A DNA stretch of 45,450 bases from Solirubrobacter deserti (GTDB lineage Bacteria; Actinomycetota; Thermoleophilia; Solirubrobacterales; Solirubrobacteraceae). Made by a program: the position numbers and the translations under genes. The notes under the pieces are model-generated. The model saw only the letters and a list, made by a program, of their open reading frames with translations, was not told where the DNA came from and made no database searches. Positions 1 to 45,450 of this stretch are shown here, one piece after another; position 1 is the stretch's first letter; every line of letters begins with the position of its first letter. The DNA lies in NCBI RefSeq assembly GCF_027587175.1, contig NZ_JAPCID010000056.1, forward strand, positions 1 through 45,450, read 5' to 3'.

Positions 1-26
1 CGCGGCGCGCGGGCGCCGGCGGCGCG

Positions 27-443
27 CTAGGGCGCTTCGCCGGCCGGCGGCCGCTCGGCGCCCGCGCGGGCGAGCGTCGCCAGCGCCGCGGTGCCGACCA
101 GCGTGGAGGCGCCGGCGAGCACCAGCACCATCCGGGCACGTCGCTCGGGCAGCGCGTCGCGGGCGCAGTAGGTGGCGCCGACGTCCACGAGGTCGGCGAA
201 GGTCAGCGCCGCCACCCACGCCTGCAGCTCGCGCGCGTCCGCGCGCGCCAGCGCCCGCAGCGCCCCGCCCCCCAGCGCCACGTCGCGACCGCCCTGCGCG
301 CGGACCATGACCTGCGTCCCGGGCCGCTTCGCGGCGCGCCCGATCCAGCTCGTCCGCGCCTCGTGCGGGCGCACGAGGTAGTTGAGACCGAACGCGGCAT
401 GGCTGACCGCCAGCGTCCCGGCGAGGATCCTGGGCACGTCCAT
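27..443 (-). CDS. Small integral membrane protein, function unknown (DUF4267-like)
   Basis: This 138-residue protein has an N-terminal hydrophobic stretch (about residues 5-24), a central Ala/Leu-rich stretch (about 50-100) and a strongly hydrophobic segment near the C-terminus (about 104-124), so three or four membrane spans are likely. A basic loop (RTSWIGRAAKRPG) lies between the first two. The overall pattern resembles small actinobacterial DUF4267/DUF4345-type membrane proteins, but I see no catalytic motif and assign no function. The ATG at 443 is the only sensible start. It lies 86 bases downstream of the ilvE-like gene on the same strand; the gap contains an imperfect palindrome (467-482, arms CCGTG/CACGG), so it may be transcribed separately. 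Confidence 0.6.
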   Translation of the reverse strand: MDVPRILAGTLAVSHAAFGLNYLVRPHEARTSWIGRAAKRPGTQVMVRAQGGRDVALGGGALRALARADARELQAWVAALTFADLVDVGATYCARDALPERRARMVLVLAGASTLVGTAALATLARAGAERPPAGEAP

Positions 444-529
444 GGCCGTTCACTGCCCGTCGGCGCCCGTGGGTACTCACGGCGCGACGCCGACCTTCGC
501 GGCGCGAGTCGCCGTGGTGAGACGAGCGG

Positions 530-1420
530 TCAGGCGGCCGCGTAGAGCTCCGTGCGGTACGCGGCGTCGCGGGTCTTCTCGCGATACGCCTCCTGGATGC
601 GCTCGATCAGCGGGTGGTGGGGATACGTGACCGGCCGTCCGTCGAAGGAACCGATGGGCACGACGCCCGCGCCCGAGCCGCACACGAAGGCGCCGTCGGC
701 GGCGTGCAGCTCCATCGGCCACACATCGCGCTCCTCCGCGTCGATGCCCTGCTCGGCGGCGATCTCGAGCACGGTCCGGCGCGTGATGCCGGGCAGCGCG
801 GCGCGCGTGGTGGGCGTGACGAGCGTGTCGCCCACGACGATGAACAGGTTCGCGCCCGTGCACTCGGCGACGGCGCCGAGCGAGTCGAGCATGACCGCGT
901 CGTGGACGCCGAGCTCGCCCGCCTGCTGCTTGGCCACGATCGCGTCCAGGTAGTTCAAGGACTTGACGTGCGCGCCCAGCGACCGCGGCGCCTTGCGCAC
1001 GATCGCGCTCGTGAAGAGCTTGATCGGGTCCGCGCCCAGGAACGGCGGGAACGGGTACGCGCTGACGATCAGCGACGGGACCGGGCACAGCCGCGGGTCG
1101 ATGCCCGGGCCGCCGAAGCCGCGCGTGATGATCGGCCGCACGTGCGCGTCGCGCAGGTCCGAGCGCCGCACGACCTCGCCGATGATCGAGACGATCTCGT
1201 CGCCGTCGACCGGCATGGCGAGCCCTAACGAGCGGGCGCTGCGCGCGATCCGCGCCATGTGCAGCTCGGCGCGGAAGAGGCCACCATCGAACACCCGCAT
1301 GCCTTCGAACACGCCGTCGCCGTACAGGAAGCCGTGATCGAAGATCGAGACGGACGCCTCGCTCAACGGCTTGTACTCGCCGTTGACGTACGCGACCAGT
1401 CCGGTGGTGTCGAAGCTCAT
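530..1420 (-). CDS. ilvE: Class IV PLP aminotransferase, branched-chain amino acid aminotransferase type
   Basis: This 296-residue protein is a fold-type IV PLP enzyme that most likely transfers the amino group between branched-chain amino acids and 2-oxoglutarate in the cytoplasm. The N-terminal block SIFDHGFLYGDGVFEGMR, the PLP-binding Lys153 in HVKSLNYLDAI and the AECTGANLF segment around residue 187 are diagnostic of the family. The length matches IlvE/D-amino-acid aminotransferases (about 290-305). The ATG at 1420 is preceded by GAGGAG, and that ribosome binding site contains the TGA stop of trkH, so translation is probably coupled. D-alanine aminotransferase or aminodeoxychorismate lyase are alternatives within class IV. 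ADC lyase is less likely because a PabC domain is already present at 39.5-41.4 kb. Confidence 0.85.
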   Translation of the reverse strand: MSFDTTGLVAYVNGEYKPLSEASVSIFDHGFLYGDGVFEGMRVFDGGLFRAELHMARIARSARSLGLAMPVDGDEIVSIIGEVVRRSDLRDAHVRPIITRGFGGPGIDPRLCPVPSLIVSAYPFPPFLGADPIKLFTSAIVRKAPRSLGAHVKSLNYLDAIVAKQQAGELGVHDAVMLDSLGAVAECTGANLFIVVGDTLVTPTTRAALPGITRRTVLEIAAEQGIDAEERDVWPMELHAADGAFVCGSGAGVVPIGSFDGRPVTYPHHPLIERIQEAYREKTRDAAYRTELYAAA

Positions 1421-1430
1421 GTACCTCTCC

Positions 1431-2945
1431 TCAGGAACGCCAGTATGCGCGGGTCAGGATGACCACCACGGGGATGATCTCGACACGACCCAGCCACATC
1501 AACACGGTGCAGATCAGCGTGGACAGATCGCTGAACGGCTCGAAGGAGCCGTACGGGCCGGCGAACCCGAACGCCGGGCCGACGTTGCCCAGGCACGCGG
1601 CGGCCGCCCCGAACGCCTCGAACGCGCTCAGCCCTTCTCCCGCCCGGCCCGAGTCGATCACGAGCCCCAAAGACCCGATCGCGAATACGAGCAGGTAGAG
1701 CAGCACGAACACGATCAGCGAGCGCAGCGCCTTCTCGTCCACGACGCGGTTGTTGGCCCGGATCGGGACGATCGCCTCGCGGTGCACGGTCTGCTCGAGC
1801 TCGCGCCTGACGAGCTTGAACAGCAGCAGGTGGCGGATGATCTTGATGCCGCCGCCCGTCGACCCGGCCGACGCGCCGGAGAACATCAGCAGCAGCAGCG
1901 TGACGGTCGCGATCGGCCCCCACTGCGCGTAGTCGGCCGTGGCGAAGCCGGTCGTGGTGAGGATCGCGGTCGCCTGGAAGAGCGAGTGGCGCACGCCCGC
2001 CTCGCCGCTCTCGTAGCCGCCGCCGATGACCTCGACGCCGATCAGGATCGAACCCAGCAGGATCAGGATCAGGTACAGCCGCAGCTCCTCGTCGCGGGCG
2101 AGCACGTCGAAGCGCCGCTGCACCAGCACCCGGTACAGGCGCAGGAAGTTGATGCCGGCGATGATCATGAACACCAGCAGCACGTATTGCGTCACGGGCG
2201 AGAACGCCGCCACCGAGATCGTCCTCGTGCTGAAGCCGCCGAGCGCGACCACCGACAGCGCGTGCCCGACGGCGTCGAAGAACGTCATCTCGTCGTCGAT
2301 GCCGCTGACGCCGAGGAACCCGAGCACGAGGATCGCGATCAGCGTCAGGATCACGTACAGCCGCCACAGCCGGCGCGCCGTCTCCCGGATCGTCTGGCCG
2401 AGCTTCTCGATCTCGGTCGGCCCGGCCAGCTCGGACTGCAGCAGCTGACGCCCACCGATCCGCAGCCGCGGCAGGATCGCGACCGCGAGCACGATGATGC
2501 CCATGCCGCCCAGCCAGTGACTGAGCTGGCGCCAGAACAGCATCGAGCGGTCCAGGTCCTCGATCGTCGGCACGAGCGTCGCGCCCGTGGCGGTGAAGCC
2601 GGACACGGCCTCGAAGTAGGCGTCGATCGGGCGTGAGAGCTGCGGCCCGCCGGCCAGGATGTACGGCAGGCAGCCGAAGATCGGGATCAGCAGCCACAGC
2701 AGCGCGACGACCAGGAAGCTCTCGCGCGGCGTCACGGCCGCGCCCTCCTTGTCGCCCGTGATCTGGTCGAGCGCGTAGCCCGCGACGCCCGTGATCACGC
2801 CGGCGAGGACGAACGCCCACCAGACGTTCTCGCCATAGCCGATCGCGACCAGCGTCGGCAGCAGGAATGCCGGAGCCATCCACTTCAACACACCACCGAC
2901 GAGGTCGAGCGCCGCGCCGACCTCGATCCCGCTCTTGCGCTTCAC
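1431..2945 (-). CDS. trkH: TrkH-type potassium uptake channel subunit
   Basis: This 504-residue polytopic membrane protein is the potassium-translocating subunit of a Trk/Ktr uptake system. The four selectivity-loop regions are recognisable: SGFTATGAT, VALGGFSTRT, ILTTTGFATA and CLGNVGPAFG, separated by hydrophobic helices; GASAGSTGGGIK matches the conserved TrkH segment. The GTG start at 2945 is chosen because it overlaps the trkA stop as GTGA and gives an N-terminus (VKRKSGIEVG) leading straight into the first helix. The frame stays open far upstream, but that extension is antisense-like sequence inside trkA. Coupling to trkA fits a TrkA-gated TrkH complex. Confidence 0.93.
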   Translation of the reverse strand: MKRKSGIEVGAALDLVGGVLKWMAPAFLLPTLVAIGYGENVWWAFVLAGVITGVAGYALDQITGDKEGAAVTPRESFLVVALLWLLIPIFGCLPYILAGGPQLSRPIDAYFEAVSGFTATGATLVPTIEDLDRSMLFWRQLSHWLGGMGIIVLAVAILPRLRIGGRQLLQSELAGPTEIEKLGQTIRETARRLWRLYVILTLIAILVLGFLGVSGIDDEMTFFDAVGHALSVVALGGFSTRTISVAAFSPVTQYVLLVFMIIAGINFLRLYRVLVQRRFDVLARDEELRLYLILILLGSILIGVEVIGGGYESGEAGVRHSLFQATAILTTTGFATADYAQWGPIATVTLLLLMFSGASAGSTGGGIKIIRHLLLFKLVRRELEQTVHREAIVPIRANNRVVDEKALRSLIVFVLLYLLVFAIGSLGLVIDSGRAGEGLSAFEAFGAAAACLGNVGPAFGFAGPYGSFEPFSDLSTLICTVLMWLGRVEIIPVVVILTRAYWRS

Positions 2946-4267
2946 AGGATGCGCTCGACCGTGGAGGCGCGGCGCGACTCCACGAACACGATCACGCGGT
3001 CGCCCGCGCGCAGGATGTCCTTCGAGTGGGGGATGATCGCGTCGCCGTTGCGGATGATCGCGCCGATCACCGAGCCGGTCTCCGGCATCTGGTCGAAGCG
3101 CATCCCGGCCAGCTCGGACTCGGCCCGCACGGTCAGGTCGAGGATCTCGAAGCGGTCGTCGTCGAGCATCGCGATCTGCCGGATGCGCGGGTCGTGGCCG
3201 AAGCGCACGAGCTCCTCCGCGATCACCTGACGCGGGTTGATGGCGACGTCCACCCCGCCGCGCTCGTACACGTGCAGCGACGTCTGGTCGTGCGCGAGCG
3301 CGATCGTCAGCTGCACGCCCTTGGACTTGGCCAGCACGGCGCTGAACAGGTTGCCGGGATCGTCGTTGAGCGCGAACACGGCCGCGGTCGTGTGGCCGAT
3401 CCGTTCGCGCTCGAAGAACTCGGAGTCGAACGCGCTGGCGTTGAACACGCGGGCCTCCGGGATCTCCTCCGCCACCTCGCGCGCCCGTTCCAGGCGGCCC
3501 TCCACGAAGCGCACGCGGATGCCGCGGTCCAGCAGCACGTGCGCGATCGTCGTGCCCATCCGGCCGCCGCCGAAGATCACGATGTCGTCCACGCGCTGGC
3601 GCTCGTGCGAGATCACCCGGCTCCACTGGCGCGCCGCGTCCGGCGAGCCGATGACCACGATGCGGTCCCCGGCCAGGACCCGCTGCCCGCCGTCCGGCAT
3701 GATCCGCTCGTCGCCGCGGATGATGCTCACGACCTTCGAGTCCACGGGCAGCTCCGCGTCGCGCAGCTTGCGGCCGACCACGCCGTTGCCCCCGGCACCG
3801 TCGGGCACGTCGAACTCGACCACCTGCACCTTGCCGTCGGCGAACACGTCCGTCTGACGTGCCGCCGGGATGCCGATCAGGCCGGAGATCGCGTTGGCGG
3901 TCTCCAGCTCGGAGGAGACCATGAAGTCCACGTCGATCTCGCGCTCGCGCCACGCGTCCAGGTACTCGACGCTGGTCGTACGCACGATCACGCGCGCGCC
4001 GCTGAGCTTCTTGACCAGCATCGCCGAGACGAGGTTCGCCTCCTCACGCGAGGTGGAGGCGATGAACAGGCTGCAGTTCTGGATGCCCGCCTCGCGGATC
4101 ACCCGCTTGGTGGTGCCGTTGCCCTCGACGATGCGGACGTCGTAGCGGTCGGCGAGCCAGGTCAGCCGATCGGCGTTGGTGTCAATCACCGTGATCTCGT
4201 GCTCTTCGTAGAGCGCATCGACGATCGCTCTCCCCACGTGTCCGGCGCCCAGTACGACGATGCGCAT
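2942..4267 (-). CDS. trkA: TrkA, cytoplasmic NAD-binding regulator of potassium uptake
   Basis: This 441-residue protein has the duplicated RCK architecture of TrkA: a Rossmann RCK_N domain starting at residue 1 (VVLGAGHVG), an RCK_C domain (about 130-210), a second RCK_N (VIFGGGRMG, about residue 225) and a second RCK_C at the end. It binds nucleotide and gates the TrkH channel. The length fits TrkA (about 445-460). I start at ATG 4267 because the Rossmann fold begins immediately. A TTG at 4288 in the same frame has a GAGGG six bases upstream and would add seven residues, so the true start is open. It is the first gene of the trkA-trkH-ilvE cluster. Confidence 0.92.
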   Translation of the reverse strand: MRIVVLGAGHVGRAIVDALYEEHEITVIDTNADRLTWLADRYDVRIVEGNGTTKRVIREAGIQNCSLFIASTSREEANLVSAMLVKKLSGARVIVRTTSVEYLDAWREREIDVDFMVSSELETANAISGLIGIPAARQTDVFADGKVQVVEFDVPDGAGGNGVVGRKLRDAELPVDSKVVSIIRGDERIMPDGGQRVLAGDRIVVIGSPDAARQWSRVISHERQRVDDIVIFGGGRMGTTIAHVLLDRGIRVRFVEGRLERAREVAEEIPEARVFNASAFDSEFFERERIGHTTAAVFALNDDPGNLFSAVLAKSKGVQLTIALAHDQTSLHVYERGGVDVAINPRQVIAEELVRFGHDPRIRQIAMLDDDRFEILDLTVRAESELAGMRFDQMPETGSVIGAIIRNGDAIIPHSKDILRAGDRVIVFVESRRASTVERIL

Positions 4268-4310
4268 CGGTCGGAGAGCGTAGGGCAAGTCGAGCCCTCA
4301 GGGGGCACGA

Positions 4311-4337
4311 GGGGCCCGCCTTGAGGTGGCGGGCCCC
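4311..4337 (-). terminator. Strong hairpin, likely terminator of the LVIVD gene
   Basis: A perfect 10-base-pair inverted repeat (4311-4320 and 4328-4337, arms GGGGCCCGCC/GGCGGGCCCC) with a seven-base loop sits 13 bases past the stop of the minus-strand LVIVD gene and upstream of trkA. There is no T-tract, as is common in high-GC actinobacteria. Confidence 0.7.
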
Positions 4338-4350
4338 ACAGTTCACGGCT

Positions 4351-6537
4351 CTATGGGGTGCTGGTGGAGAGCGTGAACGTCAGCGTCTTGCTGTACGTGC
4401 CCGTCCGGAGCGGCTCATTGGCCCCGACGGCTTGCTTGAACGTGACGGTCACCTTGTCGTTGGAGACCGGCGCGGTCCAGGCCGCCTTCGAGAACGAGAC
4501 CTGCAGCGGCGCGGCCAGCGAGAACGCGCCGTTGGTCATGTGCCCGGGGTCGGCCACGGTCAGCGCCGCGTCACCCGCGGTGGAGATCACGTTCGCCTCG
4601 CTCGTGGTGGTGTACTCCTGCGCGGTGCCCGCCACGAACGGCGGGAACTGGGTGGGACCGGCCAGCGTCAGCGACAGCGTCGCCGGCACCCCGCCGCCCA
4701 CGGTGTGCGGGAAGTCGGCGCTGTTGACCAGGTACGTGACGTCCTTGGTGGTCACATTCCCGGCCTTGTCGCGCGCGGTCACGCGGAAGGACTTGGTCCC
4801 GACGGTCCCGGTGTCCAGGTTCTCGGCGTCGGCGGTGCAGGACTCGACGCCCGAGTCCCCGTCGGCGCAGGCGAACTGCACGGCGACCATCGTGCCCTTC
4901 TTGTAGCCCTGGCCCTCGTTGGCCGAGGTGATCGTCGGGCCGTCGAGGTCCTGCGCGAACGACGCGGTCTGCGTCTGCGGGTTCGACAGATCCGGCGTGC
5001 GCACGCGCCGCATCAGGTCGTGGTCGAGGTCCCAGGTGATCAGGCCGCGGCGGATGTCGGACTGGTAGATCTTGCCGTTGTAGAAGTGCGTCGACCAGTC
5101 GCCCGCGGTCGGCTGGAAGTGCGTGCTGAACGGCTTCGGATCGGCGTAGGCGACCTCGGTCGCGGCCGCCGGGTTGGTGAAGTCGATGACCGAGATGCCC
5201 TTCTGGTAGTTGCCCGAGACCGCGTAGTAGCCCTTGTAGGTCGGCACGACGTTGAAGTTGTGCCACGTGCAGTTCTCGATCGCGCTCTGCGGCCGCGTGT
5301 GCGTCATGCGACCGAGCTCGGTGCCCGTCGCCGGGTCGAAGAAGAACAGCAGGTTGTCGTTGGGCGAGGTCGGGAGGTCGGCCTGGCAGCGCGGGTTGGT
5401 GCCGCCGCCCGGCTCCCAGCCGAAGATCAGGACCTTGCCGTCATAGGTGAACGAGCCCGAGTGCGCCGGGCCGTTGCCGATCTCCGGAACCTGACGCGAA
5501 TACATCAGCGTCGGGTTGGCGATGCCGCCCGGCGACTCGGGCGTGCCGGCCTCGTCGGCGGGCTTGCTCGGGTCCCACTTGAACACGGAGAAGCCGTTGC
5601 CGCCCGCGCACATCGCCATGTTCAGCTGGCCCATGATCACGTTGTTGTCGTGGCACTGGCGGTTGGCGACCGCGCGCCGCAGGAAGACGGCGTCGGACGG
5701 GTCGTCGAGCTTGATGCGCACGATGTCCATGCCCGGGCAGTTGTTCTCCGAGCCGCCGACGTAGACGTAGAAGTAGCCGCGCGCGTCGTCGGGCACGCCG
5801 GTCGCCGTGTGGGCGCCGCAGCCGTTCGGGACGCCGGCCCCGTTGCCGGTCGTCGCCATCCGGACCTTGCGGACGTAGACCGGGTTCGCCGGGTCGGCGA
5901 TGTTCCAGATGTGCAGACCCTGGAAGCCCGTCAGGCCCGGGTCGTTGACCGGCTCGTCCATGCACGTGGCGCCGGCCTGCGAGCCCGTCGCGCCGCTGTC
6001 CCAGGTGCGCACGAGGATGTTGCCGTGCACGATCACGTCGCCCTGGCCGGCCGTGTGCCGGCAGGCCTCGGTGTTGTAGAGCTGGGTCGGGTTCTTCGGG
6101 TCGGAGATGTCGATCACGCGGAACCCGCTCCAGTGGCCCTGGAAGGCGAGGTTGCCCTTGAAGGCGATGTCGGAGTTGATGTCGGCGAGGCTCGTGCCCG
6201 TGTGCAGCGGCGGAACCCGCTTGGAGTAGCCGAGCGGGGTCATGTTCGGCGTGTACTCGAACGACGCGACGGCCTCCTCGACCGGGTCGGCGGCGGCGTC
6301 GGCGCCCGTCATGGCGACGCTGGCGGCGACCTTGGAGCCCTCCACGGGCGCGCAGTCGGCGTCGTTGTTCATCGTCGGCAGCGAGCCACCCCAGCCGATG
6401 CTGCTGTTGTTGGCCGACAGGAAGGTCGCCGTGGACAGCGACCAGGTCTCCGCGCAGGGATGCGCGTGCGCCGTGGGCGCGCCGATCGCGAGCACGCCTA
6501 ATACGCCGGCCAGGCCGGCGAAGCCCTTCAACCGCAT
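4351..6537 (-). CDS. Secreted LVIVD-repeat protein with C-terminal Ig-like domains
   Basis: This 728-residue exported protein starts with a clear signal peptide (residues 1-25, cleavage after THA or AHA). The body (about 90-520) is built of LVIVD-type beta-propeller repeats, for example GFRVIDISDPKNPTQL, GLHIWNIADPANPVYV and GISVIDFTNPAAATEV. Residues about 530-610 look like an Ig-like domain of the 'DGPTITSANEGQGY' type with two cysteines (ACADG...ESCTAD), followed by a second beta-rich domain up to residue 728. There is no sortase signal, lipobox or C-terminal helix, so it is probably released or held noncovalently. The family is common in actinobacteria and its ligand is unknown. The ATG at 6537 is preceded by AAGGAGAGGGG. 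It is monocistronic, bounded by a terminator at 4311-4337 and a divergent promoter region. Confidence 0.88.
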   Translation of the reverse strand: MRLKGFAGLAGVLGVLAIGAPTAHAHPCAETWSLSTATFLSANNSSIGWGGSLPTMNNDADCAPVEGSKVAASVAMTGADAAADPVEEAVASFEYTPNMTPLGYSKRVPPLHTGTSLADINSDIAFKGNLAFQGHWSGFRVIDISDPKNPTQLYNTEACRHTAGQGDVIVHGNILVRTWDSGATGSQAGATCMDEPVNDPGLTGFQGLHIWNIADPANPVYVRKVRMATTGNGAGVPNGCGAHTATGVPDDARGYFYVYVGGSENNCPGMDIVRIKLDDPSDAVFLRRAVANRQCHDNNVIMGQLNMAMCAGGNGFSVFKWDPSKPADEAGTPESPGGIANPTLMYSRQVPEIGNGPAHSGSFTYDGKVLIFGWEPGGGTNPRCQADLPTSPNDNLLFFFDPATGTELGRMTHTRPQSAIENCTWHNFNVVPTYKGYYAVSGNYQKGISVIDFTNPAAATEVAYADPKPFSTHFQPTAGDWSTHFYNGKIYQSDIRRGLITWDLDHDLMRRVRTPDLSNPQTQTASFAQDLDGPTITSANEGQGYKKGTMVAVQFACADGDSGVESCTADAENLDTGTVGTKSFRVTARDKAGNVTTKDVTYLVNSADFPHTVGGGVPATLSLTLAGPTQFPPFVAGTAQEYTTTSEANVISTAGDAALTVADPGHMTNGAFSLAAPLQVSFSKAAWTAPVSNDKVTVTFKQAVGANEPLRTGTYSKTLTFTLSTSTP

Positions 6538-6760
6538 ACGGAGCCCCTCTCCTTGTCCGAGCCGGGCCCCTCATGGCCCGCTCACGAGCCAGTTAGCCAG
6601 GGTCCAGAAGGCGAGTCCACCGCACTCCCCGTTGAGATCCCTCAACGCTCAGGCAGCCACACAACGATGGATCTCCGTGGCTGTGCACTCCACACAAAAT
6701 CTCGCCCGGACTGCACGTTCCGGTAGGTTCGCTGCCGGTGCGCCCGACCACGATGAACCG
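6538..6760. promoter_or_regulatory. Divergent intergenic region between two secreted-protein genes
   Basis: The 223 bases between the LVIVD gene (minus) and the large surface protein gene (plus) must hold both promoters. An inverted repeat with six-base arms (GTTGAG/CTCAAC, 6631-6636 and 6641-6646, spacer ATCC) lies in the middle and could be an operator or a small hairpin. I could not pick out convincing -35/-10 boxes. A plus-strand reading frame is open through this region (from about 6242), but its translation does not look like protein. Confidence 0.45.
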
Positions 6761-9700
6761 ATGCTCTCGCGCGTCGCGCTCGCCCTCGTCCTCTGGTTGA
6801 CGCTCGCGGGCACCGCCCACGGCGTGGTCATCGATGTCAACCGCCTCGACGACCGCAGCGGCGGCGTCTGCGTCCCCGGCGACTGCACGCTGCGCGAGGC
6901 GATCGCGTCCGCCGCATCGGGCGACACCGTGCGGCTCGGCGGCGGCCCGAACGTGGCCGTCCACGCCGTCGAGCAGGGCACGCTCGAGGTCGAGCGCTCG
7001 ATCACGATCGAAGGCGCCGGCTCCGGGGTGACCAGCATCGACGGCTCGACCAATCCGCGGCGGATCCTGCGCGTCCGCCCCGGCGCCACCGTGACCCTGC
7101 GCGACCTCACTCTCCAGGGCGGGAGGACCGGCTTCGAAGGCTCCGATCCGCTGGCCGTCGACGGCGGCGGCGCGCTGCTCAACGAGGGCGAGACGACGGT
7201 GGAGCGGGTCGTCTTCAGCGGCAACGGCCACAGCGCCGCAGGCGCGGCGATCGCCAACCGCGGGACGCTCACGCTCACCGAGGTCGACGCCTACGGCAAC
7301 CACGGCGGGTTCGGCGGCGCGCTGTTCGTGCACGGCGGCACCGTGACGATCAACCGCTCGACCCTGCGGGCCAACGAGGGCCCGAGCGGCGGCGGCGCCG
7401 TCTACATGCGGGGCGGGACGGTCGCGCTGACCAACACGACCGTGGCCGACAACGGCTCGTTCGGGCCGGCCGGCGGCATCCTCAACGCCGGCGGCGCGCT
7501 CTCGCTGCTGAACGTGACGATGACCGGCAACATCAACGGTTCCCTGCAGCGGGAGTCCGGCACCACCGCCGTGCGCAACACGATCCTCGCGCGCGGCCAC
7601 AACGACGCGTGCGGCCCGAACGCGATCAGCTCCGACCTCGGCGGCAACCTCGACGAGGACGGCTCGTGCACCGAGGACCAGCAGCGCGTCGCCGGGCTGG
7701 CGCCGTTGGCCGACAACACCGGCGCGACGCCGACCGCGGCGCTGCTGTTCGACAGCGCCGCGATCGACGCGCCCTTGATCACGGGCTGCCCGGCCGTCGA
7801 TCAGCGCGGCGTCCCCCGCTCCGGCGCGTGCGACATCGGCGCCTTCGAGGCGGTCAAGGTCGGGGTGCCGTCGGTGACGACGCTCGACATCGGCGACTCG
7901 CTGTTCGCGACCCTGGACCTGCAGGGCGAGGCGGGCGCGCTGTACTTCGAGTACGGCACCGTGCCCGGCGAGTACGAGCGGACCACCGGCCTCGGCACGG
8001 GCGTCGTCGACGGCGCGGTCACCCGCAGCGAGTCGCGGCCGCCCTTCGCGCCCGGGACGACGTACTACTACCGCGCGGTGGCGGCGAACGCGTCAGGCGA
8101 GGCGCGCGGCGCCGTCAAGTCCTTCATGACCGGGGCCGGGCCGCCGTCGATCGGCCAGCTTCAGGCGGTTGATGTCGGCGGAGACAGCATCACGGTGCGT
8201 TTCACGGTCGACCCGGGCGGCGAAGGTGCCGAGTACCAGGTGCTCGTCGACGGCGCCCCGATGCCGCCGACGCCGCTGCCGGGCCTGGGCGAGCGGGAGA
8301 TCACGCGGACGATTCCCGGCCTGGACCCCGACACCATGCACCGGATCCAGATCGTGGTCACCGGGCCGGGGGGTTCCACGTCCGGCGACGACGGGATCAT
8401 CGACCGGCGGACGCTGCGCACCTTCGCCGGCGTGCCGGGCGAGCCCCTCACGGTGAGCGACGTCGGCGTGCCCGTGCAGGGCTGCCCGACGTCGGCGCTG
8501 ATCCACTGGGGTGACGGGTCGAGCTCCCCCACGACGGCCATCACCTGCGGCCCGGGCGAGGAGTTCACGCTCGACGCCGCGCACACCTACGCCGCTGGCG
8601 GGCGCCACCGGGTGCGGGTCGACTATGACCGCGGCCCGGACGCGCAGCTCGCGACCGTGGTCACGCCGACGGCGAACCGGCGCGTGCTGTCGGTCAACGT
8701 CGCGGGCCGCGGGCGCGTGACCGGAGGCGGGCTCGACTGCCCAGGCGTGTGCTCGGTCGAGCGGCCCGCGGGTGCGGTGACGCTCACGGCCACGCCGGGC
8801 GCGGGCGAGCAGTTCCACGGCTGGGCCGGCAGTTGCCAGGGCACCGGCGCGTGCGAGCTCACCCTGACGGAGGATGAGCGCGCCTTCGCGGACTTCAGCG
8901 GCACGGAGCTGCCGGCCGAGCCGCCGCAGCTCAGCGGCCTCAACGTGGTCGACGTCACCGACGCCTCCGCGCGCGTGGTCTTCGACGTCGACCCCAACGG
9001 CTCGCCCACGACCTACCGCGTGCTGTTGAACGGCGCCCAGGTGACCGGCGGCTTCGCCGGCGCGGGCGACGATCCGGCCGGCCTCACCTACACGCTCAAC
9101 GGGCTCGATCCGGGTGAGGCGTACGACGTCGAGGTGCTCGTCAGCAGTGCGGACGGTGAGGACTCCGCCGCCACGATGTTCGAGACGGCGAACCGCACGA
9201 GCGGCGTCGCGGGCGAGCCGACGCCGCTCGTGATCACGGGCGTGGCCTCGTTCTGCCCCGGTGAGGCGATCGTCGACTGGGGCGACGACACCACCCCCAC
9301 CGCGCACCCCTTCACGTGCACGGGCACCACGGGCGAGTGGGCGTACCGGCTGTCCGCCGCGCACACGTACGCCGAAGCGGGCCGCTACCGGATCGAGGTG
9401 GACATCGCCGACTTCACGGAGGTCGTGTACGCCGCGATCGCGGCGCGCCCCGACCCGGGAGTCACGCCCACGCCGACGGCGACCGCCACGCCGACGCCGA
9501 CGCCGACGCCGAACGTGCCGGGCGCGCAGCCGACCCCGACGCCCACGCCCACCCCGACGCCCACACCGCAACCCGAGCCGGGCCGCGAGATCGTGGCCGC
9601 GCCGGCCGGCGGCACCGTGCTGGTGAAGGTGCCGGGCACGAACCGGTTCGTGGCGCTCACGGCCGGTCAGGAGCTCCCGTACGGCACGGAGATCGACACG

Positions 9701-10096
9701 CGCAAGGGCCGCGTGACGCTGACGTCGATCCCCAAGCCGGGCGCGCCGGCCGAGACCGCGGAGTTCTACGACGGCCTGTTCAGGCTCTCCTACGTCGGCG
9801 GGATCACGAACCTGACGCTCAGCGAGCCGCTCGCGCCCTGCCCGCGCAAGGGCCGCGCGGCGTCCGCGGCCCAGAAGAAGAAGGCCAAGTCGCGCAAGCT
9901 CTGGGGCAAGGGCAAGGGCGCGTTCCGCACCAGCGGGCGCTACAGCGCGGCGACCGTGCGCGGCACGACGTGGCTGGTGCAGGACACGTGCGCGGGGACG
10001 CTCACGCGCGTCACGCAGGGCGCGGTCGAGGTGCGGGCGGGGAAGAAGCGCGTGATCGTGCGCGCCGGCAAGCGGTACCTGGCCAAGCCGCGCTAG
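6761..10096 (+). CDS. Large modular surface/secreted protein: beta-helix, Fn3/PKD modules, PT linker, FecR-like C-terminus
   Basis: This 1,111-residue protein begins with a signal peptide (MLSRVALALVLWLTLAGTAHG). A CSLREAI-like motif (DCTLREAIASA) opens a right-handed beta-helix (about 20-365) that ends in a choice-of-anchor-Q signature (DQRGVPRSGACDIGAFEA). Then come an Fn3-like domain (about 368-456), an Fn3+PKD-like module (about 457-637), an InlB-B/bacterial-repeat domain (GRGRVTGGGLDCPGVC, about 645-717), a second Fn3+PKD-like module (about 722-893), a Pro-Thr linker (about 902-937) and a FecR-like domain (about 943-1111, ATVRGTTWLVQD). Earlier in-frame starts are ignored because the signal peptide begins at 6761. 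It is probably displayed on or outside the cell. The carbohydrate or wall ligand is unknown. Confidence 0.88.
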   Translation: MLSRVALALVLWLTLAGTAHGVVIDVNRLDDRSGGVCVPGDCTLREAIASAASGDTVRLGGGPNVAVHAVEQGTLEVERSITIEGAGSGVTSIDGSTNPRRILRVRPGATVTLRDLTLQGGRTGFEGSDPLAVDGGGALLNEGETTVERVVFSGNGHSAAGAAIANRGTLTLTEVDAYGNHGGFGGALFVHGGTVTINRSTLRANEGPSGGGAVYMRGGTVALTNTTVADNGSFGPAGGILNAGGALSLLNVTMTGNINGSLQRESGTTAVRNTILARGHNDACGPNAISSDLGGNLDEDGSCTEDQQRVAGLAPLADNTGATPTAALLFDSAAIDAPLITGCPAVDQRGVPRSGACDIGAFEAVKVGVPSVTTLDIGDSLFATLDLQGEAGALYFEYGTVPGEYERTTGLGTGVVDGAVTRSESRPPFAPGTTYYYRAVAANASGEARGAVKSFMTGAGPPSIGQLQAVDVGGDSITVRFTVDPGGEGAEYQVLVDGAPMPPTPLPGLGEREITRTIPGLDPDTMHRIQIVVTGPGGSTSGDDGIIDRRTLRTFAGVPGEPLTVSDVGVPVQGCPTSALIHWGDGSSSPTTAITCGPGEEFTLDAAHTYAAGGRHRVRVDYDRGPDAQLATVVTPTANRRVLSVNVAGRGRVTGGGLDCPGVCSVERPAGAVTLTATPGAGEQFHGWAGSCQGTGACELTLTEDERAFADFSGTELPAEPPQLSGLNVVDVTDASARVVFDVDPNGSPTTYRVLLNGAQVTGGFAGAGDDPAGLTYTLNGLDPGEAYDVEVLVSSADGEDSAATMFETANRTSGVAGEPTPLVITGVASFCPGEAIVDWGDDTTPTAHPFTCTGTTGEWAYRLSAAHTYAEAGRYRIEVDIADFTEVVYAAIAARPDPGVTPTPTATATPTPTPTPNVPGAQPTPTPTPTPTPTPQPEPGREIVAAPAGGTVLVKVPGTNRFVALTAGQELPYGTEIDTRKGRVTLTSIPKPGAPAETAEFYDGLFRLSYVGGITNLTLSEPLAPCPRKGRAASAAQKKKAKSRKLWGKGKGAFRTSGRYSAATVRGTTWLVQDTCAGTLTRVTQGAVEVRAGKKRVIVRAGKRYLAKPR
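9464..9571 (+). repeat. Pro-Thr microsatellite-like linker (CCGACG/CCCACG hexamers)
   Basis: About 108 bases of hexameric PT codon repeats, interrupted once by NVPGAQ, encode a flexible extracellular linker between the second PKD-like domain and the FecR-like domain. Such tracts can change length by slippage. Confidence 0.85.
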
Positions 10097-10935
10097 TCGG
10101 CGCGGTAGCCGCCGCCGTCCGGGAGGCGGCGGCGCACGAAGTCCGTCGGCGGCGAGCCCGAGAACTGCTGGAAGTCGCGGACCATGTGCGCCTGGTCGTA
10201 GTAGCCGCTCACCTGCGAGATCTCCGCCCAGCTCAGTGTCGTCGCGCTGAGCTCGACGGCGCGCGTGAAGCGCAGGATGCGGGCCAGCAGCTTGGGTGAG
10301 ACGCCGACGTGGTCCTTGAAGCCGGCGTTGAGGTGACGGCGGCTGCACTGGAGCTCGTCGGTGAGCGTGCCGATCGAGACGGTGCCGCGGGTCGCGTGCA
10401 GGCGGGTGAGGGCGCGGGTGATGCTGGGGACGGGCGAGACGGCGTCGTCGAGGCGGGCGAGGAAGAAGGCGTCCAGGGCGGCGAAGCGCTGCTCGAAGTG
10501 GCGGGCGTCCGCGAGCTGCTCGTGCAGGAGCGGACCGTCGGCGCCGAGCAACGCGTCGAGCTCGACGACGCGTCCGGTGAGCTCGTGCATCGGCAGCCGC
10601 AGCAGCAGGTGCGCGCCGACCGGCGTGAGGTCGATCTGGACGCCGCGCTGGGCGCCGCTGGTCTCGGTGATCGCGTAGCGGTCGTGCAGGCCGGCGAAGA
10701 AGCCGTCGTGGTGGGTCTCCCACTCGCCTTCGGCGTCGCGGACGCGGATCGGCGCGCCCAGGTTCATGATCGCCACGACGCGGACGCCCGGCAGCTCGCG
10801 GCGCCGCACGAAGCTGCCGGTGCGCTCGTCGTAGTCGCAGTAGCGCAGGATGTACGGCGCCAAGCGAGGGTCCGGCGCGCCCAGGACCATCTCCCACCGG
10901 TCCAGCTCGGAGACGTGCCGGAGAACCCGCGTCAT
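10093..10935 (-). CDS. AraC-family transcriptional regulator
   Basis: This 280-residue protein has an N-terminal sensing domain (about 1-165) and a C-terminal double helix-turn-helix (about 180-272) with LTDELQCSRRHLNAGFKDHVGVSPKLLARILRF and ISQVSGYYDQAHMVRDFQQFSGSPPTDF, the hallmark of AraC/XylS proteins. The ATG at 10935 overlaps the stop of the upstream VOC gene as ATGA, so the two are cotranslated and the regulator may sense a substrate of that protein. A longer open frame upstream is shadow sequence inside the VOC gene. Its TAG stop shares the CTAG at 10093-10096 with the convergent surface-protein gene. Confidence 0.9.
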   Translation of the reverse strand: MTRVLRHVSELDRWEMVLGAPDPRLAPYILRYCDYDERTGSFVRRRELPGVRVVAIMNLGAPIRVRDAEGEWETHHDGFFAGLHDRYAITETSGAQRGVQIDLTPVGAHLLLRLPMHELTGRVVELDALLGADGPLLHEQLADARHFEQRFAALDAFFLARLDDAVSPVPSITRALTRLHATRGTVSIGTLTDELQCSRRHLNAGFKDHVGVSPKLLARILRFTRAVELSATTLSWAEISQVSGYYDQAHMVRDFQQFSGSPPTDFVRRRLPDGGGYRAD

Positions 10936-11288
10936 GCGCTCGGCGGTTGGTGCAGCCCGAAGGGCGAGCCCTGGTTGTCCTTGACGAACTTGAAGCGCCC
11001 AAACCGCTTGACGTTGTCCTCGGAGTCGTCGCCGAAGTCGTCCTGGACCTCGCCGCCAAGCTCGACTACGCGCTTGAGCGCCGCGTCCATGTCGTCGACG
11101 CGGAAGAACACGTACGGCCACGCGCCCTTGTCGCCCGGATGCATGCCGCCGGGCACGCCCGGCGTCGAGATCGCGAAGCCTTTCATCGTGGGGCCGGTCT
11201 CGAACGTCCAGCCGAACAGCTCGCCGTAGAAGTCGCGCGCCTTCTCCGCGTCGTCGACGCCGAGCTCGAAGAAGCTGATGGAGGTCAT
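10932..11288 (-). CDS. VOC-family (glyoxalase/bleomycin resistance-like) protein
   Basis: This 118-residue protein is a single-chain vicinal oxygen chelate protein with two beta-alpha-beta-beta-beta modules. The first is SISFFELGVDDAEKARDFYGELFGWTF and the second is AWPYVFFRVDDMDAALKRVVELGGEV. The length is typical. Such proteins act as lyases, dioxygenases or antibiotic-sequestering proteins; the substrate cannot be told from sequence. It is the first gene of a two-gene unit with the AraC regulator. Confidence 0.85.
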   Translation of the reverse strand: MTSISFFELGVDDAEKARDFYGELFGWTFETGPTMKGFAISTPGVPGGMHPGDKGAWPYVFFRVDDMDAALKRVVELGGEVQDDFGDDSEDNVKRFGRFKFVKDNQGSPFGLHQPPSA

Positions 11289-11308
11289 GGGCGGGACGGT
11301 ACGGGGCG

Positions 11309-12178
11309 TCAGGCCGGCTGTCTTGGAGAAATGTGATCGGCGATGAACGCGCGCAGCGTGGTCGGCGTCGTCGTGGTCGCGTCGCGCGGCTGCTCGGGCG
11401 TGAAGCCTTCCCGCAGGCCGGTCGACATGCCCATCAGCGCGCTGATCTGCCGCTCGTTCATCCCCGCCTGCTGGAGGCCCGCGCGCATCGCCTCGTCCGG
11501 CACCCGCTCCGCCTTCACCGGCGTGCCGGTCGCTTCGCTCAGCAGGTGGGCGACGTCGTCCCAGCTCAGGTCTTCCGGGCCGTGCACCGCCTGCACGTGG
11601 CGGCCGGTCCAGTCGCGGTTGAGCAGCCGCCCCGTCGCGACCTCGGCGATGTCGCGCGGGTCCACCCAGGGCATCTTGAAGTCGGTCGGCAGGATGATCG
11701 GCAGCGCCCCCCGCTCGATGTCCTCGCGCTGGTGGAGCAGGTTGACGAAGAAGAAGCCGCAGCGCAGGTGCGTGATCGCGGGCGCGACCCGCTCGAGGCG
11801 CTGCTCGGTGGCCGCGAGCCCGTCGATCTCCCCCGCGCCGCCGCGCAGCTCGGCGCCGACGCTGCTCTGGAAGACCGTGCGGGCGATCCCGTTGCGCTCG
11901 ATCGCGTGCGCGGCCACCTCCGCGTAGGCGGCATAGTCGGCGAGCGGGTCGGGCGACATGAAGCTCGCCGGCGTGACCCAGTAGAGCGCGTCGACGCCCT
12001 CCATGGCCGCGGCGACCGCGTCCCGGTCGGTGAGGTCGACCTGGACGGCGTCGACGTGGTCCGGATGGTCGAGCTTGGCGGGGTCGCGCACGAGCACGCG
12101 TGGGCGGACGCCGGCGCGGATCAGCATGGCGGTGACGTGGCGCCCGACGTTTCCGGTGGGTGTGGTGACGGCGATCAC
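11309..12178 (-). CDS. NmrA-like NAD(P)-binding protein (atypical SDR)
   Basis: This 289-residue protein opens with the Rossmann motif VTTPTGNVGRHV and continues with RPRVLVRDPAKLDHPDHVDAVQVDLTDRDAVAAAMEGVDALYWVTP, characteristic of NmrA/HSCARG-type atypical SDRs that bind NAD(P) and act as redox sensors or quinone/azo reductases. A C-terminal part with HGPEDLSWDDVAHLLSEATG fits NAD(P)H-azoreductase-like members. I use the GTG at 12178 because the fold starts right there; it lies 11 bases after the stop of the SDR gene on the same strand. There is no obvious Shine-Dalgarno sequence, so it is probably translationally coupled. Confidence 0.85.
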   Translation of the reverse strand: MIAVTTPTGNVGRHVTAMLIRAGVRPRVLVRDPAKLDHPDHVDAVQVDLTDRDAVAAAMEGVDALYWVTPASFMSPDPLADYAAYAEVAAHAIERNGIARTVFQSSVGAELRGGAGEIDGLAATEQRLERVAPAITHLRCGFFFVNLLHQREDIERGALPIILPTDFKMPWVDPRDIAEVATGRLLNRDWTGRHVQAVHGPEDLSWDDVAHLLSEATGTPVKAERVPDEAMRAGLQQAGMNERQISALMGMSTGLREGFTPEQPRDATTTTPTTLRAFIADHISPRQPA

Positions 12179-12189
12179 ACCCGGGATGA

Positions 12190-12948
12190 TTACTCGCCGC
12201 GCCGGAAGCCGCCCTCGCTGTGGATCGTCTGGCCCGTGATCCAGCGCCCGTCGTCGGAGACCAGGAACGCGATCAGCCGCGCCGCGTCGTCCGGCTCGCC
12301 CCAGCGGCCGGCGGGCATGTGCTCGGTCACCGCGTCCAGCAGCCCGGGCGTCGCCCACCCGGTGTCGGTCGGCCCGGGGTTGACGCAGTTGACCGTGATG
12401 CCGCGGTCGGCGAGCCCGTCCGCCAGGGAGAGTGTGATCGCCGCCAGCGCGCCCTTCGATGTCGCATAGGCGATCGCACCGGGCATCGGCCCTTGCCCTT
12501 GGCCGGACGTCAGCAGCACGATCCGCCCACCTTCGCGCCCGTCGTGCTGGGCCGCGAACGCCTGCGCCAGCAGCAGCGACGCGCGCGTGTTGACCGCCCA
12601 GTGCGCGTCGAGCATCTCGGCCGTGACGTCTTCGAGCGCGCCGTCCGGCCCGCTCGACGCGTGGTTGCAGACGAGGATGTCCACGTGCCCGAAGGCGGCG
12701 CGCGCGGCGTCGATCAACTGCGCGGGCGCGTCCGGCCGCGCGAGGTCGAACCCGGCGTGCGCCGTCTCCCCGCCGAGCTGCGCGATCACCGCTTCGATGC
12801 CGGCCGGGTCCGCGCCCCACGCCCGCTCGGCGTCGTGGGCCACGTGATGGTGCGCGAACACCTTTACGCCGGCCTCCGTGAGCCGGCGCGCGATCGCGAA
12901 CCCGATGCCCGCGCGGCGGCTGACCCCCGTGACGAGCGCGACCTTCAC
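12190..12948 (-). CDS. Classical short-chain dehydrogenase/reductase
   Basis: This 252-residue cytoplasmic oxidoreductase has the cofactor motif VTGVSRRAGIGFAIARRL, the structural CNHAS (in place of NNAG), a catalytic Ser in LLTSGQGQG and the YATSK catalytic Tyr-Lys pair, followed by the usual NPGPTDTGW loop. The unusual VSRRAGIG spacing is typical of the 3-oxoacyl-ACP-reductase-like group. The substrate is unknown. It leads a short unit with the NmrA-like gene. Confidence 0.88.
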   Translation of the reverse strand: MKVALVTGVSRRAGIGFAIARRLTEAGVKVFAHHHVAHDAERAWGADPAGIEAVIAQLGGETAHAGFDLARPDAPAQLIDAARAAFGHVDILVCNHASSGPDGALEDVTAEMLDAHWAVNTRASLLLAQAFAAQHDGREGGRIVLLTSGQGQGPMPGAIAYATSKGALAAITLSLADGLADRGITVNCVNPGPTDTGWATPGLLDAVTEHMPAGRWGEPDDAARLIAFLVSDDGRWITGQTIHSEGGFRRGE

Positions 12949-12961
12949 CCAGCGGATGATC

Positions 12962-13405
12962 TCAGCTGGGGCCGCCGATCACCGGCAGGTCCTTGAGCCC
13001 CATCCTCGCCTCCTCCGGCGCGCTGACGACCGTGACCGGCACGCCCAGCTTGCGCGCCTCGGCCGGTAGGTCGGTGCGTAACCAGAGCGACCGGCGCGCC
13101 GGGAGTGTCGAGATCAGGACCTCGTCGTAGCGCTCCTCGGCGAGCGCGGCCTTGATCGAGGCGAGCGGATCGAGGCCGGTGACGCGGCCGTCGACGTGCG
13201 TCGCCCGGCTCCGTGTCTCCCCCGCCGCCGCCTTGCGGAGCGCGGTGAGCGCCTGCTCGAGCGTCCAGTCGGCGTTCTTGCTGCGCTTGACCTCGGGAAT
13301 CAGCAGCGTGAACCCGGTCCGCTCGGCGGCGGCGCGCCGCTCGACCGCGGCCAGCAGATCGGGCGTCCCGGCCGTGCGGTTCGCGACGATCAGCACCCGG
13401 CGCAT
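12962..13405 (-). CDS. Small alpha/beta protein, universal-stress-like, function unknown
   Basis: The 147-residue protein begins MRRVLIVANRTAGTPDLLAAVERRAA and contains a central YDEVLISTLPARRSLWLRTDLPAEARKLGVPVTVV segment. Alternating hydrophobic strands and helices suggest a Rossmann-like fold; actinobacterial proteins of this type are usually annotated as hypothetical or UspA-like. I see no nucleotide-binding glycine motif that would support a true universal stress protein. It lies between the SDR pair and the ECF41 operon on the same strand, with a 50-base gap upstream. Confidence 0.7.
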   Translation of the reverse strand: MRRVLIVANRTAGTPDLLAAVERRAAAERTGFTLLIPEVKRSKNADWTLEQALTALRKAAAGETRSRATHVDGRVTGLDPLASIKAALAEERYDEVLISTLPARRSLWLRTDLPAEARKLGVPVTVVSAPEEARMGLKDLPVIGGPS

Positions 13406-13455
13406 GGACCGACGCTACGCCCCCTGCGCAGCGTCGGTCAACCCTTCCTTCGCGG

Positions 13456-14325
13456 TCAACGGGTGAGGGCGGCCGCCGCGGACACGCGCGCCAGCTTGCG
13501 CGGGTTGCGGATGGAGTAGATGCGGCTCACGCGGCCGTTCTCGACCACGAGGCTGATCACCGTGTCCAGCGCTCCGTCGAGCTCGATCCGCGTCCCCGGC
13601 ATGCCGTTGACGTGCATCGGGACGACGACCGCGTCCGGCACGAACGAGCGGAAGCGCGAGAGCAGGCGCGCGACCGTCTTGGGGCCGCGGATCGGCCGCA
13701 GCGCGGCGCCGACCTCGCCGCCGCCGTCGGCGACGATCACGACGTCCGGCGCCAGGACGTTCAGCAGCAGCTGGATGTCGCCGGACTCGATCGCGGTCAT
13801 GAACTGCGCGACCACGCGTTCCTGCTCGGCGCGGTCCACCTCGATCCGCGGGCGCCGCGCGGCGACGTGCTCGCGCGCGCGGTGCGCGATCTGCCGGACC
13901 GCGGCCGGCGACTTCTCGACAGCGGCCGCGATGTCCTCGTACGGGAAGTCGAAGACCTCCTTGAGCACGAACACCGCGCGCTCGTGCGGCTTGAGCGTCT
14001 CCAGCACGGTGAGCATGGCGATGCTGACCGACTCCGCGAGCTCGACGTCCTCGGCGATGTCGGGCGTGGTCAGCAGCGGCTCGGGAAGCCACTCCCCCAC
14101 GTAGTCCTCGCGCCGGCGCCGGAGCGTGCGCAGCCGGTTCAGGGCCTGGCGGGTGACGATCCGGACCAGGTAGGCGCGCGGGTCGACGATCTCGTCGCGG
14201 TCGATCGGCTCCCACCGCAGCCACGTCTCCTGCACGACGTCCTCGGCGTCCGCCGCCGAGCCGAGCATCTCGTAGGCGACCGTGAACAGCAGGCTGCGGT
14301 GGGTGACGAACGGATCGTCGGTCAT
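13456..14325 (-). CDS. ECF41-family RNA polymerase sigma factor with C-terminal SnoaL-like domain
   Basis: This 289-residue protein contains sigma2 (about 8-72), sigma4 (about 108-158) and a SnoaL/NTF2-like C-terminal domain (about 165-289). Three signatures of ECF41 sigma factors are visible: WLPEP (79-83) between sigma2 and sigma4, DGGGE (200-204) in the extension, and NPRKL (274-278; the family consensus is NPDKL). In this family the C-terminal domain replaces a separate anti-sigma factor and tunes activity. The ATG at 14325 overlaps the stop of the upstream CMD gene as ATGA. That partner is the classic ECF41 target type, and the operon promoter matches the ECF41 motif, so the factor is probably autoregulated. 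Confidence 0.93.
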   Translation of the reverse strand: MTDDPFVTHRSLLFTVAYEMLGSAADAEDVVQETWLRWEPIDRDEIVDPRAYLVRIVTRQALNRLRTLRRRREDYVGEWLPEPLLTTPDIAEDVELAESVSIAMLTVLETLKPHERAVFVLKEVFDFPYEDIAAAVEKSPAAVRQIAHRAREHVAARRPRIEVDRAEQERVVAQFMTAIESGDIQLLLNVLAPDVVIVADGGGEVGAALRPIRGPKTVARLLSRFRSFVPDAVVVPMHVNGMPGTRIELDGALDTVISLVVENGRVSRIYSIRNPRKLARVSAAAALTR

Positions 14326-14906
14326 GCGACTGCCGGAGAGGCTACGGCGAGCGGCTTGAGCTCGCAGCGCGCCGCCAAGCCCGCGGCCTCGATCCCGACC
14401 GCGACGTTGGAGCGGCTGTAGAAGTTCGCCAGCGCGATGAACGAGGTGAGCTCGAGCAGGCCGGCCGGGCCGAGCGCCTTGAGCAGCGTGGCGGACAGCT
14501 CGTCGGTCACGGTGGGCGGCGTGTTCGTCATCGCCTCGGCGTACTCGAGCACGTCGCGCTCGAGCGGCGTGAACTTGTCCGAGCTGCGCCACACGGGCAC
14601 CTCACGCGCCTTGGTGAGGTCCAGCCCCTTGTTGTTGGCCTCGAAGTAGCCGAGGTCCAGGCAGAAGCTGCACCCCACCTGGCTGGCCACCGCCATGTGC
14701 GCGAACGACTTCAGGTCCTGCGGGCATGCGTCCCACTTCTGCGTCTTGCGCCCCAGCCCGAACCCGAAGTTCAGGACCTTCTGGTTGTGCCACAGCACGC
14801 CGAGCGACTCGGGGACATCCCCGAGCATCTTGCGGGAGAAGCGCTTGACGATGGCGCCCTTGACGCCGGTGATCTCGGTCGGGGGGATGCGAACGGTGCT
14901 GGTCAT
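14322..14906 (-). CDS. Carboxymuconolactone decarboxylase/AhpD-like protein, ECF41 partner
   Basis: This 194-residue all-helical protein carries the AhpD/CMD-like redox motif in VGCSFCLDLGYFEANNKG (Cys-X2-Cys followed by Asp-Leu) and the helical EYAEAMTNTPPTVTDEL segment. CMD-family proteins decarboxylate ring-cleavage products or act as AhpD-type peroxide reductants; the CxxC favours a redox role. Genes for CMD, oxidoreductase or epimerase proteins are typical neighbours and targets of ECF41 sigma factors. It is first in the operon, with the start ATG about eight bases after the predicted -10 element, so the transcript is likely leaderless; no ribosome binding site is seen. Confidence 0.9.
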   Translation of the reverse strand: MTSTVRIPPTEITGVKGAIVKRFSRKMLGDVPESLGVLWHNQKVLNFGFGLGRKTQKWDACPQDLKSFAHMAVASQVGCSFCLDLGYFEANNKGLDLTKAREVPVWRSSDKFTPLERDVLEYAEAMTNTPPTVTDELSATLLKALGPAGLLELTSFIALANFYSRSNVAVGIEAAGLAARCELKPLAVASPAVA

Positions 14907-14914
14907 GGCATCCA

Positions 14915-14941
14915 GACACCGCCCGCCTCCCCCGTGTGACA
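14915..14941 (-). promoter_or_regulatory. Predicted ECF41-type promoter (TGTCACA-N16-TGTC)
   Basis: Read on the minus strand, TGTCACA (14941-14935) is followed by a 16-base spacer and TGTC (14918-14915), eight bases before the CMD ATG at 14906. Published ECF41 target promoters have TGTCACA at -35 and CGTC at -10, so the match is one base from consensus. It supports autoregulation of the CMD-sigma operon. Confidence 0.75.
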
Positions 14942-14944
14942 GAA

Positions 14945-16093
14945 CTACTTGAGCGCGTCCACCTGCGCCTGGCTGGTGAGCACCGTGCCCGCGGGGACCC
15001 TCAGCCCGTCACGGAGCGTGAGGCCGGTCGCCGGCCCGGCGATGATCGCGCCATGCTCGATCGTGACGTCGTTGCCGACGGTCGCGCGGAACAGGATCGC
15101 GTCGTCGGCGATCGTCAGGCGGTCGCCGACCCTCAGCGGCCCGTGGAAGACGACGTTGTCGTCGGTGTCGAGGTTGGCGCCGATGCTCACGCTCGTGCCC
15201 TTGAGCGCGTGGAACGTGACGCGGTCCTCGATCTCCGCGTTCGCGCCGACGCTGATCGGCGAGCCCTCGTCGGCGCGGATCGACGTGCGCCGCCCGACCT
15301 TCGCGTTCGCACCGAGCCGGACGTCGCCCTCGATCCGCGCGCTCGGCTGGATGACGGCGCCGGCGCCGATCGTCGGGCGCTTGCCGGGGTTGAAGCTCGT
15401 CCTGGGCGAGCGGCTGATCCCGGTCACGGCCGTGTAGCCACTCTTCTCGTACAGGTGCGCGTACTCCTCGGCGAACTCGCGGTTGACCTCGAGCACGTCG
15501 CGCTGGAAGTCCGCGTCGCCCTCGGTCTTCTTGGGCAGCGCGTCCGCCTGCGCCTGCGTGGTGACCACCTGGCCGACGCCGACGAACCGGTCCTTCGGAA
15601 CCTTGACGCCGTCGACGATCGCGCCGTGGCCGACGAACACGCCGTCGGCCAGCGTGGCGTTGACGATCCGGGCGCGGAAGCCGATGAACGTGAACTTGCC
15701 GATCCGGCTGTTGACCACCTCGGCCTGGTGCGCGAGGCTCGTGCGCGCGCCGGTGGCGGCGGTGCGCGCGCCGGGCTCGCCGGTGAGCGCGAGCACGGAC
15801 ACGTTGTCCTGCACGTTGGTGCGGTCCCCGAGCTGCACGTGGTGTCCCGGGTCGGCCCGGAGCGTCGTGTTGGCCGTGACGAACACGCCCTTGCCGACGC
15901 GGACGTCGCCGAAGCGCTCGGTCAGCGGGCTGATGAACGACCCGTTGACGACGACCGGCGCGGAGCTGCTCACTGGCTCGCCGGCGGTGGCTGCGACGGC
16001 CACCCCGGTACCCGCCGCGAGCACCCCCGCCGCGACTGCGAGCGCAATGCGGCGAGGTTGATGAGGTACTTCAGACCCTAGCGATGAACGCAT
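14945..16093 (-). CDS. Secreted tandem gamma-carbonic-anhydrase-like protein
   Basis: This 382-residue protein has an N-terminal signal (PRRIALAVAAGVLAAGTGVAVAA) and two complete left-handed beta-helix domains (about 45-200 and 235-382), each ending in the Cam-like VPxGxxxxSQAxxDAL segment. Against the archaeal enzyme Cam, domain 1 keeps the His117 equivalent (H122 in SLAHQ) but has Leu101 and Val127 where His81 and His122 belong. Domain 2 keeps the His81 and His122 equivalents (H295 in FHALK, H317 in VVFHG) but has Asp312 in place of His117. The Cam Arg-x-Asp pair is present in both (R79/D81, R273/D275). I prefer ATG 16093 (AAGGG upstream) over ATG 16117. It could be an active extracytoplasmic carbonic anhydrase or a structural homologue. 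Confidence 0.85.
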   Translation of the reverse strand: MRSSLGSEVPHQPRRIALAVAAGVLAAGTGVAVAATAGEPVSSSAPVVVNGSFISPLTERFGDVRVGKGVFVTANTTLRADPGHHVQLGDRTNVQDNVSVLALTGEPGARTAATGARTSLAHQAEVVNSRIGKFTFIGFRARIVNATLADGVFVGHGAIVDGVKVPKDRFVGVGQVVTTQAQADALPKKTEGDADFQRDVLEVNREFAEEYAHLYEKSGYTAVTGISRSPRTSFNPGKRPTIGAGAVIQPSARIEGDVRLGANAKVGRRTSIRADEGSPISVGANAEIEDRVTFHALKGTSVSIGANLDTDDNVVFHGPLRVGDRLTIADDAILFRATVGNDVTIEHGAIIAGPATGLTLRDGLRVPAGTVLTSQAQVDALK

Positions 16094-16131
16094 GGCGCGC
16101 ACCCTTGCACACGCCATGGCTCTCGCCGCGC

Positions 16132-16686
16132 CTACCCCAGCAGCGTCCAGGGGTCGAAGGCCTCGATCGGCACGACGCGGATCCGCGGCAGCGCGACCGT
16201 GAACGCTCCGACGTCGTCCTCGAGGTCGAACAGCTCGACGCCCTCGATCTCGGTGAGCAGCGTGCTGGTCATCTCGCGGAAGCCGATGACCCCGATGCGA
16301 CGGCCCGGCTGCTCGGCCAGGTTCTCGACCTGGGGCGCGAAGTCGCCGTCGTGGGAGGCGAGCAGCAGGTCGCCGTGGCCGCGCTCGGCGAGGGCGTCGA
16401 TCGTCTTCTGGATGGCGACGTCGACGACCTTCACGTCGGGCGGCCCGCTCAGCAGCACGGGCCGGTACTCGAGGGCGGTCAGGGCCTGGACGAACGCCAT
16501 CGGCACGGTGCCGGAGGCGTTGAGGAAGAACAGGCCGCGCACGGGCTGCTCCCAGACGGCGCGGGCGTAGTCGCGGACGCGATCCCAGCGCGGGCGCTCC
16601 TCCGGGGCGGGGCGCCGGCCGAGGACGCCGGCGCCGAGCGTCGCGTCGATGTTCTCGCCGTCGATGAGCAGGAACGTCTCAGGCAC
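16132..16686 (-). CDS. NYN/LabA-like PIN-domain ribonuclease candidate
   Basis: The product (184 residues from GTG 16686) is a NYN (LabA/DUF88) domain protein. The acidic catalytic positions of the PIN-like fold are present: LLIDGENID at the N-terminus, KVVDVAIQ in the middle and ASHDGDFAPQV. These proteins are predicted metal-dependent RNases acting in the cytoplasm. I choose the GTG at 16686 because the fold begins there; an ATG at 16758 would add a 24-residue arginine-containing leader with no clear domain. It lies just upstream of the gamma-CA-like gene on the same strand (39 bases), but a functional link is not evident. Confidence 0.85.
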   Translation of the reverse strand: MPETFLLIDGENIDATLGAGVLGRRPAPEERPRWDRVRDYARAVWEQPVRGLFFLNASGTVPMAFVQALTALEYRPVLLSGPPDVKVVDVAIQKTIDALAERGHGDLLLASHDGDFAPQVENLAEQPGRRIGVIGFREMTSTLLTEIEGVELFDLEDDVGAFTVALPRIRVVPIEAFDPWTLLG

Positions 16687-16750
16687 GCCCGCGAGACTAA
16701 CGCAGGCGGTCAGTCCATCCAGGCGCCGCGGCGACCTCATGCCAGCAAAA

Positions 16751-16775
16751 CTTGCCATATGACAAGCAAGTACTT
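16751..16775. promoter_or_regulatory. Palindromic operator candidate for the TetR regulator
   Basis: CTTGCCATATGACAAG (16751-16766) is a 16-base palindrome with one mismatched pair, followed at once by a second half-palindrome AAGTACTT (16768-16775). Both contain CTTG/CAAG half-sites. They lie 13-37 bases upstream of the DUF1330-TetR unit and within the divergent gap to the NYN gene, the usual place for a TetR autoregulatory site. Confidence 0.6.
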
Positions 16776-16787
16776 AGACTGGACAGC

Positions 16788-17120
16788 ATGGACTTGGATC
16801 GCTTCCTCGATGAGGACCCGGGTGGACCCGTGGTCATGCTCAACCTGCTGCGCTTCCGGCCGGGCGGCGCAGCGCGCTACGACGACTACCGCCAGGCGCT
16901 GCTGGCGTCGGGGGTGGCCGCCGACGCCGAGCCGCTGTTCTTCGGCACCGGCTTCCCGTCGCTCGAGGGCGAGGACTGGGACGCGGTCCTGCTCGTCCGC
17001 TACCCGAGCCGGGCGGCGTTCGCGGGCATGATCCGCTCGCCCGAGTACCGTGCGATCGAGCCCCTGCGACGCGAGGCGCTGGAGGACGCCGTGGTGCAAC
17101 CGACACACTGGCTGATGTGA
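16788..17120 (+). CDS. DUF1330-like protein
   Basis: The 110-residue protein has the ferredoxin-like alpha/beta pattern of DUF1330 proteins: GGPVVMLNLLRFRPGGAARYDDYRQAL, then WDAVLLVRYPSRAAFAGMIRSPEYRAIEPLRREALEDAVVQP. Family members are small dimeric barrel proteins of unknown activity. The ATG at 16788 is preferred over an in-frame ATG at 16752, which lies within the palindromic operator. Its stop overlaps the GTG of the TetR gene, so regulator and target form one unit. Confidence 0.85.
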   Translation: MDLDRFLDEDPGGPVVMLNLLRFRPGGAARYDDYRQALLASGVAADAEPLFFGTGFPSLEGEDWDAVLLVRYPSRAAFAGMIRSPEYRAIEPLRREALEDAVVQPTHWLM

Positions 17121-17638
17121 GACGAACACAGGCGGAGCGCCGGGCGCAGACCGAACGCCGGTTGCTGGAAGCGACGATGGAGATCGTGGCCTCGCGCGGC
17201 GTGCGCGCGGTGACGCTGGCCGCGGTCGGCGAGGCGGCGGGGTACTCCCGCGGGATCGTCACGCACCAGTTCGGGTCCCGCCAGGGGCTGCTGGACGCGT
17301 TGACGCTGGAGCTGCAGAACCGCTTCGTGCCGCCGGAGACCGACGACGTGCTCGAGTTCGTCGACGCGTACCTGGCCGCGTTCGAGGAGCGGCCGCTGGA
17401 CACGCGCGTGTACGCAGTGCTGTGGGCGGAGGCCCAGGCGGGCGACGTCGACCTGCTGCCCGCGTTCGAGGCGCGCGACGCCCGCTTCCGCGCGACCATG
17501 GCCGGCTACCTCGACGGCGACGAGGCGATGGCGGCCGTGGTCGTCGCGCTGCTGCGCGGGGTGGCGCTGATGCAGCCCGAAGACGCTCGCGCGCAGGTGC
17601 GCGCGTTGCTCGCCCGGGGCGTGGCGTCATCGACGTGA
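17117..17638 (+). CDS. TetR-family transcriptional regulator
   Basis: The 173-residue protein has an N-terminal helix-turn-helix (about 8-55: RRLLEATMEIVASRGVRAVTLAAVGEAAGYSRGIVTHQFGSRQGLLDAL) typical of TetR repressors, and an all-helical C-terminal ligand pocket. The length is slightly short for the family. The GTG start overlaps the DUF1330 stop (GTGA). Since it is cotranscribed with DUF1330 behind a palindrome, it probably represses its own operon; the ligand is unknown. Confidence 0.92.
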   Translation: MRRTQAERRAQTERRLLEATMEIVASRGVRAVTLAAVGEAAGYSRGIVTHQFGSRQGLLDALTLELQNRFVPPETDDVLEFVDAYLAAFEERPLDTRVYAVLWAEAQAGDVDLLPAFEARDARFRATMAGYLDGDEAMAAVVVALLRGVALMQPEDARAQVRALLARGVASST

Positions 17639-17681
17639 CCCGGGCCGGTTGACCGCGCGGGCGGGTGGTGAGCCCCGCCGC

Positions 17682-17954
17682 ATGCCCCAACCCAAGCAGC
17701 CCGTCACCGACGACACCATCCAGGTGCGTCAGCTCAGTCACTACCAGTTCACGTGGATCGCCGGGGAGCCCGGCGAGCCCGGCATGTGGACCCTGCAGCT
17801 CGTGCTCGACCAGGGCGCGTGGGAGGAGGTCCTGACCGTCGACCCCGACGACGCCGACAACCTGCAGGACATGCTGTCCACCGCGCAGATCGTGCACTAC
17901 GACGTCCGCCGTCGCACGTTGATGTTCGGGACGACCCCCGTGGGCAGCGCCTAA
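17682..17954 (+). CDS. Small hypothetical protein
   Basis: The 90-residue protein ([25 protein letters not shown]...) is acidic and soluble, with a central [50 protein letters not shown]. This looks like a small beta-sheet plus helix fold of the kind annotated only as hypothetical in actinobacteria. The ATG at 17682 is chosen over an upstream in-frame ATG at 17649, whose leader is low in complexity. It ends 10 bases before selO and may be cotranscribed with it. Confidence 0.7.
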
Positions 17955-17964
17955 CCTCGTCTGC

Positions 17965-19350
17965 ATGGCGGTCGCGACCCTCGACAACACGTTCGCCCGT
18001 GAGCTGGAAGGGCTCTCGGTGCCGTGGCAGGCGGCGCAGGTGCCGCAGCCGCGGCTGCTGATCCACAACGAGGCGCTCGCGGCGGAGCTGGGCGTGGAGT
18101 GGGGCGTCGATGTCTTCGCCGGCAACGAGGTCCCCGAGGGCGCGACGCCGGTCGCCCAGGTCTACGCCGGCCACCAGTTCGGCGGGTACTCGCCGCGGCT
18201 GGGCGACGGGCGCGCGCTGCTGCTCGGCGAGGTCGTGGATCGCGCGGGGCGGCGCCGTGACCTGCACCTGAAGGGCTCCGGCCGTACGCCGTTCGCGCGC
18301 GGCGGGGACGGCAAGGCCGTCGTCGGCCCGATGCTGCGCGAGGCCGTGATCGGCGAGGCGATGCACGCGCTCGGCATCCCGACGACGCGCGCGCTCGCCG
18401 TCGTCGCCACGGGCGAGAAGGTGATGCGCGAGGCCGGCCCGCTGCCGGGCGCGGTGCTCACGCGCGTCGCCTCTTCGCATCTGCGCGTGGGGACGTTCGA
18501 GTACGCGGCGCGCAACGGCGGCCTGCGCGAGCTGGCCGACTACGCGATCGCCCGCCACTACCCGGGGCTCGGGTACCTGGAGTTCTTCGAGGCGGTCGTC
18601 GAAGCGCAGGCTTCGTTGGTGGCGCGCTGGATGCTCGTGGGCTTCATCCACGGCGTCATGAACACCGACAACATGGCGATCTCGGGCGAGACGATCGACT
18701 ACGGCCCGTGCGCGTTCATGGACCGCTACGACCCGGCGACCGTCTTCAGCTCGATCGACCACATGGGCCGCTACGCCTATGGCAACCAGCCGGCCGTCGC
18801 CCAGTGGAACCTCGCGCGGTTGGGCGAGACGCTGTTGCCGCTGATCGGCGGCGAGGACGCGGTCGAGCGGGCGACGTCCGTGTTGACGACGTTCGAGGAT
18901 CGCTACGGCCGCGCCTGGCGGTCCGGCATGGCTGCGAAGCTCGGGCTGCGCGAGCCGGACACGGCGTTCATCGAGGAGACCCTGAAGGTGCTCGAGGAGC
19001 AGCGGGTCGACTTCACCTCGTTCTTCCGCGCCCTGCCGGACGCCGCGTTGGGCGACAACCGCCGCGCGCACGCGCTGTTCGCCGCGCCGGCCGAGTTCGA
19101 CGCGTGGGCCGACTCGTGGCGGCCTTTGACCTCGTCGGACGGCCTGGCGGCGTTGAACTCCGTCAACCCGATCTACATCCCGCGCAACCACCTCGTCGAG
19201 GAGGCGCTGGCCGCGGCGATGGACGACGACCTGCTGCCGCTCGGCCGCTTGATGGAGGTCCTCGCCCGCCCGTTCGAGGAGCGCGAGGGCCGCGAGGTCT
19301 ACGCGGAGCCTGGGCCGGAGCGCTTCTACCAGACGTTCTGCGGCACTTAA
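17965..19350 (+). CDS. selO: SelO protein adenylyltransferase (YdiU family pseudokinase)
   Basis: The 461-residue protein belongs to the SelO/YdiU family, which transfers AMP from ATP to Ser, Thr or Tyr hydroxyls of target proteins and is linked to oxidative stress. Signature blocks are present in order: [45 protein letters not shown] (nucleotide-binding Lys), [47 protein letters not shown] (metal-binding Asn/Asp) and [13 protein letters not shown]. The length is slightly below the usual 475-490. The C-terminus ends RFYQTFCGT with an ordinary Cys codon and no selenocysteine. The start at 17965 gives the conserved [16 protein letters not shown]-terminus. Confidence 0.95.
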
Positions 19351-19412
19351 GTCGCAGAAGCTTCGCAATCGCGTCTTGTTTCGCGACGGCGCCGCGGGCG
19401 ACGATTCGCGGC

Positions 19413-20303
19413 ATGGTCGTCGAAAGCTCGATTCGTCAACCAGCGGTTGACAAAGTGATCGCTCGGATCGCCGCCCGGCAGTGGGGCCTGGTGAGCGCCC
19501 GTGATCTGCGCGCGCTCGGGCTGTCGCGCCAAGCGATCTCGAAGCGCGTCGCGGCAGGACGGCTGTTTCCGGCGTATCGCGGAGTGTGGGCGGTGGGGCA
19601 CCCCAACCTCCCCCTCGAAGGCCGGTTTCTGGCGGCGGTGCTCGCCTGCGGCCCCGGGGCCGTCCTCTCCCACTGGTCCGCCGTGGTCCACTGGGGCCTC
19701 CGGCGTTGGATCGAGCACGACCCGCACGTGACGTCGCCGACCAAACGCGACCGCGCCGGCATCGTCAACCATCGGTCCGATCACATCGAAGGCACGGTCC
19801 ACAGGGGCGTCCCCGTCGTCACGCCCGCTCGCGCGATCTGCGACATCACCGCGACCGCGACCGTCAAGGTCCTGCGCGGCGTCGTGAACCATGCGCTCGG
19901 CCTGGAGCTCGTCACGCTCGGGCAACTCGTGACCTACACCGGCCGCGGAGCGAAGAAGCTACGTCGCGTCCTCGCCGAGGCGGCGCCCACGAGGAGCGAG
20001 AACGAGAACCTCGTCCTGCACCTCATCCACGATGCCGGCCTGCCGATCCCGCTGGTCAACCCGCGACTGGACGGCACGAGCTACATCCCCGACTTCCTGT
20101 GGCCCGAGCGGGGACTGATCCTCGAAGCCGACAGCCGGCGCTTCCACGGCAACCTGATCGCGCGCGCCGACGACGCGTCCCGCCAGCTCGTGCTCGAGCG
20201 GATGGGCCTGCGCGTGATCCGCACGACGTGGCGGGAGGCCACCGCGCAGCCCGCCGTGGTTCAGCGACGAATCGCGAACGCGCTGGGCGCAGAGGTAGTC
20301 TGA
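19413..20303 (+). CDS. AbiEi-like winged-helix protein fused to a DUF559/Vsr-like nuclease-type domain
   Basis: The 296-residue protein starts with an AbiEi-type winged-helix domain (about 15-65: ARQWGLVSARDLRALGLSRQAISKRVAAGRLFPAYRGVWAVG). A middle region follows (about 70-200: HRGVPVVTPARAICDI), then a C-terminal DUF559-like part (about 205-292: YIPDFLWPERGLILEADSRRFHG, then LERMGLRVIRTTW) that resembles the PD-(D/E)xK-type Vsr fold. Such genes are usually labelled type IV TA antitoxin-domain proteins, but no AbiEii toxin is next to it, so a TA role is not supported. Many actinobacteria carry several copies. The ATG at 19413 is the first plausible start. Confidence 0.8.
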   Translation: MVVESSIRQPAVDKVIARIAARQWGLVSARDLRALGLSRQAISKRVAAGRLFPAYRGVWAVGHPNLPLEGRFLAAVLACGPGAVLSHWSAVVHWGLRRWIEHDPHVTSPTKRDRAGIVNHRSDHIEGTVHRGVPVVTPARAICDITATATVKVLRGVVNHALGLELVTLGQLVTYTGRGAKKLRRVLAEAAPTRSENENLVLHLIHDAGLPIPLVNPRLDGTSYIPDFLWPERGLILEADSRRFHGNLIARADDASRQLVLERMGLRVIRTTWREATAQPAVVQRRIANALGAEVV

Positions 20304-20308
20304 TTCCC

Positions 20309-22411
20309 ATGACGGAGTTCTTCGGCGCGTGCCCGCTCGACTGCCCCGACGGGTGCAGCTGGGTGGTGACGGTCGAGGACGGCGTCGCCACGCGGCTGCG
20401 CGGCAACCGCGACCATCCGTACACGGCAGGCGCGTTGTGCGCGAAGGTCAACGGCTACCTGGATCACGTGCGCGCCGAGGACCGCATCCTGTACCCGATG
20501 CGCCGCGTCGGGGCGAAGGGCGCGGGCAAGTTCGAGCGCATCAGCTGGGACGAGGCCACGGCGGAGATCGCGGCGAAGCTGCACGCGGTGAAGGACGAGT
20601 TCGGCGGCGAGGCGATCTGGCCGTTCCAGGGCACGGGGTCGCTCGGCTACGTGCAGGGCCTGGAGGGCCGCGCCGGCCAGCCGCTGTGGAACGTGCTCGG
20701 CGCGTCGGTGCACGAGATGACGGCGTGCAGCGTGGCGGGCAAGCTCGGGGCGAGCTACACGACCGGCACGGCCGCGGGCATGGACCCCGAGACGTTCGCG
20801 GACTCCAAGCTGATCCTGCTGTGGGGCACGAACCCGCTCACCTCCGGCCACCACGTGTTCAAGTTCATGCGCGAGGCCCAGAAGCGTGGCGCGTACGTGG
20901 TGTCGATCGACCCGATCAAGACCCGCACCGCCGAGCGCGCCGACGAGTGGCTCGCGCCGCTCCCCGGCTCCGACGCCGCGCTGGCGCTCGGCCTGCTGCA
21001 CGTCGTGCTCGAGCTGGGTGCCGAGGATCGCGAGTACATCGCGCGCAACACGGTCGGCTTCGACGAGTTCAAGGAGCGCATCCTCCAGTTCTCGCCGCAG
21101 CGGGTCGCGGAGCTCACGGGCCTGCCGGAGGAGCGGATCCGCGCGCTCGGCGAGCGGCTCGCGACCACGCGCCCGACCGGCATCCGCTGCACGCAGGGCA
21201 TGCAGCGCCACGCGGGCGGCGGCGCCGCGCTGCGCATGCTCTACGCCATCCCGGGCGTGACGGGCGACTGGCAGTACCCGGGCGGCGGCGCGTCGTACTC
21301 GACCAGCGGGCGCTTCACGCCGAACTTCGAAGGGGTCTACCGCGACGACCTGCTCCAGCAGCCGGTCCGCTCGCTCAACATGGTCCGCCTCGCCGACGAG
21401 CTGCTCAACCAGGACGACCCGCCGATCAGGGCGCTCGTCGTCTACCAGGCCAATCCCATGGGCTCCAATCCGGACCAGCGCCGGGTGCGCGAGGGCCTCA
21501 TGCGCGAGGACCTGTTCACGGTCGTGCTGGAGCAGTTCCCCACCGACACCGTCGACTACGCGGACATCGTCCTGCCCGCGACGATGCAGACCGAGCACCT
21601 GGACGTCAACGACGGCTACGGGCACTCGTACGTGCACCTGAACCGCCCGGCGGTCGCGCCGCGCGGCGAGGCCAAGTCCACGCTGGAGACGTTCCGCCGG
21701 ATCGCACGCGCGATGGACCTGGATGAACCGGCGCTCTACGCGAGCGACGAGGAGGTCGCGCGCACGCTGCTCGGCGACGAGCTGTTCGAGGAGCTGTGGG
21801 AAGTCGGCTGGAAGCGCTACCTGCCCGAGCGCTACGTGCCCTTCACCGACGGCTTCCCCACACCGTCCGGCAAGCTCGAGTTCTACTCCGAGAAGGCCGC
21901 GGAGGCGGGCCTGGACCCGATCCCCGGCTACACGCCGTCCCAGGCCACCGCGCCGGACGAGCAGCACCCCCTGGCGCTGATCGCGCCCGCGAGCCACTGG
22001 TTCCTGAACACGATCTTCGCCAACAAGCCGGACCTCATGGCCAAGGCCGGCGGCCCGCGCATCACGATGCACCCGGACGACGCGCGCGAGCGCGGCCTGA
22101 CCTCCGGCGACACGGTCCGCGTGTTCAACGCACGCGGCGCGTTCGAGGCGGAGGTCCTCGTCGCCGACAGCGTGCGCCAGGGCGTGATCGCCTCCACCAA
22201 GGGCCACTGGCTCAAGCACGTCCGCGGCGGCGCGAACGTCAACGCCACCACCGACGAGCGCGACTCCGACATGGGCGGCGGCGCCGTCTACCACGACAAC
22301 CGCGTCGAGGTCGAGCGGGTGGGTAGCGTCAACGGCGATGACCAGCCGAGAGATCAGGCTCGCTTCGCGCCCCGAGGGCGAGCCGGAGCCGTCCAACTTC
22401 GAGCTCGCTGA
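20309..22411 (+). CDS. Molybdopterin-dependent oxidoreductase with [4Fe-4S] cluster
   Basis: The 700-residue protein belongs to the DMSO-reductase superfamily. The N-terminal cluster motif is complete (C8, C12, C16 in ACPLDCPDGC and C44 in GALCAKVN). The molybdopterin domain follows, with WPFQGTGSLGYVQGL, LWGTNPLTSGHHVFKFM, and a C-terminal molydop-binding domain (about 540-690: HPLALIAPASHWFLNT, RITMHPDDARERGLTSGDTVRVF). There is no Tat signal, so it is cytoplasmic. The substrate is not evident; no partner subunit is adjacent. The reading frame runs 74 bases into the next gene, giving a tail after VEVERVGS that does not resemble the family. It begins six bases after the AbiEi/DUF559 gene. 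Confidence 0.9.
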   Translation: MTEFFGACPLDCPDGCSWVVTVEDGVATRLRGNRDHPYTAGALCAKVNGYLDHVRAEDRILYPMRRVGAKGAGKFERISWDEATAEIAAKLHAVKDEFGGEAIWPFQGTGSLGYVQGLEGRAGQPLWNVLGASVHEMTACSVAGKLGASYTTGTAAGMDPETFADSKLILLWGTNPLTSGHHVFKFMREAQKRGAYVVSIDPIKTRTAERADEWLAPLPGSDAALALGLLHVVLELGAEDREYIARNTVGFDEFKERILQFSPQRVAELTGLPEERIRALGERLATTRPTGIRCTQGMQRHAGGGAALRMLYAIPGVTGDWQYPGGGASYSTSGRFTPNFEGVYRDDLLQQPVRSLNMVRLADELLNQDDPPIRALVVYQANPMGSNPDQRRVREGLMREDLFTVVLEQFPTDTVDYADIVLPATMQTEHLDVNDGYGHSYVHLNRPAVAPRGEAKSTLETFRRIARAMDLDEPALYASDEEVARTLLGDELFEELWEVGWKRYLPERYVPFTDGFPTPSGKLEFYSEKAAEAGLDPIPGYTPSQATAPDEQHPLALIAPASHWFLNTIFANKPDLMAKAGGPRITMHPDDARERGLTSGDTVRVFNARGAFEAEVLVADSVRQGVIASTKGHWLKHVRGGANVNATTDERDSDMGGGAVYHDNRVEVERVGSVNGDDQPRDQARFAPRGRAGAVQLRAR

Positions 22412-23330
22412 GACCGACGTCCGCGCGCCCCAGCGGGGCGAGCTCGTCGTGCGCAACCGGTACATGTCCGTCGACCCGTACATGCGGGGGCGGATGAAGG
22501 ACGTCAAGTCGTACACGCCGCCGTGGCAGATCGGCCAGCAGCTCGACGGCGCCGCGATCGGCGAAGTCATCGCATCCAAGGTCGACGGGTTCGCCGAGGG
22601 CGATCTCGTGGTGCACGGCCTCGGCTGGCGCGAGGTGGCCGTGGTCAAGGCGCAGTACGCGCAGAAGGTCACACCGCCCGCGGGCGTCCCGGAGTCCGCG
22701 TTCATCGGCGTCCTCGGGATGCCGGGCCTGACCGCCTACGTCGGCCTGCTCGACATCGCGGAGCTGCGCGACGGGGACATCGTGTTCGTGAGCGGCGCCG
22801 CGGGCGCCGTCGGGTCGCTCGCGGGCCAGATCGCCAAGCTCAAGGGGCACACCGTGATCGGCTCCGCCGGCTCGCCCGAGAAGGTCGAGTGGCTGAACGA
22901 GTTGGGCTTCGACGCCGCGTTCGACTACCACGACGGCGAGGTGCGCACGCTGCTGCGGGAAGCCGCGCCCGACGGCATCGACGTCTACTTCGACAACGTC
23001 GGCGGCGACCACTTCGCCGCGGCCATCCACGCCATGAAGCAGAACGGCCGCGCGGCCCTGTGCGGCGCGATCTCCAGCTACAACACCGACGAGCCCGCGC
23101 CGTTCCAGCTCATGCAGGCCATCGGCAAGCGGCTCAAGCTGCAGGGCTTCATCATCAGCGACCACGGCGACCGCCGGCAGGCGTTCATCGACGAGGTCGG
23201 CCCGTGGGTCGCGGACGGCCGCGTGCAGTTCCGCGAGACGATCGTCGACGGTGGCGTCGAGGCCGCGCCGCAGGCCTTCATCGACCTACTGCGCGGCGCC
23301 AACACGGGCAAGATGCTCGTGCGCTTCTAG
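22338..23330 (+). CDS. curA: NADPH-dependent MDR reductase, CurA/leukotriene B4 dehydrogenase type
   Basis: The 330-residue zinc-free medium-chain reductase carries the family opening SFELAETDVRAPQRGELVVRNRYMSVDPYMRGRM, the cofactor motif VSGAAGAVGSLAGQIAK, GSAGSPEKVEWL for the NADPH phosphate, and the FDNVGG segment. Members reduce the C=C bond of alpha,beta-unsaturated ketones such as curcumin or prostaglandin derivatives; the in vivo substrate is unknown. The ATG at 22338 lies inside the 3' end of the molybdopterin gene. Its last 45 bases overlap the convergent GTPase gene. Confidence 0.9.
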   Translation: MTSREIRLASRPEGEPEPSNFELAETDVRAPQRGELVVRNRYMSVDPYMRGRMKDVKSYTPPWQIGQQLDGAAIGEVIASKVDGFAEGDLVVHGLGWREVAVVKAQYAQKVTPPAGVPESAFIGVLGMPGLTAYVGLLDIAELRDGDIVFVSGAAGAVGSLAGQIAKLKGHTVIGSAGSPEKVEWLNELGFDAAFDYHDGEVRTLLREAAPDGIDVYFDNVGGDHFAAAIHAMKQNGRAALCGAISSYNTDEPAPFQLMQAIGKRLKLQGFIISDHGDRRQAFIDEVGPWVADGRVQFRETIVDGGVEAAPQAFIDLLRGANTGKMLVRF

Positions 23331-24902
23331 GCCGCGGCCGCGTTTGCGTTCGCCCTTGAGGGCGCGGCCGAGCGCGGCCGGAACGGCCAGCTCGACTTCC
23401 AGCGGAGCGATCACGAGCTCCTCGGCCACGCCGGTGATGCGCTCGTGCAGTGCCCGGCGTGCGCGCCGCGCGCGGCGGCGCGCGCCCGCCCGGTTGACCA
23501 GCCGCGCGATCAGCGCCAGCAACAGCCCGGCCAGCAGGCCGCCGATGAGCAGCGCGGTCGGCGCGGGGACGCCTCCGATGTCGGGTGTCGGCACGACGTC
23601 GTCGAGCTGGAGATAGCCGAGCCCCGCCAGCGCGACGAGCCACAGCGCGCCGGCCGCGGCCGCCAGTGCGCACGCGAGCTGCAGCCCGCGCGCGACACGC
23701 CACCACCGCGGTCGGGTCATCCGCAGGTCCGCGCCCGCCATCGCGCGGTCGAGCCGGTCGGCCAGCGCGCCCTCCTCGGCGGTGGCGGCGCGGCGCGCCA
23801 GCGCGGGCCACGGCTCCGGCAACCCGGACGACGCGTCGTGGGCGAGCGTGCGGATGGCGGAGTCGAGCAGCGAGCGCTCCACCGGCGTCGGCGGCGGCAG
23901 TGACGTGCGCGCGTCCTCGGCCTGTGCGCGCTCGAGCCCCAGGCGCCGGAGCGGGTCGGGCCGCAGCCGCCGCACCCAGGAGATCCACGGCACGCCGGCC
24001 GCGAGCGCGCCGCGGTGCTTGTGCGCACGCTCGACGGCGCGCACGACGCCCGGCAGGCCCGCCGCGTCCGACAGCGCGGCGACGAGCCGCTCGCGGTCGC
24101 GCCGGCTCACGCCCGCGGCGCGACCCTTCCCCGCGGCGGCGCGCAACGGCTCCGCGACGGAGGACACGTCGGCTTCGAGCCGGGCCAGCGCGGCCTTGCG
24201 GCTGCGCACGCGCTCCTCGACCGCCTCGCGCAACGCGTCGGTCCCCTGGCCGGTGCGCGCCGACAGCGCGAGCACGGGCATGTCGCCCAGCCCGCTGGAC
24301 GCGAGCACGCGCTGCAGGTCCTTGCGCGCGCGGTCCACCTGGTCGCCGAGCAGGTCCGCCTGGTTGAGCACGACGAGCATCGCCGCCGCGTGCCCGGCCA
24401 TCGGGCGCAGGTAGCCCTCGTGCAGCGTCGCGTCCGCGTACTTCTGCGGATCGACGACCCACACCAGCAGGTCGACCATCCGCACGAGCCGGTCGACCTC
24501 GGCGCGATGGGCGGCCTCGATGGAGTCGAAATCGGGCAGGTCGAGCAGCGCCAGGCCTTCCGGCGCCTCCGGCCCGAGCGCGTGCCGTTGCCGGATCTCG
24601 AGCCAGTCGAGCAGCGCGGGCTCGACCGCTTCGCCGACCGCCGCGGTCGTGGTGGACGTCGTCGGCCGGCGCACGCCGGAGCGCGAGAGCTCGCGCCCGA
24701 CGAGCAGGTTGAACAGGGTCGACTTGCCGGCGCCGGTCGGGCCGGCGAGCGCGACGACGGTGGCGTCGAGCCCGTGGCCGAGGCGTTCGCCGGCGCGCCG
24801 CACGAGCGCGCGGGCCGGCGCCACGACTTCCGGATCCAGCCGGCCTTCGGCGAGCTCTACGGCCTCGGCGAGCGCGCTCAGGCGCTGGTCGAGCTTGCTC
24901 AT
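23286..24902 (-). CDS. Dynamin-like/YfjP-type GTPase, membrane-anchored (second of a pair)
   Basis: The 538-residue protein has an N-terminal GTPase domain with an intact P-loop (GPTGAGKST, 54-62), a switch-I-like TSTTTA, G3 DLPD (121-124) and G4 NQAD (170-173), and a helical middle. Two predicted membrane spans follow (about 412-435 LQLACALAAAAGALWLVALA and about 452-472 ALLIGGLLAGLLLALIA), then a basic coiled C-terminal tail. Paired dynamin-like GTPases in actinobacteria act in membrane remodelling or stress. It is translationally coupled to the upstream GTPase gene by an ATGA overlap (24899-24902). The 3' end overlaps the convergent curA by 45 bases. Confidence 0.87.
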   Translation of the reverse strand: MSKLDQRLSALAEAVELAEGRLDPEVVAPARALVRRAGERLGHGLDATVVALAGPTGAGKSTLFNLLVGRELSRSGVRRPTTSTTTAAVGEAVEPALLDWLEIRQRHALGPEAPEGLALLDLPDFDSIEAAHRAEVDRLVRMVDLLVWVVDPQKYADATLHEGYLRPMAGHAAAMLVVLNQADLLGDQVDRARKDLQRVLASSGLGDMPVLALSARTGQGTDALREAVEERVRSRKAALARLEADVSSVAEPLRAAAGKGRAAGVSRRDRERLVAALSDAAGLPGVVRAVERAHKHRGALAAGVPWISWVRRLRPDPLRRLGLERAQAEDARTSLPPPTPVERSLLDSAIRTLAHDASSGLPEPWPALARRAATAEEGALADRLDRAMAGADLRMTRPRWWRVARGLQLACALAAAAGALWLVALAGLGYLQLDDVVPTPDIGGVPAPTALLIGGLLAGLLLALIARLVNRAGARRRARRARRALHERITGVAEELVIAPLEVELAVPAALGRALKGERKRGRGLEAHEHLARVGAAQ

Positions 24903-26590
24903 CGCGCGGACTCGAGGCTCCGCACGGTCTCGCGCAGCTGGACCGCTGCGTCCGTCGGCGGCGCCGCGGGCGCGAGCAGCGCCTCGTAGCGCTCCGCCTC
25001 GGCCTCCAGGAGCCCGCGGGTGCGCTCGAGCAGCATCGTGCGCGCGCGGGCGGCGAGCGTGCGCACGGCCTGGTCGCCCAGCAGCGCCTCGAGGATGCGC
25101 TGGCCCGCCGCGGAGGTCCCGCCCGCGACCGCGAGCTCGGCGCCGGTGAGCCCGCCCGTCTGGGCGAACACCGCCAACATCACCACCAGGCCGGCGCCGT
25201 TGACGCCGAGCGACGCGAAGCGCGCGGTCTGGCGGCGGTTGCCGGCTTCCTTGCGCACGAGCTCGAAGACGTCGCCCTGCCAGGCGCGGACCTCCTCGCG
25301 CGTGCGGTCGAGCAGCGCGGCGGAGGCGGCGTCGAGCCGGCCGGTGCCCTCCAGCAGTGCGCGACCGGCCGGGCGGCTGCGCCAGTCGGTCGCGGCGCGC
25401 TCCGCGGCGCGGTCCGCCGCGGCGTGCACGACCGCGTCGACGTTGGAGCGCACCGCGGCCTGCAGGCGCGCCTCGGGCGCGGGCCCGCCGGTCACGAGCG
25501 AGCGGAGCCGGTCACGCACACGCGAGAGCCGGGACTCGAGCTCGCGCATCAGATCGCCGGTCCCGACGACCTCGTGCCAGCGGGCGAGGACCTCGCCGCG
25601 CAGGAGCGTCCCGCTGCGCAGCGCCTCATCGATCTCGTCCAGCCCGCGCTCGTACGCGCCTTCGACATCGGCGCGCAGCTGGACCGCGGTCGCCTGCTGC
25701 TCATCGAGCGCTTTGCCCACGGCGCCGACGCGCCGCGGCAGGCTCTCGAGCGCGCCGGTGAGCGTGCGGCGGACGAGGTCCGCGCGGCCGGTGGCGTCCG
25801 CCGCCAGGCCGTCGAGCCAGCCGCGGACCGGCGCCAGCGCGGCCGCCGGCAGGCGCCCGTCCTCCAGCGCCGTCTCGGGCACGACCAGCAGCTCGGCGGC
25901 GCCCAGGCCTTGCTCGGCCATCATCGCGCGCAGATGCCCGGAGACCTCGGCGGCGCCTTCGCGCGGCACGCGGTCCAGCACGAGCGAGAGCGCGGTGCCG
26001 CGGTCCCGCGCGCTCTGCAGCAGCTCCCACGGGACGGCGTCGGCGTAGCGGGCCGCGGTGGTCACGAACAGCCACGCGTCGGCCGCCGCCAGCAGCTGGC
26101 GGGCCAGCGCGCGGTTGGTGTCGACCACGGAGTCGATGTCCGGTGAGTCGAGCAGCGCCACGCCCGTCGGCAGCCCGCTCGTCGGCGCGAGCTCCAGGCC
26201 ACCCGGCCCGGCGTCCCGGCCGGTCGTACGGCTCATCCCCGGCAGGATGCGGTCGTCCTCGAACCAGCGCAGGTCGTCCGGATGGCACACGAGCACGGGC
26301 GAGCGGGTCGTCGGCCGCAGCACGCCGGCCGCGCTCACGGGCGCGCCGACGAGGCTGTTGACCAGCGTCGACTTGCCCGCGCCGGTCGAGCCGCCCACGA
26401 CCATCAGCAGCGGCGCCTCCATGCTCTGCAGGCGTGGCAGCAGGTAGTCGTCGATCTGGGCGATCAGCTCGTCGCGCACGTGGCGGGCCTCCTCGGCGCC
26501 CGGCGCCTCCAGCCGCAGCTCGAGGCCCCGCAACGTCCGGCCGAGGCCGGCGAGCCCGTGCGTCAGCGCGGTCGGGGACTGCACGCTCAT
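24899..26590 (-). CDS. Dynamin-like GTPase (first of a pair)
   Basis: The 563-residue protein has a P-loop GSTGAGKST (67-75), a switch-I-like RPTTRSP and a G3-type DSPD (148-151). The G4 position reads LVLDRVP, without the usual N/TKxD. Long heptad-rich helices (about 280-470) and a short hydrophobic segment (about 470-500) follow, then a helical tail. This is the layout of a bacterial dynamin-like or IniA/IniC-type partner. The weak G4 suggests altered guanine specificity or dependence on the downstream GTPase, whose motifs are intact. The ATG at 26590 opens the two-gene unit. Confidence 0.85.
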   Translation of the reverse strand: MSVQSPTALTHGLAGLGRTLRGLELRLEAPGAEEARHVRDELIAQIDDYLLPRLQSMEAPLLMVVGGSTGAGKSTLVNSLVGAPVSAAGVLRPTTRSPVLVCHPDDLRWFEDDRILPGMSRTTGRDAGPGGLELAPTSGLPTGVALLDSPDIDSVVDTNRALARQLLAAADAWLFVTTAARYADAVPWELLQSARDRGTALSLVLDRVPREGAAEVSGHLRAMMAEQGLGAAELLVVPETALEDGRLPAAALAPVRGWLDGLAADATGRADLVRRTLTGALESLPRRVGAVGKALDEQQATAVQLRADVEGAYERGLDEIDEALRSGTLLRGEVLARWHEVVGTGDLMRELESRLSRVRDRLRSLVTGGPAPEARLQAAVRSNVDAVVHAAADRAAERAATDWRSRPAGRALLEGTGRLDAASAALLDRTREEVRAWQGDVFELVRKEAGNRRQTARFASLGVNGAGLVVMLAVFAQTGGLTGAELAVAGGTSAAGQRILEALLGDQAVRTLAARARTMLLERTRGLLEAEAERYEALLAPAAPPTDAAVQLRETVRSLESAR

Positions 26591-26675
26591 GGCGTGACGC
26601 TTCCCACCGCACGCGACAAGCAGTCAGCCCGCGGTCAGATGTCGGCGCGCGTCAACACCTCGAGACCGTCCACGG

Positions 26676-27053
26676 TCAGCAGCCGTCGAGCGCCAGCCAC
26701 TCCGAGTAGCGGGCGCGCTGGTCCGGCCACGACGTCTTGAAGCGGATCTGCGTGTACACGGAGCGGCCGTCGCAGAAGTCGAGCCCGCCCACCTGCACGG
26801 TCGTCCGGTAGCGCGGGAGCGAGCCGTCGCGGTCGCGGTGATTGGCGGTCTGGCGCCCACGCGCCGTCGCGATCGGCTTGCCCCAGCCGCGCCACTTCAG
26901 GCTGGTGAAGTTGGCGCCGCTCGCGCCGCTGCCGACGGCGCACGAGGACGGGTGCTGGCGGAACTTGGACCCGCAGGCCATGACGGTGGCGGCGTTCGCG
27001 GACCCTGCGCCGAGGCCGAGGATGCAGAACGCGAGAAGGCAGACCCTGAGCAT
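26676..27053 (-). CDS. Small secreted protein of unknown function
   Basis: The 125-residue product begins with a signal peptide (MLRVCLLAFCILGLGAGSANA, cleavage after ANA). The mature part has four cysteines (ACGSKF, SSCAVG, FCDG and a terminal DGC), which could form two disulfides, and WRGWGKPIATARG and DFCDGRSVYTQIRFKTSW segments. I do not recognise the family. The frame is open upstream, but ATG 27053 is chosen because the signal peptide starts there. It is 10 bases downstream of the EF-Tu-domain gene. A weak hairpin (26664-26677) overlaps the stop. Confidence 0.75.
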   Translation of the reverse strand: MLRVCLLAFCILGLGAGSANAATVMACGSKFRQHPSSCAVGSGASGANFTSLKWRGWGKPIATARGRQTANHRDRDGSLPRYRTTVQVGGLDFCDGRSVYTQIRFKTSWPDQRARYSEWLALDGC

Positions 27054-27063
27054 GCCCGGCACG

Positions 27064-27474
27064 CTACGCGGCGCCGTTGACCCCGTCTGCCGCTCCATGG
27101 TGTGGTTCACCGAACACCCTGCGCTTCGCGGCCTCGAAGTCGCGCAGCGGCTGGGCGGTGTCGTCCTCGTGCACGGACAGCACCCGCGCACGGCCGACGA
27201 TCCGGTCGCGCTCGAGCAGCGCGACCACGGCGTCGTCGTCCACCCCCCGTCGCGGTAGCTCGTCGAACATCCACGCGCGGGCGATCGCCGAGCCGCCCGG
27301 CGCGACCTCGGCCACCTCCTCGAACACGAGCACCGCCTCGTGCACGATCGGCTCGACGTCGCGGCGGCGCCGTCCGAACGACAGCGACGCGCGATAGCCG
27401 TCGCGCGCGGGCCGTCGCCGCCCGTCGCGCTCCGTCGGCGCGAACTCGACCTCCAATCGCAGGACCACGCTCAT
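27064..27474 (-). CDS. Stand-alone EF-Tu domain III-like protein
   Basis: The 136-residue protein aligns by eye with the third beta-barrel of EF-Tu: LEVEFAPTERDGRRRPARDGYRASLSF matches the GGRxTPxxxGYRPQFYF block, VAPGGSAIARAWM the PGDN strand, and VVALLERDRIVGRARVL the FAIREGGRTVGAGVV strand. No GTPase domain or tRNA-binding domain is present, so it cannot act as an elongation factor. It may bind a protein or RNA through the barrel. ATG 27474 is chosen over an upstream in-frame ATG. A C-terminal extension (about 108-136) is rich in charged residues. It is divergent from the deaminase gene. Confidence 0.72.
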   Translation of the reverse strand: MSVVLRLEVEFAPTERDGRRRPARDGYRASLSFGRRRRDVEPIVHEAVLVFEEVAEVAPGGSAIARAWMFDELPRRGVDDDAVVALLERDRIVGRARVLSVHEDDTAQPLRDFEAAKRRVFGEPHHGAADGVNGAA

Positions 27475-27572
27475 GAGAGGCAGTGTCGCCGTGTTCACGG
27501 ACGGTGTCGTGCGGCAGGGCGGCACCTCGACGGGCGTGCGCGTGAGCGGCACAGCCGGTACTTAATGCCGGT

Positions 27573-28040
27573 GTGATCACCGACACCGACCTGACCTACC
27601 TGCGCCGCGCGGTCGACCTGGCGGCGCAGGCCCTCGAGGCGGGGGACGAGCCGTTCGGCTCGGTCCTCGTCTCCGCGGAGGGCGAGGTGCTCTTCGAGGA
27701 CCACAACCACGTGGTCTCCGGCGACGGGACCCAGCACCCCGAGATCGCCATCGCACGCTGGGCGGGCGCGAACCTGAGCCTGGAGCAGCGCGCGGCCGCG
27801 ACCGTCTACACGTCCGGCGAGCACTGCGCGATGTGCAGCGCGGCGCACGGCTGGGTCGGCCTCGGGCGGATCGTCATCGCCGCGTCCACGGACATGTTCG
27901 TCGCCTGGCGGGAGGAGCTCGGCCGCCCACCGGGGCCGGTCGCGCCGTTGCCGATCACGACCGTGCTCCCCGGCGCCCTCGTCGACGGCCCGGTGCCGGA
28001 GCTCGCCGCCGAGGTCGGCAAGCTCTACAAGGCCTTCTAG
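27573..28040 (+). CDS. Cytidine/guanine-deaminase-fold nucleoside deaminase
   Basis: The 155-residue protein has the zinc deaminase fold: FGSVLVSAEGEVLFEDHNHVV, the first zinc motif as HPEIAIARW and the second as SGEHCAMCSAAHGWVG. Most members have His-Ala-Glu; here it is His-Pro-Glu, which keeps the zinc ligand and catalytic Glu. The second motif has HCxxC where PCxxC is usual, keeping both Cys ligands. The likely reaction is hydrolytic deamination of a base or nucleoside. The GTG at 27573 is the start. Its TAG stop shares CTAG with the convergent MBL-like gene. Confidence 0.85.
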   Translation: MITDTDLTYLRRAVDLAAQALEAGDEPFGSVLVSAEGEVLFEDHNHVVSGDGTQHPEIAIARWAGANLSLEQRAAATVYTSGEHCAMCSAAHGWVGLGRIVIAASTDMFVAWREELGRPPGPVAPLPITTVLPGALVDGPVPELAAEVGKLYKAF

Positions 28041-28669
28041 CCCTCGACCTCGCCCCAGGGCGCGCGGTCCAGCGCCGCCTCGAAGTCCGCGCGCGTGTGC
28101 ACGGGCTCGCCGTGGGAGACGAGCACGTGCTCGAACGGCAGCCCGAGCATCGCGCGCAGCGCCGGCAGCACGCGCGTCTCGTGGTACGGCGTGCTCCACA
28201 CCAGCAGCTCGCCGTGCGGTGCGGTCATGCCGTCGGCGAAGATCAGCGCCTGCTGCTCGGGCAGATACAGCGGCGTCTCGAGCATGTTGCGCCCGTCGTC
28301 GAGCGCGATCAACCCGCCGGGAAGCTCGTCCCCCGGGCGCACCGGCGCGAGCTCGGTCTTCGGGATGTCGTCGCGCCAGTACATCATCGGCCCGTGCGCC
28401 TCTGCCCCGTACCAGCGCGCGAACAGGTCGACGTCCCGCACGTGGTCGGGCTTGATCACGACGACATGGTCGACCTGCTCGATCCGGTCCCACACGGCGC
28501 GCTCGCGCGGGTGCGGCGCGAGTGGGTCCAGCAGCAGCGTGACGCCGCCCGAGCGCACCGCGAACGAGGACACCTCGGAATTCCAGTCATCGTTGCCCGG
28601 TTCCCAGGCCGGATGGGGCTGGCGCCACAGCCACAGGCCGTCCGCCACGTCACGTACCTCGACGCTCAT
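28037..28669 (-). CDS. MBL-fold-like protein with degenerate metal site
   Basis: The 210-residue protein follows the metallo-beta-lactamase fold outline: VEVRDVADGLWLWRQPHP, TLLLDPLAPHPRE, VDHVVVIKPDHVRDVDLFARWYGAEAHGP, LIFADGMTAPHGELLVWS and FEHVLVSHGEP. The canonical HxHxDH is replaced by KPDHVRD, so at most a partial metal site remains, while the late SHGEP histidine persists. It may be a non-catalytic or mono-metal variant. The start ATG at 28669 overlaps the MFS gene stop as ATGA. Confidence 0.8.
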   Translation of the reverse strand: MSVEVRDVADGLWLWRQPHPAWEPGNDDWNSEVSSFAVRSGGVTLLLDPLAPHPRERAVWDRIEQVDHVVVIKPDHVRDVDLFARWYGAEAHGPMMYWRDDIPKTELAPVRPGDELPGGLIALDDGRNMLETPLYLPEQQALIFADGMTAPHGELLVWSTPYHETRVLPALRAMLGLPFEHVLVSHGEPVHTRADFEAALDRAPWGEVEG

Positions 28670-29892
28670 CGCGCGGACTCTACGTGGGCGACGTCCGCGA
28701 GGGCGCGCCAGATCAGCGCGAGGATGAGCGCCGAGCCGGCGAAGCCGAACCAGAACGGCGCGGTGAGCCCCGCGACGCTCGCGAGCACCCCGCCGATCGC
28801 CTGCCCGACCAGGATGCCGCCGTGCACGCCGAGCGAGTAGACGCTGCCGACGCGGCCCTGCAGCTCGGCCGGCGTCGCGCGCATGCGCACGGCCATCGAC
28901 AGCGTCCCCCAGACGAAGATGTGCGCGCCGAACACGACCATGATCGCCATCGCAACCGCGGCGCTGGTGGTCAGGGCGAGCCCGAGGTGGGTGCACGTCT
29001 CGATCGCGAGCCCGACGCGCATCAGCGTCGCCAGTCGGAAGCGCCGCTCGAGCCGGTCGTAGGCGAGCGTGCCGAAGATCCCGCCGACGGCGACGAGCGT
29101 CGAGAGCAGCCCGAACCCGACGGCGCCCAGCCCGAGCCGTCGATCCGCGTACAGGACGAGCACCGACCACGCGGCGCCGAACGTCACGTTGAAGGTGACG
29201 ATCGTGAGCGCGAGCGTCCGCACCGGCGCGTTGCCCCACAGCCACGCGAACCCTTCGCGCACGTCGCGCCACACGTGCGCGGGCGCGTCCGGCCGGGCGA
29301 GCGGCGGCACGCGCATGCGCGTGACGAGCAGCACCGCGAGCGCCATCAGGACGGCCTGGACCATGAACGGCCATGCGCGGCCGGCCGCGAACAGCGCGGC
29401 GCCGAGCGCGGGACCGACGAGCTGGTTGCCCGTCAGGAACCCGGCCATCAACCGCGCGTTGCCGATCCCCAGGTCCGCCTTCTCGATCACCATCGGCAGC
29501 AGCGTGTGCCCGGCGATGTCGGCGAACACCTCCGCGACGCCGAGCGCCAGCATCGCGACCAGCACGACCGCGACGTTCACCGCGTCCGCCGCCAGCGCGC
29601 CCGCCAGCGCCGCCAGCACGCCCACTCGCAGCCCGTTCGCGATCACGACCATCCGTCGCCGGTCGAGCCGGTCCGCGAGCACGCCCGCGTACAGGACGAG
29701 CAGCAGCCACGGCAGCCGCTGCAGCAGCGCGGCGAGCGCCACCAGCAGCGGCTCCTGCGTCTCGGAGGCGATCAGCAGCGGCCCGGCGGCCAGCGCGATC
29801 CCGTCACCCAGATTGCTCAGCCACGAGGAGCCGACCAGCCACCGGAACGCCGCGCCCATGCGGGCCGGCAGGATCGCCTCGACGAGCCGCAC
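28666..29892 (-). CDS. MFS transporter (MFS_3/EntS-like exporter)
   Basis: The 408-residue protein shows 11-12 hydrophobic helices and the MFS loop motif YAGVLADRLDRRRMVVIANGLR between helices 2 and 3. The layout (FRWLVGSSWLSNLGDGIALAAGPLLIAS...) matches the EntS/MFS_3 group of putative drug or siderophore exporters. The GTG at 29892 gives a 408-residue product; an ATG 11 codons in (29859) is an alternative start. It lies 10 bases after the SDR gene and overlaps the MBL-like gene. Confidence 0.88.
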   Translation of the reverse strand: MRLVEAILPARMGAAFRWLVGSSWLSNLGDGIALAAGPLLIASETQEPLLVALAALLQRLPWLLLVLYAGVLADRLDRRRMVVIANGLRVGVLAALAGALAADAVNVAVVLVAMLALGVAEVFADIAGHTLLPMVIEKADLGIGNARLMAGFLTGNQLVGPALGAALFAAGRAWPFMVQAVLMALAVLLVTRMRVPPLARPDAPAHVWRDVREGFAWLWGNAPVRTLALTIVTFNVTFGAAWSVLVLYADRRLGLGAVGFGLLSTLVAVGGIFGTLAYDRLERRFRLATLMRVGLAIETCTHLGLALTTSAAVAMAIMVVFGAHIFVWGTLSMAVRMRATPAELQGRVGSVYSLGVHGGILVGQAIGGVLASVAGLTAPFWFGFAGSALILALIWRALADVAHVESAR

Positions 29893-29902
29893 CCACCCGA
29901 GG

Positions 29903-30568
29903 CTAGGTGGCCAGGGCGGGCTCGGCGCTGAGGTCGGCCTTGGCCTGCGCCGTGTCCTCGTCGGCGATCACTTCCAGCGCGTCGGCTTCGAGCCCGTCGA
30001 CCGCCTGCCGGACGACGTCCGCCGGGTCGTTCTTCGGGATGTCCCAGCCGGCCATCATGTCGGTGTCGGTCGCGCTCAGGTAGACGCCCGTGACGAGCGT
30101 GTCCGGCAGCTCCAGGCGCACGGTGTTGGTGAGGCTCCACTGCGCCGCCTTCGACGCCGCGTAGCCGCCCGCGCCCGCGTACGAGATCCACGAGAGCCGG
30201 GAGTTCATGTTCAGGATCGCGCGCAGCGGCGTGAAGGCGCGGATCACGTTCAGCGTGCCGAAGAAGTTCGTCTCCAGCTCGCGGCGGATCTTGTCCAGGT
30301 CCCCCGTCACGAGGTTCTGGTGCAGCGAGACGCCGGCGTTGTTGATGAGCACGTCGACGTCGGGCGCGGCGGCCGCGGCGCGCGCGACCGACTCGGGATC
30401 GGTGATGTCGAGCGCGATCGGGACGACGCCGGGAAGGTCGATCGTCCGCGGGTCACGCGCGGCGGCGTAGACCTTGGCCGCGCCGCGTTCGAGCAACTGC
30501 TGGGCGAAGTGGCGGCCGAGGCCGCGGTTGGCGCCCGTGACGAGCGCCGTGGTGCCGTTCAAGTTCAT
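29903..30568 (-). CDS. Short-chain dehydrogenase, slightly shortened
   Basis: The 221-residue SDR has the cofactor motif VTGANRGLGRHF, DVLINNAGVSL and the GGYAASKAAQ catalytic Tyr/Lys, with Ser upstream in NSRLSW. It is shorter than close relatives (about 235). The usual glycine-rich stretch before the catalytic-serine strand (typically a PVLAxxGGGAIxN-type block) is missing, with AFTPLRAILNMNS instead, which suggests a deletion of roughly seven codons. ATG 30568 is chosen because the Rossmann strand follows at once. It is divergent from the AraC regulator at 30633, its probable regulator. Confidence 0.87.
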   Translation of the reverse strand: MNLNGTTALVTGANRGLGRHFAQQLLERGAAKVYAAARDPRTIDLPGVVPIALDITDPESVARAAAAAPDVDVLINNAGVSLHQNLVTGDLDKIRRELETNFFGTLNVIRAFTPLRAILNMNSRLSWISYAGAGGYAASKAAQWSLTNTVRLELPDTLVTGVYLSATDTDMMAGWDIPKNDPADVVRQAVDGLEADALEVIADEDTAQAKADLSAEPALAT

Positions 30569-30632
30569 GGCTTCAGAGGCTAAGCTGCAGCGTGAGCCAA
30601 TCAATGACTGTCGGAAGCGAATCGATATCCAG

Positions 30633-31511
30633 ATGACTCAGGACGTTCTCGCCGACATCCTGGCCGTGACCGGCGTGCGCGGCGTGCTCGGCGCCCGCAT
30701 CGACGCCGGCACCGACTGGGCGTGGCACGCGAGCCGCGTCGACGGCGCCGCGCTCCATGCCGTGACGCACGGCAGCGTGTGGTTCACCGTCGGCGGCGGT
30801 GAGCCGTTCGAGCTCGCGGCCGGCGACGTGATCCTGCTCCCGCACGGCAGCGAGCACACGCTCGGCAGCGACCCGGTCATCCGCGCGTCGAGCACGTACG
30901 AGGCGATCTCGGAGGGCATCGGCCGGATCGGCACGGGCGAGGTCCGCGCCCGCATCCTGTGCGCCCACTACGAGTACGACACGCCGCCGTTCCAGTCGCT
31001 GCCGGACGTGGTCGTGCTGCGCGGCGCGGACGAGCTCGAGGACACGATCCGGCTGCTCGGCCGCGAGCTCGCGCACCCGCGGCTCGCCACGGCCGTGATC
31101 CTCGACAGCCTCGTGGACATCCTGCTCGTCCAGCTGCTGCGGGCGTGGCTGCCCGAGCAGCCGACGTGGCTCGGCGCGCTGCGCGACCCGGTGGTGGGCG
31201 CGGCCGTCGCCAAGCTGCACGCGGACCCCGCGCGCGAGTGGACGACCGCCACGCTCGCGCGGGAGACCGCGGTCTCGCGCGCGACGCTCACGCGGCGCTT
31301 CGCCGCCGTCCTGGGCGAGGCGCCCGCCACCTACCTCACGCGCTGGCGGATGAGCCTCGCCGCGCAGCGCCTGCGCGAGGGCGACGAGCCGCTCGAGCAG
31401 GTCGCGGCGGCCGTCGGCTACACGTCGGTGTACGCCTTCAGCCGCGCGTTCCGCCGCGCCCGCGGGGTCCCGCCCGGCCGCTTTCGCGCAGCCGCGCGAG
31501 TGTCTACGTAG
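30633..31511 (+). CDS. AraC-family regulator with cupin (AraC_binding/Cupin_6) domain
   Basis: The 292-residue protein has an N-terminal cupin (about 10-160: HAVTHGSVWFTVGGGEPFELAAGDVILLPHGSEHTL) and a C-terminal AraC double helix-turn-helix (about 190-285: TLARETAVSRATLTRRFAAVLGEAPATYLTRWRM, LEQVAAAVGYTSVYAFSRAFRRARGVPPGRF). This arrangement is common in regulators of adjacent oxidoreductases; the SDR at 29903-30568 is divergent from it with a 64-base shared gap. The earlier open frame is ignored because the ATG at 30633 starts the cupin fold. Confidence 0.9.
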   Translation: MTQDVLADILAVTGVRGVLGARIDAGTDWAWHASRVDGAALHAVTHGSVWFTVGGGEPFELAAGDVILLPHGSEHTLGSDPVIRASSTYEAISEGIGRIGTGEVRARILCAHYEYDTPPFQSLPDVVVLRGADELEDTIRLLGRELAHPRLATAVILDSLVDILLVQLLRAWLPEQPTWLGALRDPVVGAAVAKLHADPAREWTTATLARETAVSRATLTRRFAAVLGEAPATYLTRWRMSLAAQRLREGDEPLEQVAAAVGYTSVYAFSRAFRRARGVPPGRFRAAARVST

Positions 31512-31644
31512 CGCGTCGCTCGCGCGGCGTTTCGTCGCGCTCCAGGCTCACCTGCACCGTGTCGCCGGTCGAGAGGCCGGCCTCGGCCCGGAACGCGTTC
31601 GTCAGCCCGAGCACGGCCTCGAGCCTGACGACGATCGGCGCAGC
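31504..31644 (-). pseudogene. DUF1905 gene remnant (C-terminal part only)
   Basis: On the minus strand an open stretch after an in-frame TAG (31645-31647) encodes VVRLEAVLGLTNAFRAEAGLS, then TGDTVQVSLERDETPRE up to a TAG at 31504. It closely resembles the C-terminal half of DUF1905 proteins (LSxxxRxAAGVxxGDxVxVxLELDTEPR). No start codon or N-terminal half is present, and the 3' end overlaps the AraC gene by eight bases. It appears to be a decayed gene. Confidence 0.65.
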
Positions 31645-31703
31645 CTACAGCGCTCCAAGATCCTGCCAATGTCGCGCCAAGGCCGATGCCGCAGAGTCCT
31701 GTC

Positions 31704-31736
31704 GCGGCGGGCGATTCCCCCCGGATCGCCCGCCGC
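31704..31736 (-). terminator. Perfect 12-bp hairpin, likely terminator
   Basis: Perfect 12-base arms (31704-31715 and 31725-31736, GCGGCGGGCGAT/ATCGCCCGCCGC) with a nine-base loop lie 10 bases past the stop of the minus-strand SDR gene and could also end the convergent AraC transcript. There is no T-tract. Confidence 0.7.
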
Positions 31737-31745
31737 TGAACCCGC

Positions 31746-32471
31746 TCAGCCGCGGCCGACGTAGGGCATCTTGGTCGCCATCACGGTCATGTACTGGACG
31801 TTGGCGTCGAGCGGGAGCGCCGCCATCTGCGCGACCGCGCGTCCGACGTGCGCCACGTCCATCGTGGGCTCTGGCGCGAGCGAGCCGTCGGCCTGCAGCA
31901 CGCCGCCGCTCATCCGCGCGGTCATGTCCGTGGCCGCGTTGCCGATGTCGATCTGGCCGCACGCGATGTCGAACTCACGGCCCTCCAGCGAAAGCGACTT
32001 GGTGATCCCCGTGACCGCGTGCTTGGTCGCGTTGTAGGCGATCGCCTGCGGGCGCGGGACGTAAGCCGAGAGCGAGCCGTTGTTGATGATGCGCCCGCCG
32101 CGCGGGTCCTGCGCGGCCATCACCCGGAACGCAGCCTGCGCGCACAGGAAGGTGCCGGTGAGATTGACGTCCACGACGGCCTGCCACTCGTCGTAGGTGA
32201 TCTCGGCCACGGGCTTGGTGAGCCCGGCGCCCGCGTTGTTGAACAGCAGGTCGATCCGGCCGTAGGCCTGCTGGACCTTGGTGAACAGCGACGCGACGGA
32301 GTCGGGGTCCGTGACGTCGGTCGGCACCGCGAGCCCGTTCGCGTCACCGAGCGTCTCGAGCAGCGGCGCCTCCCGCCGGCCGGCCGCGACGACCGTCCAG
32401 CCGTCCGCGCTAAGGGCCTGCGCGGCCGCTCTCCCTATGCCGGAACCGGCTCCGGTGACGACGGCGATCAT
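31746..32471 (-). CDS. Short-chain dehydrogenase/reductase
   Basis: The 241-residue classical SDR has [16 protein letters not shown], the structural LFNNAGAGL, the catalytic Ser in [12 protein letters not shown] and the YNATK catalytic Tyr/Lys. The C-terminus has an unusual ending ([17 protein letters not shown]), as found in a group of actinobacterial SDRs. The substrate is unknown. The ATG at 32471 begins at the Rossmann strand. It is divergent from the small gene at 32635. Confidence 0.9.
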
Positions 32472-32634
32472 GACCGCCGGATCGTAAGGGGTCGGCGTAC
32501 GGATCGCGCACCATCCGCCTGATGTAAGGGGTGCGTCTCAGCACGAAGATGGAGTCATGTTCAACCAGCGACCGCGAAACCAAGACTCGATGCGAGCACG
32601 CATTGGTCGCCTGACTCGACGCAAGGAGATCCCC

Positions 32635-32913
32635 GTGACCCATTCCACGCTGCGGATCCGCCCGGCCCGCACGACGGACGCGGCCGCGATCGAGCGGCTG
32701 GCCGCGCTGGACTCCAGCCACGCTCCCGGCGGCGACGTCCTGATCGCCGAGGTGGGCGACGAGCTGTGGGCCGCGCTGTCGCTCGACGACGGGCACGCCG
32801 TCGCCGACCCGCTGCGCCCGAGCGCCGACGCCGTCCTGATGCTCGGCGCCCGCGGGCGCCAGCTGCGCCGCGGCGAGCGTCGCCGGTCGCACGCGCGCGT
32901 GCGCTTCGCCTGA
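32635..32913 (+). CDS. Small actinobacterial hypothetical protein (GNAT-N-terminus-like)
   Basis: The 92-residue protein (RIRPARTTDAAAIERLAALDS, then GDVLIAEVGDELWAALSLDDGHAVADPLRPSADAVLMLGARGRQLRR) resembles a family of short proteins found repeatedly in Solirubrobacterales. They look like the first half of a GNAT acetyltransferase without the acetyl-CoA loop. The GTG at 32635 is preceded by AAGGAG eight bases upstream, which fixes the start. Confidence 0.75.
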   Translation: MTHSTLRIRPARTTDAAAIERLAALDSSHAPGGDVLIAEVGDELWAALSLDDGHAVADPLRPSADAVLMLGARGRQLRRGERRRSHARVRFA

Positions 32914-32966
32914 GTGACCTCCGGCGCTGGCGTTCATGCCAGCGCCGGATATAAGCTCGCCCCTTC

Positions 32967-33677
32967 ATGCTGTCGCCGTGGGGCCGTGTCGTGGCAATCT
33001 CGGCCCTCCTCGTGGTGGGCGGCATCCTTGTGCTCGCGATCGCCTCGGTGGCATCCACCGAGCAGGTGCGGCCCACGTTCGTGGTCGAGGGAACGCTGGA
33101 AGGGCTGACGTTCGACGTCGCCGACAGCGACATCGTGGTCGTCGGCGGCGGCCGGCGCGACAGCGTCGAGGTCCGGCGCGACGAGCGCTACGCCTTCGGG
33201 CACCGCCCGCGGGTGGAGAAGCTGCCGCGGGCCGGCACCTTCGGGTTGCGGTCACGCTGCCCGACGGCGGTGCTGGGGCCGTGCAGCGTCTCCTATCGGA
33301 TCCTCGTCCCCGACAACGTCCCGCTCGAGATCCGCACGAGCTCCGGGGACGTCTGGCTGCGCGGGTACCGCGGTTCGGCCACGGTCACGACCGGCGAGGG
33401 CGCGATCGACATCTCCGGCTACTGCGGGAACGCGCTGGACGCGCGAGCGAGCTCCGGCACGGTGACCGTCCAGGCCGCGTGCGCGCCGCCGCGCATGATC
33501 CTGCGCACCGCTTCCGGCGACGTGCGCGCCGTGATGCCGGCCGGCCGCTACGACCTCGACGCGGAGACCAGCTCGGGCGACGCGGTGGTGCGCGGCATCA
33601 TCGCGCGCCCGGACGCCCCGTACAGCGTGCAGGTGCTGAGCGGGACCGGCGACGTGTCCGTCGAGGGCCGGTCGTGA
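32967..33677 (+). CDS. DUF4097-like membrane-anchored beta-helix protein
   Basis: The 236-residue protein begins with a membrane helix (about 8-29: VVAISALLVVGGILVLAIASVAS). The extracellular part has the repeated beta-solenoid strands of DUF4097/adhesin-like proteins: LEIRTSSGDVWLRGYRGSATV, DARASSGTVTVQAAC, LRTASGDVRAVMPAG, AETSSGDAVVRGI and GTGDVSVEG. Four cysteines (CPTA, PCSV, YCGN, ACAPP) could form disulfides. Its TGA stop overlaps the GTG of the histidine kinase gene (GTGA), and the trio DUF4097-kinase-lipoprotein looks like one operon. Confidence 0.85.
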   Translation: MLSPWGRVVAISALLVVGGILVLAIASVASTEQVRPTFVVEGTLEGLTFDVADSDIVVVGGGRRDSVEVRRDERYAFGHRPRVEKLPRAGTFGLRSRCPTAVLGPCSVSYRILVPDNVPLEIRTSSGDVWLRGYRGSATVTTGEGAIDISGYCGNALDARASSGTVTVQAACAPPRMILRTASGDVRAVMPAGRYDLDAETSSGDAVVRGIIARPDAPYSVQVLSGTGDVSVEGRS

Positions 33678-35161
33678 TCGCCGCCCTCGATCTGGACGAC
33701 CGGATCGTCCGTGCGGGCCACGCCGTCGCATACCTGATCGTCAGCCTGCCGGTGACGCTGCTCGCGTGGCCGGCGGTCGCGCTGCTGGTGATCGGCGCCG
33801 CGCTGAGCGTGGTCGGGATCGGGTTGCCGCTGGTGGTCGCCGGGGCCGGCGCGTGCCGCGCGCTGGCGCGGCTGGACCGGCGCGCCGCGAACCGCTGGCT
33901 GGACGCGAAGGTGCCGCGCTATCCCGGACGTGCGCGCGGCGGGGTGCTCGCGCTGCTCAACGAGCGCAGCCTGTGGCGGATGGCCGCGTTCCTGACGATC
34001 CGGCCCGTGCTGGCCCTCGCGCTGATGGCGGTCGCGCTGGTCCCCGTGTTCATGTTCGCGCTCCTCGTGGAGCTCGGCGCTGAGGGTCTGTCGGGCTCCG
34101 GGGAGGTGGACTTCGTCGGCCCGTGGGCGCTGACACCGCTGCTCGGCCTGGTGCTGCTGATGCTCACGTTCCCCGCCGCGGCGCTCACCATCGCGACGCT
34201 GGAGACGCTCTACCGCGTGCTCTGCGTCATCACCCAGGCCGTGCTCGTGCCGCGCATCACCGGGTCGGGCCCCGCGCGTGAGCTGCTGGCGGAGTCGCTC
34301 GGCGACCGCTCGGTGTCCGTCGCCTACTGGCTGCCGGACCGCGAGAAGTTCGTGGACGAGCAGGGCCGCGACGTCGAGCTGCCCGCGCCCGGCTCCGGCC
34401 GCGCGTGGACGGTCGTCGAGCGCGACGGCCGTCGGCTCGCGGCGATCGTTCACGACGCCTCGCTGGACACGTCGCAGGAGCTGGTGGAAGCGGCGGCCGC
34501 TTCGAGCGCGCTCGCGCTGGACAACGAGCGCCTGCGCGCGGACCTCCAGGCCCGGCTGGAGGAGCTGCGGCTCTCACGCGCGCGGATCATGGAGGCGGGC
34601 GACGCCGCGCGGCGCCGGATCGAGCGCAACCTGCACGACGGCGCGCAGCAGCAGCTGGTCGCGCTCGCGCTGGACCTGCGGATCCTCAAGGCGCGGCTGA
34701 AGGACCCCGCGATCGACGAGCTGTCCGAGCGGCTCGCGAGCGCGCTCGCCGAGCTACGCGAGCTCGCGCGCGGCATCCACCCAGCGATCCTCACCGACCG
34801 CGGGCTCGCGCCGGCGATCCAGTCGCTCGCGGACCGCGCGACCGTGCCCGTCGACGTCGAGGTCGAGCTGCCGGACGAGCGCCTGCCCGCGCCGATCGAG
34901 GCCGCCGCGTACTTCCTGGTCGCCGAGGCGCTGACCAACGTGGCCCGCTACGCCGAGGCTTCGCGGGCGTGGGTGGCCGTCAAGCTCGAGCCGGAGGCGC
35001 TCGTGGTGCGCGTGGCCGACGACGGCGTCGGCGGCGTGGACCCGTCCGTGGGCGCGGGCCTGCGTGGACTCGACGACCGTGTCGCGACCGTCGGCGGGAC
35101 GCTCGAGATCGACAGCCCGGTCGGCGAAGGGACGAGACTGATGGCGAGGCTGCCCGTATGA
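33674..35161 (+). CDS. Sensor histidine kinase with N-terminal multi-pass sensor domain (HisKA_3)
   Basis: The 495-residue kinase has several membrane helices at the N-terminus (about 14-70, 110-140 and 158-185: YLIVSLPVTLLAWPAVALLVIG...), matching the putative sensor domain of actinobacterial kinases. HisKA_3 follows with H321 in RIERNLHDGAQQQLVALALDL and a HATPase domain (VRVADDGVGGVDPSVGAGLRGLDDRVATVGG). It is a NarL/LiaS-type kinase, which normally partners with a LuxR-type response regulator, but none is encoded in the neighbourhood. The GTG at 33674 overlaps the DUF4097 stop; the stop overlaps the lipoprotein ATG. Confidence 0.92.
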   Translation: MIAALDLDDRIVRAGHAVAYLIVSLPVTLLAWPAVALLVIGAALSVVGIGLPLVVAGAGACRALARLDRRAANRWLDAKVPRYPGRARGGVLALLNERSLWRMAAFLTIRPVLALALMAVALVPVFMFALLVELGAEGLSGSGEVDFVGPWALTPLLGLVLLMLTFPAAALTIATLETLYRVLCVITQAVLVPRITGSGPARELLAESLGDRSVSVAYWLPDREKFVDEQGRDVELPAPGSGRAWTVVERDGRRLAAIVHDASLDTSQELVEAAAASSALALDNERLRADLQARLEELRLSRARIMEAGDAARRRIERNLHDGAQQQLVALALDLRILKARLKDPAIDELSERLASALAELRELARGIHPAILTDRGLAPAIQSLADRATVPVDVEVELPDERLPAPIEAAAYFLVAEALTNVARYAEASRAWVAVKLEPEALVVRVADDGVGGVDPSVGAGLRGLDDRVATVGGTLEIDSPVGEGTRLMARLPV

Positions 35162-36204
35162 AGCCGCCCGCCCGCACCCGAACGCCGGACCGTGGCGCCG
35201 CCCCGCGCTGGCGGTGGCTGCTGGCGTGCATGGTCGTGCTGCTGCTGGCGGGCTGCGGCGAGCCAACGGTCGTGCGCGAGCCGGACGTGACCGTCTCCGG
35301 CGAGCCGAGCTCCACGCCCGTCGCGGGCGCGCCGGCGCCCGACGGTGCGGTGCGGATCGCGGTCGTCACGCACGGCCCGGCGTCCTCGAAGTTCTGGGCG
35401 ATCATCCGCAACGGGGTCGACGCCGCCGCGCGCCGCCTGGACGTGCTCGTGGACTACCAGTCGCCCGACGAGTACTCGCTGGACCGCATGGTGCAGCTGA
35501 TCGACGAGGCGGTCGCGACGCGGCCCGACGGGCTCGTCGTCTCGATCCCGGAGGCCGGGCTCAGGCCCGCGATCGAGCGGGCCGTCGACGCTGGCATCCC
35601 GGTCGTCTCGATCAACTCCGGCAGCGGGGAGTTCCGCTCGTTCGGCGTGCTCGCCCACGTCGGCCAGGAGGAGCTCCGGGCGGGACGGGAGGCGGGTCGG
35701 CGGCTGGCACGCGCGGGCGTCGAGCGCGCGCTCTGCGTCAACCAGCAGGTCGGCAACACCGGCCTGGACCAGCGCTGCGCGGGCATGATCGAGGCGCTGG
35801 AGCAGGCGGGCGGGAGCGCACGCGTGCTCGCGATCATGGACGACGCCCCGGGGACACCGGCGCGGATCGCCGCCGCCGTGCGCGCGGACCGCGCCGACGG
35901 GGTGCTCGCCACGAACTCGCTCGGCGGGCTCGCGGCGGCGGACGCGCTCGCCGGGCAGGACGTGAAGATCGGCACCTTCGACCTCGGCCCGGACGTGCTC
36001 AAAGCGGTCCAGGCGGGCCGGATCGGCTTCGCCGTGGACCAGCAGCCCTACCTGCAGGGCTATCTGCCGATCGAGATGCTCGCTCTGCGCGCCCGCTATG
36101 GGATCTTCCCGTCGCAGGGTGACGTGGTCGCCACCGGGCCGAACTTCGTCACGCGCGGCGACGCCGCGCGGGCCCTGGAGCTGAGCGAGCGTTCGATCCG
36201 CTAG
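35158..36204 (+). CDS. Sugar-binding lipoprotein (periplasmic-binding-protein fold, RbsB/LsrB-like)
   Basis: The 348-residue product has a lipoprotein signal (LLACMVVLLLAGC, lipidated Cys33) and a type I periplasmic-binding fold of the Peripla_BP_4 type: RIAVVTHGPASSKFWAIIRNGVDAAARR, DGLVVSIPEAGLRPAIERAVDAGIPVVSINSG, VNQQVGNTGLDQRCAGM and GFAVDQQPYLQGYLPIEML. It binds a small ligand, probably a sugar, outside the membrane. No ABC permease or ATPase gene is near. Because it is translationally coupled to the kinase (ATGA), it is more likely a sensory partner than a transporter component. Its TAG shares CTAG with the convergent DoxX gene. Confidence 0.9.
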   Translation: MKPPARTRTPDRGAAPRWRWLLACMVVLLLAGCGEPTVVREPDVTVSGEPSSTPVAGAPAPDGAVRIAVVTHGPASSKFWAIIRNGVDAAARRLDVLVDYQSPDEYSLDRMVQLIDEAVATRPDGLVVSIPEAGLRPAIERAVDAGIPVVSINSGSGEFRSFGVLAHVGQEELRAGREAGRRLARAGVERALCVNQQVGNTGLDQRCAGMIEALEQAGGSARVLAIMDDAPGTPARIAAAVRADRADGVLATNSLGGLAAADALAGQDVKIGTFDLGPDVLKAVQAGRIGFAVDQQPYLQGYLPIEMLALRARYGIFPSQGDVVATGPNFVTRGDAARALELSERSIR

Positions 36205-36716
36205 GCGGCCTCCGCGGGCGCGGCCTCGGGGGTCTCGGCCGGCGCGTTGGAGTCCGAGTACTTGATCGCCCCGAGGCCACCGGCGATGCCGGCGCCGAGG
36301 GCAGCGAGCGCCCAGGCCGTGCCCCATTCGCGTCGGTCGAGCGCGAACGAGCCAGGGCCCGAGGCGGTGACCGCGAACAGCGCCACGGTCATGACCAGCG
36401 GCAGCTCATAGCCGTTGTTCTGGCCCCATACGCCGTTCGGGCCGTGGACCTTGAGCGTGGCGACGGTCATGGAGCCGGTGAGCGCCGCGGCGGCCGCGGG
36501 GGTCGCGAGGCCGGCGACCAGCGCGGCGCCGCCCGCCGTCTCGGCCACGCCCGCCGCCGTGGCGTGGTGCGTGCCGGGGAAGAGCCCCTGGGACTCCATC
36601 CAGCCGCCCGTCCCCTCGATGCCGTAGCCACCGAACCAGCCCTTGAGCTTCTGGAGCCCATGACCGATGAAGAGGCCGCCGATGACGGCGCGGAGGATCG
36701 CGATGCCAAATCTCAT
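36201..36716 (-). CDS. DoxX-family membrane protein
   Basis: The 171-residue protein matches DoxX: AILRAVIGGLFIGHGLQKLKGWFGGYGIEGTGGWMESQGLFPG, followed by three more helices (VAETAGGAALVAGLATPAAAAALTGSM, LVMTVALFAVTASG, WALAALGAGIAGGLGAI). DoxX proteins are linked to quinone or thiosulfate redox chemistry and to membrane oxidoreductases. The ATG at 36716 is only 18 bases from the divergent NDH-2 ATG, so the two are likely coregulated. A long upstream open frame is antisense to NDH-2. Confidence 0.88.
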   Translation of the reverse strand: MRFGIAILRAVIGGLFIGHGLQKLKGWFGGYGIEGTGGWMESQGLFPGTHHATAAGVAETAGGAALVAGLATPAAAAALTGSMTVATLKVHGPNGVWGQNNGYELPLVMTVALFAVTASGPGSFALDRREWGTAWALAALGAGIAGGLGAIKYSDSNAPAETPEAAPAEAA

Positions 36717-36734
36717 ACCAATAGTCTGGAGGAA

Positions 36735-38015
36735 ATGCCAAAGCATCGTGTCGTCATCGTGGGCGGGGGCTTCGGAGGCCTGCAGGCCGCTCTGCATCTC
36801 AAGGACGCCGACGTCGACGTGACGATCGTCGACCGCCGCAACTTCCACCTGTTCCAGCCGCTGGCCTACCAGGTCGCGACGGGCGCACTGGCCACCGGCG
36901 AGGTCGCGTACCCGCTGCGCGCGATCTTCCGCAGGCAGGGGAACGTGTCGGTGATGCTCGCCGAGGCCGAGGGCTTCGATCTGACCGCGAAGACCGTCAA
37001 GTTGCGGACCGCCGCGGGCGCGGAGACGCTCGACTACGACACGCTCGTGGTCGGCGGCGGCTCCAAGTACAACTACTTCGGGCACCCGGAATGGCAGGAG
37101 CACGCCGCCGAGCTCAAGACGCTCGAGGGCGCGCTGCACATCCGCGCGCAGATCCTGCACGCGTTCGAGCAGGCCGAAGTGGCGTCCGATCCCGTCGAGC
37201 GCGAGCGGCTCCTGACCTTCGTGATCGTCGGCGCGGGGCCCACCGGCGCCGAGATGGCGGGGCAGATCGCCGAGATCGCCCGCGACACCCGCGACGAGTT
37301 CCGCGTGGTTGACACCTGGCAGGCGAAGGTGCTGCTGGTCGAAGCCGGCGACCGCGTGCTGGCCGCGTTCCCGAAGCGCCTCTCGGCCAAGGCGGAGAAG
37401 TCGCTCGGCTCGCTCGGCGTGACGTCGCTGACCAACCACATGGTCACCGACATCGACGCCGAGGGTGTGACCATGAAGACCGACCAGGGCGAGGAGAAGG
37501 TGCGCGCCGGCACGGTCATCTGGGCCGCGGGCGTGCTCGCCGCGAGCGTCGCGACGACGCTGGCCGAGGCCGCGGGCGCCGAGCAGGACAAGGTCGGCCG
37601 GCTGCTGGTCGAGCCCGACCTCACCGTCCCGGGCCATCCCGACGTGCTCGCGATCGGCGACATGGTCCAGGTCGCCGGCGGCGACCCGCTGCCGGGCGTC
37701 GCGCCGGTGGCGATGCAGATGGGCCGCTACGTCGCGCGCTCGATCAAGTCCAAGCTGCGCGGCGGGACGTCCGGGCCGTTCAAGTACAAGGACAAGGGCA
37801 ACCTGGCGACGCTCGGCCGCGCGCGGGCGATCGCGGAGCTGCCGCCGGGCATCCGTGTGAGCGGCTTCTTCGCCTGGGCGCTGTGGCTCGGCATCCACCT
37901 CTGGTACCTCGTCGGGTTCCAGAACCGGCTGCTGGTGTTCATCCGCTGGGGCTTCAGCTTCATCACCCACGGCCGCGGCACCCGGCTCATCACCGGCGAG
38001 TCGAACATGCCCTGA
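36735..38015 (+). CDS. ndh: Type II NADH:quinone dehydrogenase
   Basis: The 426-residue flavoprotein has the FAD motif VVIVGGGFGGLQAA at its start, the second dinucleotide motif FVIVGAGPTGAEMAGQIAEIA and the late FAD contact GDMVQVAGG. A hydrophobic C-terminal stretch (FFAWALWLGIHLWYLVGFQNRLLVFIRWGF) anchors it to the inner membrane face. It passes electrons from NADH to quinone without proton pumping. The ATG at 36735 has GGAGG upstream. The 3' end overlaps the convergent XRE gene by 26 bases. Confidence 0.93.
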   Translation: MPKHRVVIVGGGFGGLQAALHLKDADVDVTIVDRRNFHLFQPLAYQVATGALATGEVAYPLRAIFRRQGNVSVMLAEAEGFDLTAKTVKLRTAAGAETLDYDTLVVGGGSKYNYFGHPEWQEHAAELKTLEGALHIRAQILHAFEQAEVASDPVERERLLTFVIVGAGPTGAEMAGQIAEIARDTRDEFRVVDTWQAKVLLVEAGDRVLAAFPKRLSAKAEKSLGSLGVTSLTNHMVTDIDAEGVTMKTDQGEEKVRAGTVIWAAGVLAASVATTLAEAAGAEQDKVGRLLVEPDLTVPGHPDVLAIGDMVQVAGGDPLPGVAPVAMQMGRYVARSIKSKLRGGTSGPFKYKDKGNLATLGRARAIAELPPGIRVSGFFAWALWLGIHLWYLVGFQNRLLVFIRWGFSFITHGRGTRLITGESNMP

Positions 38016-38736
38016 ACGTCGCCTCGTCCGCGGGGAAGAACGCCTCGATCGCCAGCTCGGACACGGTGACGTCGACCGCGGTGCCGAACGTCGTGCGCGT
38101 GGAGAGGAACGTCAGGCCGTCGATCTTGAGCGGGACGAAGACGGGGTGCGCGCCGCTGTCGGCCTCCGGCCCCGGGTAGCCCGCGAGCTCGTCGTAGAGC
38201 TCGGCGAGCGCCTCATCGCCGGTCTGGTCGCGCTGGCCGGCGAGGTCGCCCAGCAGGTGAGCGCGCCACTCAGCGAGGTTCTCGATCCGCGGCGCCATGC
38301 CCTCGGGGTGCAGCGCGCACTTGAGCACGTTGACCGGTGGCTCGAGCAGGTGGGGCGCGACGCCCTCGGTGAGCAGTCGGGAGGCCGCGTTGGCGGCCAC
38401 GAGGTTGCTGTGGCGGTCGACCACGACCGCGGGAAACGGCTCGTGTGCGGTGAGCAGCTGGTCGAGCGCGCCGCGGATCGGCGCGAGCTCGGGCGCGTCG
38501 AGCGGGCGTTGCGCGTAGACCGGCGCGTAGCCCGCGGCGAGCAGCATCCGGTTGCGCTCGCGCAGCGGCACCTCGAGATGCTCGGCGAGGTGCAGGAGCA
38601 TCTGCTCGCTCGGCCGGCTGCGGCCCGTCTCCACGAACGAGAGGTGCCGCGCGGAGACGCCCGCCTCGAGCGCCAGGTCGAGCTGGCTCAGGCGCCGGCG
38701 CGTGCGCCACGTCTTGATCAGCGGTCCGACGGACAT
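37990..38736 (-). CDS. XRE-family regulator with MmyB-like ligand-binding domain
   Basis: The 248-residue protein starts with an XRE helix-turn-helix (about 5-62: IKTWRTRRRLSQLDLALEAGVSARHLSFVETGRSRPSEQMLLHLAEHL), followed by a MmyB-like PAS-type ligand-binding domain (about 100-240: PAVVVDRHSNLVAANAA). The start codon lies inside a perfect palindrome (38735-38751), which fits autorepression. It faces the SnoaL-like gene at 38787, its probable target. Confidence 0.92.
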   Translation of the reverse strand: MSVGPLIKTWRTRRRLSQLDLALEAGVSARHLSFVETGRSRPSEQMLLHLAEHLEVPLRERNRMLLAAGYAPVYAQRPLDAPELAPIRGALDQLLTAHEPFPAVVVDRHSNLVAANAASRLLTEGVAPHLLEPPVNVLKCALHPEGMAPRIENLAEWRAHLLGDLAGQRDQTGDEALAELYDELAGYPGPEADSGAHPVFVPLKIDGLTFLSTRTTFGTAVDVTVSELAIEAFFPADEATFRACSTRR

Positions 38737-38751
38737 TACCTCAGAGGTAAT
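38735..38751. promoter_or_regulatory. Perfect 17-bp palindrome, XRE operator candidate
   Basis: ATTACCTC-A-GAGGTAAT has perfect eight-base arms about a single central base. It overlaps the start codon of the XRE gene and lies 36 bases before the SnoaL-like gene, so a bound regulator could control both. Its AT-rich arms stand out in the GC-rich region. Confidence 0.75.
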
Positions 38752-38786
38752 TGAAGCAGTTACGTCGGCGCGGGATCGTACCGGGC

Positions 38787-39137
38787 ATGACGATCACCTC
38801 CGTTGTGGACACGTACATCGCCGCCTGGAACGAGGGCGACGCGGAGCGGCGCCGCGCGCTGGTCGGCGGGGCCTGGACCGAGGACGGCACCTACCTCGAC
38901 CCGCTGATGCAGGGCTCCGGGCCGGACCAGATCGCCGCGATGATCGGGGCCGCGCAAGCCCAGTTCCCCGGACACCGGTTCGAGCTCTCGTTCGGGCCGG
39001 ACGCGCACAACGACGTCGTGCGCTTCGCCTGGACGCTGACGGCCGGCAACGGGCCGGTGGCGCGCGGGACGGACTTCGCGACGGTCGCGGAGGATGGGCG
39101 CCTGCGCTCGGTCACCGGCTTCCTCGAGACGGTGTAG
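38787..39137 (+). CDS. SnoaL/NTF2-like protein
   Basis: The 116-residue protein has the NTF2-like cone fold pattern: VVDTYIAAWNEGDAERRRALVGGAWTEDGTYLDPL, IAAMIGAAQAQFPGHRFEL, then VVRFAWTLTAGNGP and GTDFATVAEDGRLRSVTGFLE. Members act as cyclases, isomerases or ligand binders; the WxxxGTDF pattern is common in a group paired with XRE/MmyB-like regulators. ATG 38787 is chosen over an upstream ATG that lies at the operator. Confidence 0.87.
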   Translation: MTITSVVDTYIAAWNEGDAERRRALVGGAWTEDGTYLDPLMQGSGPDQIAAMIGAAQAQFPGHRFELSFGPDAHNDVVRFAWTLTAGNGPVARGTDFATVAEDGRLRSVTGFLETV

Positions 39138-39139
39138 CC

Positions 39140-39640
39140 ATGCCCCGGGATCGCACCGCGGCGGCGCTCGGCAGCTCGCTGTTCTTCGCGTTGGCGCCGG
39201 GCGTCGTCGCGGGGGTGATCCCGTGGGCGATCACGGGCTGGTCGGGCTCCGGCTGGCCTGTGCCGGGCGCGGTGGTCACGGCGCTGGCGGCGGCGGTGCT
39301 GATCCACGCGTTCGTGCGCTTCGTCATCGAGGGCATCGGGACGCCGGCGCCGGTCGCGCCGACGCAGCAGCTCGTGATCGGCGGGCTCTACCGCTGGGTG
39401 CGCAACCCGATGTACATCGCGGTCGTGTCCTGCGTGCTCGGCCAGGCGGCGATGTTCGGCTCGCTGGCGCTGTTGGAGTACGCGCTGGCGCTGATGGTCG
39501 TGTTCTTCAGCTTCGTGCGCTGGTACGAGGAGCCGGCGCTGACCCGCCAGTTCGGGGCCGAGTACGAGGCCTACCGGCGTGCGGTGCCGGGCTGGTTCCC
39601 GCGAGCACGGCCGGCACGAGTCCCGCCAGCGACGAGCTGA
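39140..39640 (+). CDS. Isoprenylcysteine-carboxyl-methyltransferase-like membrane protein (PEMT/ICMT family)
   Basis: The 166-residue protein has four hydrophobic segments and the ICMT/PEMT signature GGLYRWVRNPMYIAVVSCVLGQA followed by RWYEEPALTRQFGAEYEAYRRAVPGWFPR. Such proteins methylate lipids or thiols at the membrane with S-adenosylmethionine. The ATG at 39140 is two bases after the SnoaL stop. The last 134 bases overlap the convergent pabBC frame, including 16 codons after the family end. Confidence 0.85.
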   Translation: MPRDRTAAALGSSLFFALAPGVVAGVIPWAITGWSGSGWPVPGAVVTALAAAVLIHAFVRFVIEGIGTPAPVAPTQQLVIGGLYRWVRNPMYIAVVSCVLGQAAMFGSLALLEYALALMVVFFSFVRWYEEPALTRQFGAEYEAYRRAVPGWFPRARPARVPPATS

Positions 39641-41390
39641 CGAACAGGCGGTCGCCCGGCTCCAGCCGCAGGTCCTGCTGGATCGCGTCGGGCCGTGACG
39701 TGCCCGGCAGGATGCGACCGTCCTCGCGCGGCGTGTAGAGCACGCCTTCGCGCTCGACCAGCACGGTCGCCCAGGCCGCCTCGAGCAGCGTCCCGTCGGC
39801 GTCGAGCAGCAGCGCGTCGCCGAGCGGCAGCCGGTCGCGCCACTTGTGCGCGCCCAGGCCGCCGGGCAGGGTGAGCGGCGTGAGCACGATCGGCAGCGGC
39901 CGCGGTGTGTACTCCCGCGTCGTGAGCGTCACGGGTCGCCCGGGGACGTAGTCGATCCGCACCGCGCCGTCGAAGTCCGGCACCTCGATCTCCGGCAGCT
40001 CCTCCCCGTAGAGCTCGCGCACCGAGCGCCGCAGCCGGTCGAGGTGCGCCTCCAGGTTCTCGCGCCCGCGCAGCGTCTCGAACACGCCGAGCGCCGGGTC
40101 CGGCCGCCCCTTCACCAGCGGCGCGGCGAAAGATGAAGGGTCAGACCCCTTGACTGCGCTCAAGGAGCCGCCGATCGCGGAGATCAGCGGGCGCGCCTTG
40201 ACCAGACACTCCTCGAGCTCGGCGTGCGGGTCGGAGTCGGCCACGATCCCGCCGCCGGCCCCGAGCCACAGCCGGCCCGCGCGGACCTCGAAGGTGCGGA
40301 TGGCGACGTTGAGCTCGAGGCCGGCGTTCGGGCTCGCGTAGCCGATCGCGCCCGTGTAGACCTCGCGCCCGGTCGACTCCAGCTCGGAGATGACGTGCAG
40401 CGCCTGCACCTTGGGCGCGCCGGTGACCGAGCCGGGTGGGAACGTCGCGCGCAGCAGGGCGGCGTCGCCGTGCTCGGGGGCGAGCGTCGCGGTGACGTCG
40501 CTCACCAGGTGCCACACGCCGGCGTGCGGCTGCAGCGACGGCTCCGGCGGGGCGTGCACGCTGCCGTACTCGGCGACCCGGCCGAGGTCGTTGCGCATCA
40601 GGTCGACGATCATCACGTGCTCGGCGCGGTCCTTGGCGGAGTCGCGCAGCGCCTCGGGATGCGCCGCGGTGCCCTTGATCGGGCCGGTCGTGACGTGTCG
40701 GCCGGCGCGGCGCAGGAACAGCTCGGGCGAGAGGCTCGCGATGCCGCCCCACGGTGTGACGAAACACGCGCCGTACGCGGGGCGCAGCCGCGGCGCCGCG
40801 GCCGCGAACAGCTCGGCGACGTCTCCGTTCCAGTCGGCTTCGAGCCGCAGGCACAGGTTGGCCTGGAAGATCTCGCCGGCGGCGATTCGCTCGACGCAGT
40901 CCGCGACCGCCGCCACGTGGCCCGCGCCGCCCCGCAAGGAGAACTTCGCACTCGGAGGCGGAGAGGGATCGGGCGCCGCGGCCAGCGACTCAAGGAGGTG
41001 GTCGAGCGGCGCGGTGTCGCCCGTGAGCGACTCGAACCACCACACGTCCTCGTCGTCCATGCGCAGCACGTGGTCGTAGAACGCGAGGTGCGCGTCCGGG
41101 AGCGGGACGGGCCGCGGCGGGCGCGGCGGGATGCGCTCGACGAGCGCGCCGAGGCCGTAGCCGAGCCAGCCGAACCAACCACCGCCGACGACCGCGTCGG
41201 CGCTCGGCGCGGGCAGGTCCTCCAGCCGCGTGAACGGGTCCTCGCCGGGTGCGAGGAGCGTCCGCGGCCCACAGCCGACGATCGCGCCCCCGCCCGCCCA
41301 GCGCCCCACGAGCGCGAAGGGCCACGGCTCCTCGCGCAGAGCCAGCAGCACGCGCTCGGGCGGCAGAGAGAGGTCTAGGCGAACCCGCAC
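39507..41390 (-). CDS. pabBC: PabB-PabC fusion: aminodeoxychorismate synthase component I and 4-amino-4-deoxychorismate lyase
   Basis: The 627-residue protein joins a chorismate-binding PabB part (about 1-405) and a class IV PLP PabC part (about 425-596). PabB motifs: GPIKGTAAHPEAL, DLMRNDLGRVAEYGSV, FPPGSVTGAPKVQALHVISELE and GYASPNAGLELNVAIRTF. PabC motifs: LGVFETLRG and the PLP lysine in GAHKWRDR, then LLEAAWATVLVE. Together they make para-aminobenzoate for folate from aminodeoxychorismate and glutamine-derived ammonia; no glutaminase (PabA) is in the window. The linker is encoded by a palindrome (40136-40151). The C-terminal 31 residues (Pro/Arg/Thr-rich) overlap the ICMT gene antisense and look like a lost stop codon. 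The GTG at 41390 is the start. Confidence 0.9.
   Translation of the reverse strand: MRVRLDLSLPPERVLLALREEPWPFALVGRWAGGGAIVGCGPRTLLAPGEDPFTRLEDLPAPSADAVVGGGWFGWLGYGLGALVERIPPRPPRPVPLPDAHLAFYDHVLRMDDEDVWWFESLTGDTAPLDHLLESLAAAPDPSPPPSAKFSLRGGAGHVAAVADCVERIAAGEIFQANLCLRLEADWNGDVAELFAAAAPRLRPAYGACFVTPWGGIASLSPELFLRRAGRHVTTGPIKGTAAHPEALRDSAKDRAEHVMIVDLMRNDLGRVAEYGSVHAPPEPSLQPHAGVWHLVSDVTATLAPEHGDAALLRATFPPGSVTGAPKVQALHVISELESTGREVYTGAIGYASPNAGLELNVAIRTFEVRAGRLWLGAGGGIVADSDPHAELEECLVKARPLISAIGGSLSAVKGSDPSSFAAPLVKGRPDPALGVFETLRGRENLEAHLDRLRRSVRELYGEELPEIEVPDFDGAVRIDYVPGRPVTLTTREYTPRPLPIVLTPLTLPGGLGAHKWRDRLPLGDALLLDADGTLLEAAWATVLVEREGVLYTPREDGRILPGTSRPDAIQQDLRLEPGDRLFVSSSLAGLVPAVLAGTSPAPHAGRPRTRPRTGGSAPAPRTSARS
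40136..40151. repeat. Short imperfect palindrome inside the PabB-PabC linker
   Basis: AAGGGTCAGACCCCTT contains a perfect GGGTC-A-GACCC core. I recall near-identical AAGGGGTCAGACCCCTT palindromes as dispersed REP-like elements in other bacterial genomes. Here it encodes part of the interdomain linker (SAVKGSDPSSF) in frame. Confidence 0.5.
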
Positions 41391-41410
41391 CAGGGGAAAC
41401 GGTACGAGGC

Positions 41411-42331
41411 ATGACCGACCGGCTGGCCGAGACGTACCGCGAGTTCGCGCACAGCTCGCCGCTGTACGCCGAGCTCGGGGCCGGGTTCGCGGAGGACGCG
41501 GAGCTGCTGGGATGGCTGGAAGGCCTGCCGCCGGCCAAGCGCCAGCCGAACCTCGTGTTCGCGGCCTACCGGCTGGTGGCGGGCACGCCTTCCGGGTGGC
41601 CGGAGTTCCAGACGGTCCTCAACGACCGGCGGGACGAGGTCGAGGCGGTGATGCTCGAGCGGCGCACGCAGACCAACGAGGCCGCGCGCTGCGCGCTGAT
41701 GCTGCCGCTGCTGGCCGCCCTGCCCCAGCCGCTCGCGCTGCTCGAAGTCGGCGCCAGCGCCGGGCTGTGCCTGCTTCCCGACCGCTACGGCTTCGACTAC
41801 GACGCGGGGCGCCACACCGTCGGCGAGGGGACGCCCGTCCTGCGCTGCCGGACCGAGGGTGACCCGCCGTTGCCCGACGCACTCCCGCAGGTGGCGTGGC
41901 GCGCCGGCCTGGACCTCGACCCGATCGACGTCTTCGACGAGGAGCGCATCCGCTGGCTGGAGCTGCTCGTCTGGCCCGGGCAGGAGCACCGCGTCGACAC
42001 GTTGCGCGCCGCCGTAAAGGTGGCGAGACGGGACCCGCCGCGAATCGTCCGCGGCGACCTCACGACCGGGGACCTCGACGAGCTGGCGATGGAGGCCCCG
42101 GACGACGCCACGCTCGTGGTCTTCCACACCGCGGTGCTGTTCTACGTGCCGCCGCCCGGACGGGCCGGGTTCCGCGAGCGCGTGCGCCGCCTGAACGCCA
42201 CGTGGCTCGCGTGCGAGGGCCCGGACGTGCTCGGCTTCGAGCACGACCGCGTCGACGTGATGGCGCTCACCCGCGACGGCGAGCGCGTCGCCTACGCGGA
42301 CGGGCACGGCGGCTACCTCAGCTGGGGCTGA
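41411..42331 (+). CDS. DUF2332 protein
   Basis: The 306-residue protein matches DUF2332: ETYREFAHSSPLYAELGAGFAEDAELLGWLEGLPPAKRQPNLVFAAYRL, then LLEVGASAGLCLLPDRYGFDYD and WLELLVWPGQEHRVDTLRAAVKVAR, ending in DVMALTRDGERVAYADGHGGYLSWG. The EVGASAGLCL segment resembles the SAM-binding glycine motif of methyltransferases, so a methyltransferase-like fold is possible; the function is not known. The ATG at 41411 lies 20 bases from the divergent pabBC GTG. The 3' end overlaps the convergent GNAT gene by 14 bases. Confidence 0.87.
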   Translation: MTDRLAETYREFAHSSPLYAELGAGFAEDAELLGWLEGLPPAKRQPNLVFAAYRLVAGTPSGWPEFQTVLNDRRDEVEAVMLERRTQTNEAARCALMLPLLAALPQPLALLEVGASAGLCLLPDRYGFDYDAGRHTVGEGTPVLRCRTEGDPPLPDALPQVAWRAGLDLDPIDVFDEERIRWLELLVWPGQEHRVDTLRAAVKVARRDPPRIVRGDLTTGDLDELAMEAPDDATLVVFHTAVLFYVPPPGRAGFRERVRRLNATWLACEGPDVLGFEHDRVDVMALTRDGERVAYADGHGGYLSWG

Positions 42332-42821
42332 GCTCCTCGGCCAGCAGGTCCATCAGCAGCCCGTCGTGCCACGTGCCGTCGGCGCCGCGCTCGTAGGCGC
42401 GCATCACGCCCACGGGCTTGAAGCCGAGCGACGCGTAGGTCCGGATGGCGCGCTCGTTCGCGGCGGCCGGGTCGATGATCAGCCGGTGGTGCCCGCGCTC
42501 GGAGATCAGCCAGCGAGCGGCGACGAGCAGCGCCTCACGCCCGAGCTTGCGGCCGTGGAAGGCGGGCGAGAGGAAGATGTCCAGGCCGCCGTGGCGGTAG
42601 TCCGGGTCCTCCTCCTCGTACCAGCCGACCCAGCCCGCGATCTCCCCGTCGACCCAGATCGTGAACGCGTCCTGGTCGTCGACCTCGGGGTCCTCGGTCC
42701 ACCACTCGCGCACCTCGGGCGTGGCCAGGATCGCGTTCAGGGTCTCGACGTCCTCGGCGCGCAGCGGCCGCAGGATCACGCGCTCGCCGTGCAACGTGGG
42801 GGTGTCCGCAGGAGGGTTCAC
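42318..42821 (-). CDS. GNAT-family N-acetyltransferase
   Basis: The 167-residue protein has the acetyl-CoA-binding region FLSPAFHGRKLGREALLVAARWLISERGHHRLIIDPAAANERAIRTYASLGFKPVG, typical of the RimI/aminoglycoside N-acetyltransferase-like branch, after a start VILRPLRAEDVETLNAIL. The GTG at 42821 gives the normal length. A TTG three codons upstream is an alternative, and the further upstream frame is not protein-like. The substrate is unknown. Confidence 0.87.
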   Translation of the reverse strand: MNPPADTPTLHGERVILRPLRAEDVETLNAILATPEVREWWTEDPEVDDQDAFTIWVDGEIAGWVGWYEEEDPDYRHGGLDIFLSPAFHGRKLGREALLVAARWLISERGHHRLIIDPAAANERAIRTYASLGFKPVGVMRAYERGADGTWHDGLLMDLLAEELSPS

Positions 42822-42949
42822 GGCGGTCAACCGTACTCGGGCCGGGGCCTTGCGGGACCTCGTGACGCCTGCTGGCCGGGCGAATTCGAACCCTCCGGAG
42901 CGGGATTCTGGAGTCCACCCCAAGACACCCTGGAGAGGACTTCCCACCC
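42822..42949. promoter_or_regulatory. Divergent promoter region, GNAT and MMPL genes
   Basis: The 128 bases hold the promoters of both flanking genes. A GGAGAGGA sequence lies about 12 bases before the MMPL ATG. I see no tRNA here: TTCGAACC-like sequence near 42884-42893 is not part of a foldable tRNA. Confidence 0.4.
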
Positions 42950-45058
42950 ATGACTCCCAAGCCCAAGGGCTTCGCCGCCCGGGCCGGGCACTGGAGTGCC
43001 CGACACCGCAAGACGGCCATCTTCGGCTGGCTGGCGTTCATCGTGATCGCGTTCGTGATCGGCGGCGCGCTCGGCCAGAAGACGCCCAGCGAAGCGAACA
43101 CCTACGACGGCGAGACCCGTCGCGCCGAGACGATCCTCGCCGACGCCGGGTTCCCGAAGAAGACGGGCGAGATGGTGCTCGTGCAAGGCGGCAAGGGCCT
43201 CGAGGCCGCCGTCGACGATGTCGCCCACACGCTCGCGCAGCAGAAGAGCGTCGCCCATCTCACGACGGACACCGTCTCCGCCGACGGTCGCTCCGTGCTC
43301 GTCCAGTTCGACCTCACGGGTGATCCCGAGACCGCCACCGAGCGCGTCGGCCCGCTGCTGGACGCCACCGCGCAGGTCGCGCAGCGTCACCCGGATCTCA
43401 CCGTTGAGCAGTTCGGCGACGCGAGCATGAGCAAGCAGCTCGAGGACGCCGCGAAGGCGGAGGAGAACGGCTCGATGCTGATGTCGTTCGGCGTGACGTT
43501 GCTGATCCTCGCGTTCACGTTCGGCGCGCTCGTGGCCGCGTCCGTGCCGGTGATCCTCGCCGCCACGGCCGTGCTCGGCACGACCGGCGTCGTCGCGCTG
43601 TTCAGCCAGCTGCTTCCGCTGAGCGACATCGCGATGCCGGCGATCATCCTGATCGGTCTGGCGGTCGGCGTCGACTACTCGCTGTTCTACATCCGGCGCG
43701 AGCGTGAAGAACGCGCGAAGGGCGCCGGCAAGCTGGAGGCGATCGACATCGCCGCCGCCACGTCGGGGCGCGCCGTGCTCATCTCCGGCCTGACCGTGAT
43801 GGCCGCGATGGCCGGCATGCTGCTCACCGGCAACACGCTCTTCGTCTCGATGGGCATCGCCACGATCCTCGTGATCGCCGTCGCCGTGATCGGCTCGCTG
43901 ACGGTGCTCCCCGCCGTGCTCGCGAGCCTGGGCGAAAAGCTCGAGAAGGGCCGCATCCCGTTCATCGGCCGCCGCCAGTCGCAGGCCCGCGAGTCCCGCG
44001 TATGGGGCTGGCTGACCGACCGCGTCATGCGCCGTCCGGTGCTCGCGACCGTCATTGCCGGCGGCGCGCTCGTCGCCCTGTCGATCCCCGCGCTCGGCAT
44101 GGAGACCAAGCTGCCCGGCGTCGAGTCGCTCGACAAGTCCCAGCCCGCCGTCCAGACGTACCTGAAGGTCCAGAAGGCGTTCCCGGCCGAGGCCGACTTC
44201 GCCACCGTCGTCGTCAAGGCCAAGGACGTCAAGGCGCCCGCGGTGCAGGAGGCGATCGCGGCGCTCAACCCGTCCAACGTCGAGGTCAACCCGGGCGGCA
44301 CCGTGGCCAAGGCCGACGTCGCCCTGCGCGGCAGCGGCGTCGACGACGCGGCGCTGGCGTCCCTCGAGCGCCTGCGCGAGGACACGATCCCGGCCGCGTT
44401 CGGCGGGGTCGACGCCACGGCCGACGTGACGGGCGTGGCCGCGGGCACGACGGACTTCAACGCGGTGATGAAGAGCAAGACGCCGCTCGTGTTCGCGTTC
44501 GTGCTCGGGCTCGCCTTCCTGCTCATGCTGACCACGTTCCGCTCGATCGTCATCCCGCTCAAGGCGATCCTGCTGAACCTGCTGTCGGTGGGCGCGTCGT
44601 ACGGGCTGCTGACGCTCGTGTTCGGGGACACGGCGATCACTTCCTGGCTGCCGCTGTTCCTGTTCGTGATCCTGTTCGGCCTCTCGATGGACTACCACGT
44701 GTTCATCCTCAGCCGGGTCCGCGAGGCCTGGAAGGGCGGCATGTCGTCCAGCGACGCCGTCGCCCACGGCATCAAGACCACCGCGGGCACGATCACGAGC
44801 GCCGCGCTGATCATGGTCGGCGTGTTCGCCGAGTTCGCGACCCAGAGCGGCGTCGAGATGCAGCAGATGGGCATCGGCCTCGCGTTCGCGGTCTTCGTCG
44901 ACGCGACGGTCATCCGCGGCGTGCTGCTGCCGGCGACCATGAAGCTGCTCGGCGACTGGAACTGGTACCTGCCGCGCTGGCTGCGCTGGCTGCCCGAGCT
45001 CGACCACGAGGGCCCGGGCGCGACGCCGCCGCGCACGTTGGTCCCCGCGACCGCCTAG
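42950..45058 (+). CDS. MMPL/RND-family membrane transporter
   Basis: The 702-residue protein has the MMPL layout: an N-terminal helix (TAIFGWLAFIVIAFVIGGAL), a large extracytoplasmic loop (about 45-175), helices with VGVDYSLFYIRREREERAKG (the Asp-Tyr motif of the proton relay), a second periplasmic loop (about 380-500), and a second helix bundle with FGLSMDYHVFILSRVREAW and VDATVIRGVLLPATMKLLG. Such proteins export lipids, antibiotics or other hydrophobic compounds using the proton gradient. It is followed by a strong terminator. The frame is complete. Confidence 0.93.
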   Translation: MTPKPKGFAARAGHWSARHRKTAIFGWLAFIVIAFVIGGALGQKTPSEANTYDGETRRAETILADAGFPKKTGEMVLVQGGKGLEAAVDDVAHTLAQQKSVAHLTTDTVSADGRSVLVQFDLTGDPETATERVGPLLDATAQVAQRHPDLTVEQFGDASMSKQLEDAAKAEENGSMLMSFGVTLLILAFTFGALVAASVPVILAATAVLGTTGVVALFSQLLPLSDIAMPAIILIGLAVGVDYSLFYIRREREERAKGAGKLEAIDIAAATSGRAVLISGLTVMAAMAGMLLTGNTLFVSMGIATILVIAVAVIGSLTVLPAVLASLGEKLEKGRIPFIGRRQSQARESRVWGWLTDRVMRRPVLATVIAGGALVALSIPALGMETKLPGVESLDKSQPAVQTYLKVQKAFPAEADFATVVVKAKDVKAPAVQEAIAALNPSNVEVNPGGTVAKADVALRGSGVDDAALASLERLREDTIPAAFGGVDATADVTGVAAGTTDFNAVMKSKTPLVFAFVLGLAFLLMLTTFRSIVIPLKAILLNLLSVGASYGLLTLVFGDTAITSWLPLFLFVILFGLSMDYHVFILSRVREAWKGGMSSSDAVAHGIKTTAGTITSAALIMVGVFAEFATQSGVEMQQMGIGLAFAVFVDATVIRGVLLPATMKLLGDWNWYLPRWLRWLPELDHEGPGATPPRTLVPATA

Positions 45059-45065
45059 CTCACAC

Positions 45066-45091
45066 GAACGGCCCGCTCCGGCGGGCCGTTC
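45066..45091 (+). terminator. Intrinsic terminator of the MMPL gene
   Basis: An 11-base-pair perfect stem (45066-45076 and 45081-45091) with a TCCG tetraloop, followed by a short TTCTC, begins eight bases after the MMPL stop. It also lies just past the stop of the convergent coiled-coil gene and may serve both. Confidence 0.85.
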
Positions 45092-45096
45092 TCGCG

Positions 45097-45450
45097 TCAG
45101 CCGTAGCGCTCCTTGCGCGCGGCCTCGACCAGCCGCTCGATCTCCCGCCGGCGCCGCTCGACCTCCTTGTCGACCTTCGCGCGCAGCTCCGCCGCGTAGT
45201 CGTCCGCCTCCCGCTCCGCGGCCGCGAGCAGGGCCTCCCGCCGCGCGGCGGCGTCGCGCTCGGCCTCCGCGAGCAGGTGCCGTGCCTCCTCCCGCGCCGC
45301 GGCCGCGAGCGAGTCACGCTCGGCGCGGGCGGCGGCGGCAAGGCGCGCGGCCTCATCGCCGGCAGCCGCGGGAATGGCGGCGCGCTCCGTGTCGGCGGCC
45401 GCGGGGCGGTCGTCGGCGGCGGGCCGCCGGCGGGCCGGGGGCCGGGGGCA
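45097..45450 (-). CDS. Alanine/arginine/glutamate-rich coiled-coil protein, 5' end outside window
   Basis: A minus-strand frame stays open from the window edge to the TGA at 45097 (117 residues). It has no start inside the window. The sequence is a long charged helix (for example ERDSLAAAAREEARHLLAEAE and VERRRREIERLVEAARKERYG), with a Pro-rich beginning. This looks like the C-terminal coiled coil of a DivIVA-like or cell-division/scaffold protein, or the E-like stalk of an ATPase; neither can be decided from the fragment. Confidence 0.7.
   Translation of the reverse strand, partial: CPRPPARRRPAADDRPAAADTERAAIPAAAGDEAARLAAAARAERDSLAAAAREEARHLLAEAERDAAARREALLAAAEREADDYAAELRAKVDKEVERRRREIERLVEAARKERYG

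What the first reader, a model, noticed from the sequence alone, without database searches (positions are those of the whole stretch)
14945..16093. Tandem gamma-carbonic-anhydrase-like protein with complementary zinc ligands split between its two halves
Seen: two full Cam-like beta-helix domains in one secreted chain. Domain 1 has only the His117 equivalent (H122; Leu101 and Val127 replace the other two). Domain 2 has the His81 and His122 equivalents (H295, H317) but Asp312 instead of His117. Known: in the Methanosarcina Cam trimer the zinc site lies at a subunit interface, His81 and His122 from one subunit and His117 from its neighbour. Inference: each half is degenerate alone, but a domain 2/domain 1 interface would rebuild exactly one complete site. 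This looks like duplication followed by division of labour rather than decay.
Basis: partly seen in the sequence, partly recalled or inferred. Interest (0 to 1): 0.75.

Follow-up and report, generated by a model that had tools for sequence, protein, structure and literature searches.

The report
Single-chain enzyme with shared zinc site
A secreted-looking soil-bacterium protein made of two fused carbonic-anhydrase-like halves, each lacking part of the zinc site, appears to rebuild one complete site where the halves meet, and a second, distant bacterial protein family seems to have reached the same solution.

Summary
The gene lies on the minus strand, 14945-16093. Domain 1 keeps only the Cam His117 equivalent (H122); domain 2 keeps the His81 and His122 equivalents (H295, H317), with Asp312 at position 117. 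The division-of-labour reading is supported and extended. In 19 two-domain proteins of this family (window included) the three retained His never vary while the abandoned positions drift; eight of these were fetched after the prediction was made. The split goes beyond His: using published interface sides of gamma-CA trimers, ligands excluded, domain 2 keeps the "81/122" face and domain 1 the "117" face (permutation p 0.007-0.012; new sequences p 0.0002). A second tandem family with the halves in opposite order shows the same split (15 of 15; p 0.0005-0.002); a third shows intermediates. Best reading: one canonical gamma-CA interface and one zinc, built between domains 2 and 1; a canonical homotrimer is unlikely, because the abandoned face of domain 2 is charged. 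The same ligand split between two separate proteins is in print for Acanthamoeba complex I, so this is a new variant, not a new kind. Geometry, zinc and activity are untested: both structure predictions were too poor to use and no oligomer could be modelled.

The parts
14945..16093 (-). coding sequence of the tandem gamma-carbonic-anhydrase-like protein (382 aa plus stop; alternative in-frame ATG at 16117)
15986..16093 (-). signal-peptide-like N-terminus (residues 1-36)
   Evidence: sequence read by eye (RR, hydrophobic stretch, AVA/ATA); no predictor run; several relatives have lipobox-like or signal-like N-termini, also by eye
15524..15961 (-). domain 1, hexapeptide beta-helix, '117-side' (B-type): keeps Q95, D96, H122; lacks the Cam N-terminal arm and the His81/His122 equivalents
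15446..15517 (-). C-terminal helix of domain 1 with N204 (Cam Asn202 equivalent), a B-side interface element
   Evidence: helix also in both low-confidence models
15425..15460 (-). about 12-residue join between the Cam-equivalent end of domain 1 (residue 211) and start of domain 2 (residue 224)
   Evidence: alignment ends
14948..15424 (-). domain 2, hexapeptide beta-helix with Cam-like N-terminal arm, '81/122-side' (A-type): R273, D275, E276, H295, H317; no Cam-type C-terminal helix
15728..15730 (-). codon of H122 (Cam His117 equivalent), retained ligand of domain 1
15791..15793 (-). codon of L101 (Cam His81 position, ligand lost)
15713..15715 (-). codon of V127 (Cam His122 position, ligand lost)
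15209..15211 (-). codon of H295 (Cam His81 equivalent), retained ligand of domain 2
15143..15145 (-). codon of H317 (Cam His122 equivalent), retained ligand of domain 2
15158..15160 (-). codon of D312 (Cam His117 position, ligand lost in domain 2)

Best explanation
It is a secreted-type, fused gamma-class carbonic anhydrase built from two Cam-like beta-helices. Domain 2 takes the place of the subunit that gives His81 and His122, domain 1 that of its neighbour which gives His117, so one zinc site forms between them from H295, H317 and H122, with the second shell also shared (R273, D275, E276 from domain 2; N93, Q95, D96, N204 from domain 1). The other two interfaces of the ancestral trimer have been given up. 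Shown: the residue pattern, its constancy in relatives, the face-wide split, its recurrence in a second family. Inferred: that the two faces meet (most simply within one chain), that zinc binds, that CO2 is hydrated, and that no canonical homotrimer forms.
For: (1) The three retained His are constant in all 19 family members (window included; two of them frameshifted copies read as pieces), down to about 28-33% identity, with 8 of the 19 fetched after the prediction. (2) Independent test: interface residues per side from PMC8000050 Table 2 (seen as passages), ligands excluded: domain 2 resembles single-domain gamma-CAs more at A-face positions (10 of 11), domain 1 more at B-face positions (6 of 7), p 0.0074; within-family conservation p 0.0067. 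With a stricter list (positions on one side only in the Thermus protein) 9 of 13 and 7 of 9, p 0.012 and 0.007. The eight later sequences: p 0.0002 in both lists. (3) The abandoned B-face of domain 2 is charged: 0.48-0.61 of residues in the close family and 0.39-0.44 in the later eight, against 0.00-0.11 in 13 single-domain proteins. (4) Catalytic residues named in PMC4519908 (passages) split the same way: close family N73 in 10 and Q75 in 10 of 11 domain 1s, none in domain 2; R59/D61/E62 in 9 of 9 domain 2s. (5) Opposite-order family: 15 of 15 proteins with the mirror-image split; p 0.0005-0.002. (6) PMC8000050 passages report contacts of the N-terminus of the A-side chain with the C-terminus of the B-side chain; here a B-then-A chain joins these ends by about 12 residues.
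Against: No geometry was measured: both AlphaFold2 runs were poor (pLDDT 61.6, pTM 0.43; 58.5, 0.41), and Foldseek on the first gave no match at E <= 0.001 and no gamma-CA among the 50 of 155 matches shown; the second model was not searched. Two domains per chain do not fill a three-position ring, so the oligomer is unknown. Charge does not mark the abandoned A-face of domain 1 in the close family: 0.18-0.27, about the same as the retained A-face of domain 2, 0.18-0.23; a first count of 0.33 against 0.11 did not survive re-anchoring of two positions next to a gap. In 2 of 19 members (L102, L106) domain 2 keeps all three His, so a domain 2 homotrimer is not excluded there. Cam Glu84 is Lys298 in the window protein. 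Domain 2 keeps an Asp76 equivalent in 7 of 9, which the model does not need. The close-family p values are moderate and rest on 18-25 positions; the face list first used was chosen by hand and held one position (24) that the paper lists on both sides in one interface; a loop insertion in domain 1 of L102-L109 misplaces a few positions.
Confidence: 0.75

Rival explanations
1. Domain 2 alone makes the metal site, as a domain 2 homotrimer with two His from one chain and Asp312 from the next (a 2-His-1-carboxylate site); domain 1 is a spacer.
For: The 312 position is Asp or Glu in 9 of 11 close-family members, window included.
Against: It is Phe in L054, Asn in the L053 fragment, and among the eight L102-L109 proteins Lys in four, His in two, Asn in one, Glu in one, while H122 of domain 1 never varies. 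The B-face that a domain 2 homotrimer needs is charged and lacks Gln75, and the C-terminal helix is missing.
Confidence: 0.1
2. The protein has lost metal binding and is a scaffold-like beta-helix; the ligand pattern is a relic.
For: Each half is degenerate by itself; a gamma-CA without detected activity exists (Thermus protein, PMC8000050 passages), although it has its three His.
Against: The three His and the second shell (N73, Q75, R59, D61, E62, N202 equivalents) are among the constant or nearly constant residues; decay would not keep them in complementary halves in 19 of 19, nor repeat it in reverse order in 15 of 15.
Confidence: 0.1
3. The complementary faces meet only between chains, in an even-numbered assembly, or another gamma-CA fills the third position.
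For: A two-domain chain leaves two faces unpaired, and the abandoned A-face of domain 1 is no more charged than the retained one of domain 2. The genome has one more gamma-CA-like match, on contig 88.
Against: The abandoned B-face of domain 2 is charged; the other homologue shows no signal sequence by eye, while this protein looks secreted.
Confidence: 0.22

Closest known systems
Cam, the archaeal gamma-carbonic anhydrase of Methanosarcina thermophila (PDB 1thj, 1qrg)
   Same: beta-helix, N-terminal arm (in domain 2), C-terminal helix (in domain 1), His81/His122 + His117 across an interface, second-shell residues
   Different: Cam is one domain, homotrimer, three equal sites; here two unlike domains in one chain and one complete ligand set per chain
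Acanthamoeba complex I gammaCAs AcCa1 and AcCa2 (PMC2900272, passages read)
   Same: AcCa1 keeps only His117, AcCa2 keeps His81 and His122; the authors note that they may bind zinc in concert
   Different: two separate mitochondrial proteins; here one fused bacterial chain. AcCa2 has Ser and Gly for Asn73 and Gln75, which those authors took as a sign of inactivity; in the families W, X and R studied here the 81/122-type domain never has Gln75 and the 117-type domain supplies it
Plant complex I gammaCA/gammaCAL heterotrimer (PMC7567890, passages read)
   Same: unequal subunits, only one active site in the trimer
   Different: heterotrimer of separate chains; gammaCAL lacks two of the three His and the site lies between two gammaCAs
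Deinococcus deserti VCD115 plasmid 3 'carbonate dehydratase' WP_012694801.1 (L060)
   Same: full-length relative, 56-58% identical, same ligand split
   Different: annotated as carbonate dehydratase; the record's table says nothing on a split site
CcmM N-terminal domain (NF053794)
   Same: domain 1 region matches, E 9.6e-50
   Different: 169.6 bits against cut-off 550; a second beta-helix domain instead of further CcmM modules; secreted-type N-terminus

Membership tests
gamma-class carbonic anhydrase superfamily (Cam/CamH fold) | hexapeptide-repeat beta-helix with significant similarity to gamma-CAs | tested here: met
   tree places both domains with Cam-like proteins, 100/98.9 without the long branches, 84/89 with them
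gamma-class carbonic anhydrase superfamily (Cam/CamH fold) | three zinc-ligand His, 81 and 122 from one unit and 117 from the next | tested here: met
   present across the two domains, not within either; the metal itself was not tested
gamma-class carbonic anhydrase superfamily (Cam/CamH fold) | homotrimer with three equal sites | not testable with these tools
   no oligomer prediction available; sequence argues against it
gamma-class carbonic anhydrase superfamily (Cam/CamH fold) | CO2 hydration activity | not testable with these tools
   needs an assay
NCBIfam NF040597 carbonic anhydrase (equivalog) | score above curated cut-off 380 | tested here: not met
   178.3 bits
CcmM beta-carboxysome scaffold (NF053794) | score above curated cut-off 550 | tested here: not met
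   169.6 bits

The most novel reading that the evidence does not exclude
Fusion of two gamma-CA domains has freed the enzyme from the obligatory trimer: these chains are single-interface, single-zinc gamma-CAs (in effect two thirds of a trimer with an open third side), and this transition has happened independently at least twice in bacteria, with opposite domain order and from different gamma-CA subclasses (Cam-like and CamH-like), each time splitting not only the ligands but the whole interface into a left and a right half.
Probability: 0.45. Interest if true: 0.72.

Novelty: new variant of a known kind. Interest (0 to 1): 0.62.

Why it matters
Gamma-CAs are known as trimers of like subunits with the zinc site between neighbours. 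A fused chain with a one-directional, face-wide split would be a clean natural experiment in subfunctionalisation: it tells which residues belong to which side of the site, gives an asymmetric protein in which each side can be mutated separately, and offers a simple model for the degenerate gamma-CA heteromers of mitochondrial complex I, whose activity is unsettled.

Tried and rejected
Structure: two AlphaFold2 runs on the window chain, with alignments limited to the window and related-loci loci as the tool demands, gave pLDDT 61.6 / pTM 0.43 and 58.5 / 0.41. No model file was among the files in the Python box, so no distance could be measured. A larger alignment (A4) was made but not folded.

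Viral contigs: two scans, no relative. Plasmids: 595 records matched, 10 rows shown, one full-length relative (Deinococcus deserti) fetched; the others were not examined.

Common origin of the two tandem families was tested: uniting the 117-type domains is weakly rejected (p-AU 0.027), uniting the 81/122-type domains is not (p-AU 0.238); neither is uniting both W domains (0.23) or both R domains (0.167). W domains plus Cam-like singles form one side of a branch at 100/98.9 (L054 and L021 domain 1 left out as long branches), 84/89 with all rows. Independent origin is likely but not proven.

The third tandem group, T (6 proteins examined of 19 genome matches plus L021/L041 themselves; the 13 places L089-L101 cover about one domain of the query and were not examined), is an intermediate rather than a third full case: domain 2 is complete in 5 of 6, domain 1 in 1 of 6, and only L085 has lost ligands in both halves in the complementary way. 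Two R proteins (L009, L011) keep His also at 117 of domain 1.

Charge as a sign of exposed faces: an early count suggested it for both abandoned faces; after re-anchoring it holds for the abandoned B-face in W, X and R, and for the abandoned A-face clearly only in R.

Operon function: downstream of the gene lie a weakly YciW-related protein (49.1 bits against cut-off 310) and a SigJ-type sigma factor; S. taibaiensis has open frames of similar size and place, but the Deinococcus locus has other neighbours, so context says nothing about function.

Literature: nine searches. None of the listed titles describes a fused, complementary gamma-CA. Of the nine papers listed only PMC2900272 was opened. 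Four papers in all were opened, as passages only. 'Not in print' is limited to these searches.

Full report
WHAT IS THERE. The finding's coordinates hold a 382-residue open frame on the minus strand, in a 7.09-Mb genome whose near relative is Solirubrobacter sp. CPCC 204708 (100% over the protein). The chain has a signal-peptide-like start (by eye), a first beta-helix domain ending in a Cam-type C-terminal helix, a short join, and a second beta-helix domain that begins with a Cam-type N-terminal arm and ends without a Cam-type C-terminal helix. Family searches agree: Pfam Hexapep, NCBIfam carbonic anhydrase NF040597 at E 1.9e-52 but 178 bits against a cut-off of 380, and Cam structures in the PDB sequence search, where Cam's N-terminal half aligns best to domain 2 and its C-terminal half to domain 1.

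RELATIVES. The genome search with the window protein, own genome counted: 4 of 232 genomes of the order at E <= 1e-30, 4 of 399 of the class and 11 of 396 of the phylum at E <= 1e-20, some of them single-domain; 6 of 39 in one more family; 1 of 16 in another. The plasmid search added Deinococcus deserti plasmid 3. A profile search of 400 genomes from the phylum of the Chloroflexi locus L021 matched 10 genomes at E <= 1e-35: eight full-length tandem proteins, L102-L109, and two single-domain ones, L110 and L111. Two copies, L052 and L053, are frameshifted in their assemblies and were read as separate pieces. Copies of the window protein (L003, L006) and of S. taibaiensis (L004 = L007) were counted once. 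That gives 11 close members (W, window included) and 8 distant ones (X), 19 in all.

LIGANDS. In the 19, domain 1 has His at the 117 position in 19 of 19 and never at 81 or 122. Domain 2 has His at 81 and 122 in 17 of 17 scored and in both frameshifted copies by eye. At the 117 position of domain 2: W Asp 7, Glu 1, Phe 1 of 9 scored, plus Asp and Asn in the two fragments; X Lys 4, His 2, Glu 1, Asn 1 of 8. So the three ligands needed for a domain 2/domain 1 site are fixed and the other three positions drift. The X set was fetched after this prediction had been formed.

FACES. Zinc in gamma-CAs lies between neighbours (PMC4519908, passages). PMC8000050 Table 2 (passages) lists interface residues of each side. 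From its Thermus list I chose by hand 13 A-face (81/122 side) and 8 B-face (117 side) positions, removed the three ligands, and compared the two domains with 13 single-domain proteins (10 CamH-like, 3 Cam-like). W: domain 2 minus domain 1 similarity is +1.27 at A-face (10 of 11 positive) and -1.27 at B-face (6 of 7 negative), permutation p 0.0074; within-family conservation p 0.0067; without L052-L054 p 0.008 and 0.017. Before re-anchoring two positions next to a gap, p was 0.011 and 0.0055. Position 24 is listed on both sides in one interface and some one-side positions had been left out, so I repeated the test with all beta-helix positions listed on one side only: W p 0.012 and 0.007 (9 of 13, 7 of 9), R 0.002 and 0.0006, X 0.0002 and 0.011; adding two loop positions and position 134 changes little. 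Drawing 18 non-face positions at random reached the observed W difference in 137 of 20,000 draws, the R difference in 0 of 20,000. X with the first list: +2.73 and -1.76, 11 of 11 and 5 of 7, p 0.0002 (a loop insertion in domain 1 misplaces a few positions).

CHARGE. At non-ligand face positions the abandoned B-face of the 81/122-type domain is charged in all three families: W 0.48-0.61, X 0.39-0.44, R 0.29-0.40, against 0.00-0.11 in single-domain proteins. The abandoned A-face of the 117-type domain is clearly charged only in R (0.21-0.26 against 0.00-0.04 in its partner); in W it is 0.18-0.27 against 0.18-0.23, and in X 0.12-0.17 against 0.09-0.22, so there it says nothing. An earlier, more favourable count for W is superseded.

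SECOND SHELL. W domain 1 keeps Asn73 in 10 of 11, Gln75 in 10 of 11, Asp76 in 11 of 11; domain 2 has neither Asn73 nor Gln75 in any of 9, but Arg59, Asp61 and Glu62 in 9 of 9. In X the same residues are 8 of 8 in the expected domain, and X domain 1 has also lost Arg59. Cam Asn202 corresponds to N204, an invariant column of the nine-row alignment. W domain 2 also keeps an Asp76 equivalent in 7 of 9, which the model does not require.

A SECOND FAMILY (R). Tandem proteins of bins labelled Alphaproteobacteria, Rhodospirillales and Vicinamibacteria (L008, L009, L011, L013-L015) have the opposite order. 14 of 28 genomes of one order match at E <= 1e-40. Over 15 non-identical proteins domain 1 has His81 and His122 in 15 of 15, with Arg 12, His 2, Glu 1 at 117; domain 2 has His117 in 15 of 15 and never His at 81 or 122. 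Asn73, Gln75 and Asp76 are 15 of 15 in domain 2; Arg59 15 of 15 and Asp61 14 of 15 (one unread) in domain 1. Face test p 0.0006 and 0.0002 with the first list. The tree puts the window family with Cam-like and this family with CamH-like singles, though a common origin of the 81/122-type domains is not rejected. A third group (T, Chloroflexi, 6 proteins examined) shows stages: all six ligands kept (L087), 117 lost in domain 1 (5 of 6), and in L085 also His81 lost in domain 2.

Taken together 38 of 40 tandem proteins examined were scored in full, and every one of the 38 holds a complete triad across its two domains; the two frameshifted ones agree by eye. The sample was gathered by similarity to tandem queries, so it is not a census.

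MECHANISM. Most likely H295, H317 and H122 hold one zinc between domains 2 and 1, with N93/Q95/N204 on one side and R273/D275/E276 on the other. PMC8000050 passages report contacts between the N-terminus of the A-side chain and the C-terminus of the B-side chain; in this chain those two ends are joined by about 12 residues, which fits an intramolecular interface. In the opposite order the linker is longer, by eye, as expected if those ends lie further apart (inference). Exchange between two chains is not excluded. A pair cannot close a three-membered ring, and the abandoned face of domain 2 is charged, so I expect no canonical trimer. Activity as a secreted carbonic anhydrase is inferred.

WHAT IS KNOWN. 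The idea is in print for separate chains: in Acanthamoeba complex I AcCa1 keeps only His117 and AcCa2 His81 and His122 (PMC2900272, passages); plant complex I has one active site per heterotrimer (PMC7567890, passages). I found no paper on a fused version. The AcCa2 loss of Asn73 and Gln75, read there as a sign of inactivity, is near to what the 81/122-type domain shows in W, X and R (Gln75 absent in all 32 scored), so it need not mean inactivity.

LIMITS. No distance, metal or activity was measured; both models were unusable. Face lists come from homology models and one crystal structure of CamH-type proteins and were transferred by alignment. Sequences within each family are related, so the permutations run over positions, not over independent events.

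Noticed in passing
window 14915-14941 (minus strand); L007:5152-5178: Directly after the gamma-CA stop codon lies TGTCACA-N16-TGTC, with the same spacing in S. taibaiensis, ahead of a weakly YciW-related gene and a SigJ-type sigma factor with a SnoaL-like end. From memory this resembles promoters of ECF41-type sigma factors. A stricter pattern ending in CGTC had no match in the window.
   Followed up: partly
L008-L015 (without L010, L012), L069-L082: Opposite-order tandem gamma-CA family, in 14 of 28 genomes of one order, with no signal sequence by eye. Nearly identical proteins occur in bins labelled Alphaproteobacteria and Vicinamibacteria (L009, L011), which suggests mis-binning or transfer.
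   Followed up: yes
L021, L041, L083-L088: Third tandem gamma-CA group in Chloroflexi with graded ligand loss, from all six His to a complementary state.
   Followed up: partly
L102-L107 domain 1: Cys-Pro and His/Asp-rich loop insertion after the 117/122 region of domain 1, perhaps an extra metal-binding loop.
   Followed up: no
L060 (Deinococcus deserti VCD115 plasmid 3): A 56-58% identical relative sits on a plasmid of another phylum, about 3 kb from a recA gene, pointing to horizontal transfer.
   Followed up: no
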